This document shows, one piece after another, positions 1 through 64,000 of a stretch of 64,000 nt of DNA. Position 1 is the first letter of the stretch, and every line of letters starts with the position of its first letter. This stretch comes from Fundidesulfovibrio soli (GTDB taxonomy: Bacteria > Desulfobacterota > Desulfovibrionia > Desulfovibrionales > Desulfovibrionaceae). The position numbers and the translations under genes were made by a program. The notes beneath the pieces were generated by a model. That model saw only the letters and a program-made list of their open reading frames with translations, ran no database searches and was not told the origin of the DNA. The DNA is taken from contig NZ_JAKZKW010000001.1 of assembly GCF_022808695.1 (NCBI RefSeq), forward strand, positions 372,001 through 436,000, in the 5' to 3' direction.

Positions 1-1107
1 CTCTACGACGACATCTTCAGCATGACCCGCGAGATCATGCTCGAGCGCGAGCTTCTGGCACGCAAGACGGACCAGATCATCTTTCTGAACACCGTGCTCA
101 CCAGGGCCTCCCAGTCCCTGGAACCGAGCGTCATCCTGGCCAACGCCCGGGAGGACCTGAGCCTGCTCTTCCCCGTGCACGGCCTGCAGGGCGCTTTCTG
201 GCAGCCCGGCGACGACGGCAGGCTTGTGGCTGAGCTGTTCCTGGCCCCCTGCCATGACCAGCAGAGCAGACAGACCTGGATCGACTACCTTCTGGCCAGC
301 TCCACCAAGCTGGCCGGAGGCCCGGTGGACGGCTTCACGGTGGAAAACCTGAACCAGGCCCTTCCGGAGGACTGCCTCACCCTGCCCTCCCCGCAGACCA
401 CGGTGCTTTTGCCCCTCAAGGTGGCGGGGAGCGCCTTCGGCTGCCTGGCCATCAGCAAGGACAAGGACCTGCGCCTCGGCAAGGACCATGTCACCTCGCT
501 CAGCGCGGCCGCCAACCATCTGGCCCTGGCCCTGCGCAACGCCATGCTCTTCCGCGAGGTCAAGACCAAGGCGGACCACGACGGGCTCACCCTCATCCAT
601 AATCGTCAATCCTTTGACGACAAGATCGCCGAAGAACTCAAGCGTCACCAGCGCTACCGGCAGAGCCTGAGCCTGCTGCTGGTCGACCTGGATCACTTCA
701 AGTCCATCAACGACACCCTGGGCCACCAGGCGGGCGACATGGTGCTCAAGGACATTGGAGCCATCCTGGAGGAATCCTGCCGGGAGACCGACTTCGCGGC
801 CCGCTACGGCGGCGAGGAGTTCGTGGTCATCATGCCGCAGACCAACGAGGACCAGGCCTGGGTGCTGGCAGAGCGCCTGCGCCGCAAGATCGAGCACAAG
901 AGCTTCCTGTACGCCGACAAGCAGTTCCAGGTGACCTGCTCCATCGGCGTGGCCACGCTCACGCCGGGCGCGCTCTCCCGCAAGGACGAGCTGATCCGCA
1001 GGGCGGACGAGGCGCTCTACCTCGCCAAGTCCAACGGTCGCAATATGGTCTGCGTCTCCAACGTGCAGGACCAGAAAAAGGTGGTCGGACTCGTCCGTCA
1101 AGGTTGA
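1..1107 (+). CDS. Diguanylate cyclase, GAF-GGDEF (5' end cut by window edge)
   Basis: The reading frame is open from base 1, so the true start lies outside the window; the first ATG (base 22) is probably internal. Counting from that ATG, residues about 25-180 look like a GAF sensory domain and residues about 190-350 are a GGDEF domain that makes cyclic di-GMP from two GTP. The active-site motif is GGEEF at residues 263-267, and DHFKSIND supplies the metal/GTP-binding region. An RETD motif exactly five residues before GGEEF matches the allosteric inhibitory I-site (RxxD), so feedback inhibition by c-di-GMP is expected. No EAL domain is present. The upstream residues are charged and helical, so a further sensory or receiver region probably lies off the edge. 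The signal is unknown. Confidence 0.93.
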   Translation, partial: LYDDIFSMTREIMLERELLARKTDQIIFLNTVLTRASQSLEPSVILANAREDLSLLFPVHGLQGAFWQPGDDGRLVAELFLAPCHDQQSRQTWIDYLLASSTKLAGGPVDGFTVENLNQALPEDCLTLPSPQTTVLLPLKVAGSAFGCLAISKDKDLRLGKDHVTSLSAAANHLALALRNAMLFREVKTKADHDGLTLIHNRQSFDDKIAEELKRHQRYRQSLSLLLVDLDHFKSINDTLGHQAGDMVLKDIGAILEESCRETDFAARYGGEEFVVIMPQTNEDQAWVLAERLRRKIEHKSFLYADKQFQVTCSIGVATLTPGALSRKDELIRRADEALYLAKSNGRNMVCVSNVQDQKKVVGLVRQG

Positions 1108-1144
1108 CTTTCACTCAGGCTGGGCATAGTTGAATCTGCTCTTC

Positions 1145-1221
<77 letters not shown>

Positions 1222-1228
1222 AGAATTT

Positions 1229-1262
1229 AAGGGGTTTAGGTGACACACCTAAACCCCTTTTT
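1229..1262 (+). terminator. Rho-independent terminator after tRNA-Arg
   Basis: A perfect 14-bp inverted repeat (AAGGGGTTTAGGTG and its complement) with a 3-base ACA loop runs into a short T run (1258-1262). It ends the tRNA-Arg transcript. Confidence 0.9.
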
Positions 1263-1276
1263 CGTTGAAGAGCAAG

Positions 1277-1811
1277 TTATGAGCAAGCAGCTTGAAGGGT
1301 CGCCAGTCTACGCCATTGAGGCATCGGCACGACAGCAGTCCTAACGGTCTGGTCCACCTTGAAACTCACTGGCTGCTGTTTAGGACGCGTTAAGGGAACA
1401 TCTCCATGAAATATACCCACCCTGGTTGCCGTTTGCGCATATGAACTTGTACAATTCTTACATGTCCCATTCATGCTGTAACTTTTCATATACACTTTCT
1501 GAAATTGCAAGGGATTCGTAAAGGACGCCACCGCTCGCAATCACAGCGCCAACCAATTTTAAACTAACTTACTCCCGTCCAGCGCAGTCTGGTGACGTAT
1601 ATACAAATTTCCATTCTGCAATATCGTCCGTCAAATTGTGAATGACAAAAAACTTTCCGACTGCTTGATTATAGAATGATAACGGCGCCAAACCGATCGT
1701 CAACACACCAAGAAATTTGTTGTTTGCATCATAAACATTCAACTGCGCCATGGAAACATTCGGAACAGGCAGAACAAGCCAAGTCAATAGCGCAACAAAA
1801 CAAGCCTGCAT
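1277..1811 (-). pseudogene. Decayed small exported-protein gene
   Basis: On the minus strand an ATG at 1811 sits behind a good ribosome site (GGAGA). It opens an 80-residue frame with a signal peptide (MQACFVALLTWLVLP... cut after SMA) followed by LNVYDANNKFLGVLT, a pattern I associate with small exported proteins of Deltaproteobacteria. The frame stops (TAA, 1569-1571) just after SPDCAGRE. The same frame then reads on sensibly for about 36 codons (LVGAVIASGGVLYESL...) to a stop after HEWDM, while a second frame from about base 1480 to 1277 carries YSMNGTCKNCTSSYAQ and PVSFKVD. The simplest reading is one gene broken by an in-frame stop and one frameshift near 1478-1486. It could instead be an intact 80-aa protein. 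Base composition is far more AT-rich than the neighbours. Confidence 0.5.
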
Positions 1812-2063
1812 ATCGTCTCCGCATATGGATACTTGATCAAATAATAATATTGTCTACAAAACAATCGCTGAATTCAAGATGTGAACACATAACAACGCCC
1901 TACATCAGCTTGCTCTTCGCCATTTCTCCAGCAACCCCCATACATTCTAACTCTTTAAAATAAAGACAGTTCTGCGGATTTGGCCACAAATATGATGTTG
2001 ACTGATTGCCTTGCCTCTAATTATGTTGGAGTACTTGATGTAAAACCAGTCCGAGGTGGCACT
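1812..2063. other. AT-rich divergent intergenic region
   Basis: About 250 bases separate the decayed minus-strand gene from the plus-strand exported protein. The stretch is clearly AT-rich, unlike the rest of the window, and should hold divergent promoters. I could not assign a confident -35/-10 pair. No RNA gene is recognisable. Confidence 0.5.
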
Positions 2064-4868
2064 ATGCTCCGCCAGGCATACACGGCAATCCTTCTGGTGT
2101 TGGTGCTGTCAGTCCATTGCGTCGCCTCGGCTGCGACGATCGCGCCGGATTCCATTGCCGGCGAGCTCAAACCGACCATATCTTTCGAATGTTCACCAGC
2201 GAAGCTGCTGAAGACTACCGACCATACCGGCTCGATTGTACTGTTTTATCAGGGTAGTGGAGCCATTGCGCTGGATCTTTCCATCGACGTGCCTGAGTCC
2301 GAGATCAACCGCCATGTCCCGGACGGGGCTTCCATTGTTCCTGGATCCTTGCAGACATTCAAGTCTTTCAGGGATAGCTCCACGGGGTGGACACAGGCAT
2401 TCGACAACGTCCACACCGAATTCCTGTGCCCGCAACTGGGTGATGGCCTCCAGAACAGCTACGAATTTTCCGTCAACGTCCTGCTCCAGTTCAATTGGAC
2501 CAAGACCGTTGGCGAGGAGACTACTTCGGGACTGGTCCAGAAAACAGGAGAATCGACCGCTTACATATTCGTACTCAAAAACCGGCGCATAACCGTCTCC
2601 GCAGCGGACACCGTCTGGGTGACCGTCGACAACGTGGTGACGGAAGATACCGGCAACATCATCACGGGTACGGCCGTTCCGGCCGAAGGGCTCAGCGTCA
2701 GCGTGAAGAACCTGCCGGGATCGGCACGCGTGAACCCCGATCAACAGACCACCAACTCCTCGGGCCTCGCCGTGTTCGAACTGTTCGTGGATCCGAGCGC
2801 GTTCGCCGCGCCCTCCGCCGCCGCGTCAAAATCGTCCTCGAGACCGGCCGACATCTCCGACGGTACGGTCTCCATCGGCCTCACTGTGGAGGTGGACAGC
2901 AAGGACACCGTGACCACCACGGCCAAACGCTCCTTCGGCTGGGTCGAGAGCGTCGTCGGGACCGTCTGGATGACCCAGCCCCTGACCCCCGAACCCCAGT
3001 TGGTGTCGCCGGGCATGCCTCTCGTCCCGGGTGCGCACATCTATGGGGAGCGCCAGGTGAGCCCGTACAACACGGTCTACCCGAGCGTCTCGCTCTCCTT
3101 CGGCAACGGCATGGGCACAACGGATTTTGACCTCTGTGACGACAACGGCGGCCAGGTCCTGGTGGAGATCGGCAACGGCAGCGCCTCGATCCTCGGCAAA
3201 AAGCCGAGCACAATGGACATCTGGCTCAACCAACTGCACTACAACGCCTTCTACGAGCCCCGACGGCTGGTGGGCGCGGTCGTGGACACGGCGGCCGGGG
3301 CCATAGCCAAGGGGCTGACCGGCGGATACGGCTTCGTGATAAGCACAACGGTCGGGCAGCTCGCCAAATACGGCGTCCACACCCTGCGGGACTACTGGGA
3401 CCAGCGCCCCCTGCCCCCGAATTCCGTCCAGCGGGATTCGCCCCAGGGCCTGGCTCCTGTGGCCGCCGCCCCTCCGCCCAGTGCGAGCCAGGGCTCCCGC
3501 CACACCATCGAACTGTTGGCCAACGGCAAACTTCGCGTGGAAAACAGGGGGCAAACACTCGCCCTGACGGACACATCGGGCAACTCGCAGCTGATTCCAG
3601 GCGGCACAAGCCGCACACTTGACCTGATCGGCTCCACCACAGCCGGGGCCGCGGTGGCGCTTCCCGCGCCTTCAGGGACGCTCAACGCCGGCCTGACCCT
3701 CTCGCCAGCCGACGGGGCGCTGCTGACCACGCGCTGCCCCACCCTAGGGGTCAGCCATCCCATTTCCGGAAACGACATGGTGGACCCCAGTGGCTGCCAG
3801 ATGTGGGTGAACGGCAGGGATGTAAGCGCGTCGCTCCAGGGGAGCTGGAGCGGGCACACCTACAAGGTCTGGCCTGAAGCCCAGCTGAACGAGGGGCTCA
3901 ACACGCTGGAAGTCCGGGTCGTCACGCTTGCCGGGCGGGTGCTCACAGCCAAATCGACGTTCACGGCCACGGGTGGGCCAGCCATGCCCAAAGGCCTGGA
4001 GATTCTGCCGGGTAAGGCCGCCATCAGCCTGCGCTGGACGCCGAACACCGAGAATGACCTGAACGCATACAAAGTGGCCAGGGCGTCCAGCGAAGCCGGC
4101 CCATGGACCGAGATCGGGCAAAGTCCCGAGCCCATATGGGTGGACGGGGAGGCTCCCGGCGGCACGAGCTGCTACCGGGTGGCCGCGAAGAACGGCTCCA
4201 CCACCGGCGCATGGTCCGTTCCCGCCTGCGCCGCCAAGCTCGCGGGCTCCACCCCGGCGCCGTCCCAAGTGGGCAGCGTCTCCGCGACGAACACCAACGG
4301 GCGGCTGGAACTGCGCTTTGCCCGACCCGGCCCTACGACCATCGGGTTCCGGCTGGGTCGGGGCACGTCGGCGCAAGGGCCATTCAGCTCCTGCCTGCCC
4401 CAGGACCGGACGCTTGGCCGCGCCGCCTTCGTTGATGAGGCGGCCCTGGCCGGCGTGCCCTATTATTACCAGTTCACTCCCGTGGACCGTGACGGAAACT
4501 CCGGAACACCCAGCGTCCAGGGGCCGTTCACCTTGGCGGCCAGCGCGCCGCCGGCCCCGGAGGCCGTCAGTGCGGTCCTCAGCGGCAATTCGGCGCTCAT
4601 CCGCTGGAATCCGTCCGCCTACCTGGGGCTCACCGGGTATCGCATCCACAAATGGACGCCGGAAACCGGGTGGCGGGTGCTCAATCCCACCGGAGCGGTC
4701 ACGGGGACCTCATACAAGGATGCCATGCCGCGCCGCAGCGTGCGCCTGTATGCGGTGTCCGCGGTGAACGCCACCGGCGAGGGCGCCCCCAGCCAGCCGG
4801 TGGAGGTGAACTCCTACGCGGCCACGGGCCCGGTCGCCCTGCCGCTCAGTTTGCTACTGACCAACTAG
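2064..4868 (+). CDS. Large exported protein with three C-terminal fibronectin-III-like domains
   Basis: The chosen ATG has a ribosome site GAGGTGG five bases upstream and gives a 934-aa product; a TTG 28 codons earlier is less likely. Residues 1-28 form a signal peptide ending in VASAA. The first 290 residues look like beta-rich, Ig-like surface modules. Residues about 296-400 (SVVGTVWMTQ...LVSPGMPLVPGAHIY) weakly resemble a FecR-type beta domain. Three fibronectin-III-like repeats follow at about 638-725, 730-826 and 830-919, each with the typical LRW or IRW strand and a Y-R/Y-I-V strand. The role is probably extracellular or periplasmic binding or scaffolding; no catalytic motif is seen. 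There is no sorting signal or C-terminal membrane anchor. It stands alone between an AT-rich region and a terminator. Confidence 0.8.
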   Translation: MLRQAYTAILLVLVLSVHCVASAATIAPDSIAGELKPTISFECSPAKLLKTTDHTGSIVLFYQGSGAIALDLSIDVPESEINRHVPDGASIVPGSLQTFKSFRDSSTGWTQAFDNVHTEFLCPQLGDGLQNSYEFSVNVLLQFNWTKTVGEETTSGLVQKTGESTAYIFVLKNRRITVSAADTVWVTVDNVVTEDTGNIITGTAVPAEGLSVSVKNLPGSARVNPDQQTTNSSGLAVFELFVDPSAFAAPSAAASKSSSRPADISDGTVSIGLTVEVDSKDTVTTTAKRSFGWVESVVGTVWMTQPLTPEPQLVSPGMPLVPGAHIYGERQVSPYNTVYPSVSLSFGNGMGTTDFDLCDDNGGQVLVEIGNGSASILGKKPSTMDIWLNQLHYNAFYEPRRLVGAVVDTAAGAIAKGLTGGYGFVISTTVGQLAKYGVHTLRDYWDQRPLPPNSVQRDSPQGLAPVAAAPPPSASQGSRHTIELLANGKLRVENRGQTLALTDTSGNSQLIPGGTSRTLDLIGSTTAGAAVALPAPSGTLNAGLTLSPADGALLTTRCPTLGVSHPISGNDMVDPSGCQMWVNGRDVSASLQGSWSGHTYKVWPEAQLNEGLNTLEVRVVTLAGRVLTAKSTFTATGGPAMPKGLEILPGKAAISLRWTPNTENDLNAYKVARASSEAGPWTEIGQSPEPIWVDGEAPGGTSCYRVAAKNGSTTGAWSVPACAAKLAGSTPAPSQVGSVSATNTNGRLELRFARPGPTTIGFRLGRGTSAQGPFSSCLPQDRTLGRAAFVDEAALAGVPYYYQFTPVDRDGNSGTPSVQGPFTLAASAPPAPEAVSAVLSGNSALIRWNPSAYLGLTGYRIHKWTPETGWRVLNPTGAVTGTSYKDAMPRRSVRLYAVSAVNATGEGAPSQPVEVNSYAATGPVALPLSLLLTN

Positions 4869-4922
4869 CGAGGCCCAAGGACATCCCAACGCGGCTCCGG
4901 CATGAAACGCCAAAGCCCACAG

Positions 4923-4962
4923 ACCCCGGCCGAGAGCGATCTCTCGAGCCGGGGTTCTTATT
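4923..4962 (+). terminator. Terminator after the FN3 protein
   Basis: ACCCCGGC plus CGAGAG pairs with CTCTCG plus GCCGGGGT around a CGAT loop, with one bulged A, followed by a T-rich TTCTTATTC. The remaining bases to 5181 hold no recognisable gene or RNA. Confidence 0.8.
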
Positions 4963-5181
4963 CAATCGTGTTTCTGTCTCGGATTGAGGGGCAAAATCTA
5001 CGTGGAGATATCAGGAGAGAGCAACCGAGGTTATCGAGTCCGTCGCCACACGAGAATGTCCGGGCAGCCGGTGTGACTCAGGCAAGCCAGCCCTGGCAGA
5101 GCCTGCTGGCCGCCGGGCTGGCGAGTGCCCTATCCGCTTCAGATTGCATGGCGCTCTTGGGCCAGCTGCCCCCAAACAAGC

Positions 5182-5625
5182 TTAAATCTGGCGAACGGGC
5201 GTATTCACCAGGAACAGCGAACATGGGAGCTTGCCCAGGAGGTCTTTGGCGGTGTCGCGCACTGTCGCCGTACCGCGCCAGAAGGGGTGGGCCATCACCA
5301 TCAGGCCGTAGCCTCCTGTCCGGGCCTCCTTGAGGAGTTCCTCGCGCACCACGCCCTGGACGACCTTCACCTCCAGTTCGATGCCCTCGGCCCTGGAGCG
5401 CAACTCAGCCGTGAGCCTCTCGGAGTCCTTCACGTCCTCCTGCCCGGCGTACTCGATGTAGCTGCCGCGTACTGTGGATCCGGAGAGCCAGTCGTGGCCG
5501 GTGTAGTCGCTCCAGTTGCCGTCGAGCACGAACAAGGCCATGAGAGGCTCCCCCCGTTCGCGGGAGAGCCTCACGGCTTCGTCCATGGCCTGGGTGGATT
5601 CATCCAGAGCCAACAGAATGCTCAT
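5182..5625 (-). CDS. Universal stress protein (UspA family), distal copy
   Basis: This 147-aa protein has the Usp alpha/beta fold signature: an N-terminal ILLALDESTQAMDEAVRL strand-helix, a middle acidic region, and GGYGLMVMAHP followed by CSLFLVNTPV. The usual ATP-binding G-x2-G-x9-G-S/T signature is degenerate (HPFWRGTATVRD), so it may be a non-ATP-binding type. Its ATG overlaps the stop of the biotinyl-like gene by one base (TAATG), which implies translational coupling. It is the last gene of a four-gene minus-strand operon and differs clearly in sequence from the first Usp, so the two are not recent duplicates. Confidence 0.85.
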   Translation of the reverse strand: MSILLALDESTQAMDEAVRLSRERGEPLMALFVLDGNWSDYTGHDWLSGSTVRGSYIEYAGQEDVKDSERLTAELRSRAEGIELEVKVVQGVVREELLKEARTGGYGLMVMAHPFWRGTATVRDTAKDLLGKLPCSLFLVNTPVRQI

Positions 5626-6026
5626 TAGGGAAGCGTCCCCTTTACATGCTCCACCACCAGCAGGCCGTTGCCCTTCTTGAAGGCGTCGCCAGGTTTCTTC
5701 TTGAGTTCCAGAACCTTGCCTGGAGTCTTGGACTTGAAAGTCTCGGTGGCCTTGCTCTCCTCCAGCTTGCCCTCGACGAATTTCTTCTTCACGGTTTCAT
5801 AGGTGTACAGGGGCTGTCCTTCCTTGATGGTGTCGCCCATGGCCACCTTCATCTCGACGAGCTTGCCGTCCGCGGGGGCTTTGATGGTCACTTTGTCCAG
5901 GAAAAAGGCCATGTAGATCATCACCGAGGCGGCCACCAGGACGGCGAAGCAGATGGCCCCGAAGTCCTCGTGACGGTCAGTCTTGAAAACGGTGAGCTTT
6001 CCGCTCTTCGCAGCAGCTTGAGACAT
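5625..6026 (-). CDS. Membrane-anchored biotinyl/lipoyl-like protein
   Basis: This 133-aa protein has a short cytoplasmic N-terminus, one transmembrane helix (about residues 22-43), then a compact domain of two hammerhead-like halves: IKAPADGKLVEMKVAMGDTI (48-67) and KTPGKVLELKKKPGDAFKKG (100-119). Between them is ETVKK (77-81), at the place where biotinyl domains have EAMKM and lipoyl domains ETDKA, so Lys80 or Lys81 could carry a cofactor. That modification is inference, because the flanking Met/Asp residues are absent. The same fold also occurs unmodified in membrane-fusion proteins. It lies 16 bases after the transporter gene and overlaps the next Usp gene, so it is probably an accessory subunit of the transporter. 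Confidence 0.75.
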   Translation of the reverse strand: MSQAAAKSGKLTVFKTDRHEDFGAICFAVLVAASVMIYMAFFLDKVTIKAPADGKLVEMKVAMGDTIKEGQPLYTYETVKKKFVEGKLEESKATETFKSKTPGKVLELKKKPGDAFKKGNGLLVVEHVKGTLP

Positions 6027-6042
6027 ACGTTCCTCCTACAGG

Positions 6043-7158
6043 CTAGAACGGGGCGGACTTGGGGATGATGGTCAGGACCATGATGAGCGCCAGCACGTAC
6101 TTGATCGTTCCGGCGGTGAGGCCGACGATCAGGGGCTTGCCTCCGGCGGCCTTGATCTCGCCGAAGTCGATGTAGGCGCCCAGGCCCACCATTCCGATGC
6201 CGAAGATCCACTGCATCAGGGTGCGCAGCAGATGGGAGGTCTCGGAGCCTTCCTGGCCCAGAAGACCCAGGGAGGACAGCACGGTCATGCCCACGAAACC
6301 CAGCACGAAGATGGGGAACTTGGATTTGAGAATCTGCCACAAGCTCACGTTCTGGGCCTCTACGTCGTCCTTGTTGCCGCTCCAGTACCAGACGGTGATC
6401 ACGAAGACCACGAAGGGGATGATGATGACGCGCATCACGTTCCACAACTCGCCGTAAGCCACGGCCGTGCCGGGAGCCACCAGCGGGTTGAAGGCCAGAC
6501 AGGCGGCCAGCACCTGGCCGGAGTTCAGGATGCCCGTGCCGACCCACACGCCGTACTGGTAGTCGGAGAAGTGGAACAGGTTGCCCAGGTAGGGGGAGAT
6601 GAACATGGTCAGCACGCCGAAGCCAAGGATGGTGGCGATGGCCAGAGCCACCTCGGCCGGCTTGGCCTTGACGCCGGGACTGGTGGCCACCGCGGCCGAA
6701 ACGCCGCACACGCCGCAGGCAGCGCACATGACGCCGATGAGGGAGCGGTCCATGTTCAGGCGCTTGCCCAGCCACATGACCAGCACCACCGAGCCGAACA
6801 CGAACACCGAGATCAGGAACGCCGCCTGGAATCCCAGTTTGGCCAGGCCGCCCAGGGTGTAGATGGAGCCCAGCATGATGACGCCGGTCTTGATGAACAG
6901 GCGCGTGGTGCGGAAACCATCGGCCAGGAACGCGGGAATCGTGCCCCTGAAAATGACGTTGCGGTACAACACGCCCATGACGATGGAAATGATGATGTAG
7001 TTCAGGTTGAGAACGCGCGAGAAGAATTGCTTGTAGCCTAAGAAGTCGACCGGCTTCAGCGCCTCCTCGGCCCAGTTGGCAAACAGGAACGTGCCTACCA
7101 TCAGGGCAAGGCCCGGCACGATGCCCAAGAGACCGCCGGCTGCACCTTTATTTTCCAT
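6043..7158 (-). CDS. UPF0324/YeiH-type putative sulfate exporter family transporter
   Basis: This 371-aa, highly hydrophobic protein has about ten transmembrane segments and begins with a cytoplasmic MENKGAAGG. Family signatures include LADGFRTTRLFIKTGVIMLGS, the small-residue stretch CAACGVCGVSAAVATSPGVKAKP and VWVGTGILNSGQVLAA. The family is annotated as putative sulfate exporters, but the true substrate is not established. Length is near the family norm. It lies between a Usp gene (37 bases upstream) and the biotinyl-like protein (16 bases downstream). In a sulfate reducer, a sulfur oxyanion or another small anion would be plausible cargo. Confidence 0.85.
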   Translation of the reverse strand: MENKGAAGGLLGIVPGLALMVGTFLFANWAEEALKPVDFLGYKQFFSRVLNLNYIIISIVMGVLYRNVIFRGTIPAFLADGFRTTRLFIKTGVIMLGSIYTLGGLAKLGFQAAFLISVFVFGSVVLVMWLGKRLNMDRSLIGVMCAACGVCGVSAAVATSPGVKAKPAEVALAIATILGFGVLTMFISPYLGNLFHFSDYQYGVWVGTGILNSGQVLAACLAFNPLVAPGTAVAYGELWNVMRVIIIPFVVFVITVWYWSGNKDDVEAQNVSLWQILKSKFPIFVLGFVGMTVLSSLGLLGQEGSETSHLLRTLMQWIFGIGMVGLGAYIDFGEIKAAGGKPLIVGLTAGTIKYVLALIMVLTIIPKSAPF

Positions 7159-7194
7159 TGCTCTTCACTCCTTTGCTTTCCTGCGTTCCACAAA

Positions 7195-7617
7195 CTACTT
7201 CACGATCAGAGTGTTCACGTCCGCCAAACCCGCCACCCGCGAAGATACCGAGCCAAGAAACATCTTCGCCGCGCCGTGCTTGCCGTGGCTGCCCACCACG
7301 ATAAGCTCCGACTTCAACTCCCGGGCGGCTTCCACGATGGCCTCGGCAGGGCGGCCGTTCTTGATGACGATCTCCGCCTTGATGCCTTTGGAGGCCAACG
7401 CATCGGAAACCTTCTTCATCAGGCCCCTGGCCTCAGTGTTCAGGCTGCTGGCGACCAGGTCGCAGTCCTCGTTGGAGAGTTCTTCCGTCGCTAGGCACAA
7501 GTCCGGCACCACGGTGACGATATCCACTTTGCCGCCTAATCCACCGGCAATCCGGATAGCGACATCCAGGGCCTTGGCAGCTTGGACAGAACCGTCGTGA
7601 GCAACAAGAACATTCAT
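7195..7617 (-). CDS. Universal stress protein (UspA family), operon leader
   Basis: The ATG at 7617 follows an excellent ribosome site (AAAGGAGG), which rules out an ATG 14 codons earlier. The 140-aa product starts MNVLVAHDGSVQAAKAL and ends with GSHGKHGAAKMFLGSVSSRV, close to the G-x2-G-x9-G-S ATP-binding signature of UspA proteins. It therefore probably binds ATP, unlike the second Usp of the operon. As the first gene, it sets expression of the transporter and biotinyl-like genes behind it. The 190 bases upstream, to 7808, should contain the operon promoter, but I could not assign one. Confidence 0.9.
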   Translation of the reverse strand: MNVLVAHDGSVQAAKALDVAIRIAGGLGGKVDIVTVVPDLCLATEELSNEDCDLVASSLNTEARGLMKKVSDALASKGIKAEIVIKNGRPAEAIVEAARELKSELIVVGSHGKHGAAKMFLGSVSSRVAGLADVNTLIVK

Positions 7618-7807
7618 CGTGCAACCTCCTTTCATGGTGGCGCAGGGCGTTCCCTGCAAATCAAAGAACCGTTGAGAAACAGCGGGGTGTCTCCTGTGGC
7701 CATTCCGCTTGCCGGACGTATGTGTCCCCAGGCGGAGTGAGGCAAGAGTCTGGCTGTTTGATCCGGATGTTACCCTCTCCGATCATATCCGGTGTGCTTT
7801 GCCCGGC

Positions 7808-8281
7808 CTAACCCAGCAAACGCCAGGCGAGGTCGGCGCTTTTCACCTTCTTCAGGGGCACCGGTTTCCTGTCTGGCAAGACCAGGTGAACAGACGCTCC
7901 GGGGACAGCCTTCAAAAGAGCCCAGACCCTGTCCCAAAGTCTATCGAGGCGTTCGCGAAGTTCACGTTCTTGAGGATGCTCAATGGTCATGTCGTAGCTT
8001 GAAAATGCTGAAACCAGGGCGTTGGCCACGTCCATCCAGTCCGTCTCGGGAATTGACAGGGTCGGGCGAACCCTCACGATCACACGCCATGCCGGCGGAT
8101 CCATCGATTTTTGCGCAACAAATGGCGGAGCGCATTCCAATGTTTCTTCACAGGCTGAGGCGATGGCAGAGGCAAGGGACTCGCCACCGGTCACCAAGAG
8201 AGTGAAGCTTTCTCCCATCACGAGGTAACCCTCTGCGAAGAAGGAGGCACCGGAATTGCGGAGGACTTTGTCCCGCGTCAT
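7808..8281 (-). CDS. Hypothetical protein
   Basis: I do not recognise this 157-aa protein. It is soluble, with no signal peptide or membrane segment. The middle carries ARLD-type charged helices (ERELRERLDRLWDRVWALLK) and the C-terminus is a basic strand-rich tail (VHLVLPDRKPVPLKKVKSADLAW). Codon use looks normal for the genome and the frame has ordinary residue composition, so I take it as real. The start at 8281 has only a weak G-rich ribosome site, and an internal ATG at 8218 is possible. It is not clearly part of the Usp operon, being 190 bases upstream of it on the same strand. Confidence 0.6.
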   Translation of the reverse strand: MTRDKVLRNSGASFFAEGYLVMGESFTLLVTGGESLASAIASACEETLECAPPFVAQKSMDPPAWRVIVRVRPTLSIPETDWMDVANALVSAFSSYDMTIEHPQERELRERLDRLWDRVWALLKAVPGASVHLVLPDRKPVPLKKVKSADLAWRLLG

Positions 8282-8921
8282 GCCCCACCGGGCATGTCGC
8301 AGGAAATGTCTTTATTCGTAAACCACATGCACCTTATTCGTCACGATGTAAACCTTCCGGCCTGTGTATTGCCCACGCTTTGCCTGGAACCCGCGCAGGC
8401 CCCGCCGTGGCCGAGGCCCGCCAAGGTGTCAGGGCGCATGTCTGGCAAATCGGGGTCTGACAGGCACCTCCAGCGACTGTGAGCAGACACACGGTGCCTA
8501 CAACTTTGGAGCGTGATTCAAGCGGGCCGTGCCTGAGGCGCGCTTGAGCACCCGTTAAGGTTTTCCAGGCGTCTCGCGACGCTCCTGATGCGGGAGCCCG
8601 GACCACACGGACTCCTCCAACATGATGCGAGCGTGGGCAATTGTGGACCGAATCGCTAACAGCGGGACGACTTCCCACCCGCCCTTCCCCTGCCGTCATG
8701 CCCTGCGGGTTGCGGTATGTTCGGCGGGACGATGTTGTGCGACGGACCTGCTCAAAAACGTGCCCGGTGAATATTCTTGCGATCCGATTAAGCCAGGTTG
8801 CAGCATGGGGAGATGTTGTCAAAAGCAACTTAACCGATAGAAACCACGCCCATGGTTGCCATGACTCCATTTTTTTGTTTAAATTGAACAGTAAGTTGTC
8901 AATCATAACAAGACCAAGTCT
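8282..8921. other. 640-base stretch with no assignable gene
   Basis: Frames are open here on both strands, but none has a convincing ribosome site and protein-like sequence together. The last 100 bases (8830-8921) turn AT-rich and probably contain the promoter of the solute-binding protein gene; no clear -35/-10 pair is seen. I see no tRNA, repeat or riboswitch. Confidence 0.4.
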
Positions 8922-9662
8922 ATGAGAATCATTTTCTGTCTTCAAGTCCTCATCCTCTTCGCATTCCATCCGTTATGCGGGTATGCGAAGGAACAGATGG
9001 ATGTTTTCTATATTGACTACCCGCCGTACTATTACAGCGCCCAGGGGGAGCCGAAGGGCATCCTGCTGGAAAGGGCGATCAGGGCGATCAATTGTGCCAA
9101 GATCGACTTCACGCTGACCGAGCTGCCGTCGAACCGTGCGTTGGACGGGGTCAAGCTCGGACACAACGCGATGTCCATCGGCTGGTTCAAAACGCAGGAG
9201 CGGGAATCATTCGCCAAATTTTCCATTCCAATCTATCAAAACAAGCCACAGGCTGCGATATTCAAGAAAGAAAATGCACAAGCCTTTGCACCGTTCACAA
9301 GCCTGTCTGAGCTGATCGTGAAGTCGAAGCTGGTCCTTGGAGTCGTCGCAGGCCACTCCGAAGGCAAGATTGTCGACGACATCATCAGGATGAACCCGAC
9401 AAACGTCTTCCGTGTGAACGCCGAACAGATGAACATCATAGCGATGCTCGATGCCGGCAGGTTCGACTACATCCTCCTGCCCCCCGAAGAATTCGACAAC
9501 CTCGTCATCACACGCAGGCTCAACTCCGCCGACTACGTTCTGAAGTGCCTGGACGACATCCCCCCGGGGAACAAGCGGCACCTCATATTTTCCCGTGATG
9601 TGAGCGACGAGGTCATCGAGGCCATCAACCGCTGCATCGCAGACGACGACCCCTCCAATTGA
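8922..9662 (+). CDS. Periplasmic solute-binding protein, family 3-like
   Basis: The 246-aa product has a signal peptide (about residues 1-22, ending CGYA) and then the layout of an extracellular solute-binding protein family 3 domain: VFYIDYPPYYY, GILLERAIRAIN, and a distal VVAGHSEGKIVDDII...FDYILLPPEEF. The ligand class for such proteins is usually amino acids or other small polar molecules. No permease or ATPase is adjacent, so it may be an orphan sensor or receptor rather than transporter-linked. Stand-alone proteins of this type are common in Desulfovibrio-like genomes. It precedes the sigma-54 activator by about 350 bases, with no sign of co-transcription. Confidence 0.8.
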   Translation: MRIIFCLQVLILFAFHPLCGYAKEQMDVFYIDYPPYYYSAQGEPKGILLERAIRAINCAKIDFTLTELPSNRALDGVKLGHNAMSIGWFKTQERESFAKFSIPIYQNKPQAAIFKKENAQAFAPFTSLSELIVKSKLVLGVVAGHSEGKIVDDIIRMNPTNVFRVNAEQMNIIAMLDAGRFDYILLPPEEFDNLVITRRLNSADYVLKCLDDIPPGNKRHLIFSRDVSDEVIEAINRCIADDDPSN

Positions 9663-10013
9663 ATCACTCGCTGCTTTGCTGCCTTCCGGCCCGCATGCCC
9701 GGCCATGCAAATGCCCGGCGCAGCCCCCCTCACTCGCCTCGTTTCTGGTCAGCCTGACCGCGCCCACGCTCTCGCCGAACAGCAGTATCCCCGTGGCCCA
9801 ATGGAAAACGCCGTGGACACAGGCGCCCTCCTCCCGTCGCGCCCGGCCCCATTCGGCTCCCCGGCCGGGTTGTAGCCTTGTTGCATCGGGCGGCCCGCCT
9901 CCCGCGAGCTTTACTCATGGAGCGGCACTGCGTAGGGTGAAACTTATCCATCCGTACCGGCTTCCCTTGCGTGGAGTATTCCTTTCAGGCGACGAAACAG
10001 AGAGGGCGAGAGC
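9663..10013. other. Intergenic region upstream of the sigma-54 activator
   Basis: About 350 bases with scattered GC-rich partial repeats (variants of GCCCGGC near 9690-9720) but no gene or clear terminator. The immediate upstream bases of the activator supply a purine-rich GAGAGGGCGAGAGC ribosome site for its GTG start. Confidence 0.4.
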
Positions 10014-11777
10014 GTGTCCGATCCGCATGTCTGCGATCCTGCGTCGTTCCAGACGATCCTCGATGCCGCACCCATCGGGCTCATGGTCGTGGACGCACTC
10101 GGGCTGATCCGTTTCGCCAACGAACCGGTCGAGGCATTCCTCGAAACCCCCAAGGGAGGGCTGGCCGGCAAGAACCTCTCCCTTGTCCTGCCCAGCTCCC
10201 TGGCGACACAGGTCCTGGCCACGGGCAAGCCCGTCTACGGGCAGATGCTCGCGCTCGACAACGCGGTGCTCATGGCCAACCACGCGCCGCTCTACGACTC
10301 CGGGCAGCTTTCGGGAGTCATCAGCGTCTTCCAGGACACCACCATCCTGGAAAACGCCTCCTGCGAGCTCCACTACGTCAAGGACCACATCAAGGAACTC
10401 AGCGCCATCATCAACTCCTCCTACGACGGCATGTTCATCACGGACGGCGCGGGCAACGTGCTGCTGCTCAACGAAGCCTACCAGCGCATGACCGGCATCG
10501 AGGCCGAGGAGGTGCTCGGCAAGAACATGCAGCAGTTGGTGGAGGAGAAATACTACGACCAGTCCGTCACGCTGCTGGTCATGGAGACCGGCAGGGCCGC
10601 CACCATCAACCAGACCATCAAGGGCAAGCGCAGGCTGCTGGTCACGGGCAGTCCCGTGTTCGACGACTCGGGCAAGCTCGTGCGTGTGGTCACCAACGTG
10701 CGCGACATCACCGACCTGTTCAGCCTGCGCGACCAGCTGAACAAGACCAGGGAAAAAACCAAGCAGTACGAATCCGAGATATCCTACCTGCGCTCCCTGC
10801 AGATAGAAGCCAGCGACATCGTGTTCCGCAGCAGGGCCATGGCCCAGGCTCTGGTCACGGCGACCAAGGTGGCCTACGTGGACTCCACCGTGCTCATCAC
10901 CGGTGATTCCGGCACCGGCAAGGAACTGATCGCCAAGCTGATCCACAAGAAAGGCAAAGGGGCCACGCAGCCCTTCATCGCCATCAACTGCGCCGCCCTT
11001 CCGGAGCAGCTGCTGGAATCCGAGCTGTTCGGCTACGAGGGCGGGGCCTTCACCGGGGCGCGCAGGGAGGGAAAACCCGGCCTGTTCGAGCTGGCCAACA
11101 ACGGCACCCTCTTCCTGGACGAGGTGGGGGACATGCCCGTGCTGCTGCAGGCCAAGCTGCTGCGGGCCATCAACGACAAGCAGATCATGCGCCTGGGCAG
11201 CACCAAGCCCATCAACGTCAACGTGCGCATCATCGGCGCCACCCACCGCGACATCCAGAAGATGGTCGAGATGCGCGAGTTCCGGCGGGACCTTTACTAC
11301 CGGCTCATGGTGGTGCCCATCCACCTGCCGCTGTTGCGCGAGCGCCAGGAGGACATCCCCCTGCTGGCGATGCACTTCATGGACAAGTTCAACCGCCGCT
11401 TCGGCTACCGCAAGACCATCAGCCCGGGGGCGGTGGACGTGCTCGAACTCTACCCCTGGCCCGGCAACGTGCGCGAACTGGAGAGCATGATAGAGCGGTT
11501 GATGGTGACCACGGCCGACAACGAGATCACCGTGGAGCACCTGCCCAGCCATATCCGCCGTTCGGTCTACATTCCGAAGCGCGGCTCCAGGATGAGCGAG
11601 GCCGTGGCCGAAGTGGAGACCTACCTGCTGGAGAAGGCCTTCAACAAACACGGCAACTGGCAGAAGGCGGCGCTGGAACTGGGCATCGACAAGGCCACCG
11701 CCTACCGCAAGGCGGCCAAATACGGCCTGCTCAAGGATCGCGGCCTGTTCGGCCATACGGGCTTGTCGCAGAATTGA
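10014..11777 (+). CDS. Sigma-54-dependent transcriptional activator with two PAS domains
   Basis: The 587-aa protein starts with GTG behind a purine-rich ribosome site. PAS domain 1 (about residues 12-115) and PAS domain 2 (about 125-240, ending in a coiled coil) precede an AAA+ domain (about 265-500). The AAA+ part has Walker A GDSGTGKE near 297-304 and the sigma-54 contact loop GAFTGA at 344-349. A Fis-type helix-turn-helix closes the protein (NWQKAALELGIDKATAYRKA). There is no receiver domain, so it senses a ligand or redox state directly through PAS rather than being phosphorylated. It lies just upstream of the Liv-type operon, whose leader contains a -24/-12 promoter, so it is very probably that operon's regulator. 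Confidence 0.95.
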   Translation: MSDPHVCDPASFQTILDAAPIGLMVVDALGLIRFANEPVEAFLETPKGGLAGKNLSLVLPSSLATQVLATGKPVYGQMLALDNAVLMANHAPLYDSGQLSGVISVFQDTTILENASCELHYVKDHIKELSAIINSSYDGMFITDGAGNVLLLNEAYQRMTGIEAEEVLGKNMQQLVEEKYYDQSVTLLVMETGRAATINQTIKGKRRLLVTGSPVFDDSGKLVRVVTNVRDITDLFSLRDQLNKTREKTKQYESEISYLRSLQIEASDIVFRSRAMAQALVTATKVAYVDSTVLITGDSGTGKELIAKLIHKKGKGATQPFIAINCAALPEQLLESELFGYEGGAFTGARREGKPGLFELANNGTLFLDEVGDMPVLLQAKLLRAINDKQIMRLGSTKPINVNVRIIGATHRDIQKMVEMREFRRDLYYRLMVVPIHLPLLRERQEDIPLLAMHFMDKFNRRFGYRKTISPGAVDVLELYPWPGNVRELESMIERLMVTTADNEITVEHLPSHIRRSVYIPKRGSRMSEAVAEVETYLLEKAFNKHGNWQKAALELGIDKATAYRKAAKYGLLKDRGLFGHTGLSQN

Positions 11778-11782
11778 TTTTG

Positions 11783-11796
11783 TCGCATTTGTGCGA
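11783..11796. promoter_or_regulatory. Candidate upstream activator site (inverted repeat)
   Basis: TCGCA-TTTG-TGCGA is a perfect 5-bp inverted repeat about 120 bases upstream of the -24/-12 promoter, a normal distance for an enhancer-binding activator. A further TCGCA half-site lies near 11840. Binding by the adjacent activator is inference. Confidence 0.4.
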
Positions 11797-11912
11797 ATTA
11801 TAAATATTGAGAGCTGTTAGTTTGATTAGCCAAGTTTAATTTCGCAATTCCGCACCAAGCCTCCCCAAACTGCATCCCCCTCAACCCGCACCAATCCTCA
11901 TTTTTGCGTGTC

Positions 11913-11928
11913 CGGCACGCTTCTGGCT
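11913..11928 (+). promoter_or_regulatory. Sigma-54 (-24/-12) promoter of the Liv/ADH/AOR operon
   Basis: CGGCACGCTTCTGGCT keeps the diagnostic GG-N10-GC spacing (GG at 11914-11915, GC at 11926-11927) and matches TGGCACG-N4-TTGCW at 10 of 12 specified positions. Transcription should start near 11939, leaving a leader of about 290 bases before the binding-protein gene. Its position right behind a sigma-54 activator gene supports the call. Confidence 0.75.
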
Positions 11929-12231
11929 ATACACTGCCGCGCACCGTTCCATTGGATCATGTCTTTAATTTGCGGTGTGACGCGGGCGCACGCCGTACAA
12001 TCCGCACCGAATCCGCCCGCCACTTCTGATGCAGTTCCGCATCGGACGGATCATGCCACTATCCGCTGCTTCGGGATCATTCCCCGTACAGCCGACGCAA
12101 AGCACTTACAGAGCCGCATCACCGGACCGCCGTCCGGCGCGACACAGGAGGACCAAGCCAGCAAGACACATCCGGTTCCGTGCCGAATCGGACATCGAGT
12201 CGAGTCAAACACCCAACAGGAGGAATGACGG

Positions 12232-13482
12232 ATGGCATCCATCAGACGCATCGCTTCTCTTTGTTTGTCGCTGTTATTGACGAGTATGCTCACGTCCGCA
12301 TTGGCACAGGACAAAGTCATCAAGATCGGGGCGCTGTACCCGATGACGGGCAGGTCCGGCATCTACGGCATGGACTCCGTGGCCGCCGCCGAGATGGCCG
12401 CCGAGGAGATCAACTCCAAGGGCGGCGTGGCCGGGTACAAGATCCAGTTCATCAACACGGACAGCAAGGCCAAACCCGACTACTCCGTGACCGTGGCCAA
12501 GCGCTACATCTCCGACGACAAGGTCAACTTCCTTTTCGGCGTGGTCAGTTCCGCCGTGGGCCTGGCCCTCACCGAGGTCTCCAAGCAGGAGAAGAAGATC
12601 TTCATCGGCACCGACCACGCGGCCACCGAGCTGACGGTGCAGAACCTCCAGCCCTACTACTTCCGCGTCTCCAACAACACCTTCCAGTCCATGGCCGCCG
12701 GGGCGCTCTACCTCAAGGAGCTGGCCCAGACCAAGCCCTGGAAGACCATCGCCTACATCGGCCCCGACTACGCCTACGGCCACGCCCAGATCGAGGAGCT
12801 GAAGTTCAACCTGGACCGCTTCGGCGTGAAGTACCAGATGGTCGGCGAGTACTGGCCCAAACTGTTCGAATCCGACTACACCTCCTACATCACCTCCATC
12901 ATGCAGGCCAAGCCGGACATCCTGGTCAGCGGCTTCTGGGGCGGCGACACCGTGGCCTTCATCAAGCAGGCCGCGCCCTACGGCCTGTTCGAGAAGAGCC
13001 TCTATTTCCACCCCGACGCGGGCGGCAACTACGAGCTGCTGAGCGCCATGGGCGACAGCCTGCCCCTGGGCCTCGTGCTCTCCGCCAGGCACCACAACAA
13101 CTGGCCCGACACCGCCATGAACAAGGACTACGTGTCCAAGTTCCACAAGAAGACCGGCCGCTACCCCACCTACGCCGCCGAAGGCGCCTACGTGGGCGTG
13201 TACGCCATCGCCGAGGCGGTGAAGAAGGTCGGCAACCCCAATGACACCGATGCCCTGGTCAAGGCGCTGGAAGGCCTGAAGTTCCAGCAGCCCGAGGACC
13301 CCGAGGGCTTCACCTCCTACATCGACCCCGCCTCGCATCAGATCGTGCAGGTGCAGGCCATCGGCGTGACCGTGCCCAACACCGCCTTCCCGCCCGCCAC
13401 CCGCATGCTCGGGCAGTGGAAGGTCTACAAGGCAGATGAGCTGCTCCCGCCCAAGGAGTGGATCGAAAAGAACAAGAAGTAA
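12232..13482 (+). CDS. Branched-chain amino acid-type (LivK-like) ABC substrate-binding protein
   Basis: The 416-aa product has a signal peptide ending in ALA (about residue 25) and a type I periplasmic binding fold (Peripla_BP_6): IKIGALYPMTGRSGIYG at the start, RYISDDKVNFLFGVVSS, and AEGAYVGVYAIAEAVKK near the end. An AGGAGG ribosome site is well placed. Members of this family bind branched-chain amino acids, urea, amides or aromatic acids; the ligand here cannot be read from sequence. It is the first gene after the sigma-54 promoter and is separated from the permeases by a stable hairpin, the usual arrangement for higher binding-protein levels. Confidence 0.92.
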   Translation: MASIRRIASLCLSLLLTSMLTSALAQDKVIKIGALYPMTGRSGIYGMDSVAAAEMAAEEINSKGGVAGYKIQFINTDSKAKPDYSVTVAKRYISDDKVNFLFGVVSSAVGLALTEVSKQEKKIFIGTDHAATELTVQNLQPYYFRVSNNTFQSMAAGALYLKELAQTKPWKTIAYIGPDYAYGHAQIEELKFNLDRFGVKYQMVGEYWPKLFESDYTSYITSIMQAKPDILVSGFWGGDTVAFIKQAAPYGLFEKSLYFHPDAGGNYELLSAMGDSLPLGLVLSARHHNNWPDTAMNKDYVSKFHKKTGRYPTYAAEGAYVGVYAIAEAVKKVGNPNDTDALVKALEGLKFQQPEDPEGFTSYIDPASHQIVQVQAIGVTVPNTAFPPATRMLGQWKVYKADELLPPKEWIEKNKK

Positions 13483-13500
13483 CGCCTCGCGGCCTTTGAT

Positions 13501-13529
13501 CCGGGCGCGGGGAGCCCTCCCGCGCCCGG
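13501..13529 (+). promoter_or_regulatory. Intercistronic mRNA hairpin after the binding-protein gene
   Basis: A perfect 11-bp stem (CCGGGCGCGGG with its complement) and a 7-base loop lie between the binding-protein gene and livH. There is no T tract, so it probably protects the upstream mRNA segment or partially attenuates transcription, giving more binding protein than permease. Confidence 0.65.
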
Positions 13530-13556
13530 AATGCACCTGACAACCAGGAGCGGCTC

Positions 13557-14444
13557 ATGGACTTTTCATTCATCGTCGTACAGCTCATCAGCGGCCTGAC
13601 CATGGCGACGTTTCTCTTCCTCATCGCCAGCGGCCTGACGCTCATCTTCGGCGTGGGCAAGGTCTTCAACTTCGCCCACGGCTCGTTCTTCATGATCGGG
13701 GCCTACGTTGGCTACCAGTTCTCGTCTGTCTGGGGCCAGAGCTTCTGGCTCAGCCTGGTCTGCGGGGGCCTCTTCGCGGGGCTGCTGGGCATGGTGGCGG
13801 AATACTTCTTCCTTCGCAGGATCTACGGCCGCGCCGACGAGGGCGGGTTCCAGATCCTGCTGACGTATTCCTTCATCCTCATCCTCGACGACCTGGTGAA
13901 GCTGGTCTGGGGCACGGAATACAAGTCCCTGGCCAAACCGCCCGCCCTCTCCGGGGCCATCAACATGGGCGGCATCGTGGTGCCCACCTACAACGTGGCG
14001 GTCATCGCCATCGGCCTGGTCGTGGTTGTGGCTGCCTGGTGGCTGCTCAACAACACCAGGGGCGGACGCATCGCGCGCGCCTCCGCCCTGGACCGGGAGA
14101 TGCTCTCCGTGCTGGGCGTGAACGTGCCCATGACCATGACCCTGGTGTTCGGCATAGCCACGGCCCTCTCCGGCATGACCGGCGTGCTGGCCGCGCCCCT
14201 GCGCTCCGTGACGCCGGGCGCAGGCATCGAGGTCATCATCGATTCGCTCATCGTGGTGGTGCTGGGCGGCCTGGGCAACTTCTGGGGGGCGTGGCTGGCC
14301 GCGCTGCTCATCGGTGAGGTCAACTCCTTCGCCATCGTCCTGGTGCCCAAGTGGGCCACGCTGTTCAGCTATCTGGTCATGGCGCTGACGCTGATCTTCA
14401 AGCCGGAAGGCCTGTTCGCGCCGCGCAGGGTCAGGAGGGTCTAG
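13557..14444 (+). CDS. Branched-chain amino acid-type ABC permease (LivH-like)
   Basis: The 295-aa inner-membrane permease has about eight transmembrane segments and the LivH-family pattern GLTLIFGVGKVFNFAHGSFFMIGAY near the start and GGLGNFWGAWLAALLIG near the end. The conserved cytoplasmic stretch ARASALDREMLSVLGVN is the loop that contacts the ATPase. An AGGAG ribosome site precedes the ATG. It pairs with the LivM-like permease whose gene begins two bases after this one stops. Confidence 0.92.
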   Translation: MDFSFIVVQLISGLTMATFLFLIASGLTLIFGVGKVFNFAHGSFFMIGAYVGYQFSSVWGQSFWLSLVCGGLFAGLLGMVAEYFFLRRIYGRADEGGFQILLTYSFILILDDLVKLVWGTEYKSLAKPPALSGAINMGGIVVPTYNVAVIAIGLVVVVAAWWLLNNTRGGRIARASALDREMLSVLGVNVPMTMTLVFGIATALSGMTGVLAAPLRSVTPGAGIEVIIDSLIVVVLGGLGNFWGAWLAALLIGEVNSFAIVLVPKWATLFSYLVMALTLIFKPEGLFAPRRVRRV

Positions 14445-14445
14445 G

Positions 14446-15423
14446 ATGCCAAGCAAGCCGCAAACCGCCAACACCTGGTACCTGCTGATCTTCCTTGTGG
14501 TGTTCAGCTTGGTCCCGGTGCTCAAGACCACCAACTACCAGATGCTCCTTGCCGCGCACGTGCTCGTGTGGGGCCTGTTCGCGGTGTCCTTCAACATGCT
14601 CTTCGGGGTGACGGGCATGCTCTCCTTCGGGCAGGCCCTCTACTACGGCATGGGAGCCTACGGCGCGGGACTGAGCGTGAAGTACCTCGGCCAGGCCTGG
14701 TTCTTCCCGGGCATGGCCATCGGCATCGTCCTGGCCGCCGTGACCGCCTGGCTGCTCGGACACCTGATCATCAGGGTCAGCGGCGTGTTCTTCACCATGC
14801 TGACCCTGGCCTTCGGCCAACTGGGCTGGCAGGTGGTGTTCAAGTGGTACTCCTTCACCGGGGGCGACGACGGCGTACAGAACATCATCCCGCCCGGCAT
14901 ATTCTCCAACAAGGTGGTCTACTACTACCTGGTGCTGGCCCTGGTGGGCGCTTCCATCTGGTTCCTGGGCAGGCTCTCGGCCTCGCCCATGGGGCTCATC
15001 CTGCGCTGCGTGCGCCAGAACCCGGAGCGCGTGCGCTTCCTGGGCAGGCGCGTGCGCCGCAACCAGCAGCGCATCTACATGATCTCCTCCCTGTTCACGG
15101 CCCTGGCCGGCGGGCTCATGAGCGGCGTGGACTACTCCATCCACACGGACATGTTCTACTGGACCACCTCCGGCCACGTGATCCTCATGTCCATCCTGGG
15201 CGGCATCGGCCAGTTCTTCGGCCCCCTGGTGGGCGCGGCGGTCATCGTGACCATCGAGGACGTGGTGGGCGCCTTCACGGAGTACTGGTCGCTGATCATC
15301 GGCACGGTCATGCTGGTCATGGTGCTCGGGCTACCGCGCGGCCTGATGGGCGAGATCAGCCAGCTCTGGACGCGCCTGCCCGGCAGGCAGCCCACCCTGA
15401 CAACCCGGGAGGAGGGCAACTGA
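14446..15423 (+). CDS. Branched-chain amino acid-type ABC permease (LivM-like)
   Basis: The 325-aa second permease shows LivM signatures: VWGLFAVSFNMLFGVTGMLSFGQALYYGMGAY, GVFFTMLTLAFGQLGW and GHVILMSILGGIGQFFGPLVGA. About eight to ten transmembrane segments are predicted. The ribosome site (CAGGAGG) is inside the end of livH, so the two permeases are coupled. It forms the heterodimeric channel with the LivH-like protein. Confidence 0.92.
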   Translation: MPSKPQTANTWYLLIFLVVFSLVPVLKTTNYQMLLAAHVLVWGLFAVSFNMLFGVTGMLSFGQALYYGMGAYGAGLSVKYLGQAWFFPGMAIGIVLAAVTAWLLGHLIIRVSGVFFTMLTLAFGQLGWQVVFKWYSFTGGDDGVQNIIPPGIFSNKVVYYYLVLALVGASIWFLGRLSASPMGLILRCVRQNPERVRFLGRRVRRNQQRIYMISSLFTALAGGLMSGVDYSIHTDMFYWTTSGHVILMSILGGIGQFFGPLVGAAVIVTIEDVVGAFTEYWSLIIGTVMLVMVLGLPRGLMGEISQLWTRLPGRQPTLTTREEGN

Positions 15424-15424
15424 G

Positions 15425-16189
15425 ATGGAAGCCACAGCCCCGATCCTCGAACTGGTGGGCCTCTCAAAGGCCTTCGGCGGCCTCAAGGTCACCGACGACG
15501 TGAGCTTCAAGGTCATGCCGGGCGAGATATCCGTGGTCATCGGCCCCAACGGCGCAGGCAAGACCACCCTGTTCAACCAGATCACCGGGCATCTCCGCCC
15601 GGACAGCGGCCGCATCCTCTTCCAGGGGCGGGACTTGGTGGGCAGGACCACCCAGCAGATCGTGGCCCTAGGGGTCGGCCGGGCCTTCCAGGTGGCCTCG
15701 CTGTTCCTGGGCGAGACCGTGCTGGACAACATCCGCGTGGCCTGCCTCTCCAAGCTGGACCAGACGCGCAGGCCCCTGCGCCCCGTCTCTGAGTTCAAGC
15801 GCGCCACCAAGCGGGCCATGGAGATCCTCGACAGCCTGGGCCTGGCCCGTTACGCCGCCCGGCAGGCTCACGAACTGGCCCACGGCGACCAGAAGCTCCT
15901 GGACATCGGCATCGCCCTGGCCCTGGAGCCGGTGCTGCTGCTGCTCGACGAGCCCACCTCCGGCATGTCCCCCGAGGAGCGCCAGCTCACCCGCGAGCTG
16001 GTGCGCAAGCTCTGGAAGGACTTCAACCTCACCCTGATCTTCATCGAGCACGACATGGACACGGTCTTCGGCCTGGCCCAGAACGTGCGCGTCCTCCAGA
16101 GCGGGAGGCTGCTCGCCGAAGGCCCGCCCGAGGACATCCGCAAAAACCAGGACGTCATCACCGCCTACCTGGGCGAGGAGGTCGCATGA
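15425..16189 (+). CDS. ABC transporter ATPase (LivG-like)
   Basis: The 254-aa ATPase has Walker A GPNGAGKTT near residue 40, the LivG-specific insertion RAFQVASLF, a degenerate signature segment (ELAHGDQKLLDIGIALA, in place of LSGGQ) and Walker B LLLLDEPTSGMSP. HGDQK is the usual LivG form of the signature, not a defect. Its start lies one base after livM stops, and its stop overlaps the next ATPase by four bases (ATGA). Confidence 0.93.
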   Translation: MEATAPILELVGLSKAFGGLKVTDDVSFKVMPGEISVVIGPNGAGKTTLFNQITGHLRPDSGRILFQGRDLVGRTTQQIVALGVGRAFQVASLFLGETVLDNIRVACLSKLDQTRRPLRPVSEFKRATKRAMEILDSLGLARYAARQAHELAHGDQKLLDIGIALALEPVLLLLDEPTSGMSPEERQLTRELVRKLWKDFNLTLIFIEHDMDTVFGLAQNVRVLQSGRLLAEGPPEDIRKNQDVITAYLGEEVA

Positions 16190-16890
16190 ACCCCATTCTC
16201 TCGGCCGGCGGGCTCAACACCTTCTACGGGCGCAGCCACATCCTCTTCGACATGGGCCTCGAGGTCCGCAAGGGGGAGACCGTCTGCCTCGTGGGCCGCA
16301 ACGGCGCGGGCAAGACCACCACGTTCCGCTCGCTCATGAACCTCTCCCCGCCGAAGTCGGGGCGGGTGCAGTTCATGGGGCGCGAGTGCGCGGGCCTGCC
16401 CCCCTACAAGATGGCCAGGCTGGGCCTGGGCTTCGTCCCGGAGGACAGGCGCATCCTCGGGCCCTTCAGCGTGCGCGAGAACCTGGAGATGGGCGTCATC
16501 TCCGGTCGCACCGGGCGCTGGAACCTGGAGACCGTTCTGGAGTGCTTCCCCACCCTGCGCCGGATGCTCGACCGCATGGGCGGCTCGCTCTCCGGCGGCG
16601 AGCAGCAGATGCTCACCATCGGACGCGCCCTCATGGGCAACCCCGAGGTGCTCATCCTGGACGAGCCCACCGAGGGCCTCTCCCCGGTGATCGTGGGCGA
16701 GCTCAAGGAGCTTGTGCTGCGGCTCAAGCGCGAAGGCACGACCATCCTGCTTTCGGAGCAGAACATCCGCTTCGCCCTGGCCGTCTCCGACAGCGTGGCC
16801 GTCATGGACAAGGGCCGGGCCGTCTACACGGGCTCGGTGGATTCGTTCAGGAACGACGGCGAGATACAAAGCCGCTACCTCGCGGTCTGA
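16186..16890 (+). CDS. ABC transporter ATPase (LivF-like)
   Basis: The 234-aa ATPase carries Walker A GRNGAGKTT, the LivF signature LSGGEQQML, Walker B LILDEPTEGLSP and the H-loop replaced by the common LivF LLSEQN segment. The ATG overlaps the LivG stop (ATGA). With the LivG-like protein it forms the nucleotide-binding heterodimer. About 130 bases then separate it from the alcohol dehydrogenase gene, with no terminator visible, so read-through is likely. Confidence 0.93.
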   Translation: MNPILSAGGLNTFYGRSHILFDMGLEVRKGETVCLVGRNGAGKTTTFRSLMNLSPPKSGRVQFMGRECAGLPPYKMARLGLGFVPEDRRILGPFSVRENLEMGVISGRTGRWNLETVLECFPTLRRMLDRMGGSLSGGEQQMLTIGRALMGNPEVLILDEPTEGLSPVIVGELKELVLRLKREGTTILLSEQNIRFALAVSDSVAVMDKGRAVYTGSVDSFRNDGEIQSRYLAV

Positions 16891-17017
16891 GCGGAGGCCG
16901 CCCGCGGGGCGCGGCGCGAAGCCGCGTTTCTGAACGGACGGCCAGGCCTGAGCCGAAGACGGCACGCACCGCACAATGGCCCGCGCTGGCGGAGCCGAAC
17001 CAAGCAGGGGTACTGCC

Positions 17018-18175
17018 ATGGGAACCGTTACGACGTTTCAGACCACGCGGCGCATCGTCATGGGCGCCGGATCGATAGCCAAGCTGGGTGAGGAAGTCCG
17101 CAGGCTGGGCGGCAAGCGGGTGATGGTGGTGACGGACCCGGGCCTGGCCGGGACCGGCCTGGTGGACAAGGTGGAGAACCTGCTGAAGCAGGAGCGGATC
17201 GCCTTCGCGCGCTTCTCCGACGTGGAGGCCGACCCCTCCTACGAGACGGCGGTGCGGGCCAGCGAAAAGGTCAAGGAGTTCAAGGCCAACGTCATCCTGG
17301 GCCTGGGCGGCGGCTCCGCGCAGGACGTGGCCAAGGTCGCCTCCATCCTGGCCACCAACCCCGGGGACGTCTCCTCCATGTTCGGCATCGACCTCGTCCC
17401 CAAGCCCGGGCTCAAGCTCATCCTGATCCCGACCACGGCGGGCACGGGCAGCGAGGTCACGCCCATAGCCATCCTCTCCGACCACCACGAGAAGCTCAAG
17501 AAGGGCATCGTGAGCCCGCACCTGTTCCCCAGCGTGGCCCTGCTCGACCCGGAGCTGACCCTGGGCCTGCCGCCGCACATCACCGTGGCCACGGGCATGG
17601 ACGCCCTGATCCACGCCGTGGAGGCCTACACTTCCAAGAACGCCACACCCATGACCGACATGCTGGCGCTGCAGGCCATCACACTGGTCCACGGCAGCAT
17701 CAGGACCGCCTTCGCAAACGGCGGCGACATCGAGGCCCGCGCCAAGATGATGGAGGGCAGCATGCTGGCGGGCATGGCCTTCGCCAACGCGGGGGTCACG
17801 GCGGTGCACGCCTTCGCCTACCCCATCGGGGCCGAGTACCACATCCCCCACGGCGTGGCCAACAGCATCATGCTCGTGCCCGTCATGGAGTTCAACCTGC
17901 TGGGCAACATCCCCAAGTTCGCGCACCTGGCCGAGGTGCTGGGCGAGAACGTGTCGGGCCTTTCCGCCAGGGAGGCCGCGCTCAAGGCGGTGGAGTGCCT
18001 GCGCCAGCTCTCAAAGGATTTGCAGGTGCCCGCCAAACTCTCCTCCTTCGGGGTCAAGGACGCGGACATCCCCGGCCTGGCCAAGGGCGTGATGAAGGTC
18101 ACCCGCCTGCTGGCCAACAACCCGCGCCTGCTGCGCGTGGAGGACGCCGAAAGCATCTACCGCTGCGTACTCTGA
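17018..18175 (+). CDS. Iron-containing alcohol dehydrogenase
   Basis: The ATG at 17018 with AGGGG upstream gives a 385-aa protein of the usual length; an upstream ATG at 16976 would add 14 unlikely residues. It is a group III (Fe-ADH) enzyme: FGAGSIAKLG-type start, GLGGGSAQDVAK for NAD binding, TTAGTGSEVTP, and the metal-ligand region GMDALIHAVEAY plus FAYPIGAEYHIPHGVAN. It interconverts an alcohol and its aldehyde with NAD(H). The gene directly before AOR suggests a two-step alcohol to aldehyde to acid oxidation. The substrate is unknown; family members act on ethanol, butanol, 1,3-propanediol, lactaldehyde and others. Confidence 0.93.
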   Translation: MGTVTTFQTTRRIVMGAGSIAKLGEEVRRLGGKRVMVVTDPGLAGTGLVDKVENLLKQERIAFARFSDVEADPSYETAVRASEKVKEFKANVILGLGGGSAQDVAKVASILATNPGDVSSMFGIDLVPKPGLKLILIPTTAGTGSEVTPIAILSDHHEKLKKGIVSPHLFPSVALLDPELTLGLPPHITVATGMDALIHAVEAYTSKNATPMTDMLALQAITLVHGSIRTAFANGGDIEARAKMMEGSMLAGMAFANAGVTAVHAFAYPIGAEYHIPHGVANSIMLVPVMEFNLLGNIPKFAHLAEVLGENVSGLSAREAALKAVECLRQLSKDLQVPAKLSSFGVKDADIPGLAKGVMKVTRLLANNPRLLRVEDAESIYRCVL

Positions 18176-18284
18176 GCACTGACCCATTGGCGTTTTGACG
18201 GCTTGACCCGGCGCATTCTTGCCGCGAGGCAAAGGGCGCGCCACTCCCCCAACCGGCCCAATCCGGCGTCCAGAAGGAAAGCCC

Positions 18285-20048
18285 ATGTTCGGATTCTACG
18301 GCAGGATACTCACGGTGGATCTCGGCAGCAGGACCTACTCCATCGACGCGCCCGAACAGGGGCTGCTGGAGTCCCTGCTTGGGGGCAAGGGGCTGGGCAC
18401 GGCCCTGCTCGCCTCGCGCAACCCCGCCGGCGCGGACCCCCTGGGTCCGGACAACCGCCTGATCTTCGCCACAGGGCCTTTCTGCGGCGGCCCAATCTGG
18501 GGCGGAAGCCGCTACGGCGTGTTCACCAAGTCGCCCCTGACCGGGTTCTACGCCGAATCCTATTCGGGCGGCAAAGTCCCCGAAGCCATCGACCAGACGG
18601 GTTTCGACGCCATCGTCATCGAGGGCGCCTCGGAACGGCCCGTGGCCCTGTCCATCCACCCTGAAGGGTGCGCCTTCCACGAGGCGGACCACATGTGGGG
18701 CCTGGAGACCTACGACGCCGAACGCGCCGCCCGCTCCGCCCTGGGCGTGGGCAAGCCCGGTTTCGGCGCGCCCGGGGCCGTGGTCATCGGCCCGGCCGGG
18801 GAGCGCCTGGTGCGCTACGCCATCATCGCCAACGACTTCTGGCGCTGCGCGGGCAGGGCCGGGGTGGGGGCGGTCATGGGCTCCAAGCGGCTCAAGGCGG
18901 TTGTCTTCCAGGGCGACCGCAAGCGGGAGCTGGCCGACCCCAAGGGAGCGCGCGCCTACGCCGCCGCGTTCGCCAAGGCCGGCAAGGAGAACAAGGGCGT
19001 CAAGGCCTACAAGGCCTACGGGACCACCATGATGGTGGCGCTGATGAACACCGCCGGGGCCTTCCCGGCCAAATACTGGAGCCAGGGCACCTGCGACCAC
19101 TGGCCAAGGATCAGCGGGGAGACCTTCCACAAGGAGCACGAGGTCACGCCCCACGCCTGCCTCAAGTGTTTCATGGCCTGCGGGCGCATGGCCAAGCTGG
19201 TCAAGGGCCGCCACCAGGGGCTGGTGCTGGAGGGCCCCGAATACGAGACCATCTACGCCTTCGGCGGCCTGTGCATGATCGAGGAGATGGACGAGATCGT
19301 CTGGCTCAACGACCTGTGCGACCGCCTCGGCATGGACACCATCAGCGCCGGGAACCTCTGCGCCCTGGCCATCGAGGCCTGCCGAAGGGGGAAGTTGAAC
19401 CTGGGCCTGGACTACGGCGACTTCGAGGGAGTGGGCAGGCTCATCCACGAGATCGCGGAACGCAGGGGAGTAGGCGAACTCATGGCCGAGGGCATCGTGC
19501 CCACGGCCGAGGAATGGGGCCTCTCAGACCTGGCTATCCACGTCAAGGGCATGGAGCCCCCCGGCTACGACCCACGGGTGCTCAAGGGCATGGGCCTGGC
19601 CTACGGCACCTCCCCCAGGGGGGCCTGCCACCTGCGCACCACGTTCTACAAGCCCGAGCTGGCCGGCTTCATCCCTCCGGACGCCATCGAGGGCAAGGCC
19701 GAGATGCTCACCGACTACGAGGACCGCCTCACCATCTTCGACACGCTTGTCCTCTGCCGCTTCTACCGTGACATGTACACCTGGGAGGAGTTGGAGAAGG
19801 CTGTGGGCCTGGTCACGGGGCTGGATGCCTCCAAGGGGGAACTCAGGCGCAAGGCGGCCCGCGTGCTGAACCTCACCCGGGAGTTCAACCTGCGCGAAGG
19901 CCTGACCATCAAGGACGACCGGCTGCCCGGCCGCCTGCACCGCGAGGCCCTGCCGGACGGCCGGACCCTGACCGAGGCCGAGATGGAACGCCTGCTGGGC
20001 GACTATTACCGCCTGCGGGGCTGGAGACCGGACGGAACGCTGCCCTAG
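18285..20048 (+). CDS. Aldehyde:ferredoxin oxidoreductase (AOR family)
   Basis: The ATG at 18285 follows AGAAGGA and gives 587 aa, near the AOR norm of about 600. The protein starts FGFYGRILTVDLGSRTYS, carries the substrate/cofactor-loop WGGSRYGVFTKSPLTGFYAESYSGG, and has the Fe-S ligands C-x2-C-x3-C in HACLKCFMACGRMAK with a distal Cys in DTLVLCRFYRD. AOR enzymes use a tungsten bis-pyranopterin and one 4Fe-4S cluster to oxidise aldehydes to acids, reducing ferredoxin. There is no adjacent MoaD/ThiS-like gene. As last gene of the putative operon it would finish the oxidation begun by the alcohol dehydrogenase. Confidence 0.93.
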   Translation: MFGFYGRILTVDLGSRTYSIDAPEQGLLESLLGGKGLGTALLASRNPAGADPLGPDNRLIFATGPFCGGPIWGGSRYGVFTKSPLTGFYAESYSGGKVPEAIDQTGFDAIVIEGASERPVALSIHPEGCAFHEADHMWGLETYDAERAARSALGVGKPGFGAPGAVVIGPAGERLVRYAIIANDFWRCAGRAGVGAVMGSKRLKAVVFQGDRKRELADPKGARAYAAAFAKAGKENKGVKAYKAYGTTMMVALMNTAGAFPAKYWSQGTCDHWPRISGETFHKEHEVTPHACLKCFMACGRMAKLVKGRHQGLVLEGPEYETIYAFGGLCMIEEMDEIVWLNDLCDRLGMDTISAGNLCALAIEACRRGKLNLGLDYGDFEGVGRLIHEIAERRGVGELMAEGIVPTAEEWGLSDLAIHVKGMEPPGYDPRVLKGMGLAYGTSPRGACHLRTTFYKPELAGFIPPDAIEGKAEMLTDYEDRLTIFDTLVLCRFYRDMYTWEELEKAVGLVTGLDASKGELRRKAARVLNLTREFNLREGLTIKDDRLPGRLHREALPDGRTLTEAEMERLLGDYYRLRGWRPDGTLP

Positions 20049-20102
20049 ATCATCCTTGGGCCGCTCCGCCTCGGCGAGGGCCGGTATGTGAATCCCTGTG
20101 CG

Positions 20103-20159
20103 GAAGCCCGCATGCGCCCAGTTTGCGGGCTTTCGCCAGCGAGCGTCCGTGCGCTGGCG
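20103..20159 (+). terminator. Tandem hairpins after AOR (possible terminator)
   Basis: GAAGCCCGCA pairs with TGCGGGCTTT (20124-20133), and CGCCAGCG (20134-20141) pairs with CGCTGGCG (20152-20159). No long T run follows, so the termination role is tentative. The rest of the 304-base gap to 20353 has no recognisable gene. Confidence 0.4.
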
Positions 20160-20352
20160 GACGCGCCAAGATTGCCCTGGACATCCCCCCTCCCCTGTGC
20201 TGATGCTTGCTCAGGATCGCCGCAGCATGGCGTTGCGCATGGCCGGGGCCCCATTCATTTCCTGTGATTGCCCGGTTCAGCCCAACTGCGCCAGAACCGA
20301 ACCGGCTGCGTTCAGTCTCCGTCAGCAACGCAAACACCACGAGGTTGATGTC

Positions 20353-21855
20353 ATGCGTCTGCCCCCTGCCACAGACATTCCGCACAGTTCCATGAGGCTT
20401 TCCCTGCCCTTCTTGAAGATGCTGCTCGTCAGCATCATTCTTATGAGCAGTGCCTGGCTCCCCGATACCGCCCAGGCCTTTACCATCTACTTCACGCAAA
20501 GCGGTTACAGTGGTCCGGTCTGGCTCCAGATACAGGACCCGAATTACGCTTCAACGAGCACCAACTTCGTAGCCAGCTACGGCTCCGGCACCTCCATCAG
20601 CTTCGATGACGGCAACGGGGGCAAAAACCTGATGTCCGCACCCGTCAAACTCACCGACATCGGACCGGGGGGGCTCACCGTCACCTACTCCAACAGCGCG
20701 GTGTTTTTCATCTTTTACGACGACCCCACGAACAACTCGCGCACTGCCGCCCCGGCCCACCTGGTCTCCACCCAGCGCTTCCAGCCCTTTGAAGTCACCA
20801 TGACGGGCAACAGCGGGGACCAGGGCAACCTGACCGCCATCAACTACTTCACCGCCCCGCTCTCCATCCGCAGCTACAGCGTGAACCCCAAGACCACTCC
20901 CTCGGCCCCCGTGCTGCAACAGACGGGCTGGGGCACCGCCACTGCCAGGAAGATCGGGGCGCGCATGGCGGCCCTGACCAACAGCAACCCCTCGGCCGTG
21001 ATCAAGAACGCGGCGGGCAGGGTTGTTCGCTATATCGGGCCCAGCAACTACAACGGCGCGAACCCCTGGCCCTCGTTCGTCCCGTACCTGAAATCGATCT
21101 ACGCGGCGGGCCAGAGCACCCACATAAAGAGGTCCAACGGCTTTGGTTTCCCGCAGCAAGGCGCGTACATGTTCGGAGCCGACATGCAGGCCACCGCCGA
21201 CAAGGACGGCAACCTCACGGTCACAGGCGATCTCACCTACTCGACACCCGGCAGTTCAACCCTGCATTCCTGGTCCGGCGCGACCGTGACATTCTCCGTC
21301 GCCAACGTGGACGATTACAACAACGCCATTTACGGCCAAGTGCAAACCAGCGCTGTAAGCCTGACCGGATCGGCCTGGACGTCATTCGAGAATTATACAA
21401 AAAACACGCTGAAAAACTCGGATCTGCCTCACAACGTGACAGACAACCCTTCATTGTACGACCTCGGCGCCTACAATGTTACGGTCGCCATGATCATCGG
21501 GGAAATCACCACCGGCATCCTAGGCGGCTTCTACAACAGCAACTACATGGTCAACGGGACTCCGTTGAAGAACATGACCAGCAACAGCTGGTGGTCCATC
21601 GTGCCCATGGTGGGCTTCTCCACCATCCAGCCTGGCAACACTTACTACAACACCTACGCCAACGTCGTATACGAGGAATCCAACAATACGGTGTACGGCG
21701 TCCCCTACAGCGACAGGTTCGGCAGCGGCCCCCTGGTCAACACGGTGCAGTTGGGCCAGAATAGCGTCAACTACTGGACCGTGGGCATCGGGGCCCCGCT
21801 GGGGGTGAATTCTCCCACGGTCGCGCCCGAGGCCATGCTCCTGCTCGGCAACTGA
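20353..21855 (+). CDS. Exported beta-1,3-glucanase-like (GH64/thaumatin-like) protein
   Basis: The ATG at 20353 has GAGG upstream; a second ATG at 20392 lacks one. The 501-aa product has a signal peptide (core LLVSIILMSSAWL, cut after AQA). The mature protein begins FTIYFTQSGYSGPVW and is rich in Asn, Ser, Thr and aromatics, with QPFEVTM, GNLTAINYF and YIGPSNYNGANPWPSF segments that I associate with the GH64 / thaumatin-like beta-1,3-glucanase group. I cannot verify the catalytic acidic pair, so the enzyme activity is inference. It is a single gene ended by a two-way terminator. It probably acts outside the cell on polysaccharide or is a surface structural protein. Confidence 0.6.
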   Translation: MRLPPATDIPHSSMRLSLPFLKMLLVSIILMSSAWLPDTAQAFTIYFTQSGYSGPVWLQIQDPNYASTSTNFVASYGSGTSISFDDGNGGKNLMSAPVKLTDIGPGGLTVTYSNSAVFFIFYDDPTNNSRTAAPAHLVSTQRFQPFEVTMTGNSGDQGNLTAINYFTAPLSIRSYSVNPKTTPSAPVLQQTGWGTATARKIGARMAALTNSNPSAVIKNAAGRVVRYIGPSNYNGANPWPSFVPYLKSIYAAGQSTHIKRSNGFGFPQQGAYMFGADMQATADKDGNLTVTGDLTYSTPGSSTLHSWSGATVTFSVANVDDYNNAIYGQVQTSAVSLTGSAWTSFENYTKNTLKNSDLPHNVTDNPSLYDLGAYNVTVAMIIGEITTGILGGFYNSNYMVNGTPLKNMTSNSWWSIVPMVGFSTIQPGNTYYNTYANVVYEESNNTVYGVPYSDRFGSGPLVNTVQLGQNSVNYWTVGIGAPLGVNSPTVAPEAMLLLGN

Positions 21856-21883
21856 GCCCGAAACAGTCATACCCCCAAACAGA

Positions 21884-21912
21884 AAAGGGCGCAGCCACAG
21901 GCCGCGCCCTTT
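21884..21912. terminator. Bidirectional terminator
   Basis: AAAGGGCGC and GCGCCCTTT form a 9-bp stem around an 11-base loop, with A residues on one side and T/C on the other. It separates the convergent glucanase-like and LOG-domain genes. Confidence 0.8.
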
Positions 21913-21941
21913 CCTCTTGCGGCGCAACACGCGCCGCCCGT

Positions 21942-24221
21942 CTATTTCTGCATCAGATAGTCGCTCAAGGCCCCCTCGATGTAGGGCGGAATGACCACCC
22001 CGGCCCTGGCCAGGTTGTCGCGCGCTGCAGCGGCCTTGGCGATGTCGATGCCCGCCTTGCGCCAGTAGGCCGCCGGGTCGTCCAGGAAGCCCGTGATGAC
22101 CTGCAGCGCCTCCGGGTAGGAGCGCACCAGGTGGCAGCAGTTCACCACCCACATGGGCCCCAGGGGTGGGATGTCCAGCCCGCCCACGGTGTGCGCGCTG
22201 GAGAGCACCTGGAACTGCTCGATGGCTCGTTGCCACAGGTGTCCGCCCTGCCCGTCCAGGCCGATGGGGTCCACGAACACGTAGGGCGCGGGCAGGCAGT
22301 GCCCGATCTTCATGAACGTGAGCGCCATGTTGATCTCGTAGCAGGTGCCGTAGCCGCCGATGTTGAACACCTTGAAGATGGAGCGCCGGTCCAGGATGTC
22401 CTGCCGGGTGTTCAGGGCGATGTTCACGAACTGGACCACCGCCTCGGGGGAGAAGTTGGTCTCCTGCCCGATCCTCTCGCCGTCGATGCCCACCCCGATG
22501 CGGTAGATGCCGTGGCGGGCCGCCGCGTCGTCCACCGCCTTCATCACGCCCGGGCCGCTGCCGTGGGCCACGGCCAAGCCGTCGCCCAGGCGCTGGTCCG
22601 CTGCCAGGGCGGTGAAAAAGTCCTCCAACTGAGGCATCAGCACCGGCTTGAGCTCGTCCACCACGGAGCCGAAGAAAGCGAAGGTGGTGTGGATGCGGTC
22701 CATGCGGTCCTTGCCTTCGGCGCTGACCCAGAAGCCGTTCTTGAACTCGCGCACGTGGCAACCGTCCGAACACTCGAAGATCATGTAGAAGCGCATGCCC
22801 TCGCGCCAGAGGCGGGCGATCTCCTCGTAGGAGGACTGGTCCAGATAGTATTCGGGCCTGGCCCCGTTGCGTCCCGCGCGCATGGTGATGCTCTTGATGA
22901 GCACCACTCCCACGCCGCTGCGCTTGAGCACGCGCAGGGTGTCCACCGGCGGCAGGGCGTCGGCCACGAACACCTTGGAGAGGCTCTGCTCCCCGCCAAC
23001 GTACTTGAGGTCCTGCAGGAAGGTGCGGAAGCGCTTGGGTATCTCGTCCTCGGCCAGCACGGCCTCGGGCACGTTGCCCCGGGCGCACTCGTAGACAAGG
23101 CGCCACTGGAACTCGGGTATCCAGCGGCCGTCCTCCTGCTCCCAGGCGATGTTCACGATGCGCCCGGGCATCATGATGCGCCCGTAGAGCCCTCCCCGGC
23201 CCGGCGCGGCGGAGATCTCATCGAAGAGCGCCTCGCAGGCCGATGGGTTGAACATGTCGGTGATCTCGGCGAAATCCACGCCCCGGGCCAGGATGGCCGT
23301 GGCCTTGCCCGGCTTGAGCACCCGCTTGGAGATGGCCGCGACGCGCTCCTCCGCCGGGTAGAGCTTGATGCGCAGCCGCAGGTCCCGGCAGGGCACGGGC
23401 TCCTCCCCCCGGTTGAAGATCTCCGCCTGGCGCATGGTGGCGATGCCCGTGGTGCGCACGCCGTCCAGCAGGCGCGAGGCCAGGTGGAACACCGCCGGGT
23501 TGGAGAGCTCGCGCGAGATGAAGGCCATGTACGGCCCGAGCGAGATGCGCAGGGCGCTGACCAAGAACTCCTTGGGGCCGATGGCCTCCGGCAGGCCCGA
23601 GGGCGCGGGCTGCTGGAACATGGCCAGGCCGTGCTTGCCCCTGATGATCATCTCCGCGAAGTTGTGCGGAATGGAGATCAGCCGCTGGGAGAGGATGTAG
23701 CGCACATTGTCCAGCGGTATCTCGATCAACCCGTCCGGGCCGATGTCGTGGACCTCGGGCAGCAGCAGCTCCTCCTGATCCAGGGCTGCGAGCACCTGGT
23801 CGCGGCTGAGGTGCGGCCCCATGGGCACGAAGAGCCTGCCGATGTCCACCGGGGAGCGCTGGGTGAGTATCTTGAGGTCGGAGAGGGACTCGGCCAGGTG
23901 GGCGTTCAGGGCCGTGACCACCACGGGCATCTCGATGTACTTGCCCGTGTCCGAGATGTGGGGGTCGCCTTCGGCCAGGTGGATGTCGATGCCGATGCGG
24001 GAGTGGCCGCTGCGCCCGCTCAGGTCCAGGAAGTCCTGCAGCGGGCGGGACTGGGCCTTGGCCCGCTCGGCGATGTCGCGCACCAGGCCGCGCAGGGAGT
24101 CGCTGACGTGGCTGAGGCGCATGACGCCGAACAACTGGGGGGCGGAAAGCTCCTGGTTGAAGTGGATGACGCTGGCTTCCACCAACTGGCCGTCGCCGGT
24201 GACGAATGGGGCCTGATTCAT
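21942..24221 (-). CDS. Oversized LOG-family (lysine decarboxylase-like Rossmann) protein
   Basis: This 759-aa protein ends in a LOG/MoCo-carrier-type Rossmann domain (about residues 510-700): FFGSVVDEL, HGSGPGVMKAV near 554 and IGGYGTCYE at 621-629, matching the LOG motif PGGxGTxxE with Ile in place of Pro. LOG enzymes hydrolyse nucleoside 5'-monophosphates to free base and ribose phosphate. Normal LOG proteins are only about 180-250 aa. The first 500 residues are soluble and contain no domain I recognise; HISDTGKYIEMPVVVTALN and FDEISAAPGRGGLYGRIMMPG are distinctive stretches. It stands alone, convergent with the glucanase-like gene and divergent from the flavoprotein gene. A nucleotide-binding or nucleotide-hydrolysing sensor is possible. 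Confidence 0.75.
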   Translation of the reverse strand: MNQAPFVTGDGQLVEASVIHFNQELSAPQLFGVMRLSHVSDSLRGLVRDIAERAKAQSRPLQDFLDLSGRSGHSRIGIDIHLAEGDPHISDTGKYIEMPVVVTALNAHLAESLSDLKILTQRSPVDIGRLFVPMGPHLSRDQVLAALDQEELLLPEVHDIGPDGLIEIPLDNVRYILSQRLISIPHNFAEMIIRGKHGLAMFQQPAPSGLPEAIGPKEFLVSALRISLGPYMAFISRELSNPAVFHLASRLLDGVRTTGIATMRQAEIFNRGEEPVPCRDLRLRIKLYPAEERVAAISKRVLKPGKATAILARGVDFAEITDMFNPSACEALFDEISAAPGRGGLYGRIMMPGRIVNIAWEQEDGRWIPEFQWRLVYECARGNVPEAVLAEDEIPKRFRTFLQDLKYVGGEQSLSKVFVADALPPVDTLRVLKRSGVGVVLIKSITMRAGRNGARPEYYLDQSSYEEIARLWREGMRFYMIFECSDGCHVREFKNGFWVSAEGKDRMDRIHTTFAFFGSVVDELKPVLMPQLEDFFTALAADQRLGDGLAVAHGSGPGVMKAVDDAAARHGIYRIGVGIDGERIGQETNFSPEAVVQFVNIALNTRQDILDRRSIFKVFNIGGYGTCYEINMALTFMKIGHCLPAPYVFVDPIGLDGQGGHLWQRAIEQFQVLSSAHTVGGLDIPPLGPMWVVNCCHLVRSYPEALQVITGFLDDPAAYWRKAGIDIAKAAAARDNLARAGVVIPPYIEGALSDYLMQK

Positions 24222-24388
24222 GGGCAGTGCCTGGTCCTTTATGCTTTGAAGTGGCGAATCCTCCTCAATTTATCCCCCTTCCCCGGGCGTGGCAACAGTC
24301 TGGCTTCCGGCCTCCCGGCGCCCTTCCCTTTTTCGGCCGCCCGCGTATATTGAAGAGACGAGCCTTTTTCACCCTTCCGGAGATCAGA

Positions 24389-25282
24389 ATGGAAAACACA
24401 CAGTGCCTCATCATCGGCGCGGGCCCCGCGGGCCTCTCCGCCGGCATCTACCTGGCCAGGGCGGGCATCCGCACCCTGCTGATCGGCTGCGACCCCAAGG
24501 TGGCGGGCGATTACGAGATTGCCAACTACTTCGGCTTCGAAGAGTCCATCTCCGGCCGCGACCTCGTGGACAAGGGACGCCGCCAGGCCATCGGCTTCGG
24601 CGCGGACCTGCGCTGCGAGCGGGTTCTGGGCGTGCACCACGGCGACTTCGGCGGCTTCAAGGTCAAGACGGACAACAACGAATACCAGGCCGACGCGCTC
24701 ATCCTGGCCACGGGCGTCTCCCGCTCCAGGCCGCCCATCCCCGGCATCGCGGACTACGAGGGCAAGGGCGTCTCCTACTGCGTGTCCTGCGACGGCTACT
24801 TCTACAAGGGCAGGCCCGTGGTTGTGGCCGGCGAGGGCGTGTTCGCGGCCAACCAGGCCCTGGAACTGCTCAATTACACCAAGGACGTGCGCGTCTGCAC
24901 CCTGGGCAAAAAGCCCACCATGGACGAAGAGTTCCTGAAGCGCCTGCAGGACGCCGGCATCGAGATCATCGAGCAGGGCATCACGGCCATCGGCGGCAGC
25001 CCGGCCATGGACAGCCTGACCCTGGCCGACGGCACCGTCCTCAAGGCCGACGGCCTGTTCATCGCCCTGGGCGAGGCATCCTCCACGGATTTCGCCTACA
25101 CACTGGGCGTGACGCGCGTCGGGAATTTCATCGAGGTGGACCGCGAGATGAAGACCAACATCCCGGGTGTGTTCGCCGCGGGCGACTGCACGGGCGGCTT
25201 CCTGCAGATCGCGGTAGCCGTGGGCGAAGGCGCCACCGCCGCCAAGGCCGCCAGCAGCTGGGTCAAATCCCTGAAAAAATAG
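24389..25282 (+). CDS. Thioredoxin reductase-like FAD/NAD(P) oxidoreductase
   Basis: The ATG at 24389 follows CGGAGA and gives 297 aa. FAD-binding GAGPAGLSAGIYLARAG lies at residues 10-26, the redox pair is CVSC in SYCVSCDGYF, a second nucleotide-binding stretch is VVAGEGVFAANQ, and GVFAAGDCTGG is the late FAD motif. The NADPH-site glycines are partly altered (AGEGVFA), so the electron donor may differ from the usual NADPH; ferredoxin- or flavin-linked relatives are known in anaerobes. No thioredoxin gene is adjacent. It belongs to cytoplasmic thiol-redox balance. Confidence 0.88.
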   Translation: MENTQCLIIGAGPAGLSAGIYLARAGIRTLLIGCDPKVAGDYEIANYFGFEESISGRDLVDKGRRQAIGFGADLRCERVLGVHHGDFGGFKVKTDNNEYQADALILATGVSRSRPPIPGIADYEGKGVSYCVSCDGYFYKGRPVVVAGEGVFAANQALELLNYTKDVRVCTLGKKPTMDEEFLKRLQDAGIEIIEQGITAIGGSPAMDSLTLADGTVLKADGLFIALGEASSTDFAYTLGVTRVGNFIEVDREMKTNIPGVFAAGDCTGGFLQIAVAVGEGATAAKAASSWVKSLKK

Positions 25283-25300
25283 GCGGGCGCAAACCCAGGG

Positions 25301-25327
25301 TTGACACGCCGCCAAGATTGGTATTAT
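25301..25327 (+). promoter_or_regulatory. Sigma-70-type promoter of tRNA-Met
   Basis: TTGACA at 25301-25306 and TATTAT at 25322-25327 are 15 bases apart, 25 bases before the tRNA gene. The -35 is consensus; the short spacer is the only weakness. Confidence 0.6.
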
Positions 25328-25351
25328 TGGCGTGGATTCATAACTTACTGG

Positions 25352-25427
25352 GGGCCTATAGCTCAGTTGGCAGAGCTTCCGGCTCATAACCGGGTGGTCC
25401 CAGGTTCGAACCCTGGTAGGCCCACCA
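25352..25427 (+). tRNA. tRNA-Met (anticodon CAT)
   Basis: Acceptor GGGCCTA pairs with TAGGCCC, the D stem is GCTC/GAGC, the anticodon loop CTCATAA holds CAT, and the T arm is CCAGG-TTCGAAC-CCTGG with encoded CCA. It lacks the initiator-type CGC start, so elongator Met is most likely. A lysidine-modified tRNA-Ile(CAT) cannot be fully excluded from sequence alone. Confidence 0.93.
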
Positions 25428-25552
25428 CTTCAAGGACGATTCGTTGCGGAAGATCGCACACGCTTTCTTTCCGGCATTCGCCGCAACCCGTACACACCGG
25501 AAGGTGCTTTCCTAGGGGAATACCCTGAAAGCGCCTTTCTTTTTTGAGCGAT

Positions 25553-26575
25553 ATGAACATCCGCGACATCTTCGCCGCCATCGAGCACGCCGCTCCGGCC
25601 CACATGGCCGCCCAATGGGACCGCTGCGGCGTGCAGGTTGCCTCCCCCGTGACTGAAGTCACACGCCTCGCCGTGGCCCTGGACCCCACGTCCACGACCA
25701 TTGAGCATGCCTTGGGCTGGGGGGCGCAGATGGTGCTCACCCACCATCCCCTGGGCAAGACCCCGCGCCTGCCCGACACGCTGGGCGACCACCGCGCGGC
25801 GCTCAAGCTGCTGCTTACGAGCGACGCCTGGCTGGTGGCCGCGCACACAACCCTCGACTGCGCTCCCGGCGGCCCCGCCGCCTGGCTGGCTGACGAACTC
25901 GGCCTGACAGGCCGGTCCATCGTCGACCCCCAGGGCGCCACGCCGCGCGTGATGGCCTTCTACCGCGAGGTGGCCACCGACGGTTTCGAAGGGCTGAACC
26001 TCCCTTCCGACATCGACGTGGGCAGGCTCCATTTCGACCGCGACGCCCTGCGCCACGCGCCTCAAGGGTTCTCCTGCCCGGAGACGGACTGGCCGAAGCT
26101 GCGCGCCTACCTGGAAGCCAACGAGGACGTCACCGGCCTGGCGGGCGTGGTGCGCCTGGCCGAACCCGGTGAGCCGTTCGGCTACGGACTTGTGGGCAGT
26201 CTGCCCTCCCCGCTGGCCTGGGAGGCCTTCCTTGCCGCTTTGCGCCGGGCTGTGCCCCGGAGTTTCTATACCTTCATTGGAGCGCAGCCCGAGACCGTGA
26301 GCACCGTGGCCTACTGCACCGGCTCCGGGTCGTCCTGCGCGGCCAAGGCGTTCGCCAGAGGGGCGGACGTCTTCATTACAGGTGACGTGACCCATCACGC
26401 CGCCCTGGACATCGAACCCCTGGGCCTGACCATCGACGTCGGGCACAGGAGCCTTGAAGAAGAGATGATGCGGCGTCTGGCCGGCGATTTTGCCGGACGT
26501 TTTTCCGAAAAGGGGCTCGAGGTCCGCTTCTTCCCAAGCGCGGACCCCATGCGCGCGGTCCTCAACCCCGCCTAG
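25553..26575 (+). CDS. Nif3-like dinuclear metal centre protein
   Basis: The 340-aa product has the Nif3/YbgI metal ligands: LTHHPLGKTP early, AHTTLDCAPGG, and C-terminal DVTHHAALDIEP plus IDVGHRSLEEEM. Residues between hold the inserted PII-like domain seen in longer Nif3 proteins, which fits the length. I prefer the ATG at 25553; a TTG three codons upstream is possible, and neither has a strong ribosome site. The family is annotated as GTP cyclohydrolase I type 2-like, but its cell role is not settled. It is followed by the zinc-ribbon protein that commonly accompanies Nif3. Confidence 0.9.
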   Translation: MNIRDIFAAIEHAAPAHMAAQWDRCGVQVASPVTEVTRLAVALDPTSTTIEHALGWGAQMVLTHHPLGKTPRLPDTLGDHRAALKLLLTSDAWLVAAHTTLDCAPGGPAAWLADELGLTGRSIVDPQGATPRVMAFYREVATDGFEGLNLPSDIDVGRLHFDRDALRHAPQGFSCPETDWPKLRAYLEANEDVTGLAGVVRLAEPGEPFGYGLVGSLPSPLAWEAFLAALRRAVPRSFYTFIGAQPETVSTVAYCTGSGSSCAAKAFARGADVFITGDVTHHAALDIEPLGLTIDVGHRSLEEEMMRRLAGDFAGRFSEKGLEVRFFPSADPMRAVLNPA

Positions 26576-26612
26576 CCTCGCCTGGGTGCAACGATTCCAC
26601 ACGGAGACGGCA

Positions 26613-27362
26613 ATGTATCAGAAACAGATCGAACAGTTGGTGATTCTGCAGCAGATCGACGGCGAAATGATCTCCCTCACCGCCGAAGTGGAGAACGCTC
26701 CCAAGGAGATCGCCTCACTTGAAAAGAAGTGCCGCGATGTCGAGGCCCAGCGCGACCAGGTTCGCGAAAAGCTCGGCTACCTGACGGACCAGCTCTCCCG
26801 CCTGGAGACCGACATCGAGGACGACCACGTCCGGATGAAGAAATCCAAGAGCAAGATGATGATGGTGGGCAACTCCAAGGAATACAACGCCATGGTGCGT
26901 GAGATGGACAGCCTGGAGAAGCTCAATCGCTCCCGCGACGAGGAGAAGGTGGCCTTCGCCGAAGAGGTCGAGCGCCAGACCACGGCGGACCGCGAGCTCT
27001 CCGAACAGACCGAAGCGCTGCGCGCCGACCTCGAGACCGCCCAGGCCGGGCTGAAGACCCGCCTTGACGCGGCCGGGAAGCGCATCGCGGAGCTCTCCGA
27101 GCAGCGCACCCACGCCTGCGGCGTGATCCCCAAGCCCATCCTGTCGCGCTACGAGTTCATCCGTTCGCGCCTGGCCAACCCGGTCATCGTGTCGGTGACC
27201 AACGGCGTGTGCTCGGGCTGCAACATCTCCATCCCGCCCCAGGCGTTCATCGAGCTGCAGAAGGGCCAGCAGATTCTCTCCTGCCCCAACTGCCAGCGCC
27301 TGATCTACTGGGACCAGCACATCATGAGCCAGGAGAAGGCCGAGGAAGCCCAGGAGGCCTAG
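26613..27362 (+). CDS. Coiled-coil protein with C4 zinc ribbon
   Basis: The ATG at 26613 follows CGGAGAC and gives 249 aa. Residues about 5-175 are a long antiparallel coiled coil rich in Glu, Lys and Arg; residues 195-235 are a zinc ribbon with C200-x2-C203 and C224-x2-C227 (CSGCNISIPP and SCPNCQRL). This is the CT398-like family next to Nif3 in many bacteria. Its function is unknown; nucleic-acid or protein binding is suggested by the ribbon. It lies 37 bases after the Nif3 gene, so the two form an operon ending before rnpB. Confidence 0.9.
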   Translation: MYQKQIEQLVILQQIDGEMISLTAEVENAPKEIASLEKKCRDVEAQRDQVREKLGYLTDQLSRLETDIEDDHVRMKKSKSKMMMVGNSKEYNAMVREMDSLEKLNRSRDEEKVAFAEEVERQTTADRELSEQTEALRADLETAQAGLKTRLDAAGKRIAELSEQRTHACGVIPKPILSRYEFIRSRLANPVIVSVTNGVCSGCNISIPPQAFIELQKGQQILSCPNCQRLIYWDQHIMSQEKAEEAQEA

Positions 27363-27391
27363 CCCCCCTGCGCCGCGCGATTATATTCGAA

Positions 27392-27763
27392 GGGGGAGCC
27401 GGACAGGCGGTCGCCGCGGGGAAACCCGGGGAGGAAAGTCCGGACTCCGCAGGGCAGAGCGCTGGGTAACGCCCAGGGGGAGCGATCCCCGGAGAGCGCC
27501 ACAGAAAGCAGACCGCCTTGCGGCCTCGGCCGCAGGGTAAGGGTGAAACGGTGGTGTAAGAGACCACCAGTTGCCGCGGCGACGCGGTAAGCTAGGCATA
27601 CCCCGTTCGGAGCAAGACCAAATAGGGAAGCGTTCGAGGCTGGCCCGGCCGAAGCTTCCGGGTAGGTTGCTTGAGGCGGCGAGTAATCGTCGCCCTAGAG
27701 GAATGATCGCACCGGAGCCTTCGGGCTCCGGCCACAAAATCCGGCTTACGGCCGGCTCCCCTC
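27392..27763 (+). ncRNA. rnpB: RNase P RNA (bacterial class A)
   Basis: The 5' GGGGGAGCCGG pairs with the 3' CCGGCTCCCC to form the P1 helix. Conserved cores are present: GAGGAAAGTCCGGACTC near the start, CACAGAAAGCAGACCG, GGGTGAAACGGTGG, AGAGACCACCAG, and an A-rich ACAAAATCCGGCTTA near the 3' end. Length of about 372 nt is normal. TATATT at 27382-27387 is a fitting -10 box; the -35 is weak. It is the catalytic RNA of tRNA 5'-end maturation. Confidence 0.95.
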
Positions 27764-27772
27764 TTCCGATTT

Positions 27773-27808
27773 CGCCCGTGGGCCAGCGCCCGCGGGCGTT
27801 TCGGTTTT
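27773..27808 (+). terminator. Terminator of rnpB
   Basis: CGCCCGTGGGC pairs with GCCCGCGGGCG (one G-T pair) around CAGC, followed by TTTCGGTTTT. Confidence 0.8.
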
Positions 27809-27920
27809 GGGGGCCAGGGCATTTGCCGGGCGGCCTCCAGCGGAGCGCCGAAGGTGACAACCGCCCCGCTTTGAGGCATCCTCCGCGCTTCCTGAGTTTC
27901 AACCCCAACCCCGCAGCACC

Positions 27921-29135
27921 ATGAACGTCTGGACCATCCTTCTGGCGGCCGGAAGCGGCTCGCGCATGGCCCCCGCCAAGCTCGGGGCAAGCAAACAGTT
28001 CCTGGACGCGGGCGGCGAGCCCGTGTTCTGGAAGGCCGCCCGCCCCTTCGCCCGCGTGCCTCAGGTGCGCGGCATGGTCTTCGCCCTGCCCCCGGCCGAG
28101 CTTGAAGCCATGCTCCCCAAGCTGGAGGCTCTGGACGCGGACAACCCCCTCGGCCTGGCCTGGAAGGCCGTGGCTGGCGGCGCGCGCCGCCAGGACTCGC
28201 TGGAGAACGCGCTGGCCGCCCTGCCCCCCGGCTGCACCCACGTGCTCGTGCACGACGCCGCACGATGCTTCATAACACCCGAGGTGATCCTGCGCGTGGT
28301 CGCGGCCCTGGAAGACGGCGCCCCCGCCGTGGTGCCCGCCGTGCCCGTGAAGGACACCATCAAGCAGGTGGAGGCCGGGGTGGTGACCGCCACGCCGGAC
28401 CGCAGCCGCCTCATGGCCGTGCAGACTCCCCAGGGCGTCGCATTGAACGTATTGCGCGAAGGGTTCGCCCTGGCCGCGCGCGAAGGCATCGACGTCACCG
28501 ACGACGCGAGCCTGGCCGAGGCGCTGGGCATGTCCGTGCGCGTGGTCGCCGGCTCGGAGGACAACGTGAAGCTGACCACCCCGGAGGACCTGCGCCTGCT
28601 CGGCGCTCAGGCTCCGCCCATGCTCCTGCCCCGCGTGGGCTTCGGCTACGACGTGCACCGCTACGCCCCGCCCGAGACCCCCGAGGGCGAAGGCGTGCGC
28701 TCCATGGTGCTGGGCTGCGCGCCCATCCCAGGCGCGCCGCGCGTGCTGGCCCACTCCGACGGGGACGTGCTCCTGCACGCCCTGGCAGACGCCATGCTGG
28801 GCTGCCTCTGCGCGGGCGACATCGGGCAGCACTTCCCGGACAGCGACCCGCGCTTCAGCGGCTTGGCCAGCTCCGTGCTGGTCAGCGAGGTGCTGGCCAG
28901 GTTCGCGCCCGCCGGGCTGACCCTGGTGCACGTGGACCTGACCATCGTGGCCCAGATTCCCAAGATCGGCCCCCACCGTGAGCACATCCGCCGCAACGTG
29001 GCCGCGCTGCTGGGCCTGCCTCTGGGCAGCGTGAACGTGAAGGCCACCACCGAGGAGAAGCTCGGCTTCACGGGCTCCGGCCAGGGCATCAAGGCCTACG
29101 CCACGGCCACCGCCGTGGGCCGCGCCACTGCTTGA
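27921..29135 (+). CDS. ispDF: Bifunctional IspD/IspF isoprenoid enzyme
   Basis: The 404-aa fusion covers two steps of the methylerythritol phosphate pathway. Residues 1-225 are IspD (CTP:2-C-methylerythritol 4-phosphate cytidylyltransferase), with LLAAGSGSRM, KQFLDAGG and HDAARCF. Residues about 238-400 are IspF (2,4-cyclodiphosphate synthase), with GFGYDVHRY metal ligands, AHSDGDVLLHALADA, DIGQHFPDSD and KATTEEKLGFTG. The fused form is common in Deltaproteobacteria and some Alphaproteobacteria. It begins 110 bases after the rnpB terminator and is followed 57 bases later by cysS, a frequent neighbour. Confidence 0.96.
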   Translation: MNVWTILLAAGSGSRMAPAKLGASKQFLDAGGEPVFWKAARPFARVPQVRGMVFALPPAELEAMLPKLEALDADNPLGLAWKAVAGGARRQDSLENALAALPPGCTHVLVHDAARCFITPEVILRVVAALEDGAPAVVPAVPVKDTIKQVEAGVVTATPDRSRLMAVQTPQGVALNVLREGFALAAREGIDVTDDASLAEALGMSVRVVAGSEDNVKLTTPEDLRLLGAQAPPMLLPRVGFGYDVHRYAPPETPEGEGVRSMVLGCAPIPGAPRVLAHSDGDVLLHALADAMLGCLCAGDIGQHFPDSDPRFSGLASSVLVSEVLARFAPAGLTLVHVDLTIVAQIPKIGPHREHIRRNVAALLGLPLGSVNVKATTEEKLGFTGSGQGIKAYATATAVGRATA

Positions 29136-29192
29136 CTTTTGGGGCGGGCTCTGCAACGAAACCTGCCCGAACGTGCCCAGCAAGGATCATAC

Positions 29193-30650
29193 ATGCAGCT
29201 CTACAACACCCTGACGCGCTCCAAGCAGACCTTCACCCCCGTGCACGAAGGCCGGGTCTCCATGTATGTCTGCGGCATCACCGCCTACGACTACTGCCAC
29301 ATCGGCCACGCCCGCTCGGCCGTGGTCTTCGACGTGATGGTCCGCTACCTGCGCTCCACGGGCCTGGACGTGCGCTTCGCCCGCAACTTCACCGACGTCG
29401 ACGACAAGATCATCAAGCGCGCCCAACAGGAGGGGACGACTTCCGAAGCCGTGTCGGAGAAGTACATCGCCGCCTTCTACGAGGACATGGACCGCCTGGG
29501 CATCCTCCGGGCCGACATGGAACCCCGCGCCACCAAATACATCGGCGAGATGATCAAGCTGGCCCAGCACCTCATCGAGACGGGCTACGCCTACGCCACA
29601 CCCTCCGGCGACGTGTACTTCAGCGTGCGGGCCTTCAAGCCCTACGGCAAGCTCTCCGGGCGCAACCTGGAGGAGCTGCAGGCGGGCGCCCGCGTTGCCC
29701 CAGGCGAGGAGAAGAAGGATCCTCTGGATTTCGCTCTCTGGAAGGCCGCCAAGCCCGGCGAGCCCACCTGGGACAGCCCCTGGGGCCCCGGCCGCCCCGG
29801 CTGGCACCTGGAATGCTCGGCCATGAGCGAGGACCTGCTCGGCCTGCCCCTGGACATCCACGGCGGCGGGCAGGACCTGGTCTTCCCCCACCACGAGAAC
29901 GAGATCGCCCAGACCGAGGCCGCCTCGGGCAAGGAGTTCTCCAACTACTGGGTGCACAACGGCTTCGTGCAGATCAACTCCGAGAAGATGTCCAAATCGC
30001 TGGGCAACTTCATCACCATCCGCGACATCTTCGGCTACTGCCTGCCCGAGGTGCTGCGCTTCTTCCTGATCTCCTCGCACTACCGCTCACCGCTGGACTA
30101 CTCCACCGAGGCCCTGGACGAGGCCGAAAAGGGCATCAAGCGCATCTACTCCGCCCTGGCCCAGATCGAGGAGACCCTGGCCGGGACCAAGTGGTCCGGC
30201 GCGGCCGCCCCGGCGGAGCTGGTCCAGGAATGCGCCAACCTGCGCGCCGGGTTCAGCCAGGCCATGGAGGACGACCTGAACACCGCCGCCGCCATCGGCC
30301 ACGTGTTCGGCATGGTGCGCCTGGCCGGGCGCGTCATGGAGGACAAGGCCCTGCGCAAGAGCCAGGGCGGCAAGGAGCTGCTGGAGTCCATCCGCTCGAA
30401 CTTCAAGGAATACTCGAATATTCTTGGAGTGTTCGGCAGCGATCCCGCAGGGTTCCTGCTTGAGCTGCGTGACAGCAAGGCCGGACGCAAGGGCATCAGG
30501 GGTGAAGCTGTGGAAGCCCTGCTGGCCGCCCGCAAGCAGGCCCGCGCCGACAAGAACTTCGCCGAGTCCGACCGCATCCGCGACGAACTGGCCGCCATGG
30601 GCGTGGAGGTCAAGGACACCCCGGCCGGGGCCGTCTGGGACGTGGCCTAG
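29193..30650 (+). CDS. cysS: Cysteinyl-tRNA synthetase
   Basis: The ATG at 29193 behind CAAGGAT gives 485 aa, typical for bacterial CysRS; an earlier start would add 18 non-conserved residues. The class I signature HIGH is at 36-39, the zinc Cys at 27 (YVCGIT), and KMSKS at 265-269. WHLECSAM and [11 protein letters not shown] are the standard zinc and cysteine-specificity regions, and the C-terminal DALR-type helical domain is complete. It charges tRNA-Cys. A strong terminator follows. Confidence 0.97.
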
Positions 30651-30678
30651 CTCCCCGCGCGACCGACACGATCAATCA

Positions 30679-30713
30679 CGCCGGGCATCCCACGGATGCC
30701 CGGCGTTTTTTTT
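30679..30713 (+). terminator. Terminator after cysS
   Basis: A perfect 12-bp stem (CGCCGGGCATCC and its complement) with a 3-base CAC loop runs into eight T residues. Confidence 0.95.
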
Positions 30714-30759
30714 CGACTGACGACAGGCAATTCAGGAGAGCTGCCCTGTTTGTTTGCCG

Positions 30760-30780
30760 CGTTTCAGACGCGGTGAGCCG
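30760..30780 (+). repeat. Dispersed 21-base repeat, copy 1
   Basis: A 21-base sequence starting CGTTTCAGACGC and ending GGTGAGCCG occurs identically at 61576-61596 in the same orientation. In this copy CCGCGT-TTCAG-ACGCGG forms a small hairpin. About 20 bases downstream both copies carry CTGCAG close to GGCCG, so the repeated unit may be about 60 bases. The rest of the gap, 30781-30985, shows no gene. Confidence 0.75.
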
Positions 30781-30985
30781 TGACAAGTCCGGTTTTGGCT
30801 TCTGCAGGGCCGGAATGGCTGACGTTCTTCTAATACAGCGGACAGTCCGGCCCTGGAGAGGCCAAGACCGGAGCCTGGTCAGAGAGGATCCTCCGACGGC
30901 CAAAGGGAGGAGCTCCCCTTGAAAACCCCTCTGGAATGGTCCGTTCAGCGTCTCTCCGCTGGCTTGAGCAACCCGCCGGGCGGCC

Positions 30986-31813
30986 TCAGAACTTGTCGCG
31001 ATTGAAGGCGTCCAGCGCGCTCAGCCCCCCGCGCACGAGCACGAAGCGGTCCCTGGCCCTGTCCCAGCGGTATTCGTCGGAATACGTCGCGGGCGGTGCG
31101 GCACGCTTGGGCTTGGGGCATCCTACGGCGTCGTCGGTATCCGGGCCCTTTGTCAGCGTAACCTCCGCCAGCACACGGGGATACGGGCTGCCGGGATCGG
31201 GCGGGAAGCTCCATTTCAGGCTCTCGGCAAACGAACGCTGGCACATGCCGCGCACCGAGAGCGTGAAAACGGTGGCGATCCTGCGGATGCGCTCCTTGTG
31301 GATGTGGAACAGGGCCGCATCCTGGTAGCCTTGATTGGAATTGAAATGGGAGTTGGCCACCACGAAGGCCTGCCCGCCCCCGAAGGTCATGAAGGGGCGT
31401 GAGAGCGAGGTGAACTGGTCCGTCTTGAGCTCCACCACATCCAACGGCTCGGATTCCCCAGCCCGGAACAGCGCCAGCATGGATGCGCCTTCGCCGGGCA
31501 CGTCCGTCCCTGCGTCTTCAGCCTCCATGAACAGCAGCACGTAAGCCCGTCCATCGGAGAGCACGTCCGCCCTGTTGAAGGCCGTCAGCCGGGTACCGGC
31601 CCGCAGCACCGTGCGCCCCTTCACGCCCGGGCGGCGCAGCACCTTCTCCTCCGCGAGCCTCAGGACGCCGGGCGCATCCTCCCGCGCCCCCTTGAACACT
31701 TCGAGGGCAAGGGTGAGGGCATCCGGCCCGGACGCCTCGGTCCCCGAAGAAGCACATGGGGCAGTCAGGGCGAACGCAACAAGCAGCACGATCGCAAGCA
31801 ACAGTCTCGGCAT
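30986..31813 (-). CDS. Exported hypothetical protein
   Basis: The 275-aa product has a signal peptide (LLLAIVLLVAFALTAPCASS). An Ala-Pro-Cys near the cut site makes a lipoprotein possible, but the lipobox is poor. The mature part has KGRTVLRAGTRLTAFNRAD, DGRAYVLLFMEAED and FNSNQGYQDAALFHIH, and ends in a basic, Pro-rich DEYRWDRARDRFVL segment typical of periplasmic beta-rich proteins that report on a computed quantity. I do not recognise a family. It lies downstream of the TetR gene on the same strand (57 bases), so the two may be co-transcribed. Confidence 0.7.
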   Translation of the reverse strand: MPRLLLAIVLLVAFALTAPCASSGTEASGPDALTLALEVFKGAREDAPGVLRLAEEKVLRRPGVKGRTVLRAGTRLTAFNRADVLSDGRAYVLLFMEAEDAGTDVPGEGASMLALFRAGESEPLDVVELKTDQFTSLSRPFMTFGGGQAFVVANSHFNSNQGYQDAALFHIHKERIRRIATVFTLSVRGMCQRSFAESLKWSFPPDPGSPYPRVLAEVTLTKGPDTDDAVGCPKPKRAAPPATYSDEYRWDRARDRFVLVRGGLSALDAFNRDKF

Positions 31814-31870
31814 CCGTCGCCTCCCATCGGCGTCAAACCGCGAGAAAAGCCTCGAATAATACGGAGGAAT

Positions 31871-32479
31871 TCAGCGAGAGGCGGGCGCGCTGGCGCCAGC
31901 TCCGGAGAACACGATGCGGGCCACCCCTTCGGCGTAATCCTCGTCCAGCGGCAGGTGGCGCACCAGCAGCCTGTTGAAGATGGGGCCGTAGAGGGCGTCC
32001 ACGAGCATGTCCATGTCCAGGTCCGGCCGGATCTCACCGGACTTCACCCCGCGCAGGAGCGCGTCCTTGGCGGCGTTGCGGCGTGGCTTGAGGTAGCCGT
32101 CCACGAACGAGGCCAGGGTCTCAGGTTCGGACTGGCCCAGGGCGATCAGCTCGCAGACCACGCGCCCGTCCACGCCCAGGTAGGCGCGGACCAGGGAGCG
32201 CATCTGCGTGGTGACGTCCGCGATGGCGGATTCGGTGTGCGGGAACGCGATGCGCGGCGAGATGGCCCCGAGGAAGGCCTCCATGGCCACCGCGCCCTTG
32301 GTGGGCCACCAGCGGTAGATGGTGGCCTTGCTCACGCCGGCGCGGGCGGCGATGCCCTCCATGGAGAGCTTCGCGTAGCCGGACTCCTCCAGGAGGCTGT
32401 TGGCGGCGTCGAGGATGGCTTTCCTCGCGGCGTCGCTGCGGGGCCTGCCGGGCGGGCGTTTGAGAGCGGACTGGGTCAT
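31871..32479 (-). CDS. TetR/AcrR-family transcriptional regulator
   Basis: The 202-aa repressor-type protein starts at the ATG at 32479, just after radA ends. A basic arm KRPPGRPRSDAARK leads into the helix-turn-helix MEGIAARAGVSKATIYRWWPTKGAV (split here: recognition helix SKATIYRWWP), followed by an all-helical ligand domain. The C-terminal domain resembles the TetR_C_11 type. Its ligand and targets are unknown; no efflux genes are adjacent. The neighbour downstream is an exported hypothetical protein. Confidence 0.9.
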   Translation of the reverse strand: MTQSALKRPPGRPRSDAARKAILDAANSLLEESGYAKLSMEGIAARAGVSKATIYRWWPTKGAVAMEAFLGAISPRIAFPHTESAIADVTTQMRSLVRAYLGVDGRVVCELIALGQSEPETLASFVDGYLKPRRNAAKDALLRGVKSGEIRPDLDMDMLVDALYGPIFNRLLVRHLPLDEDYAEGVARIVFSGAGASAPASR

Positions 32480-32522
32480 CTGTTTGGCGCCGTTTTGGTT
32501 TGGGTCCGGCTCGCCCGGACAA

Positions 32523-33860
32523 TCACGCGCCGAAGAGGGCGCGCTGGAAATCCTTGAGGGTGGCCACGCCACGCCCTTCGGCCGGGGGATGGAAAATGGG
32601 TTCGTAGCCCAGGCGCGTGGCCTGCTTGAGCCGCGCGTCATGACCGGATACGGGCCGGATGCGCCCGCTCAGGTCGACCTCCCCCCAGAAGACGGCCCGC
32701 GGCGGCAGCGGCCTGTCATAATAGGAGGAAAGCACCGCCGCCACAAGGCCCAGATCGAGCCCCGGATCGGTCAGCTTCAAACCGCCGCCCGTCTTGGCGT
32801 AAATGTCGGACTGGCCCAGTTGGATGCCCAGGCGTTTCTCCAGCACCGCCAGCAGGAGGTTGAGCCGGTTCAGGTCCAGCCCGAGGGCGGTGCGCCGGGG
32901 CATGGCCAGGTAGGATTTGCTGGCCAGCGCCTGCATTTCCACGGCGAAGGGGCGCTTGCCCTCCAGCGCCAGGACCACAGCGGAGCCGCTGGCAGTGGCG
33001 TCGCGCTCGCCCAGAAAATACGTGGACGGGTCCGGCACGGGGGTAAGCCCGTCGCCCAGCATCTCCAGCACCATCAGCTCGTCGGTTGGGCCGAAGCGGT
33101 TCTTGAACACGCGCAGGATGCGGTAGAAGTGCTGGCGGTCGCCCTCCAGGTAGAGCACGGTGTCCACCATGTGCTCCAGGATTTTCGGCCCCGCGATGAG
33201 CCCCTCCTTGGTGACGTGCCCCACCAGGATCAGCGTGGAGCTGCCGCGCTTCACAGCGTCCACCAGCTCGGAAGCCACGGCCCGCACCTGCCCGGGGCTG
33301 CCGGGCACGCCGTCGGCGTAGGAGGAGGCCATGGTCTGCACGGAGTCCACCACCACCAGGGCCGGGGTGTCGGCTTCCGCAAGGGCGGCGGCCGCGTCGG
33401 AGGCGCTGGTGGTGCTCACGGCCAGCAGGCCGGGATGGTCAAGCCCCAGCCTGCGCGCCCGTGCGGCCAGCTGACCCAGGGATTCCTCGCCTGAAACGTA
33501 GACCGCCTTGCGGTTCGCGGAGGCCACCTGCCCCGCCAGCTGAAGAAGCAGCGTGGACTTGCCTATGCCCGGCTCTCCGCCGAGGAGCACGGCCGCGCCG
33601 GGCTGCATCCCGCTGCCCAGCACCCGGTCGAGGTCAGGGATGCCGGTGGGCGCGGCTGGCGCGGCTTCAGCCTTGAAGCCGGAAAGGGAGACGGGTTTGT
33701 CTGAATACAGCGGGGATGCGCCAGCCGTGCGCGGCTGCGCCGGGGAGGCGGCCTTCTCGGCCAGGGTGTTCCATTCGCCGCAGCCATCGCACTGCCCGCG
33801 CCAACGGGGGCTCGATGCCCCGCACGCGGAACAGACGTAAACGATGCGGGCCTTGGCCAC
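32523..33860 (-). CDS. radA: DNA repair protein RadA (Sms)
   Basis: The 445-aa protein has an N-terminal zinc finger (C10, C13, C24, C27), a RecA-like ATPase with Walker A GGEPGIGKST, the RadA-specific KNRFG motif, and a C-terminal Lon-protease-like domain without the catalytic Ser-Lys pair. It is a helicase for branch migration during recombination. It starts with GTG, three bases after the previous gene stops, inside a tightly packed minus-strand operon. Confidence 0.96.
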   Translation of the reverse strand: MAKARIVYVCSACGASSPRWRGQCDGCGEWNTLAEKAASPAQPRTAGASPLYSDKPVSLSGFKAEAAPAAPTGIPDLDRVLGSGMQPGAAVLLGGEPGIGKSTLLLQLAGQVASANRKAVYVSGEESLGQLAARARRLGLDHPGLLAVSTTSASDAAAALAEADTPALVVVDSVQTMASSYADGVPGSPGQVRAVASELVDAVKRGSSTLILVGHVTKEGLIAGPKILEHMVDTVLYLEGDRQHFYRILRVFKNRFGPTDELMVLEMLGDGLTPVPDPSTYFLGERDATASGSAVVLALEGKRPFAVEMQALASKSYLAMPRRTALGLDLNRLNLLLAVLEKRLGIQLGQSDIYAKTGGGLKLTDPGLDLGLVAAVLSSYYDRPLPPRAVFWGEVDLSGRIRPVSGHDARLKQATRLGYEPIFHPPAEGRGVATLKDFQRALFGA

Positions 33861-33863
33861 GGG

Positions 33864-34829
33864 TTACTTCTTGTCGGAGGGCTGCTGGCCGGCCTGGGGC
33901 GCCAGCTCCTGGTAATCGGTGACCGTCAAGGAGAAGCTGCCCAGGTTCGCCGGGGGGTTGGGGAACACGAACATGAAGGGAATCTCTTCCCCGGGCTTGA
34001 CGCTGCCGTTGTTGAGCAGGATCTCCTGCACGGAGTTCAGGCGCGCTTCCATGTCGGCCTGCTGCATGGTCTTGAGCTCGAAGTTGCTGGCCTTGGGGCC
34101 GGCGGTGATGGACTTGCTCAGCACAGGGGCGTCCGCCGGGTCGAGCAGCGTGGCGTCGATCTTCACCTGGCCGACCACCACGGGCGACCTGTTGACGATC
34201 TTGCCTTCGATCACGAACAGCTTCCCGATCTTCTCATTCTCGGTGAAGTAGTACTGGTTCGACTCGATGACGAGGGAGGCGACATGGCTGGGGGCCTGCG
34301 GCTGCTGAGCGGGCTCCTTCTTGGGCTGTTTGGACTGATCGGCGGCCTGGGGAGCGCCCTCCATGGCTGAAGCCGGGGTCTTCTTGGCGAAGGGCCAGAA
34401 TTCCATGAAATAGGCGGCCGTGGCCCCGGCCCCTCCCAGGACCACGACGCCGAGGAGGATGGCCAGGATCAGCGACTTGCGGGAGAGGCCTTCCGAAGCG
34501 GGTTTCTCCTGCTTGCCGAATTCGATGGTTGCGAAGTCCGCCGAGGTGAAGTCTTCCCCCGGCAGCCCCGCGTCGACATAGGGATCTTTCTTGCGCTGAG
34601 CGTCGAGATGGCTGGCGAAATCGTTCGAGACGTCGGGTTCGTCCTCCCCCTGGACGGGCCATACGGGCGATGCGCCCGTATCCCCGAAGCCGGGGAAATC
34701 TTCGGGCGTGGGGGCGTCCACATGGAACTTGTGCTTGCACACCGTGCAGCGGACCGTTGCGCCATCCTGCCCCACCCGCTCGTCGGGGAGGTTGTACGTC
34801 GTCTGGCAGTTCGGGCATTCGACTTTCAT
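33864..34829 (-). CDS. Zinc-ribbon (MJ0042) DUF3426 membrane protein
   Basis: The ATG at 34829 gives 321 aa. Residues 5-31 form an MJ0042-type zinc ribbon (C5, C8, C28, C31). An acidic linker follows, then one transmembrane helix at about 125-147, a Gln/Pro/Lys-rich spacer, and a periplasmic DUF3426 domain (about 195-320) with the FxVxGxVxN-like FVIEGKIVN strand. The family is widespread in Proteobacteria without known function. It is four bases after hpt and four before radA, so it is part of their operon. Confidence 0.88.
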   Translation of the reverse strand: MKVECPNCQTTYNLPDERVGQDGATVRCTVCKHKFHVDAPTPEDFPGFGDTGASPVWPVQGEDEPDVSNDFASHLDAQRKKDPYVDAGLPGEDFTSADFATIEFGKQEKPASEGLSRKSLILAILLGVVVLGGAGATAAYFMEFWPFAKKTPASAMEGAPQAADQSKQPKKEPAQQPQAPSHVASLVIESNQYYFTENEKIGKLFVIEGKIVNRSPVVVGQVKIDATLLDPADAPVLSKSITAGPKASNFELKTMQQADMEARLNSVQEILLNNGSVKPGEEIPFMFVFPNPPANLGSFSLTVTDYQELAPQAGQQPSDKK

Positions 34830-34833
34830 GGCA

Positions 34834-35364
34834 TCAGCAACCTTTTGGTTGGAGCAATTCATAGACCGCCGGGAGACACCGGTAGTCTTCTGCAAAGTCC
34901 AGGCCGTACCCCACTAGAAAGCCCTTTGCCAGCCGGAATCCGTAAAAGTCAACCTTCACGTGAGCCTGACGCCGCTCGGCCTTGTCGATAAGGCTGCACA
35001 GCTTCACCGAGAGGGGGTTGCGGGCGCGCAACACATCCAGGAGCAGGGCCATCGAATGGCCCGTATCCACGATATCCTCCACCACCAGGATGTGCTTGCC
35101 CTCCACGGGCGTCTCCAGGTCCTGCAGGAACTTGAGCTCCCCCGGGGAGTTCTTGCAGCCGTAACTGGCCAGGCGCACGAAATCCACACGTGCGGGAACG
35201 GTCAGGCTGCGCACAACATCCGAGAGGAACATGAACGCGCCCTTGAGCACGCCCACCACAAGGAGGTCCTTCCCGGCATATTCGGCGGAGATTGCGGCGC
35301 CAAGCTCCTCCACGCGGCTGGCGATGGCCTCGCGCGTGATGACGGGGATCAGGTTCTCGTACAC
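34834..35364 (-). CDS. hpt: Hypoxanthine phosphoribosyltransferase
   Basis: The 176-aa enzyme has the PRPP-binding loop VVEDIVDTGHSM and the PP-i loop VGVLKGAFMF, with the C-terminal VGYGLDFAEDYRCLP that binds the purine. It converts hypoxanthine or guanine plus PRPP to IMP or GMP (purine salvage). The start is GTG, with GGAG nine bases upstream inside the end of the GNAT gene. It sits between GNAT and DUF3426 genes in the same operon. Confidence 0.95.
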   Translation of the reverse strand: MYENLIPVITREAIASRVEELGAAISAEYAGKDLLVVGVLKGAFMFLSDVVRSLTVPARVDFVRLASYGCKNSPGELKFLQDLETPVEGKHILVVEDIVDTGHSMALLLDVLRARNPLSVKLCSLIDKAERRQAHVKVDFYGFRLAKGFLVGYGLDFAEDYRCLPAVYELLQPKGC

Positions 35365-35367
35365 CGC

Positions 35368-35835
35368 CTACAGCTCCATCTTCATGGCTATTTCGTCGCA
35401 CTCGGGGAATTTGGGGCAATGGATGCAGTCCGCCCAGACCTTCTGGGGCAGCTCGTCCTTGCTGACCACCTCGAAGCCCATCTTGCTGAAGAACTCGCTC
35501 TGGTAGGTGAGCGTGAACACCTTGTACACGCCCAGGGTCACCGCCTCGGAGAGGCAGGCTTCCACCAGCTTGCGGCCCCAGCCCTGCTTCTGCAGGTCCT
35601 TGTGGACCACCAGGGAGCGAATCTCGGCCAGATTCTCCCAGCACAGCGAGAGCGCGCAACACCCCTTGACCTCCTTGCCCTCGCGCGAGGCCAGGACGTA
35701 GAAGTCACGCAGGTGGGAGTACAGCTGGGTGAAGGAGCGCGGCAGAAGCAGTTCGCCGCGCGCGGAATCCATCAGCAGGGCGTGGATGGCCTTGACGTCC
35801 TCGATGCGCGCCTTGCGCAGGAAGTACTCCGCCAT
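35368..35835 (-). CDS. GNAT N-acetyltransferase, ArgA-like
   Basis: The 155-aa protein has the GNAT acetyl-CoA motif V-x-x-x-Q/R-x-x-G-x-G (VHKDLQKQGWGRKLVE) and the beta strands of the fold. The C-terminus FFSKMGFEVVSKDELPQKVW with CIHCPKFPECDE resembles short bacterial N-acetylglutamate synthases that start arginine synthesis in Deltaproteobacteria, but other GNAT roles are possible. The cysteines of CIHCPKFPEC could bind a metal. It is three bases before hpt, and one base after the TlpA-like gene stops. Confidence 0.8.
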   Translation of the reverse strand: MAEYFLRKARIEDVKAIHALLMDSARGELLLPRSFTQLYSHLRDFYVLASREGKEVKGCCALSLCWENLAEIRSLVVHKDLQKQGWGRKLVEACLSEAVTLGVYKVFTLTYQSEFFSKMGFEVVSKDELPQKVWADCIHCPKFPECDEIAMKMEL

Positions 35836-35836
35836 T

Positions 35837-36316
35837 CTAGGAGCCCAGCAGCTTGTTGATCATTTTCTCCAGCTCGGCTCCGGTGACGAAACCCTCGATG
35901 GCTTTGACCATCTCGCCCTTGGGCGAATACACCATCGTGCGCGGGATGGAGCGCAGCGAAAAGGCTTGGGGCACATCGGCCTTTGCCAGATAGACGGGGT
36001 AGTTGAACCCGGCCTTGGACGCGAACTTGGAGAACATGGCGGGGTCCTGGTCGATGCTCACGCCGATGAGCAGCAGCTTGTTCTCGGGTATGCGTTTGCG
36101 AAGCTCGATCAAGTCGGGGATTTCCTGGCGGCATGGAGGGCACCAGGAAGCCCAGAAGTTCACCACCACGACCTTGCCTTTGGCCTGGCTGACGGCCTTG
36201 ATGATGTCCTGGCTGGAGATCAGCGCTTCGGGCCTGTTCTGGGCCTGGGCCAGGGAGCTGCCGAGCAGCAGGACACACAGCAGAAAAGCGAATGAATATT
36301 TATACATGGCAACCAT
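35837..36316 (-). CDS. TlpA/ResA-like thiol:disulfide oxidoreductase
   Basis: The 159-aa protein has an N-terminal signal or anchor (FAFLLCVLLLGSSLAQA) and a thioredoxin fold with active site WCPPC (C59, C62) and the cis-Pro region IPRTMVYSP. TlpA-type proteins reduce periplasmic disulfides, for instance during cytochrome c maturation, which would suit the many multihaem proteins of sulfate reducers. Two ATG codons (36316, 36307) are possible and neither has a strong ribosome site; the first is given. It follows metH by 48 bases. Confidence 0.87.
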   Translation of the reverse strand: MVAMYKYSFAFLLCVLLLGSSLAQAQNRPEALISSQDIIKAVSQAKGKVVVVNFWASWCPPCRQEIPDLIELRKRIPENKLLLIGVSIDQDPAMFSKFASKAGFNYPVYLAKADVPQAFSLRSIPRTMVYSPKGEMVKAIEGFVTGAELEKMINKLLGS

Positions 36317-36364
36317 TGATTCGTTGGATTGTTGACGGACCGGCCAAATATATAACGTCTCGGC

Positions 36365-38767
36365 CTAGGCGTCCATGAGCTGTTTAGCGACTCGCACGGC
36401 CTCCACGGCGTCGGCGGCGTAGCCGTCAGCGCCGATGGACCGGGCATAGGCCTCAGAGACCACGGCCCCGCCCACGAAGACCTTCTGATCCATGCCGTTC
36501 TCGCGCAGCAGCTTCACCGTGTCCTCCATGCGGACCATGGTGGTGGTCATCAGGGCGGAAAGGCCGATCACGCGCGCCCCCTGCTCCCTGGCGGCCTCCA
36601 CGATCCGGGCGGCGGGCACGTCCTTGCCCAGGTCCAGCACGTCGAAGCCGTGGTTGGCCAGCATCAGGCCCACGATGTTCTTGCCGATGTCGTGGATGTC
36701 GCCCTCAACGGTGGCCAGCACGACCTTGGGCCGTACCGCCCCCTTGTTCGCGGCCTCCAGCAGGGGCTTGAGGCGGGCGAACCCGGCCTGCATGGTCTCG
36801 GCGGAGAGGAGCAGCTGGGGCAGGAAGTACTCCTTGCGCTCGTAGAGCACGCCCACGTCCATGATGCCCGGGATGAGCTCCTGGTTGAGGATGGCGTCGG
36901 GAGCCTCCCCGCGGGTAAGCGCCTCCTCCACCATTTCGAGCACCTGGGCCTTGCGCCCGGCCACCACGGCCTCGCGCAGGGTCTTCACCTCCACGGCGGC
37001 CTTTTTGGCTGTGACACCGCCCTCGCCCCCGCCGTATTTCCAGCCGGAGCAGGCCTCGATGAAGCGTCCGGCCTGCGGGTCGCGCGCCAGAAGCACCTCG
37101 GAGGCGAAGCCCACCTCGCGCGGCAGCGGCGTGGACGGGTTGGAGATGTGCGCGCCCATTCCCGCGCCCAGGCACATGGCCAGAAACGTGGAGTTGAGCA
37201 GCTCGCGCGCGGGCAGGCCGAAGGAAATGTTGGAAAGCCCCAGCACCGTGGGCAGCTTGAGCACATTGGCGCAGTGGCGGATGGTCTCCAGGCAGTGGCG
37301 GGCGGCCTCGGGCTTGGAGGAAACCGTCAGGGCAAGGGCGTCCACCAGCACGAGCCTGCGCGGGATGCCCAGAGCGTCGGATTTCGTAAGCAACGCCTCG
37401 ATGGCCGCGATGCGCTCCGCGGCCGTGACCGGGAGCTTCTTGCCAGCCAGGGGCAGCAGGATGAAGGGCGCGCCGTGCAGCTTGCACAGGGGGCCGAGCT
37501 CCTCCATGCGGCCGGGTTCGCCGCTGATGGAGTTCACCAGGGCGGAGCCGGGCACGGACCACAGGCCCTCCACCAGGGCTTCGGCCTTGGTGCTGTCCAG
37601 GCACAGGGGGGTAAGGAAGCGGCTGGAGAGCTGTTTGACCAGCCGGGGCAGCAGTTCATCCTCTTTCACCATGGGGGCGCCCACGTTCACGTCCAGCAGC
37701 CCGGCCCCGGCCTGCACCTGCTCTTCGGCAAGGCGCAGGGCCTCGGTGAACTCCCCGGCCTGCAGCTCCTCGGTGAGGACCTTCTTGCCCGTGGGGTTGA
37801 TGCGCTCGCCGATGCACACGGCGGGCAGCCCAACCCCGATGCACACGGAGCGCGAGCGGGAGGTGACCACCAGCGGGCGGCCCTCGGCGGGCTCGGGCCT
37901 GCTCCAGGCGCGGCCTTCGGCCAGCCTGGCCAGGGCCTGGATGTGCGCGGGCGTGGTGCCGCAGCAACCCGAAACGCACTTGGCGCCCATATCAAGGAAG
38001 GGAACCATGTGATCGGCGAACTCGTCGGGACCCATGGGGTAGACGGTCACGCCGTTTTCCAGGCGCGGCAGCCCGGCGTTGGGCTTGATGAAGAACGGCG
38101 TGTCGATGCGGGGCAGGAAATCCTTGGCCACCTGGACCATCTGCTCGGGGCCCAGTCCGCAGTTGACGCCGAGCAGGTCCACCCCGAGGTTCTGCATGGT
38201 GTCGGCGAAAACGGACGAAGGCGTCCCGGTGAGGGAGCCGGCCGGCTCGAAGGTCATGAGCACGGCCACGGGTAGGTCGCAGACCTCGCGCGTGGCCAGC
38301 ACCACGGCCTTGGCCTCGGCCAGGTCGAAGTGGGTCTCGGCGATGATAAGATCCGCCCCGCCTTCCACGAGGCCCCTGATCTGCTCGGCGAAAGCAGCCA
38401 CCATCTCACGCATGGTCACGGTGCCCAGAGGTTCGATGAAGTGGCCGGTGGGGCCCACGCTTCCCGCCACGAAGTTGGCGTCGCCAGCGGCCTGCCTGGC
38501 CACAAGGGCCATTTCGCGGCTCACGCGGCGGATGTCCGTGCCGGGGGGGAGCTTGAAGCGGGTGCCGCCGAAGGTGTTGGAGGTCACAACGCGGGCGCCG
38601 GCGCGGAGGTAGTCCTCGTGGACGGCGCGGACCATGCCCGGGTTGTCGAGGCCCCACAGTTCAGGGGATGCACCCGGGGGCAACCCCCTGGCCTGAAGCA
38701 ACGTGCCCATGGCACCGTCGAAAACTATGATGCCGCCGTCCGACAGCGCTTTGCGAAAATCCGCCAC
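36365..38767 (-). CDS. metH: Methionine synthase, cobalamin-dependent, short form
   Basis: The 800-aa enzyme starts with GTG behind AAGGAGGATGACTG. Domains in order: homocysteine-binding barrel with zinc ligands near GVNCGLG and CVSGCCGTTP, the methyltetrahydrofolate (pterin-binding) barrel, the cap, and the cobalamin-binding domain with VEGDIHDIGKNI (the DxHxxG motif). It transfers the methyl group of methyl-THF to homocysteine. The C-terminal activation domain of full-length MetH (about 1200 aa) is missing, as in many anaerobes, so cobalamin reactivation must come from another protein. No cobalamin riboswitch is visible upstream. Confidence 0.93.
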   Translation of the reverse strand: MADFRKALSDGGIIVFDGAMGTLLQARGLPPGASPELWGLDNPGMVRAVHEDYLRAGARVVTSNTFGGTRFKLPPGTDIRRVSREMALVARQAAGDANFVAGSVGPTGHFIEPLGTVTMREMVAAFAEQIRGLVEGGADLIIAETHFDLAEAKAVVLATREVCDLPVAVLMTFEPAGSLTGTPSSVFADTMQNLGVDLLGVNCGLGPEQMVQVAKDFLPRIDTPFFIKPNAGLPRLENGVTVYPMGPDEFADHMVPFLDMGAKCVSGCCGTTPAHIQALARLAEGRAWSRPEPAEGRPLVVTSRSRSVCIGVGLPAVCIGERINPTGKKVLTEELQAGEFTEALRLAEEQVQAGAGLLDVNVGAPMVKEDELLPRLVKQLSSRFLTPLCLDSTKAEALVEGLWSVPGSALVNSISGEPGRMEELGPLCKLHGAPFILLPLAGKKLPVTAAERIAAIEALLTKSDALGIPRRLVLVDALALTVSSKPEAARHCLETIRHCANVLKLPTVLGLSNISFGLPARELLNSTFLAMCLGAGMGAHISNPSTPLPREVGFASEVLLARDPQAGRFIEACSGWKYGGGEGGVTAKKAAVEVKTLREAVVAGRKAQVLEMVEEALTRGEAPDAILNQELIPGIMDVGVLYERKEYFLPQLLLSAETMQAGFARLKPLLEAANKGAVRPKVVLATVEGDIHDIGKNIVGLMLANHGFDVLDLGKDVPAARIVEAAREQGARVIGLSALMTTTMVRMEDTVKLLRENGMDQKVFVGGAVVSEAYARSIGADGYAADAVEAVRVAKQLMDA

Positions 38768-38882
38768 CAGTCATCCTCCTTGGGGGTCCGAGCCACGTTC
38801 TCGTACTGAAAATCGTTGAATCCGGCAAATGAAAAGCGTATGGATAATACCTTCCAGCGTTTTACGCCACTTGGACAAGTAC

Positions 38883-39938
38883 ATGAGCAACAGCACGAAC
38901 CAGCCCGAGGAGCCAGAACTCCTTCCTGCGGACGCCGAAGAGGTTTCTTCGGAGCACGACCTTTATTCGCCCGAAACGGAAGACTCCCCCGACGACGACG
39001 ATGCCGCCCTCGTCGCAGAGGCCGGCCTCGACGAGGAGGCCAACCTCCCCGCGTTGAAGGTGCAGCATGTGCCCGCCGCCTCCCGGGACAACCTGCACGC
39101 CTACCTGCGCGAGATCAGCAAGTTCCCCATGCTCAAGCCCGACGAGGAGTTCGAGCTTGCCCGCCGCGTGCGCGACGAGGGTGACCAGAAGGCGGCCTTC
39201 CGCCTGGTCACCTCGCACCTGCGCCTGGTGGTGAAGATCGCCATGGACTTCCAGCGCCGCTGGGCCCAGAACGTGGCGGACCTCATCCAGGAGGGCAACG
39301 TGGGGCTCATGCGGGCGGTGAAGAAGTTCGACCCCGAGAAGGGCATCAAGTTCTCCTACTACGCCGCCTACTGGATCAAGGCCTACATCCTTAAATACAT
39401 CATGGACAACTGGCGGCTCGTGCGCATCGGCACCACCCAGGCCCAGCGCACCCTGTTCTACAACCTGAACAAGGAACGCCAGCGCCTGACCTCGCAGGGC
39501 TTCGACCCGTCGGCGAGCAACATCTCAAAGAGCCTCAACGTCTCCGAGGCCGACGTGCTGGAGATGGACCAGCGCATGGCCCGCAACGACCTCTCGCTGG
39601 ACATCACCCTGGGCGACGATTCCACCTCCACCCGGCTGGACTACCTGCCCGCGCTCACCCCCGGCATCGAGGACATGCTCGCCAAGGACGAGATCGCGGG
39701 CTTGGTGGAGAAACACCTGCAGAGCATCATCCCGGAACTCTCCGACAAGGAGCGCGACCTGCTGGAGCAGCGCATCCTTTCCGACTCCCCGGTGACCCTG
39801 CGCGAAATCGGCAACAAGTACGGCATCACCCGCGAGCGGGTGCGCCAGATCGAGACCAGACTGCTCGAAAAGATCCGCAGCCACTTCGTCAAGCGCATAG
39901 GCGACTTCTCGGCAGAGTGGATCCGCAAAGAAGAGTGA
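38883..39938 (+). CDS. RNA polymerase sigma factor, RpoH (sigma-32)-like
   Basis: The likely ATG at 38883 gives 351 aa; an upstream ATG at 38829 is possible. After an acidic, low-complexity N-terminus of about 55 residues come region 1.2 (DNLHAYLREISKFPMLKPDEEFELARR), region 2 (NVADLIQEGNVGLMRAVKKFDPEKGIKFS), the RpoH-type GTTQAQRTLFYNL stretch and region 4 with YGITRERVRQIETRLLEKIR. It directs core RNA polymerase, probably to heat-shock or stress promoters. The acidic extension is unusual for sigma-32. It stands divergent from metH and is followed eight bases later by the TPR lipoprotein gene. Confidence 0.9.
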   Translation: MSNSTNQPEEPELLPADAEEVSSEHDLYSPETEDSPDDDDAALVAEAGLDEEANLPALKVQHVPAASRDNLHAYLREISKFPMLKPDEEFELARRVRDEGDQKAAFRLVTSHLRLVVKIAMDFQRRWAQNVADLIQEGNVGLMRAVKKFDPEKGIKFSYYAAYWIKAYILKYIMDNWRLVRIGTTQAQRTLFYNLNKERQRLTSQGFDPSASNISKSLNVSEADVLEMDQRMARNDLSLDITLGDDSTSTRLDYLPALTPGIEDMLAKDEIAGLVEKHLQSIIPELSDKERDLLEQRILSDSPVTLREIGNKYGITRERVRQIETRLLEKIRSHFVKRIGDFSAEWIRKEE

Positions 39939-39945
39939 AGCCCCC

Positions 39946-41613
39946 ATGTTCAGATACGCCTTCGTCATCGCCCTGGCGCTCGGCCTTGCCGCCTGCGCCC
40001 CGAAGAAACCCGCGCCCGCTGACGTGACCGAGAGGGGCCTCTCCCCCCAGGCCGCCGCGGACTACTATTTCCTCATCTACCAGGATCTCTCCCGCAAGGG
40101 GCAACCCCAGCAGGGGGCTGCCGTGCTGGAGAAGATCATTGAGCTCGCGCCCACCCCGGAACTCTACCGCGACCTGGCCAACATCTATTGGGGCATGGCC
40201 CAGCCCGACAAGACGCGCGAGGTGCTGGAGCGCGGCCTGGCCGTCTACCCGGAGGACAAGACCCTCCACTTCTACATGGCCAACTCCTTCCTGCTGCAGC
40301 GACGCTACGACGAGGCCATGGCCGTGCTGCGCAAGTATCTGGCCGCGCACCCCAAGGACCAGACCGCCAGCCAGGAGCTGGCCTCCATCATGGTCGGGGC
40401 GGGAAAGAACCAGGAAGCCCTGGACTTCATGGCCTCCCTCCCCAAGGAGCGCCGCACCCCGGCCATGGCCTACTACGAGTCCAAGGCCTACAACGCCATG
40501 GGCAAGCAGAAGCAGGCCACCGAGAAGCTCCGCCAAGCCCTGCGCGAGGACCCCAACCAGATGGCCGCGTGGTCCGAGCTGGCCTTCCAGTACGAGAAAG
40601 CGGGCGACTTCAAGCAGGCCGAGGAGGCCTACCGCCGCATCCTCGACCTGGGCGAGGACAGCCCCGAACTCTGGATCAGGCTCATCCGCCTGGCGCTGAA
40701 GCAGAAGAAGCCCGACAAGGCCCTGGCTCTGCTTGAGAAAGCCCCCAACGACCGCTCCTTCCTCTTCGAGGTCATGGGCATATTCGTGGACGCGGGCTAT
40801 CAGAACGCCGCGGCCCAGGTGCTGGACAAACTCTCTCAGGACCAGCCCGACAACCCGGACGTTCTGTTCATCCAGGCCATGCTGGCCGTGGAGAAGGAGA
40901 ACAACCTGGACAAGGCCTTCGAGCTGCTCTCCCGCATCCCCAAGGACAACAAGCTCTACGACAAGGCCCTGAGCACCCGTATCCAACTGGCCATCGACGC
41001 CACGCAGTTCGAACGGGCCAAGCCCCTCATTCAGGAAGGCAGGCAGCTCTTTCCCGACCGCATCGAGTACCGCTTCCTGGAGGCCGTGCTCTACGACAAG
41101 CAGGGCGACCTGGAGAAGGCCTCGGCCGCCTACGCCGACACCGTGCGCGCCTTCCCCGGCAACGCCGACGCCGTGTACCGCTACGCCGTCTCCCTGGAGC
41201 GCCTGAAGCGCCAGGACGAGGCCCTGGACATGATGGAGAAGGTGCTGGCCCAAGCCCCCGGAAACCCCGACGCCCTGAACTTCGTGGCCTACGCCCTGGC
41301 CGAGCAGGGCCGCGACCTGGACCGCGCCCTGGACCTGATCACCCGGGCCCTGGTGGTGAGCCCCGACAACCCCTACTACATCGACACCCTGGCCTGGGTG
41401 CACTTCAAGCGCGGCGACAACAAGCAGGCCTGGGCCGAAATCCAGCGCGCCGTATCCAAGACCGTCGAGGACCCGGCCATCTACGAGCACTACGGCGATA
41501 TCGCCGCCGCCATGGGCAACCGCAAGCAGGCCCAGGCCGGATACAAGAAGTCGCTGGAGATGAAGCCCTCCAACGCCAACGAGATCAAACGCAAGCTGGA
41601 CGGCCTGAAATGA
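39946..41613 (+). CDS. TPR-repeat lipoprotein
   Basis: The 555-aa product has a lipobox (LAAC, Cys17) and then about a dozen tetratricopeptide repeats covering most of the chain, for example PDKTREVLERGLAVYPEDK and NPDALNFVAYALAEQG. Such lipoproteins act as scaffolds at the outer or inner membrane, often for envelope assembly. Its last four bases overlap the next lipoprotein gene (ATGA), so the two are translationally coupled and probably work together. Confidence 0.9.
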   Translation: MFRYAFVIALALGLAACAPKKPAPADVTERGLSPQAAADYYFLIYQDLSRKGQPQQGAAVLEKIIELAPTPELYRDLANIYWGMAQPDKTREVLERGLAVYPEDKTLHFYMANSFLLQRRYDEAMAVLRKYLAAHPKDQTASQELASIMVGAGKNQEALDFMASLPKERRTPAMAYYESKAYNAMGKQKQATEKLRQALREDPNQMAAWSELAFQYEKAGDFKQAEEAYRRILDLGEDSPELWIRLIRLALKQKKPDKALALLEKAPNDRSFLFEVMGIFVDAGYQNAAAQVLDKLSQDQPDNPDVLFIQAMLAVEKENNLDKAFELLSRIPKDNKLYDKALSTRIQLAIDATQFERAKPLIQEGRQLFPDRIEYRFLEAVLYDKQGDLEKASAAYADTVRAFPGNADAVYRYAVSLERLKRQDEALDMMEKVLAQAPGNPDALNFVAYALAEQGRDLDRALDLITRALVVSPDNPYYIDTLAWVHFKRGDNKQAWAEIQRAVSKTVEDPAIYEHYGDIAAAMGNRKQAQAGYKKSLEMKPSNANEIKRKLDGLK

Positions 41614-42437
41614 TCCGCAGCGCCGCCAACGCCTGGCGCGCCCTGCTTCTGGCCGCGCTGTGCCTGGCCGCCCTGAGCGGCTGCGCGCCCAAGCCGACGG
41701 CTACCGGGGCGGGCGAAGGCCCGCAGCCCCAGGCCCTCTGGGCCCAGCTCATGGCCGGGGGGGCTCAGGCCAAGTCGTTCACGCTCACGGCCAGCCTCTC
41801 CCTGCAGTCGTCCAAGAAGTCTGCCCGCCTGCTGGCGCGCTTCTGGGGCAACCTGGACAGGCCCCTGCGCCTGGACCTCTCAACCGGCATGGGGCAGGTG
41901 TTCTCCATGTGGCGGGAGGACGCGCAAGGCTGGCTGGCGGTGTATCCGTCCGCCAATCAGGCCTTCACCCACACGAGCACCAAGGCGGCCCTCTCCCGCC
42001 TGGGGATGCCCTTCCCGTTCGGCATGAAGGAGCTGGCCGCCGTCAGCGTGGGCAGCTTCGGGCTGATACTGCCGCCCAACTATTCGAGCGTGAAAAAAAT
42101 CCCCAACGGTTTCGTTTACTCCTTCCCGGCCTCCTCGCCGGTGGCCGCCCTCACCCTTGACTTCGAGGGAAAACCCATTCATCTCACCGGCCGGGGCGTG
42201 GAACCCTGGAACGTCGAGCTCGCCGATTTCGCGCCCTCTCAGGCCGGGCGGCCCCCCATGGCCCAGCTCATCACGCTGACCACGCCGGGGGGCGTTCAGG
42301 CCGTCCTGCGCGTCAAGAAGCTGGAACTGAGCGCGGAGCCCATGCCCTTGCAGTCTCTGGAACTCACCCCACCGCCCCAGGCGCGCCACATCCCCCTGGA
42401 CCGCGAAGGCGACTTCCAGACGCCGGACATCCCCTAG
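41610..42437 (+). CDS. LolB-like outer-membrane lipoprotein
   Basis: The 275-aa product has a lipobox (LSGC, Cys25). The mature part has a beta-rich pattern with FTLTASLSLQSSKKSARLLARFWGN, RLDLSTGMGQVFSMWREDAQGWL and a late GVQAVLRVKKLEL strand, which resembles LolB/DUF4292 lipid-binding folds that receive lipoproteins at the outer membrane. Similarity is by pattern only, so the name is tentative. The start overlaps the TPR lipoprotein stop. Confidence 0.7.
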   Translation: MIRSAANAWRALLLAALCLAALSGCAPKPTATGAGEGPQPQALWAQLMAGGAQAKSFTLTASLSLQSSKKSARLLARFWGNLDRPLRLDLSTGMGQVFSMWREDAQGWLAVYPSANQAFTHTSTKAALSRLGMPFPFGMKELAAVSVGSFGLILPPNYSSVKKIPNGFVYSFPASSPVAALTLDFEGKPIHLTGRGVEPWNVELADFAPSQAGRPPMAQLITLTTPGGVQAVLRVKKLELSAEPMPLQSLELTPPPQARHIPLDREGDFQTPDIP

Positions 42438-42558
42438 GATTTTTCCGGCCCAGGTCCGCACGGTCGGCCAAGGCCAGTACGGACCGCCATCCCGGAGGCC
42501 CCGCCCCGGGGATCGGACACAGCGCGCCCCTGGCGCAAACCAGTCACGGATATCAGCC

Positions 42559-42993
42559 ATGAGCACACCCGTCATCTTCGGCTCCGACCACGCGGGCTTC
42601 GCCCTCAAGGAACAACTCAAGGCTTTCGCCTCCAAACTCGGGGTGCAGGTCGTGGACGTGGGCTGCGACAGCCTCCAGAGCTGCGACTACCCCCTCTTCG
42701 CCGAAAAGCTCTGCAGCCGCGTCCTGGCCGACAAGTGCCTGGGCGTGCTCATCTGCGGCACCGGGCTCGGCATGTCCATGGCTGCCAACCGCCGCGCGGG
42801 CATCCGCGCCGCGCTGTGCGCCAACGAGTACATGGCCCGCATGACGCGCCTGCACAACAACGCCAACGTGCTCTGCCTTGGCGAGCGCTGGATGGGCGCG
42901 GGCCTGGCCGAATCCGTCCTGGAAACCTTCATCAAGACCGAGTTCGAGGGCGGACGCCACCAGCGCCGCATCGACCTCTTCGATTCTCTTTAA
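42559..42993 (+). CDS. rpiB: Ribose-5-phosphate isomerase B
   Basis: The 144-aa enzyme shows GSDHAGFALKEQL at the start and the catalytic Cys66 in CGTGLGMSMAANR, with the RpiB/LacAB ending FEGGRHQRRIDLF. It interconverts ribose 5-phosphate and ribulose 5-phosphate in the non-oxidative pentose phosphate pathway. The gene for transketolase of the same pathway begins 20 bases downstream. Confidence 0.96.
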   Translation: MSTPVIFGSDHAGFALKEQLKAFASKLGVQVVDVGCDSLQSCDYPLFAEKLCSRVLADKCLGVLICGTGLGMSMAANRRAGIRAALCANEYMARMTRLHNNANVLCLGERWMGAGLAESVLETFIKTEFEGGRHQRRIDLFDSL

Positions 42994-43012
42994 TCACAAC
43001 AAGGAACCGCAT

Positions 43013-45007
43013 ATGTCCGCGCTTGCCGAGAAGGACCGGTTGACGGTCAACGTGATCAAGGGCCTCGTCATGGACGCCGTGCGCAAGGCCAACTCCGGCC
43101 ACCCCGGCGGGGCCATGTCCTCCGCCGACTTCGCCTACGTCCTGTTCAAGGATTTCCTGAAGTACTCCCCCGACGACCCCAAGTGGTTCAACCGCGACCG
43201 CTTCGTGCTCTCCGCCGGACACGAGTCCACCCTGCTCTACAGCCTGCTGACCCTGGCCGGCGTGCTCACCGTTGACGACCTCAAGCACTTCCGCCAGTTC
43301 GGCTCCCGCACGCCCGGCCACCCCGAGCAGCACATGACCCCCGGCGTGGAGGCCACCACCGGCCCCCTGGGCCAGGGCCTGGCCATGGCCGTGGGCATGG
43401 CCACCGCCGAGGCCATGCTGCGCGCGCGCATGGGCGAGGAGATCTGCAGCCACTACACCTACGTGCTGGCCTCCGACGGCGACCTGCAGGAGCCCGTTTG
43501 CCTGGGCGCGGCCTCCCTGGCCGGACTGTGGAAGCTGGGTAAGCTCATCGTCTTCTACGATTCCAACAAGGTGCAGTTGGCCGGCCCCACCACCCGTTGC
43601 GACTGCACCGACTACCGCAAGATCTTCGAGGGCTTCTGCTGGAGCGTGATCGACGTGGACGGCCACGACCATGAAGCCATCCGCAAAGCCGTGATGCAGG
43701 CCCAGCTCGACTCAAGCTGCCCCACGCTGATCATCGGGCACACCACCATGGCCAAGGGCACTGCCAGCCGCGAGGGCGACTTCGAGACCCACGGCGCTCC
43801 CCTGCCCGCCGAGGAGATCGCGGCCACCAAGCGCAAGCTGGGCCTGCCCGACGACAAGGATTTCTACCTGCCCGAGGAGGCCGTGGAGCACTTCCGCACG
43901 CGCTTCCCCGCCCTGCGCGCCGCCGCCGCGGAATGGACCAAGACCTTCGAGAAGAAGCTCGACGCCGACGAGGCCTTCCAGGACCTCTGGCGCATCACCA
44001 AACGCTCCCCCGGCAACCGCGGTTTCGCCTGGCCCGCCTTCGAGCCGGGCAGCAAGGTTGCCACCCGCTCCGCCTGGGGCAAGTGCCTGTACGCCCTGAT
44101 CGAGCAGCTGCCCATCCTGGTGGGCGGCTCCGCCGACCTGGACCCCTCCAACCAGACCATGAAGTTCCGTGAGACCACGGGCGACTTCAACACATCCACT
44201 CCCCTGGGCCGCAACCTGCCCTTCGGCGTGCGCGAGTTTCCCATGGGCGCCATCTGCAACGGCATCGCCCTGCACGGCGGGCTGGTTCCCTTTGGTGCGA
44301 CCTTCCTGATGTTCTCCGACTATGAGCGCAGCGCGCTGCGCATGTCCGCCCTGCAGCAGCTGCCGGTGCTGCACGTCTTCACCCACGACTCCTTCTGGGT
44401 CGGCGAGGACGGCCCCACCCACCAGCCCATCGAGCATGTCAGCTCGCTGCGGCTGATCCCCAACATGCTGGTGCTGCGCCCCGCCGAGGCCATCGAGACC
44501 GCCCTCTGCCTGGAGACCGCCCTGACCCAGACCACGCGCCCCAGCAGCCTGCTGCTCACCCGCCAGAACCTGCCCGTGTTCGACCCTGCCCAGCTTCCGG
44601 CAGTCACGGACGGCGCCAGGAAGGGCGGCTACGTGCTGCTGGACGCCCCCGGCGGCGAGCCTGACCTGATCATCCTGGCCTCCGGCTCCGAAGTGCACCT
44701 GGCCCTGGCCGCCGCCAAGGAACTCACCGAGCGCAAGGTGCGCGTGGTGAGCATGCCCTCGATGGAACTCTTCGACGAGCAGCCCGACGAGTACAAGCAG
44801 GCCGTCCTGCCCAGGCAGTGCACCGCGCGCGTGGCCATCGAAGCCGGACGCCCCGAACTGTGGTACAAATACGTGGGCCTGGACAGCCTGGTCATCGGGC
44901 TCTCCCACTTCGGCCACTCCGCTCCGGCCGAGCGCCTGGCCCAGGAATACGGCTTCACCGCGGAAAGCTGCATCGACCGCATACGTAAGAAGCTGGCCCA
45001 GGCCTAG
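43013..45007 (+). CDS. tkt: Transketolase
   Basis: The ATG at 43013 behind AAGGAAC gives 664 aa, the normal length. The thiamin diphosphate region has SGHPGGAMSSADF, GPLGQGLAMAVGMA and the GDG-type SDGDLQEP motif, the Pyr domain has VREFPMGAICNGIALHGG, and HDSFWVGEDGPTHQP is the substrate region. It transfers two-carbon units between sugar phosphates. A strong terminator follows. Confidence 0.96.
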   Translation: MSALAEKDRLTVNVIKGLVMDAVRKANSGHPGGAMSSADFAYVLFKDFLKYSPDDPKWFNRDRFVLSAGHESTLLYSLLTLAGVLTVDDLKHFRQFGSRTPGHPEQHMTPGVEATTGPLGQGLAMAVGMATAEAMLRARMGEEICSHYTYVLASDGDLQEPVCLGAASLAGLWKLGKLIVFYDSNKVQLAGPTTRCDCTDYRKIFEGFCWSVIDVDGHDHEAIRKAVMQAQLDSSCPTLIIGHTTMAKGTASREGDFETHGAPLPAEEIAATKRKLGLPDDKDFYLPEEAVEHFRTRFPALRAAAAEWTKTFEKKLDADEAFQDLWRITKRSPGNRGFAWPAFEPGSKVATRSAWGKCLYALIEQLPILVGGSADLDPSNQTMKFRETTGDFNTSTPLGRNLPFGVREFPMGAICNGIALHGGLVPFGATFLMFSDYERSALRMSALQQLPVLHVFTHDSFWVGEDGPTHQPIEHVSSLRLIPNMLVLRPAEAIETALCLETALTQTTRPSSLLLTRQNLPVFDPAQLPAVTDGARKGGYVLLDAPGGEPDLIILASGSEVHLALAAAKELTERKVRVVSMPSMELFDEQPDEYKQAVLPRQCTARVAIEAGRPELWYKYVGLDSLVIGLSHFGHSAPAERLAQEYGFTAESCIDRIRKKLAQA

Positions 45008-45034
45008 CCCGGGTTCGTCAGACGCCCTCAAAAC

Positions 45035-45064
45035 CGGGGAGGCCTGTGCCTCCCCGTTTTTTTT
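45035..45064 (+). terminator. Terminator after transketolase
   Basis: CGGGGAGGC and GCCTCCCCG form a 9-bp stem with a CTGT loop, followed by eight T residues. Confidence 0.95.
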
Positions 45065-45129
45065 CTGCTCATATCCTCAGCTATTTAGATCGAATGGAAT
45101 CTTATGAACTTATTAATCAATGACGGATG

Positions 45130-45156
45130 TTGACTTGTTCGCAAGAATGGTATAAC
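45130..45156 (+). promoter_or_regulatory. Promoter and long AT-rich leader of the RRM gene
   Basis: TTGACT and TATAAC are 15 bases apart; transcription would start near 45163, leaving a leader of about 100 bases before the RRM gene. The 45065-45263 stretch is AT-rich compared with neighbours, as seen in cold-shock mRNAs, but no folding could be confirmed by eye. Confidence 0.5.
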
Positions 45157-45263
45157 TTAAATCTAATTCAGGCATCGGTCATCATTGAGGTTGGGTCTTA
45201 GCATGTGCTTCGCTCCTGGTCTGATGAGAATGAATGCCAACACTTAATTGGAGCGTATCGCAC

Positions 45264-45554
45264 ATGTCCAAGAAACTTTACGTCGGCAACCTTCCCTTTT
45301 CCACCACTGAGGACTCCGTCCGCGCCCACTTCTCCCCCTACGGCGAGGTTCTCTCGGTTGCCCTGATCACAGACCGCGAAACCGGCCGCCTGCGCGGCTT
45401 CGGCTTCGTCGAGATGAACGACGAAGGCGCTGTGGCCGCCATCGAGGCCCTCGACGGCCAGAGCTTCGGCGGTCGCACCCTGAAGATCAACGAAGCCCAG
45501 GAGCGCGCCCCCCGCCCCTCCTACGGCGATCGTTCCAACCGCCGCCCCTGGTAA
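45264..45554 (+). CDS. RNA-binding protein with one RRM domain
   Basis: The ATG at 45264 follows TTGGAGC and gives 96 aa. Residues 4-80 are one RNA recognition motif: RNP2 LYVGNL at 5-10 and RNP1 RGFGFVEM near 45-52, with beta-strand LKINEAQ at the end. The basic tail RAPRPSYGDRSNRRPW is short. It binds single-stranded RNA; related bacterial proteins respond to cold or act as RNA chaperones. A terminator on each side makes it monocistronic. Confidence 0.95.
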   Translation: MSKKLYVGNLPFSTTEDSVRAHFSPYGEVLSVALITDRETGRLRGFGFVEMNDEGAVAAIEALDGQSFGGRTLKINEAQERAPRPSYGDRSNRRPW

Positions 45555-45578
45555 TCCCAGGTCAGCACAGCGATCACG

Positions 45579-45609
45579 GCCCCGCGCTCCCAGGAGCGCG
45601 GGGCTTTTT
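45579..45609 (+). terminator. Terminator of the RRM gene
   Basis: An 11-bp stem GCCCCGCGCTC/GAGCGCGGGGC with a CCAG-sized loop ends in five T residues. Confidence 0.92.
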
Positions 45610-45749
45610 CTTGCCGGGCAGCCGCCCGGGCCACTTCGAGGCAGGCCATTACAGAGGGCTGCGGCAACTGGCGGCGCGCTGACCGACCGCCCTTTACTGC
45701 CCGGGCATTTTTAACTACCCTCCCGCCACAACATCACCCGGAGCACGCC

Positions 45750-46733
45750 ATGGAAGCCCCTGACCGCAACCTCGCACTCGAACTCGTCCGCGTCACCGAA
45801 GCCGCCGCCCTGGCCAGCGCCCGCTGGCTCGGCAAGGGGGACAAGAACTCTGGAGACCAGGCCGCCGTGGACGCCATGCGCCTGAGCTTCAACTCCATCC
45901 AAATCCAGGGCCTCATCGTCATCGGCGAGGGCGAAAAGGACGAGGCCCCCATGCTCTTCAACGGCGAGGCCGTGGGTTCCGGCTCCGGTCCGGCAGTGGA
46001 CGTGGCCGTGGACCCCGTGGAGGGCACCCGCCTGCTGGCTTACGGCCGCCCCAACGCCATCTCCGTGGTGGGCCTGGCCCCCAAGGGCTCCATGTTCGAC
46101 CCGGGACCGAGCTACTATATGCAGAAGCTCGTGGTGCCCCACGGCGCGCGCGACTCGGTGGACCTGGACGCCCCCGTGGCCGACAACCTCAAGGCCGTGG
46201 CCAAATCCCTGGGCAAGGACGTGGACGATCTGGTGGTCTTCGTGCTGGACAAGCCCCGCCATCAGCGGCTCATCACGGATATCCGCGCCGCCGGGGCTCG
46301 CATCCAGCTGCACACCGACGGCGACGTGGCCGGGTCGCTCATGGCCATCGACCCCAAGGACATGGTGGACGTGATGATGGGCACCGGCGGCACCCCTGAA
46401 GGCGTGCTCTCGGCCTGCGCCATCCGCGCCCTGGGCGGCAGGATGCTGGCCCGGCTGGACCCGCAGTCCGACGAGGAGCGCAAGGCCCTGCTGGACGCAG
46501 GGTACGACCTGAAGCGCGTGCTCACCACCGAGGAGCTCGTCGCCAGCGAGGACACCTTCTTCGCCGCCACAGGCATCTCCGGCGGCACCTGGCTTGAAGG
46601 CGTCAGCTTCACGGGACGCGGCGCGGTGACCCACTCCCTGGTGCTGCGCGGCAAGACGGGCACCATGCGGCGCATCGAGTCGCACCACACCTGGGACAAG
46701 CTGATGAAGTTCAGCGCCGTGAAATACGATTGA
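45750..46733 (+). CDS. glpX: Fructose-1,6-bisphosphatase, class II (GlpX)
   Basis: The 327-aa enzyme has the metal/phosphate motifs GEGEKDEAPMLFNGE, DPVEGTRLLAYG and GTGGTPEGVLSACAIRALGG of the GlpX/lithium-sensitive phosphatase family. It removes the 1-phosphate in gluconeogenesis, which fits growth on lactate or ethanol. Start and length are normal. It follows the RRM gene by 195 bases and is convergent with the hydrolase. Confidence 0.96.
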   Translation: MEAPDRNLALELVRVTEAAALASARWLGKGDKNSGDQAAVDAMRLSFNSIQIQGLIVIGEGEKDEAPMLFNGEAVGSGSGPAVDVAVDPVEGTRLLAYGRPNAISVVGLAPKGSMFDPGPSYYMQKLVVPHGARDSVDLDAPVADNLKAVAKSLGKDVDDLVVFVLDKPRHQRLITDIRAAGARIQLHTDGDVAGSLMAIDPKDMVDVMMGTGGTPEGVLSACAIRALGGRMLARLDPQSDEERKALLDAGYDLKRVLTTEELVASEDTFFAATGISGGTWLEGVSFTGRGAVTHSLVLRGKTGTMRRIESHHTWDKLMKFSAVKYD

Positions 46734-46756
46734 TTGTCTTTTTGTGATACGATCCG

Positions 46757-47530
46757 TCAGCGCGACAGAAGGAAATCCAGGACAGCGCTCGCGAAAGCTT
46801 CCGGGCGCTCCATGTAGGACATGTGGGCACACCCTGCCAGCAGTACGTGGCGGGCGTCGGGGAACGCCTCGGCCAAGCCGTTCTCGGCCGGCGGCAGCAG
46901 GATGTCCTCGTCGCCCGAGATGCACAGTGCCTGCGCGGTGACGCTGGCTTCCAATCCATGACCGTCGAAGGCTTCCAGGGCTTCGCACTGGGCTCCGAAG
47001 CCTTCGGCGTTCAGTGGATGCCTGCGTAGAGCGAACGCCCTCGCAAGCCGCCCTTCCGACAGAGCCCGGTCCCCCAACAGCCAGGGCAACATCGCCCCGA
47101 GAGATTGCGACATGCTGCCGCCCTCGGCCAGCAATTGCTGCGCCAGGCGCATGGCCATCACCCTGCCCGGACGCATCTTCATCCCTGTGGATGCCAGCAC
47201 CAGCCTGCCGACCCTCCCGGCGTGCTTGGCCGCCAGGTCCAGGGCAGCCATCCCGCCCAGGGAGAAGCCCAGCACGTGGGCTTTGTCCACGCCTTGGGCA
47301 TCCATGACGGAAAGGGCGTCCTCGGCCATCATCTCGACGCTGAACCCGGCCAACGGGGCGCCCGACCTGCCGGAACCGCGCGGGTCGTGCGTCAACACCA
47401 GGAAATGACGGGTCAACTGCCTGAGTAGGCCACTCCAGGAGGAGCCGTCCATGGTCAGGCCAGCAAGAAGCACCAGCGGCGGTCCAGCACCGTGCACTTC
47501 ATAATGAATGCCAAGCGGAGTCTGAGCCAT
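46757..47530 (-). CDS. Alpha/beta hydrolase
   Basis: The ATG at 47530 overlaps the DsrE-like stop by one base (TGATG) and gives 257 aa. The fold shows HG-type oxyanion region (VLLAGLTMDGSSW), nucleophile elbow GFSLGGMAALDLA, and late Asp (SGDEDILLPP) and His (GCAHMSYMERPE), so the Ser-Asp-His triad is present. It is an esterase or lactonase-like enzyme of unknown substrate. Coupling to the DsrE-like gene suggests a joint role. Confidence 0.9.
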   Translation of the reverse strand: MAQTPLGIHYEVHGAGPPLVLLAGLTMDGSSWSGLLRQLTRHFLVLTHDPRGSGRSGAPLAGFSVEMMAEDALSVMDAQGVDKAHVLGFSLGGMAALDLAAKHAGRVGRLVLASTGMKMRPGRVMAMRLAQQLLAEGGSMSQSLGAMLPWLLGDRALSEGRLARAFALRRHPLNAEGFGAQCEALEAFDGHGLEASVTAQALCISGDEDILLPPAENGLAEAFPDARHVLLAGCAHMSYMERPEAFASAVLDFLLSR

Positions 47531-47877
47531 CAGAATACTATCACCTGAAATCCTTTCAGAACATAGTCCGCCATGCCCACATGCCCGTGCATGCCGTTGA
47601 TCAGGGGCAGGCTTTCCTTCATCACGGCCTCCATCGACCCGGTGGCAAGGGCGCAGGCGCGGCACACCCCGGCGATCAAGCCGAGGGTCTTCGTCTTCTC
47701 GAACAGCGCGTGCATGGGGTGCTCCGCCCTGGAAAGCTCGGCCAGCACCAGGGGCGACTCTCCTTCAAGTACCACTTCAACTTCGCACCCCTTCTCGCGC
47801 AGGTCGATGGCGTTGAGCATCACATGGAGAAAGCAGGGAATTTCTGCCCTGAAAGCGAACAGCGCTATCTTGTTCAT
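47530..47877 (-). CDS. DsrE/DsrF-like small sulfur-relay protein
   Basis: The 115-aa protein has the DsrE-family fold: a hydrophobic ALFAFRAEIPCFLHVMLNAIDL start, EVEVVLEGESP, and the cysteine pair VCRACALATG followed by MHGHVGMADYVLKGFQVIVF. DsrE-like proteins bind or relay persulfide sulfur, though the family also has non-sulfur members. GGAGGAAGAAGGT precedes the ATG. It is coupled to the alpha/beta hydrolase and lies 48 bases after the 2-oxoacid oxidoreductase genes, so it may belong to the same transcript. Confidence 0.8.
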   Translation of the reverse strand: MNKIALFAFRAEIPCFLHVMLNAIDLREKGCEVEVVLEGESPLVLAELSRAEHPMHALFEKTKTLGLIAGVCRACALATGSMEAVMKESLPLINGMHGHVGMADYVLKGFQVIVF

Positions 47878-47925
47878 ACCTTCTTCCTCCCGGTGCGGTG
47901 TCTGCCTCCGCGCCTGCCATGCACC

Positions 47926-48777
<852 letters not shown>

Positions 48778-48785
48778 AGCGACTC

Positions 48786-50465
48786 CTACAGCCTGTCCAG
48801 GATGTACCTGGCCGTGAGGGGCAGGCCGTCGTAGCGGGTGACGGTATCTTTGAAATGGTAGCCGGACTCCTGGCGGATCAGGCGCGCCAACTGGCAGCTG
48901 TGGTTGCCCTCCACCATCACCGCCCTCCCGGCACGCTCCAGGATGGGCAGGAACTGCTCCGGGTTCAGGGGATAGACCTGCCCGAAATGCAGCACAGCCG
49001 CGCTTTTGCCCGCAGCCCGAAGATCCTGCGCGGCTTCGAGCGCGGCGCCCACAGCCGACCCCCAGCACACCAGCAGGGTCGAGGGGGACTCGTCGCCTGT
49101 GAACGTGGGGGGAACCACGTCCGCCACGAGCCCTTCGAGTTTGCGCATGCGTTTGTCCACCATCTGGACGCGCACGGCCAGATCCTCGGTGATGTGGCCG
49201 TCCTCGGTGTGCTCGTCGCTGTCCAGCACCACCAGGTGCTCGCCGAAGCCGGGCACCAGCCTGGGGGAGACGCCGCTTGGGGTGAGAGCGTAGCGTTTGT
49301 ATCCGGCGGGGTCCTCGCAAGTCAGGCCGGGCGCGCTCACTGCGGGCAGGGAGTCCAGGTCGAACGGAACCACGGCGCGGTAGGAATCCGCCAGGAACTG
49401 GTCCGTAAGCACGAACACCGGGCTCTGCCACTTCTCGGTCTGGTCCACGGCCCGGTAGGTCAGCTCGAAGCACTGCTCGGGCGTGCCGGGAGTGAAGACC
49501 GCCCGGGGGAAGTCGCCGTGTCCGGCGTAGAGCACCATGTTCAGGTCGCCCTGCTCGGTGCGCGTGGGCAAGCCGGTGGCCGGGCCCGGCCGCTGGGCGA
49601 GCACCACGACCACTGGGGTCTCTGTCATGCCCGCGAGGCTCACCCCTTCGACCATCAGGGCAAAACCGCCGCCCGACGTGGGCACCACCACGCGCGCACC
49701 GGCATAGGACGCCCCCAGGGCCATGTTGATGGCCGCGATCTCGTCCTCGGCCTGCTCGATGAGCATCCCCATCTTCGTTCCCTTGGCGACGAACGTCGCC
49801 GCCACGGAGGTGGCCGGGGTCATGGGGTAGTAGGAGCAGAAATTCGCACCCGCGGCCAGCGCGCCGAAGGCGATGGCTTCGTTGCCGTTCATGAACAGGC
49901 GCTTCTCGGTGCGCACCGGGGGGGCCATGCAGCTGAACGTGGCGTTCTGCCCGGCGGCCCAGCCCTGCGCGGCGGCGAACACGTCCAGGTTCTGGCGCAA
50001 CACCTCATCGCCTTTCTTGGCGAACTCGCTCCGAATCAGCCCCTCCAGCCAGGAGCGCTCCAGGCAGAGCAGCTGCGCCAGCACGCCCAGGGCGGCCACG
50101 TTCTCGAACATGGGCTTGGGGCAGAGCGTCTTGAAGGGGATGGAGAGCCCCGGATGCCCCAGGCGGTCGATGGTTTCGTCCGCCAGCACCAAAGCCCGGG
50201 GGGTGAGCTGGGGGCGGTGCAGGGCCACCGTCTCGGCATTGAGGGCCACCAGCAGGTCGATGCTTTCCCTGGGGCCGTGGATGGCTTCGTGGCTGACCCG
50301 GATGGCGTAGGTGTTGTGCCCGCCCCTGATGCGGGACATGTAGTCCTGCGTGACCACGATCTCGTACCCCGCGCGCACCAGGGCCTTGGCCAGGAAATCG
50401 CCCACTGTCACGAGGCCCTGGCCGGCCTCGCCGCCTATGACGATCGAAACGCATGTGTCCGACAT
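48786..50465 (-). CDS. 2-oxoacid:acceptor oxidoreductase, fused gamma-alpha subunit
   Basis: The ATG at 50465 with GGAGGG upstream gives 559 aa. Residues 1-180 are the gamma domain (IVIGGEAGQGLVTVGDFLAKAL, QDYMSRIRGGHNTY); residues about 195-559 are the alpha domain (FMNGNEAIAFGALAAGANFCSYYPMTPATSV, PTSGGGFALMVEGVSLAGMTETPVVV). The gamma-alpha fusion is common for KorAB-type enzymes in Deltaproteobacteria and Archaea. No separate ferredoxin-like delta subunit is adjacent, so electrons pass to free ferredoxin. Confidence 0.93.
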   Translation of the reverse strand: MSDTCVSIVIGGEAGQGLVTVGDFLAKALVRAGYEIVVTQDYMSRIRGGHNTYAIRVSHEAIHGPRESIDLLVALNAETVALHRPQLTPRALVLADETIDRLGHPGLSIPFKTLCPKPMFENVAALGVLAQLLCLERSWLEGLIRSEFAKKGDEVLRQNLDVFAAAQGWAAGQNATFSCMAPPVRTEKRLFMNGNEAIAFGALAAGANFCSYYPMTPATSVAATFVAKGTKMGMLIEQAEDEIAAINMALGASYAGARVVVPTSGGGFALMVEGVSLAGMTETPVVVVLAQRPGPATGLPTRTEQGDLNMVLYAGHGDFPRAVFTPGTPEQCFELTYRAVDQTEKWQSPVFVLTDQFLADSYRAVVPFDLDSLPAVSAPGLTCEDPAGYKRYALTPSGVSPRLVPGFGEHLVVLDSDEHTEDGHITEDLAVRVQMVDKRMRKLEGLVADVVPPTFTGDESPSTLLVCWGSAVGAALEAAQDLRAAGKSAAVLHFGQVYPLNPEQFLPILERAGRAVMVEGNHSCQLARLIRQESGYHFKDTVTRYDGLPLTARYILDRL

Positions 50466-50581
50466 GAAATACCCTCCAGGTCGAAAAAAGGCGAAGCGGC
50501 CGCCGGTTATCCGGCGACCGCTTTGATGATGCATGCCGCAACCCGCCAAAGGGCTGCGCTGTGATGTGCGGGCCGCCGTGC

Positions 50582-51097
50582 TTACGCGTTGGCCCCGGTG
50601 GGCGGAGTGAACACCCGGGTGGCCAGTTCCTTGTCCAGCATGTAAAGCGCGGAGGGGTCGTTCTCAACCAGCTTGAGCTTGTTGATCACGTCCTGCACGC
50701 TGGCCTCCTCTTCCACCTGCTCGTCGATGAACCACTTCAGGTAGGAGGCGGTGGCGTGGTCGCGCTCGTCGATGGCGAGGTCCATCAGCGCGTTGATGCG
50801 CGCGGTGACGCCCTGCTCATGCTTGAGGGTCTCCAGGAAGGCGGCCAGAGGGCTGGCCCAGGAGTTCTCGGGGGCTTCCAGAGTCTGGAGCTTGATGCGG
50901 CCGCCGCGCTCGAAGGTGTAGTTGTAGAACTTGGTGGCGTGGAACTTTTCCTCCTGCTCCTGCACCTTCATCCAACTGGCGAAACCCATGAGGCCCATCT
51001 CCTCGAAGTAGGAGGCCATGGACAGGTACAGATAGGAGGACCACAGCTCCCATTTGACCTGGTCGTTGAGGGCCTGGTTCATTTTGTCGCTGAGCAT
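50582..51097 (-). CDS. Ferritin (FtnA-like)
   Basis: The 171-aa four-helix protein has the ferroxidase residues: a glutamate in VKWELWSSYLY, EEKFHATKF (E-x2-H), HEQGVT and the late QVEEEASVQ. It oxidises and stores iron. Its ATG lies three bases after the superoxide reductase stop, with GGAG inside the end of that gene. Pairing with superoxide reductase reduces free iron and hydrogen peroxide stress together. Confidence 0.95.
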   Translation of the reverse strand: MLSDKMNQALNDQVKWELWSSYLYLSMASYFEEMGLMGFASWMKVQEQEEKFHATKFYNYTFERGGRIKLQTLEAPENSWASPLAAFLETLKHEQGVTARINALMDLAIDERDHATASYLKWFIDEQVEEEASVQDVINKLKLVENDPSALYMLDKELATRVFTPPTGANA

Positions 51098-51100
51098 GGG

Positions 51101-51478
51101 CTACTCCGCCTTCCACAGGCCGTGCAGGTTGCAGTACTCGCGGGCCACGATCTTCTCGGCCTGGATGCAGAACTCGGCTTCGGGGGCCATGCCGGGCTTG
51201 AGCTCCTGGCGGTAGACCTTGCCGTCAGCGAAGACCTCGATGAACTCGATCCAGTGCTTCTCTTCCATGGGATGGGCCACGCTGCCGACCTTGACCTTGA
51301 AGCCGTTGGCGGTCTTCTCGATCACGGGGACGTGCTTCTCCTTGGCGGCGTCAACGGTATTGGCCGCGAAATACTTCATGGGCTCGCCGCAACAGACCAG
51401 ATCGCCGTCGCCGGTGTGCAGAACTTCAACGATGTTGCCGCAGAGCGCGCATTTGTAGATGCCGTGCAGTTCGGACAT
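51101..51478 (-). CDS. dfx: Desulfoferrodoxin (superoxide reductase, two-iron type)
   Basis: The ATG at 51478 with AAAGGAGA gives 125 aa. The N-terminal centre I is a rubredoxin-like Cys4 site (C10, C13, C29, C30). The catalytic centre II has EKHVP at 47-51 (Glu47, Lys48, His49 as in characterised enzymes), further His in [10 protein letters not shown], and the Cys-His pair in EYCNLHGLW. It reduces superoxide to hydrogen peroxide without making oxygen, a typical oxygen defence of anaerobes. Confidence 0.97.
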
Positions 51479-51596
51479 GGTGTCTCCTTTGCTTATGACG
51501 AAGGTGAAAGGCCGGCCGCCACGAAAAATGGGCGGCCGGGCATCTTCACCAGCTAAACCACTTTCGAGCGGTTTTCGCAAGGGCTTTCAGCGGGGG

Positions 51597-52601
51597 CTAT
51601 TTGAGGAATTCGTAAACGTAGCGCGCCGCCAGGAACAGGATGCACGCCGAAAGAAAGGCCTTGATATATTTGGCCGGGACGTATTTCTGGCAACGTGCCC
51701 CCACGTACATACCCGCGAAGCCGCCCAGGCCGAAGAGCGCCCCGAGGGTCCAGTCCGGGGCCACGGCCAGTTCGGGCCAGAACGGGGCGATGGCCTGGTA
51801 GAACACCACGCCGGAGACGCTGGTCAAAAAGGTGCCCATGAGCGCCGCGCCCGCCACGGTGTAGACCGGCAGCCCGAAGAAGGCCACGAAGAAGGGCGCG
51901 ATGATGGCCCCGCCGCCGATGCCGTACACGCCGCCCACCACGCCCACGATCAGGCTCATGAGCAGCACCCCGCCTGTGGAGAAGCAGTAGCGCTCGCCCT
52001 GGAAGACGAACTCCACCTGCTTGAACGAATACTTCGACTCGGAAACGGCCATGGAATCGATAAGGTTCCCCTGGGGGCCGCAGGCCGTGCCGCCCATTGC
52101 CACGGAGCTCTGCAGGGCGTTCTTCTGGGCGCAGCTCACCGGCTTGGCGGCGTCGCGCATGGAGCAGCCGGGGCCGGAACCCGGCGCGGGTTTTGCCGGG
52201 GCCTTCTTGAAGAAGGTGTCGCGCACGAGCCGCAGCCCGATATAGCCCAGCACCGCCGCGGCGAACATCTTGAAGTTCTTGGGATCCGGCAGATATTTGA
52301 CGCGGATGTAGGCCCCCAGAAACACCCCGGGCAGCGTGCCCAGGGCCGTGGCGTATGTCAGGGGCCAGACCATGCGTTTTTCGCGGATGTAGCGGTACAC
52401 CCCGCTGGGGATGGCCACGATGTTGAAAACCTGGTTGGTGGCGGAGACGGACGGCGAGACGTATCCCAGCACGCTCATCTGGAAGGGCAGCAGGAGAAAG
52501 GCGCCGGACACGCCGCCCATGGAGGTGCAGAAGGACACGGCGAAGGCCACCAGAGGCGGAACCCACACGGATACTTCGATGCCGGCTACCGGAAAATACA
52601 T
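51597..52601 (-). CDS. TauE/SafE-family permease
   Basis: The 334-aa protein has about nine transmembrane segments and the family signatures GGVSGAFLLLPFQM near the start and VGGVYGIGGGAIIAPFFVAFFGLP later, each holding the repeated GxxGGxxxxP pattern. A cytoplasmic loop of about 70 residues in the middle is rich in Pro and Cys (PGSGPGCSMRDAAKPVSC). The family exports or imports sulfite, sulfoacetate and similar anions, and sulfur compounds suit a sulfate reducer; the substrate here is not shown. It faces away from the FlgO-like operon. Confidence 0.88.
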   Translation of the reverse strand: MYFPVAGIEVSVWVPPLVAFAVSFCTSMGGVSGAFLLLPFQMSVLGYVSPSVSATNQVFNIVAIPSGVYRYIREKRMVWPLTYATALGTLPGVFLGAYIRVKYLPDPKNFKMFAAAVLGYIGLRLVRDTFFKKAPAKPAPGSGPGCSMRDAAKPVSCAQKNALQSSVAMGGTACGPQGNLIDSMAVSESKYSFKQVEFVFQGERYCFSTGGVLLMSLIVGVVGGVYGIGGGAIIAPFFVAFFGLPVYTVAGAALMGTFLTSVSGVVFYQAIAPFWPELAVAPDWTLGALFGLGGFAGMYVGARCQKYVPAKYIKAFLSACILFLAARYVYEFLK

Positions 52602-52692
52602 GGCGTCCTCGCTTGTTGTTCGAAGATAGTCACCAATTTCACAATGTCCGTGACCATTCTCTAGCCGCTCATGTGGAGCCTGTCTACAATCT

Positions 52693-52708
52693 CGGCACGG
52701 AGTTTGCG
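52693..52708 (+). promoter_or_regulatory. Sigma-54 (-24/-12) promoter of the FlgO-like operon
   Basis: CGGCACGGAGTTTGCG has GG at 52694-52695 and GC at 52706-52707 (N10 between) and matches TGGCACG-N4-TTGCW at 10 of 12 specified positions. Transcription should start near 52719, leaving about 90 bases before the ATG at 52808. Confidence 0.75.
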
Positions 52709-52807
52709 TTTTTATTCCAGCTAGGGCTACAGGGTAATTCCTGCCGCCCTCGACTAAAGGGTTTTGCTTCCCGGCCGATAGGACGGCAAACCATTGGAGG
52801 AACCGCC

Positions 52808-53734
52808 ATGCGCGCGACAGTTTTCCTCGCGGCGCTCGCCACGCTGGCTCTCGGGGCCGTTACGGCCGCGGCCCAGACCGCGGGGCCGGTCGACCCCGGG
52901 GCCGAAGTGGAACTTTCCAAGCCCCAGGGTACGACGATCAACGGCGTGTCCGGCGTGCGGGTGCGCTCCACTCCCGGCGTCTCGCAGGGCTATCTGGTGC
53001 CGGACGCCTCGGGCGGCTACGTCAACTACGCGCCGGGGCCGCCCCTGCCGCCAGCATCCCCGTCCAGGGCCGACGCCGAGGAGTTGAGGCTCTACGCGCG
53101 TGAGCTGGCCTCCCAGATCACCAAGGGCATCACGGGCGATTCTCCCCTTGCGGGCGTCTCCAGCGTGCCCTCGGCCTTCGTGGACCAGGATTCGCGCCAG
53201 ACGTCATCCTTCGGGCGGCTTCTGGGCGAGCAGATGATCTACGAGATGAACAGCCGGGGCTTCCCGGTCAAGGAGGCTCGCGGCAACGCGCCCGCAGCCG
53301 CCAAGGGCAAGAAGGGCCCGGTCGAGAGTCTGGCCGTGCTGGCGGGCTCCTACTACGTGGATCGCGACAACATCTTCGTCAACGCCCGGCTTGTGGAGCC
53401 ATCGGGCCGCGTGCTGCGCACCGGGTCCGTGCTTATACCCATGACCCCCACCCTGCGCAGGATGCTCGGCCTGCCCGAACCCGGGGCCATGCAGCCGCGC
53501 CTGCCCACGCTCATCGGCGCGCGCGACGTGAACGACCCGCCCGGCGCCTACGGCAAGCCCGCCGCGCCGTACACGCCATCGCCCGCCAAGGCCAAGCCGG
53601 GCACGCGCACCGGCAGCAAAAAGGCCTCGTCCAAGAAGCCCAAGCAGCCCTGCCCGCCGGGCTGCGAGCCCATCGACACCAACGCCAAGGCCCAGGCCCA
53701 GCCCGCGCAGCCGGCCCAGGCTCCGGGCAAGTAG
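52808..53734 (+). CDS. FlgO-like exported protein
   Basis: The ATG at 52808 follows TTGGAGGAA and gives 308 aa. A signal peptide ends in TAAAQ (about residue 23). Residues about 95-225 fit the FlgO domain pattern: LYARELASQITKGI, AFVDQDSRQTSSFGRLLGEQMIYEMNSRGFPVKEAR, then SLAVLAGSYYVDRDNIFVNARLVEPSGRVL. The C-terminal 80 residues are a Pro/Ala/Lys-rich low-complexity tail with KKASSKKPKQPCPPGCEP. FlgO proteins of Vibrio sit at the outer membrane around the flagellum. The sigma-54 promoter supports a motility link. The basic tail may bind peptidoglycan or another surface polymer. Confidence 0.8.
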   Translation: MRATVFLAALATLALGAVTAAAQTAGPVDPGAEVELSKPQGTTINGVSGVRVRSTPGVSQGYLVPDASGGYVNYAPGPPLPPASPSRADAEELRLYARELASQITKGITGDSPLAGVSSVPSAFVDQDSRQTSSFGRLLGEQMIYEMNSRGFPVKEARGNAPAAAKGKKGPVESLAVLAGSYYVDRDNIFVNARLVEPSGRVLRTGSVLIPMTPTLRRMLGLPEPGAMQPRLPTLIGARDVNDPPGAYGKPAAPYTPSPAKAKPGTRTGSKKASSKKPKQPCPPGCEPIDTNAKAQAQPAQPAQAPGK

Positions 53735-53741
53735 GCACGCC

Positions 53742-54002
53742 ATGAGGAACACCATCGCCGCCCTCCTGCTCTGCCTAGCCCTTTTATCCGGATGCCAGGG
53801 CAAGGGCCTCGCCGTGATCCCGCAGGACCCGCACAGCCTGGACCGCTACGCCCTGGGCCTGCGCTACAAGCAGCAGGGCCGCTACTTGCTGGCCCGCGAG
53901 CAGTTCCAGCTGGCCCTGGCCACCTCCCGGGACATGGACATGTCCCGGCGCTGCCAGGCTGAAATAGCCGCCATGGACCGCGCCATCCGCGAGGAGCGCT
54001 GA
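53742..54002 (+). CDS. Small TPR-like lipoprotein
   Basis: The 86-aa product has a lipobox (LSGC, Cys18) and one helical hairpin resembling a tetratricopeptide repeat (DRYALGLRYKQQGRYLLAREQFQLALA). It starts seven bases after the FlgO-like gene, so it belongs to that operon. A position analogous to the small lipoproteins encoded near flgO in Vibrio is possible, but no sequence match is claimed. Confidence 0.8.
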   Translation: MRNTIAALLLCLALLSGCQGKGLAVIPQDPHSLDRYALGLRYKQQGRYLLAREQFQLALATSRDMDMSRRCQAEIAAMDRAIREER

Positions 54003-54031
54003 AGAGACTTTTGACGTGTTGAGACGCGCTG

Positions 54032-54121
54032 TGTCCGTGGGCGGCCTGCCCGGCGCGGAGCGGAGCCGGCATTCTTCAAATATGCATGCCCGCTCCGTGC
54101 CGGGCATGCCGCCCACGGACA
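54032..54121. repeat. Long imperfect inverted repeat (hairpin A)
   Basis: Arms 54032-54062 and 54091-54121 pair over 31 positions with one mismatch (46/107) and one G-T pair (55/98). The inner GGCAT (68-72) and ATGCC (86-90) add five pairs. The loop contains TTCAAATAT, also found in hairpin B at 55115-55192. No T run follows, so it is not a classical terminator. Confidence 0.85.
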
Positions 54122-54197
54122 TGGCGACATACGGCACGGACCCTGCATGGTTGCGGCCAAGGCAACTCCTGCACTCTGACCGGCCGAGGAAACGACC

Positions 54198-54911
54198 ATG
54201 AGATACGCCGCCCTGCTCATCCTGCTCTCCATCAGCGCCTGCGCTCCCATGGCCAACGGCGAGATGGCCTCGCTCATCCCCTCCTTCGGCGGGGACAAGC
54301 CGGACATGAACGAATACTACCCCCAGACCGCCCGCATCATCGCCGACGAACTCGACGCGCAGCTGGCGCCTCGCCTTGGGGTGGGCCAGTCCACCACGCG
54401 GGGCCTGCAATGGCTCATCGTCACCACCCCGTCCGATCTGAACAACATGGGCCAGGCCACCCCGCTCTCCAGGGCCCTCGCGGAGGAGCTGGGCTCGGCC
54501 ATGACCGCCAAGGGCTATTACGTGCAGGAGATCAGGAAGACGTCCGAAGTGGTCTTCAACAAGGCCCAGGGCGAATTCATGCTTTCCCGAGACGTGCGCC
54601 AGCTGGCCACCAAGCAGTTCCAGAGCACCCTGGTGCTCACCGGGACCTACGTGAGCAGCCCCTACGGCGTGCGCTTCAACATCGAGGTGCTGGACGCCCG
54701 CAACAACGATGTGCTGGCCAAGTCCAGCAAGGTCATCCCCATGAGCCGCCCCGTGGCCTACCTGAACCAGAGCCGGACGCCCGGCCAGAGCAACGTGCGG
54801 CCCACCGTGGTCACCACGCCCGGCACGGACACCAGCGCGGACCCGTATATGGAACCGCAGGGCGACTGGCGCACCACCCGACAGAAGGTGCCCAACTTCC
54901 TGCTGCCCTAA
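54198..54911 (+). CDS. FlgO-like lipoprotein
   Basis: The 237-aa product has a lipobox (ISAC, Cys15) and a FlgO-type core: ARIIADELDAQLAPRLG, WLIVTTPSDLNNMGQATPLSRALAEELGSAMTAKGYYVQEIRK, and LVLTGTYVSSPYGVRFNIEVLDARNNDVLAKSSKVI. It parallels the FlgO-like protein encoded 1.4 kb upstream in the same direction, and the two flank the small lipoprotein gene. GAGGAAACGACC precedes the ATG. The hairpin between it and the lipoprotein gene may separate expression levels. Its outer-membrane location is inferred from the lipobox. Confidence 0.8.
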   Translation: MRYAALLILLSISACAPMANGEMASLIPSFGGDKPDMNEYYPQTARIIADELDAQLAPRLGVGQSTTRGLQWLIVTTPSDLNNMGQATPLSRALAEELGSAMTAKGYYVQEIRKTSEVVFNKAQGEFMLSRDVRQLATKQFQSTLVLTGTYVSSPYGVRFNIEVLDARNNDVLAKSSKVIPMSRPVAYLNQSRTPGQSNVRPTVVTTPGTDTSADPYMEPQGDWRTTRQKVPNFLLP

Positions 54912-54946
54912 GGGGAGGAAGAAAGGGGACGGGTCGCCTCCGGCGG

Positions 54947-54969
54947 CCTAAGGAACTTCGTTCCTTAGG
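54947..54969 (+). repeat. Short perfect hairpin in an intergenic GC-rich element
   Basis: CCTAAGGAAC and GTTCCTTAGG pair perfectly around TTC. It is preceded by CGCCTCCGGCGG and followed by AATCCTTTACCGCTTCGCGCC. Layouts of this type recur after genes in Desulfovibrio-like genomes, as I recall, but copy number here could not be measured. It may act as a weak terminator for the FlgO-like operon. Confidence 0.5.
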
Positions 54970-55114
54970 AATCCTTTACCGCTTCGCGCCGGGGTCGTCA
55001 GACTTCAGTACCGGCAGCGCCAACAAAGCTGGCAGCTCGACTACTGAAACCGCACGCATCCCCCTCGGCAGAACCCTGCCCTCTCTTGCCTCCCTATCTC
55101 GCCGCCCTGAAACG

Positions 55115-55192
55115 CGCCGGGGCCTGCGCCGGGCCGTCTGGTCGATATTATTCAAATATATCGGCGAAGACGGCCCTGCGCAGGCCCCGGCG
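55115..55192. repeat. Long imperfect inverted repeat (hairpin B)
   Basis: Fifteen bases (55115-55129) pair with 55178-55192, then after one mismatch nine bases (55131-55139) pair with 55168-55176, then CGATAT (55143-55148) pairs with ATATCG (55158-55163). The loop again contains TTCAAATAT. It lies between the FlgO-like lipoprotein gene and the convergent antiporter gene. The 54912-55267 gap otherwise has no gene. Confidence 0.85.
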
Positions 55193-55267
55193 GGACCCTA
55201 CAACCACTATTCAAACGCCCTCGGCAACCCATCCGCTAAAGGACGGCGTCACCGCATTGACGCCCTC

Positions 55268-57229
55268 CTACGCCGTCTTGAACAGCCAGGACTTGTCCAC
55301 CACGTCCTCCTGGCTGCCGAACACGTACGTCAGGTCGCCCGCTTCCAGCGTGAATTCCCCGTCGGGGTTCATGTGCATCTTCCCCGCGCGGTCCACGGCC
55401 ACCACGGTCAGCGCGTGCTCCTTGCGGATGTTGGCCTCCATCAGGGACTTGCCCTGCACCGGCGACCCTTCCTCCACACTGAACACGGCCAGATCCATGC
55501 CGGAGAGCTGCGGGGTCATGAGCTTCTGGCCGTCCGTGGGCAGGTCCGGGGTGCGCAGCATCCGGTAGTTCTTGCCCCGCGCCTCCAATATGAAGCGCTC
55601 GATCATCTGGTTGGGCACCAGGTATTCCACCAGCACGCGGGTGAATATCTCGATGGAGGTCTCGAACTCCTCGGGCACCACCTCGCAAGCCCCTACGCGC
55701 AGCAGTTCCTCGGTTTCGCCCACGAAACGGGTGCGCACGATGATGCGCAGATTCTGGTTCATCCCTCGGGCAGTGCCCACCATGCGCCGCACCGCCGTCG
55801 GGTCCGAGACCACGATCACCATCACGCGCGCCCTGTGGATGCCCGCATGCTCCAGCACCGCCGGATAGGAGGCGTCCCCGTAGCGGATGGTCTCCCCGGC
55901 CTTGCGCTCGCGCTTCACGGTGTCGATGTTCATCTCCAGAATCAGATAGGGAATACCCGCCCGCTTGGCCGCGTTGGCTATCTGGCGGCCTCCCGGCCCG
56001 AAACCGGCGATGATGAGGTGATCTGTGAGTTCCGTCTCGTCGTGGGCTTTTCCGGCCTTGGCCTTGGGCGCGCCGCAAACGCGGTTGGCCACCACCGGGG
56101 CCAGTTGGATCAGCCAGGGCGTCACCGCCATGGTGATGACACTGGAGGCCAGGAAGAGCTGGTAGCCGAACCCGGTGATGAGCTCCTCCTGCACGCCCAC
56201 CTTGACCAGCACGAAGGAGAACTCGCCCACCTGGGCCAGCCCCAAACCGCCCAGGATCGCCGTGCGCAGGGGGTAGCCCAGGGACATGACCGCCCCGCCC
56301 GCGGCCACGGACTTCAGCAGGATGACCGCCACAGCCGCGCCGAGCACCATCAGCGGGTATTGCAGCAGGAAGCTCACGTCCACCAGCATGCCCACGGAAA
56401 CGAAGAACAGGCTTGTGAACACGTCCTTGAAGGGCAGCACGCCCTCCAGGGCGTTCTGGGCGTACTCGGACTCGGAGAGCATCAGGCCGGCCAGAAAGGC
56501 GCCCAGCGAGAGCGACAGCCCCACTCCCGCCGTGAGCATGGCCACGGAGAGGCAGAACACGATGGAGGCCATCAGGAACAGCTCCCGGCTGCGCGCCCTG
56601 GCCACGGCCAGGAACAGCCTGGGCACCACGTACCGCGCCAGCAACAGCACCAGGGCGATCACCGCGCCGCCCTTGAGCAGCATCATGCCCAGGGAGCTGA
56701 CCAGGTCGCCCCCCGTGCTGCCCAGAAAGGGCGTGAGCAGCATCATGGGCACGATGGCCAAATCCTGGAAGATCAGGATGGCCAGGGCCACTCTGCCGTG
56801 GGGGCTCTCCAGCTCGGCGCGGGTCTGGAGCTGCTTGAGCACGATGGCCGTGGAGGACAGCGCGGCCAGGAAACCCAGGAACACAGCCTTCTTGAACCCG
56901 AAGCCCACGGCCACGCTGAGCAGCGCGAACATGGCGATGGTCAGCCCAATTTGTATGGAGCCGCCCATGAACACCGGGCGCTTGAGGCGCATGAGTTCAG
57001 AGGCCGAAAGCTCCACGCCGATGGAGAACAGCAGCAGGATCACGCCGATTTCCGCCATCATTTCGACCTGGTGCACGGAGCCCACCAGCTTGAAGCCGCC
57101 AGGGCCGCAGACCACACCCGCCACAAGGAAGCCTACGATGGGAGGCAGCCCCATCTTCAGGCAGACGAACATGACGCCCACGCTCATGGCAAGAATCAAT
57201 ACAAGGTCGGAAAGCAACGATATATCCAT
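55268..57229 (-). CDS. KefB-type monovalent cation:proton antiporter (CPA2)
   Basis: The ATG at 57229 behind GGAGTTATT gives 653 aa. Residues 1-385 form a Na+/H+ exchanger domain of about twelve transmembrane segments (GLPPIVGFLVAGVVCGPGG, LSSTAIVLKQLQTR, GAFLAGLMLSESEYA). Residues about 405-540 are a TrkA-N (RCK) Rossmann domain with IAGFGPGGRQIANA, and residues about 560-650 a TrkA-C domain. Such proteins expel potassium or sodium and are gated by nucleotide or thiol ligands through the RCK domain. It is a single gene, 39 bases past hairpin-B arm on its 3' side. Confidence 0.93.
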   Translation of the reverse strand: MDISLLSDLVLILAMSVGVMFVCLKMGLPPIVGFLVAGVVCGPGGFKLVGSVHQVEMMAEIGVILLLFSIGVELSASELMRLKRPVFMGGSIQIGLTIAMFALLSVAVGFGFKKAVFLGFLAALSSTAIVLKQLQTRAELESPHGRVALAILIFQDLAIVPMMLLTPFLGSTGGDLVSSLGMMLLKGGAVIALVLLLARYVVPRLFLAVARARSRELFLMASIVFCLSVAMLTAGVGLSLSLGAFLAGLMLSESEYAQNALEGVLPFKDVFTSLFFVSVGMLVDVSFLLQYPLMVLGAAVAVILLKSVAAGGAVMSLGYPLRTAILGGLGLAQVGEFSFVLVKVGVQEELITGFGYQLFLASSVITMAVTPWLIQLAPVVANRVCGAPKAKAGKAHDETELTDHLIIAGFGPGGRQIANAAKRAGIPYLILEMNIDTVKRERKAGETIRYGDASYPAVLEHAGIHRARVMVIVVSDPTAVRRMVGTARGMNQNLRIIVRTRFVGETEELLRVGACEVVPEEFETSIEIFTRVLVEYLVPNQMIERFILEARGKNYRMLRTPDLPTDGQKLMTPQLSGMDLAVFSVEEGSPVQGKSLMEANIRKEHALTVVAVDRAGKMHMNPDGEFTLEAGDLTYVFGSQEDVVDKSWLFKTA

Positions 57230-57791
57230 GCAATAACTCCACAAGTTTCTTGCGGCCAAGGATAGCGTAGCGGCCTGCCGCTGTCACCCCGGAGAGGTTG
57301 GATGCGCGGGATCGTACGTGCGGTTTCATTATGCCGGCTTGAATCGTTGCCGCGCTCCACGCCGCAATGCAGCTCAGGCGTTCCCCTGGCACGGGAGTGA
57401 CCATTGGGCGCGATGCACATAGCCGATGAAGATTGCGCCGCGCGGGATGGCCTTCTGTTCTTGGGGAGAGCATGAGCAGCACCTTGAAACGGAGTTGAAC
57501 GGCGCCGCCCGTTGCGGGCCACATTTCTGTCCTGGTCGCTTTGCGGCCGATCAGGGCTTGAGTTGTGAGGTCCAGATGACGGTTCCAGCCAGGATCAGGG
57601 GATGACGGATGATGACGGCGGATTCCCGGCTGCGATCGGACAAAGCGCGGGCCTGGCCGGACCGGACAACAGCAAGCATCCGCCGGGGCGAATCAGGCTA
57701 GGACATGGCCGAGAAAGGGCAATGGCCGGACAAGGGCCTGACAGAGAGTCCCCCGGAGCTTCGGCGTACCGAAGCTCCGGGGCGGGTCAGG
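57230..57791. other. Intergenic region with no assignable gene
   Basis: About 560 bases between two minus-strand genes. It should hold the antiporter promoter; none is clear. A strong hairpin at 57751-57782 marks the end of the dehydrogenase gene. I see no RNA gene or small ORF with a convincing ribosome site. Confidence 0.45.
57751..57782 (-). terminator. Terminator-like hairpin after the fused dehydrogenase
   Basis: CCCCGGAGCTTCGG pairs perfectly (14 bp) with its complement around a 4-base loop, nine bases past the dehydrogenase stop. There is no T run, so termination is probable but not certain. Confidence 0.65.
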
Positions 57792-60644
57792 CTATTTCAG
57801 GGGCGCGGTGGCGCGATCCACCAGATAGACGATGGACTGGTAGGCGATGTCGCTCTTTTTGGAGAGGCCAATCTCGCAGGTGCGGCTGTTGGAATAGCCC
57901 CCGGTGACGTCGGGCGGCAGGGCCTCGTTCAGGCCATCCAAGGCGGCCTCGTTGAGCTCGGGGATGTTGAAGCCCCGGTCGCCCGCGAAGCCGCAGCAGT
58001 TGATGCCGCGCGGCAGGGTCACGTTGCCTGCGCAGGCCTGGGCCACGGCCTTGAACTTGGCCGTGAGCCCCATCTTCACCGAGCTGCAGGTCACGTGGAT
58101 GGCCACCGAGTCCGGCAAGGGTGTGAAGCGCAGTTTGTCCATGAGGTGGTCGTGGATGAACTCCACGGGCTCCAGCAGCGTGAGGTCCGGCTCGATCTTG
58201 CGGCGCATGGTGTAGAGGCAGGGGCTGGTGTCGCAGAGGATGGGGATGCGCCCGTTGTCGCTCACGCGGCGCAGCTCCGCCTCCAGGGCGCGGACCTTCT
58301 GGTCGGCCTGGTCGAAAAAGCCCTTCGATTCGAACGCCATGCCGCAACAAAGCTCATCCAGATTTTGAGGGAAACGCACGCCGTACCCGGCCTTGCGCAG
58401 CACCGAGAGCATGGCCTCGTACACGGCGCGCTGGTCCGGGTCGGCCTTGGCCGGGCCCATGGACCTGACAACGCAGCTGGGGAAGTAGACCACCTCGCGC
58501 TCGGGCTGGCCGGTGGTGTCCTTGAAGGGCGGGGGCGTGATGCCCTTGGGCATCCACTTGGTCCACAGCGGGATGCGGTCGCCGGAGAGATCCCGCACGG
58601 ACTCGGCCAGCTGCCCCATGAGCCAGGTGCCCAGCACCCCGTGCAGGGCGTTGACCACCTTGAGGCCCATGCGCAATCCGCGCAGCACGCAGCCGAAGTT
58701 GTCCGCCACGCCCTGGGCTATTTTCCTGGACCGTGGCGTGGTCTGGCTGGCGCGGAGCTCCTTGGTGAACTTGCCCGTGTCGATGGCCACGGGGCACACC
58801 GTTGAGCAGAGCCCGTCCGCCGCGCAGGTCTGCTCGCCGAAGTAGGCGTACTCCTCCCAGAAACGCTTCATGAGGGCGTCATCGTGGGAGTTGCGGAGGC
58901 GCACCATGTTGCGTTGCAGGGCGATGCGCTGGCGCGGGGTGGTGGTGATGCTCCTGGAGGGGCAGACGGGCTCGCAGAAGCCGCACTCGATGCAGCGGTC
59001 GATGATTTCGTTGACCGCGGGCATGGGCTTGAGATTCTCAAGGTACACATGGGGGTTGTCGTTGATGATGACGCCGGGGTTGAGCAGGTTCTCCGGGTCG
59101 AAGGCATTCTTCAGGCGCACCATGGCGGCGTAGGCCTGCCTGCCCCACTCCATCTCGACGAAGGGGGCCATGTTGCGGCCGGTGCCGTGCTCGCCCTTGA
59201 GCGAACCGTCGTAGCGGCCCACCACCATCTCGGCCACTTCCTCCATGAGCTTCTGGTAGTTGTCCACCATGACGGGCTTGCTGAAGTCCGGGCAGAAGAC
59301 GAAGTGCAGGTTGCCCTCCAGGGCGTGGCCGAAGATGATGCCCTCGGGGAAGCCGTGCTTGTGCATGAGCTGCTGCAGCTCCACCGTGCCGAGGGCCAGG
59401 GACTCGATGGGGAAGACCACGTCCTCGATGACCACGGTGGTGCCCGGGGTGCGCGCGCCGCCCACCGAGGGGAACAGGCCCTTGCGGATGTTCCAGAGCT
59501 TCTCGTAGTCCTCCCGGGCGTCCATGAAGGTGATGGGGTGCACGGTGGGGATGTCCGCCACCAGGGCCTGGATGGCCTCGATGTTGGAGAGCAGCTCCTG
59601 CTTTTCGGGCGCGCGGGTCTCCACCAGGATGGCCGCCGCTTCATCGCTCAGCCCTTTGAGGAAGGCGGGCATGCCGGGCTTGTCCTCCACGGAGCGCAGG
59701 GAGGCCCTGTCCATGAGTTCCACCGCGGAGACCGGGCCCTTCTTGAGCTTGATGGTGGCCTGGCAGGCGCTGAAGATGTCCTTGTAGTAGAGCATGGCCG
59801 AGGCCTTGTGCGGGTGCTCGGGCACGGTGCGGTAGGTCACCTCGGAGATGAAGGCCAGGGTGCCCTCGGAGCCCACCATCAGGTGCAGCAGGATGTCGAT
59901 GGGGTCGTGGAAGTCCACGAAGGAGTTCAGGCCGTAGCCCGTGGTGTTCTTGATCTTGAACTTGCGGCGGATGCGCTCCATGAGGGCCGGGTCGGCGGCG
60001 ATCTCGTCGCGGATGGCCTCCAGCTCGCGCACCAGTGCGGGGTGTCCGTCCAGGAAGGCGTCGCGGGAGCGCGGGTCGGCGGTGTCCAGGGTGGTGCCGT
60101 CCACGAAGATGAGCTTCATGGACTCCACGGTCTTGTAGCTGTTCTCGGCGGTGCCGCAGCACATGCCCGAGGCGTTGTTGGCCGCGATGCCGCCGATCAT
60201 GGCCGCGTTGATGGAGGCCGGGTCCGGCCCGATCTTCTTGTTGAACGGCGCCAGCTGGAAGTTGGCCTCGGCCCCGATGACGCCGGGCTCCAGGCTGATG
60301 AAGTCCGCCTCGTCATGAATGTGCAGGCCCTTCCAGGCCCCCGCGAGGTAGATGAGCACCGAGTCCGTGACGGCCTGGCCGGAGAGGCTCGTCCCGGCCG
60401 TGCGGAAGGTCACGGGCACCTTGAGGGCGCTGGCATCGGACAGCACCTGGGAGACTTCCTCCGGGGTGCGGAGCTTGAGCACGATCTTGGGCACCAGCCT
60501 GTAGAAGCTGGCGTCGTCACCGTAGGCCAGATTGGTGAATGGGCCGCAGAAGATGCGCTCCTGCGGGATGAAGACCGCTACGCGGTCGTGAAATTCCTGA
60601 TAGTTTCCTGGCAGGCGGTTGCAATCGTCGGTCTGGGGCATCAT
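57792..60644 (-). CDS. Fused FAD-binding and Fe-S D-lactate/glycolate-type dehydrogenase
   Basis: The 950-aa protein has an FAD_binding_4 domain (about residues 40-200: PVTFRTAGTSLSGQAVTDSVLI, GGIAANNASGMCCGT), an FAD-oxidase C-terminal domain (to about 520), then two Fe-S cluster motifs (CIECGFCEPVCPSR and CAADGLCSTVCPVAI) and two CCG domains (CCGMAFES, CCGFAGD). It oxidises D-lactate or a similar 2-hydroxyacid and passes electrons to membrane or soluble carriers. The fused layout equals GlcD plus GlcF/LldE in one chain. AAGGAGCACCTC precedes the ATG. An Fe-S electron-transfer protein is encoded just upstream. Confidence 0.93.
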   Translation of the reverse strand: MMPQTDDCNRLPGNYQEFHDRVAVFIPQERIFCGPFTNLAYGDDASFYRLVPKIVLKLRTPEEVSQVLSDASALKVPVTFRTAGTSLSGQAVTDSVLIYLAGAWKGLHIHDEADFISLEPGVIGAEANFQLAPFNKKIGPDPASINAAMIGGIAANNASGMCCGTAENSYKTVESMKLIFVDGTTLDTADPRSRDAFLDGHPALVRELEAIRDEIAADPALMERIRRKFKIKNTTGYGLNSFVDFHDPIDILLHLMVGSEGTLAFISEVTYRTVPEHPHKASAMLYYKDIFSACQATIKLKKGPVSAVELMDRASLRSVEDKPGMPAFLKGLSDEAAAILVETRAPEKQELLSNIEAIQALVADIPTVHPITFMDAREDYEKLWNIRKGLFPSVGGARTPGTTVVIEDVVFPIESLALGTVELQQLMHKHGFPEGIIFGHALEGNLHFVFCPDFSKPVMVDNYQKLMEEVAEMVVGRYDGSLKGEHGTGRNMAPFVEMEWGRQAYAAMVRLKNAFDPENLLNPGVIINDNPHVYLENLKPMPAVNEIIDRCIECGFCEPVCPSRSITTTPRQRIALQRNMVRLRNSHDDALMKRFWEEYAYFGEQTCAADGLCSTVCPVAIDTGKFTKELRASQTTPRSRKIAQGVADNFGCVLRGLRMGLKVVNALHGVLGTWLMGQLAESVRDLSGDRIPLWTKWMPKGITPPPFKDTTGQPEREVVYFPSCVVRSMGPAKADPDQRAVYEAMLSVLRKAGYGVRFPQNLDELCCGMAFESKGFFDQADQKVRALEAELRRVSDNGRIPILCDTSPCLYTMRRKIEPDLTLLEPVEFIHDHLMDKLRFTPLPDSVAIHVTCSSVKMGLTAKFKAVAQACAGNVTLPRGINCCGFAGDRGFNIPELNEAALDGLNEALPPDVTGGYSNSRTCEIGLSKKSDIAYQSIVYLVDRATAPLK

Positions 60645-60784
60645 GAGGTGCTCCTTGTGCGGTCGGAAGATGCCGACGGGGGTGATTTTCAGAAATCTAT
60701 CCTGAAAACGCCCATCTGGGAAGCGCCCCCGGAACTTCCGGCAAAGGCATCACCCCGAGGCGGCCAATGCGGCGCCCCCTCGAG

Positions 60785-60828
60785 GGCGGGCCGGGAATTC
60801 GGCTTTGAAGGCCGACTTCCCGCCCGCC
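60785..60828 (-). promoter_or_regulatory. Hairpin between the Fe-S protein and the dehydrogenase genes
   Basis: GGCGGGC, GGGAA and TCGGC pair with their complements (one bulge, one mismatch) around a 7-base loop. It lies between two genes of the same strand and has no T run, so it may set their relative expression. Confidence 0.55.
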
Positions 60829-60844
60829 GCGACCGAAGCTCGGT

Positions 60845-61360
60845 TCAGCCCTCGATGTTCTGGCCCTTGAGGAAGTTGCGCAGCATGAACTTCTGCGCGT
60901 ACTCCTCCCTGCCCTCGCGGGAGAGCTGCTGCACGCGGACCAGGCGCAGCGCCCCGTGAGGACAGGTATGGACACATTCAGGGGTCTCTCCCAATGCCGC
61001 CCTGCCGTCGCAGAGGTTGCACTTCACGGTCGGGGTGTCCCCGAGCACCCTGGGCACGTGCCAGGGGCAGGCATGGGCGCAGCTGGCGCAGCCGTGGCAA
61101 TTCTCCTCCGAGACCCGCACAACGCCCGTCTCGGTGCGTTGCATGGCCCCGTGCGGACATGCCGCGACGCACAAGGGGTTCTCGCAATGGTGGCAGGAAA
61201 GGAAGGCGAAATGGTGCGTGCCGACCTTCGTGTGGTGCGGCGACACCACGTCGGCCATGCGCACACGCGCAGGAAAGTGGTTCGACTTCATGCACTTGGC
61301 CACGCAGACCTCGCAATGACCGCATTTGTCCGCGTCCTGAATGATGATGTAGTTGCTCAT
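60845..61360 (-). CDS. Four-cluster 4Fe-4S electron-transfer protein (HycB/DmsB-like)
   Basis: The 171-aa protein carries four cysteine groups: CGHCEVCVAKC, CHHCENPLCVAACPHG, CHGCASCAHACPW and CNLCDGRA with a last CVHTCPHG. The pattern is that of HycB, CooF and DmsB-type proteins that wire one enzyme to another. GGGGGGAT precedes the ATG. It lies upstream of the fused lactate-type dehydrogenase, separated by about 200 bases and a hairpin, so it may carry that enzyme's electrons. It has no signal peptide and is cytoplasmic. Confidence 0.9.
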   Translation of the reverse strand: MSNYIIIQDADKCGHCEVCVAKCMKSNHFPARVRMADVVSPHHTKVGTHHFAFLSCHHCENPLCVAACPHGAMQRTETGVVRVSEENCHGCASCAHACPWHVPRVLGDTPTVKCNLCDGRAALGETPECVHTCPHGALRLVRVQQLSREGREEYAQKFMLRNFLKGQNIEG

Positions 61361-61575
61361 GACAAATCCCCCCTATCATGAACAATACTACGTCCCAGGA
61401 ATCTGTAAATGGAGACCGGCAACGTCCGGAATGTATCTCCCCGGTGCGACATTCCATACCATACCCGGTAGGTACGAGCCTGGTGCCCTGCCCGCATGCA
61501 GCATGCCCCGAATGGCTGCGCTCCGCGAGGTCATGACGGTAACCGGCAACTCCAGGGCGCTTGTATGCTTTCCAC

Positions 61576-61596
61576 GTTTCAGACGCGGTGAGCCGA
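61576..61596 (+). repeat. Dispersed 21-base repeat, copy 2
   Basis: Identical over 21 bases to 30760-30780 and in the same orientation. The hairpin is shorter here, because CCGCGT of copy 1 is CCACGT. CTGCAG with nearby GGCCG follows at about the same distance as in copy 1. Confidence 0.75.
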
Positions 61597-61663
61597 AGCG
61601 GGGCCAGCCCTGCAGAGGCCGCGGCTGGAACCAGCCAAACGGCAAGCCCGCAAGACGCGAAAA

Positions 61664-61691
61664 GGCCCGCGACGGATAACCGTCGCGGGCC
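61664..61691 (-). terminator. Terminator of lon
   Basis: GGCCCGCGACGG pairs perfectly (12 bp) with its complement around a 4-base loop; on the minus strand it is followed by TTTT. It ends the lon transcript 28 bases past the stop. Confidence 0.92.
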
Positions 61692-61718
61692 TCATTTCTT
61701 CAAGTGATGCTTGATGTC

Positions 61719-64000
<2,282 letters not shown>

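Follow-up and report, generated by a model that had tools for sequence, protein, structure and literature searches.

The window analysed here, a 64,000-nt stretch of the Fundidesulfovibrio soli genome, contains two FlgO-domain genes (PF17680) that point in the same direction, at 52811-53734 and 54198-54911, with an 86-aa open reading frame between them (53742..54002, + strand, no Pfam match). Two long hairpins, both on the + strand, lie on either side of the second FlgO-domain gene (54198..54911, +, E 2.6e-27), as the earlier note had stated. Hairpin A (54022..54131), with the 86-aa frame upstream of it and co-directional, has a stem at about 54027-54126 and a 9-nt loop, UCUUCAAAU, at 54073-54081. 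Hairpin B (55105..55202) has a stem at about 55115-55192 and a 9-nt loop, UAUUCAAAU, at 55149-55157; convergent to it runs a gene for a Na+/H+ exchanger with TrkA domains (55268..57259, - strand; PF00999, PF02254, PF02080). The gap between the FlgO gene and hairpin B also holds a short palindromic repeat of a second kind (54936..54991, +), separate from the hairpin element. Repeats of this CTAAGGAAC-TTCG type often adjoin the long hairpins and have many intergenic matches in all six genus relatives searched (G001-G006).

The arms of hairpin A (54027-54063 and 54090-54126) span 37 nt with 89% complementarity, and those of hairpin B (55115-55139 and 55168-55192) span 25 nt with 96% complementarity and are supplemented by an 8-bp inner stem. 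Folded as RNA of the + strand, A is predicted at -92.4 kcal/mol (z -11.4) and B at -71.6 kcal/mol (z -9.2), and none of 200 dinucleotide shuffles of either was as stable. Both 9-nt loops are closed by AU/AU pairs, and the feet of hairpin B, CTGAAACGCG and CTACAACCAC, are similar to those of other copies. The inverted-arm search and the RNA folds bear out the original description of two long hairpins with a common loop motif, and it is also correct that the two hairpins have unrelated arm sequences and that neither has a T run. Two details have to be amended. Of the 15+9+6 pairing proposed for hairpin B, the 15+9 stands, but the third stem comprises 8 pairs, giving 15+9+8 in the fold; and the shared word TTCAAATAT, although present in both hairpins, is not itself the loop, which is 9 nt long, but most of the loop plus closing bases.

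This word occurs twice in the window, where 0.03 occurrences are expected, and at 42 sites in the whole window genome (G000), as opposed to 2 for a reversed control. Inspection of the folds assigned 29 of the 42 sites to such hairpins, whole or cut in half at a contig end, and the other 13 to ordinary sequence. The sharing of the word might have been a coincidence, as the earlier note allowed, had there been no further copies and no covariation; dozens of copies were found, and the counts in window and genome, together with the covariation described below, rule out a chance origin. Copies were sought with two covariance models. R1 was derived from 25 cores (alignment A1, omitting 6 of 31 cores; one of these, L005, has arms with better pairing on the opposite strand) and found further copies with other loop-closing stems; R2 was derived from 35 of 100 listed cores (alignment A4). 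Hairpin A scores 55.6 bits with R1 and 42.8 bits with R2, and hairpin B 57.6 and 51.0 bits. A third window copy, of subclass 2, lies at 30785..30875 (+), with its core at 30801-30859 and the loop UCUUCUAAU at about 30826-30834 (R1 46 bits; R2 52.0 bits, E 3e-07). On one side of it a + strand cysteinyl-tRNA synthetase gene (PF01406) ends at 30650, on the other there is a - strand open reading frame at 30986-31813, and a T-run hairpin stands upstream of it.

Both window hairpins belong to a dispersed gene-end repeat family in sulfate-reducing bacteria. The extracted set amounts to 125 rows: 65 from the window genome (at most 64 sites), 49 from Fundidesulfovibrio agrisoli SG106 (G001; at most 47 sites) and 11 from four other genomes. 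Contig-end partner rows were omitted from it (L023, L032, L039 and L040 in G000; L088 and L089 in G001), and the pairs L015/L033, L337/L346 and L344/L345 were kept though they are ends of one element. In the other five genomes of the genus, G002 to G006, R2 has 24, 49, 1, 3 and 18 matches, the only one in G004 folding as a long hairpin with the loop UCUUCAGAU, and in another genus it has 4 (G086), 1 (G107) and 15 (G145). A loop-stem pattern of this second genus, which misses copies with a different stem, occurs 50 times in G145, 24 times in G086 and 0-2 times in each of 12 other genomes, with 0 matches for the reversed control. Over 149 genomes of the family and 199 of the order, two overlapping sets searched with stricter filters, R2 matches were found in 10 and 8 genomes respectively, all of them in the two genera. 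Among 80 genome stretches listed for the first loop pattern, a listing from which the window's own genome may be missing, at least 13 F. agrisoli stretches contain at least 14 hairpin matches; one Moraxella stretch passed the energy filter alone, owing to a nearby terminator-like hairpin, and in 48 viral stretches the motif had no long hairpin around it. The family is not an artefact of draft assembly, because G145 consists of one contig. The hairpins do break assemblies: counted from match positions, the draft genome of the window has 22 of its 82 contig ends inside a copy, and such families may therefore be undercounted in short-read genomes. Several contig-end pairs have common arms, and some copies contain poly-G stretches or N runs (the latter in L024, L290, L293 and L295).

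Copies of about 90-130 nt follow one design, in which a foot resembling TGAACCGCG leads into a long arm; GATATTCTTCAAATATATC then separates this arm from its complement, which is followed by a foot resembling CTACAACCAC. The apical loop of 9 nt is nearly constant, reading UCUUC-NN-AU in most rows; over the 125 rows it is UCUUCAAAU in 99, UCUUCCGAU in 15 and some other variant in 11. In most copies the loop may resemble the anticodon loop (CUUCAAA) of the tRNA for selenocysteine. The aligned stem reaches at least 35 positions in 88 of 95 long rows (mismatches counted, maximum 46), and the arms are unlike between most copies, some subclasses having common arms. Closing stems include GAUAU/AUAUC, GAUGU/ACAGC, GAUAU/AUGUC, GAUCG/CGGUC, CGAAUCG/CGGUUCG and GCGUAU/AUGCGC, and the loop is identical in two genera although arms and closing pairs differ. 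The loop can be read as coding for Phe-Phe-Lys/Arg-Tyr, a possibility disfavoured by TAA at that place in the window copy at 30801 and in L352, and also by base-paired changes at the loop closing. An Rfam search of window positions 50000-58000 returned no family at its gathering score, the best scores being those of generic long-hairpin (microRNA) models.

Covariation across related genomes, which the earlier note had proposed to look for, is strong. In A1, 24 of 25 pairs have changed on both sides and the covariation score is 0.668 against a shuffle mean of 0.192; in A4, all 25 pairs have changed on both sides and the score is 0.796 against 0.224, neither score being reached by any of 500 shuffles. 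The count of pairs changed on both sides is a weak measure in A4, since 18 of the 500 shuffles likewise show 25. When the partner is shifted by 1-3 columns, the paired cells fall from 88% to 34-50% over the two alignments (from 87.8% to 38-50% in A1); as the structure was derived from the same sequences, this comparison favours it over the slides from the outset. A constant loop on jointly changing arms suggests a structured RNA or a single-stranded DNA element.

Mismatch types point to one strand in particular. G.U pairs are more frequent on the loop strand than A.C mismatches: 35 against 9 in A1 (17 elements to 1, with 7 ties) and 204 against 48 in the full set of 125 (86 elements to 9). Other genomes contributed 68 rows, six of them at sites already among the 125, and gave 185 against 66. 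By genome, G.U exceeds A.C by 71 to 12 in G003 and 56 to 12 in G002, and G145 shows no excess (19 against 22). These counts are not independent events, as the copies are kin, and the copy-finding models, which themselves rate G.U over A.C, may contribute to the excess; a C-to-T strand mutation bias could also yield part of it. Since G.U exceeds A.C on this strand, the loop strand probably folds by itself, as a single strand. The excess points to RNA and single-stranded DNA alike, being compatible with both, and RNA is most likely the folded form. The general marks of a structured RNA, covariation and strand-specific wobble, are both present, save for the wobble in G145.

The copies are intergenic, an overlap with a called gene being seen in 1 of 125 rows (in G002), and they stand among other short palindromic repeats. 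Gene context was derived from a home-made codon-usage gene finder, not from annotation. On this basis, the 46 copies of the window genome with both neighbours called comprise 17 co-directional in sense, 8 antisense, 20 convergent and 1 divergent, and the 36 such copies of G001, which has sites in common with G000, comprise 15, 8, 13 and 0. In seven other genomes (68 of 71 matches used, with G003 represented by 27 rows of 49 matches), the 65 copies with both neighbours called divide into 27 sense, 4 antisense, 34 convergent and 0 divergent (sense against antisense, p = 3e-5). Divergent placement is thus found in 1 of 147 copies (46 + 36 + 65). As background, the window gaps of at least 150 nt without an element comprise 8 with both genes on the + strand, 3 with both on the - strand, 3 divergent and 1 convergent. 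Sense outnumbers antisense by 11 to 0 in G003 and 10 to 1 in G145; in G000, 8 of 25 co-directional copies are antisense (orientation bias p = 0.11).

Placement at 3' ends and between convergent genes, combined with very stable stems, is also what transcription terminators lacking a T run would display. Termination, on the other hand, requires neither a stem of some 40 bp nor a constant loop. The sequence directly 3' of the stem has no T run of the expected kind: the tail is T-poor (T makes up 13% of it in 109 rows, with runs of T no longer than 5). Moreover, several copies lie within gene runs such as trp, or past a T-run terminator, so that we regard this reading as very improbable. A crude scan detected a T-run terminator upstream in 11 of the 45 window-genome rows with an upstream gene, and the transcription of some copies is uncertain because they stand downstream of one.

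The history of individual sites combines conservation of flanks with extensive change in the hairpins. A flank match near a G001 row exists for 35 of the 65 window-genome rows, in a few cases through other repeats. The stems of 24 chosen ortholog pairs contain 72 compensated pairs, 42 G.U switches, 118 single and 22 double breaks, the breaks being inflated because the comparison was gapless (indels, N runs, poor assembly), and arm divergence differs widely from one pair to another. At the window sites, F. agrisoli has kept the flanks, with hairpin A scrambled around an N run and hairpin B shortened; no hairpin of the A/B kind was reported in the stretches of G002-G006 that match these sites. 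In at least two cases, orthologous copies have matching arms but opposite orientations of the core: G145 (C1:4243816) against G086 (C20:39678), and L005 against L078. Core inversion is unfavourable to a strand-specific RNA; draft assembly may add such flips. Inverted cores between orthologs, like the very variable arm divergence, would suit a family without function, in which templated (hairpin) mutation and inverted-repeat recombination keep the palindromes perfect and the loop is constant because the copies are young, for they point to DNA-level processes on the palindrome. Such processes leave it unexplained that one loop persists in two genera despite altered arms and closing pairs, and the asymmetry of G.U over A.C is unexpected under strand-symmetric correction. 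We consider this reading improbable.

Several observations indicate mobility and lend support to the mobile palindromic element with arm turnover that the earlier note had envisaged. Copy numbers are patchy among close relatives (0, 1, 2, 24 and 50 in the second genus, by one loop-stem pattern, and 1 to about 64 in Fundidesulfovibrio), G003 has many cores of equal score, and subclass 2 contains near-identical cores and arms. A site of the second genus, with an alpha-amylase-domain gene (presumably glgB-like) on one side and pdxA (PF04166) on the other, exists in occupied and empty states: it is occupied in G107, G262, G145 and G086, and also in G263, judged from a contig start beside pdxA; G260 has a truncated hairpin there, and G134 and G261 have what may be a short-stemmed relic; and the site lacks such a hairpin in G264, G251, G156, G030, G123 and G166. 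These features would equally be expected of a purely selfish, non-autonomous hairpin of single-stranded DNA, with loop and feet recognised in trans by a DNA-processing enzyme, that persists at 3' ends because it does little harm there; tolerance of G.T on one strand fits single-stranded DNA too. Against this stand the sense bias in G003 and G145, which it does not predict, the fact that no target duplication was established, and the failure of either enzyme family searched for (PF01797 and PF00078) to track the copies. We therefore see a selfish DNA element of this sort as possible, but rather unlikely.

The Y1 transposase PF01797 is absent from all 7 Fundidesulfovibrio genomes and, in the second genus, from G145 (50 copies), G107 and G134; its carriers there are some genomes without the loop pattern (G030, G123 and G166) and some with it (G086 and G260). 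There is no association between PF01797 and the copies. Reverse transcriptase PF00078 was found in 4 of 10 genomes (G000, G001, G004 and G107) and is absent from the copy-rich G003 (49 matches) and from G145; dispersal by reverse transcription is not supported, as PF00078 fails to track the copies. Separately, one reverse transcriptase gene of the window genome (G000:C36:4317-5087) resides on a 9.8-kb contig with a hairpin copy at both ends. Pairs of copies about 2 kb apart raised the possibility of a composite transposon of 2 kb, which was rejected, the genes inside the pairs not being homologous between pairs: the one antiporter-like similarity among them is confined to a single pair, and trp-type biosynthetic genes account for four of those checked. 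The trp gene cluster at G000 C20:49006-56332 (PF00290, PF00697, PF00218 and a PALP enzyme) has four copies inside or beside it (L028-L030), in both orientations.

Taken together, folding as a single strand and placement at 3' ends support the other reading offered in the earlier note, that of an RNA or protein recognition element. We favour a REP-like mobile repeat that bears a 3'-end RNA hairpin recognised through its loop, action as RNA being the likeliest mechanism, and we put the probability of this reading at roughly 0.55. The loop strand would be transcribed as part of a 3'-UTR, an intercistronic region or read-through RNA, and would then fold into the long hairpin. The loop might serve as the recognition point for a putative factor, protein or RNA, and the stem would mainly be required to be double-stranded, which would leave its sequence free. 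By analogy with proposals made for REP repeats, the likeliest effect would be on message 3' ends, through end protection, processing or insulation, and the repeat would meanwhile spread as a non-autonomous element. More tentatively, the hairpins may constitute a novel class of structured RNA, with the loop UCUUCNNAU on a long free stem, that would label dozens of messages in each cell at their 3' ends for recognition by a single putative loop-binding factor, conceivably forming a mobile post-transcriptional regulon in the Desulfovibrionaceae.

Known systems share parts of this architecture. Geminivirus replication origins combine an invariant nonanucleotide loop with a stem that is free to vary in sequence, and the hairpin family resembles them in its constant loop and free stem, but it has another loop and is chromosomal and dispersed. 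The hairpin ends of IS200/IS605 elements are recognised as single strands; here, by contrast, PF01797 does not track the family. REPINs, which go with RAYT transposases (PMC3116915), are defined by two conserved REP units and are short hairpin-forming repeats thought to be mobile. The present repeats form hairpins too, yet each is a single long hairpin whose arms are mostly not conserved, and no transposase linked to them was found. REP units of the GTAG/CGTC super-families (Di Nocera et al. 2013, PMC3733652) are 20-40 bp long, with a stem of 6-13 bp and a terminal GTAG or CGTC tag; they lie mostly between co-directional or convergent genes, 3' of coding regions and rarely between divergent ones, are plausibly transcribed, and are sorted largely by stem sequence and tag. 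Like them, the hairpin family is a dispersed, intergenic, multi-copy palindrome found among other short repeats, between co-directional or convergent genes and rarely between divergent ones. Unlike them, it has stems mostly of at least 35 positions, a constant 9-nt loop on free arms, and no consistent tag: CTAC 30-60 nt past the loop, counted without a chance level, occurs in 9/23, 5/26 and 0/6 copies of classes 1, 2 and 3 in G000, in 3/16, 1/18 and 2/7 in G001, and in 0/27 and 0/15 copies in G003 and G145, and a CGTC tag is likewise inconsistent. Identity with REP/RAYT systems is hence not supported by PF01797, size or tag. The family is akin to REP as a set of dispersed intergenic palindromes and falls outside the REP definitions of size and tag; in the portions of the literature that our search reached, we found no description of this family. 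We regard it as REP-like, its novelty lying in a hairpin whose loop is constant and whose stem sequence is free. REP repeats are classed largely by stem sequence and tag, whereas here the loop is fixed across two genera and the stem is largely free, so that a direct question can be posed: what reads the loop, and does the repeat act as RNA or as single-stranded DNA?
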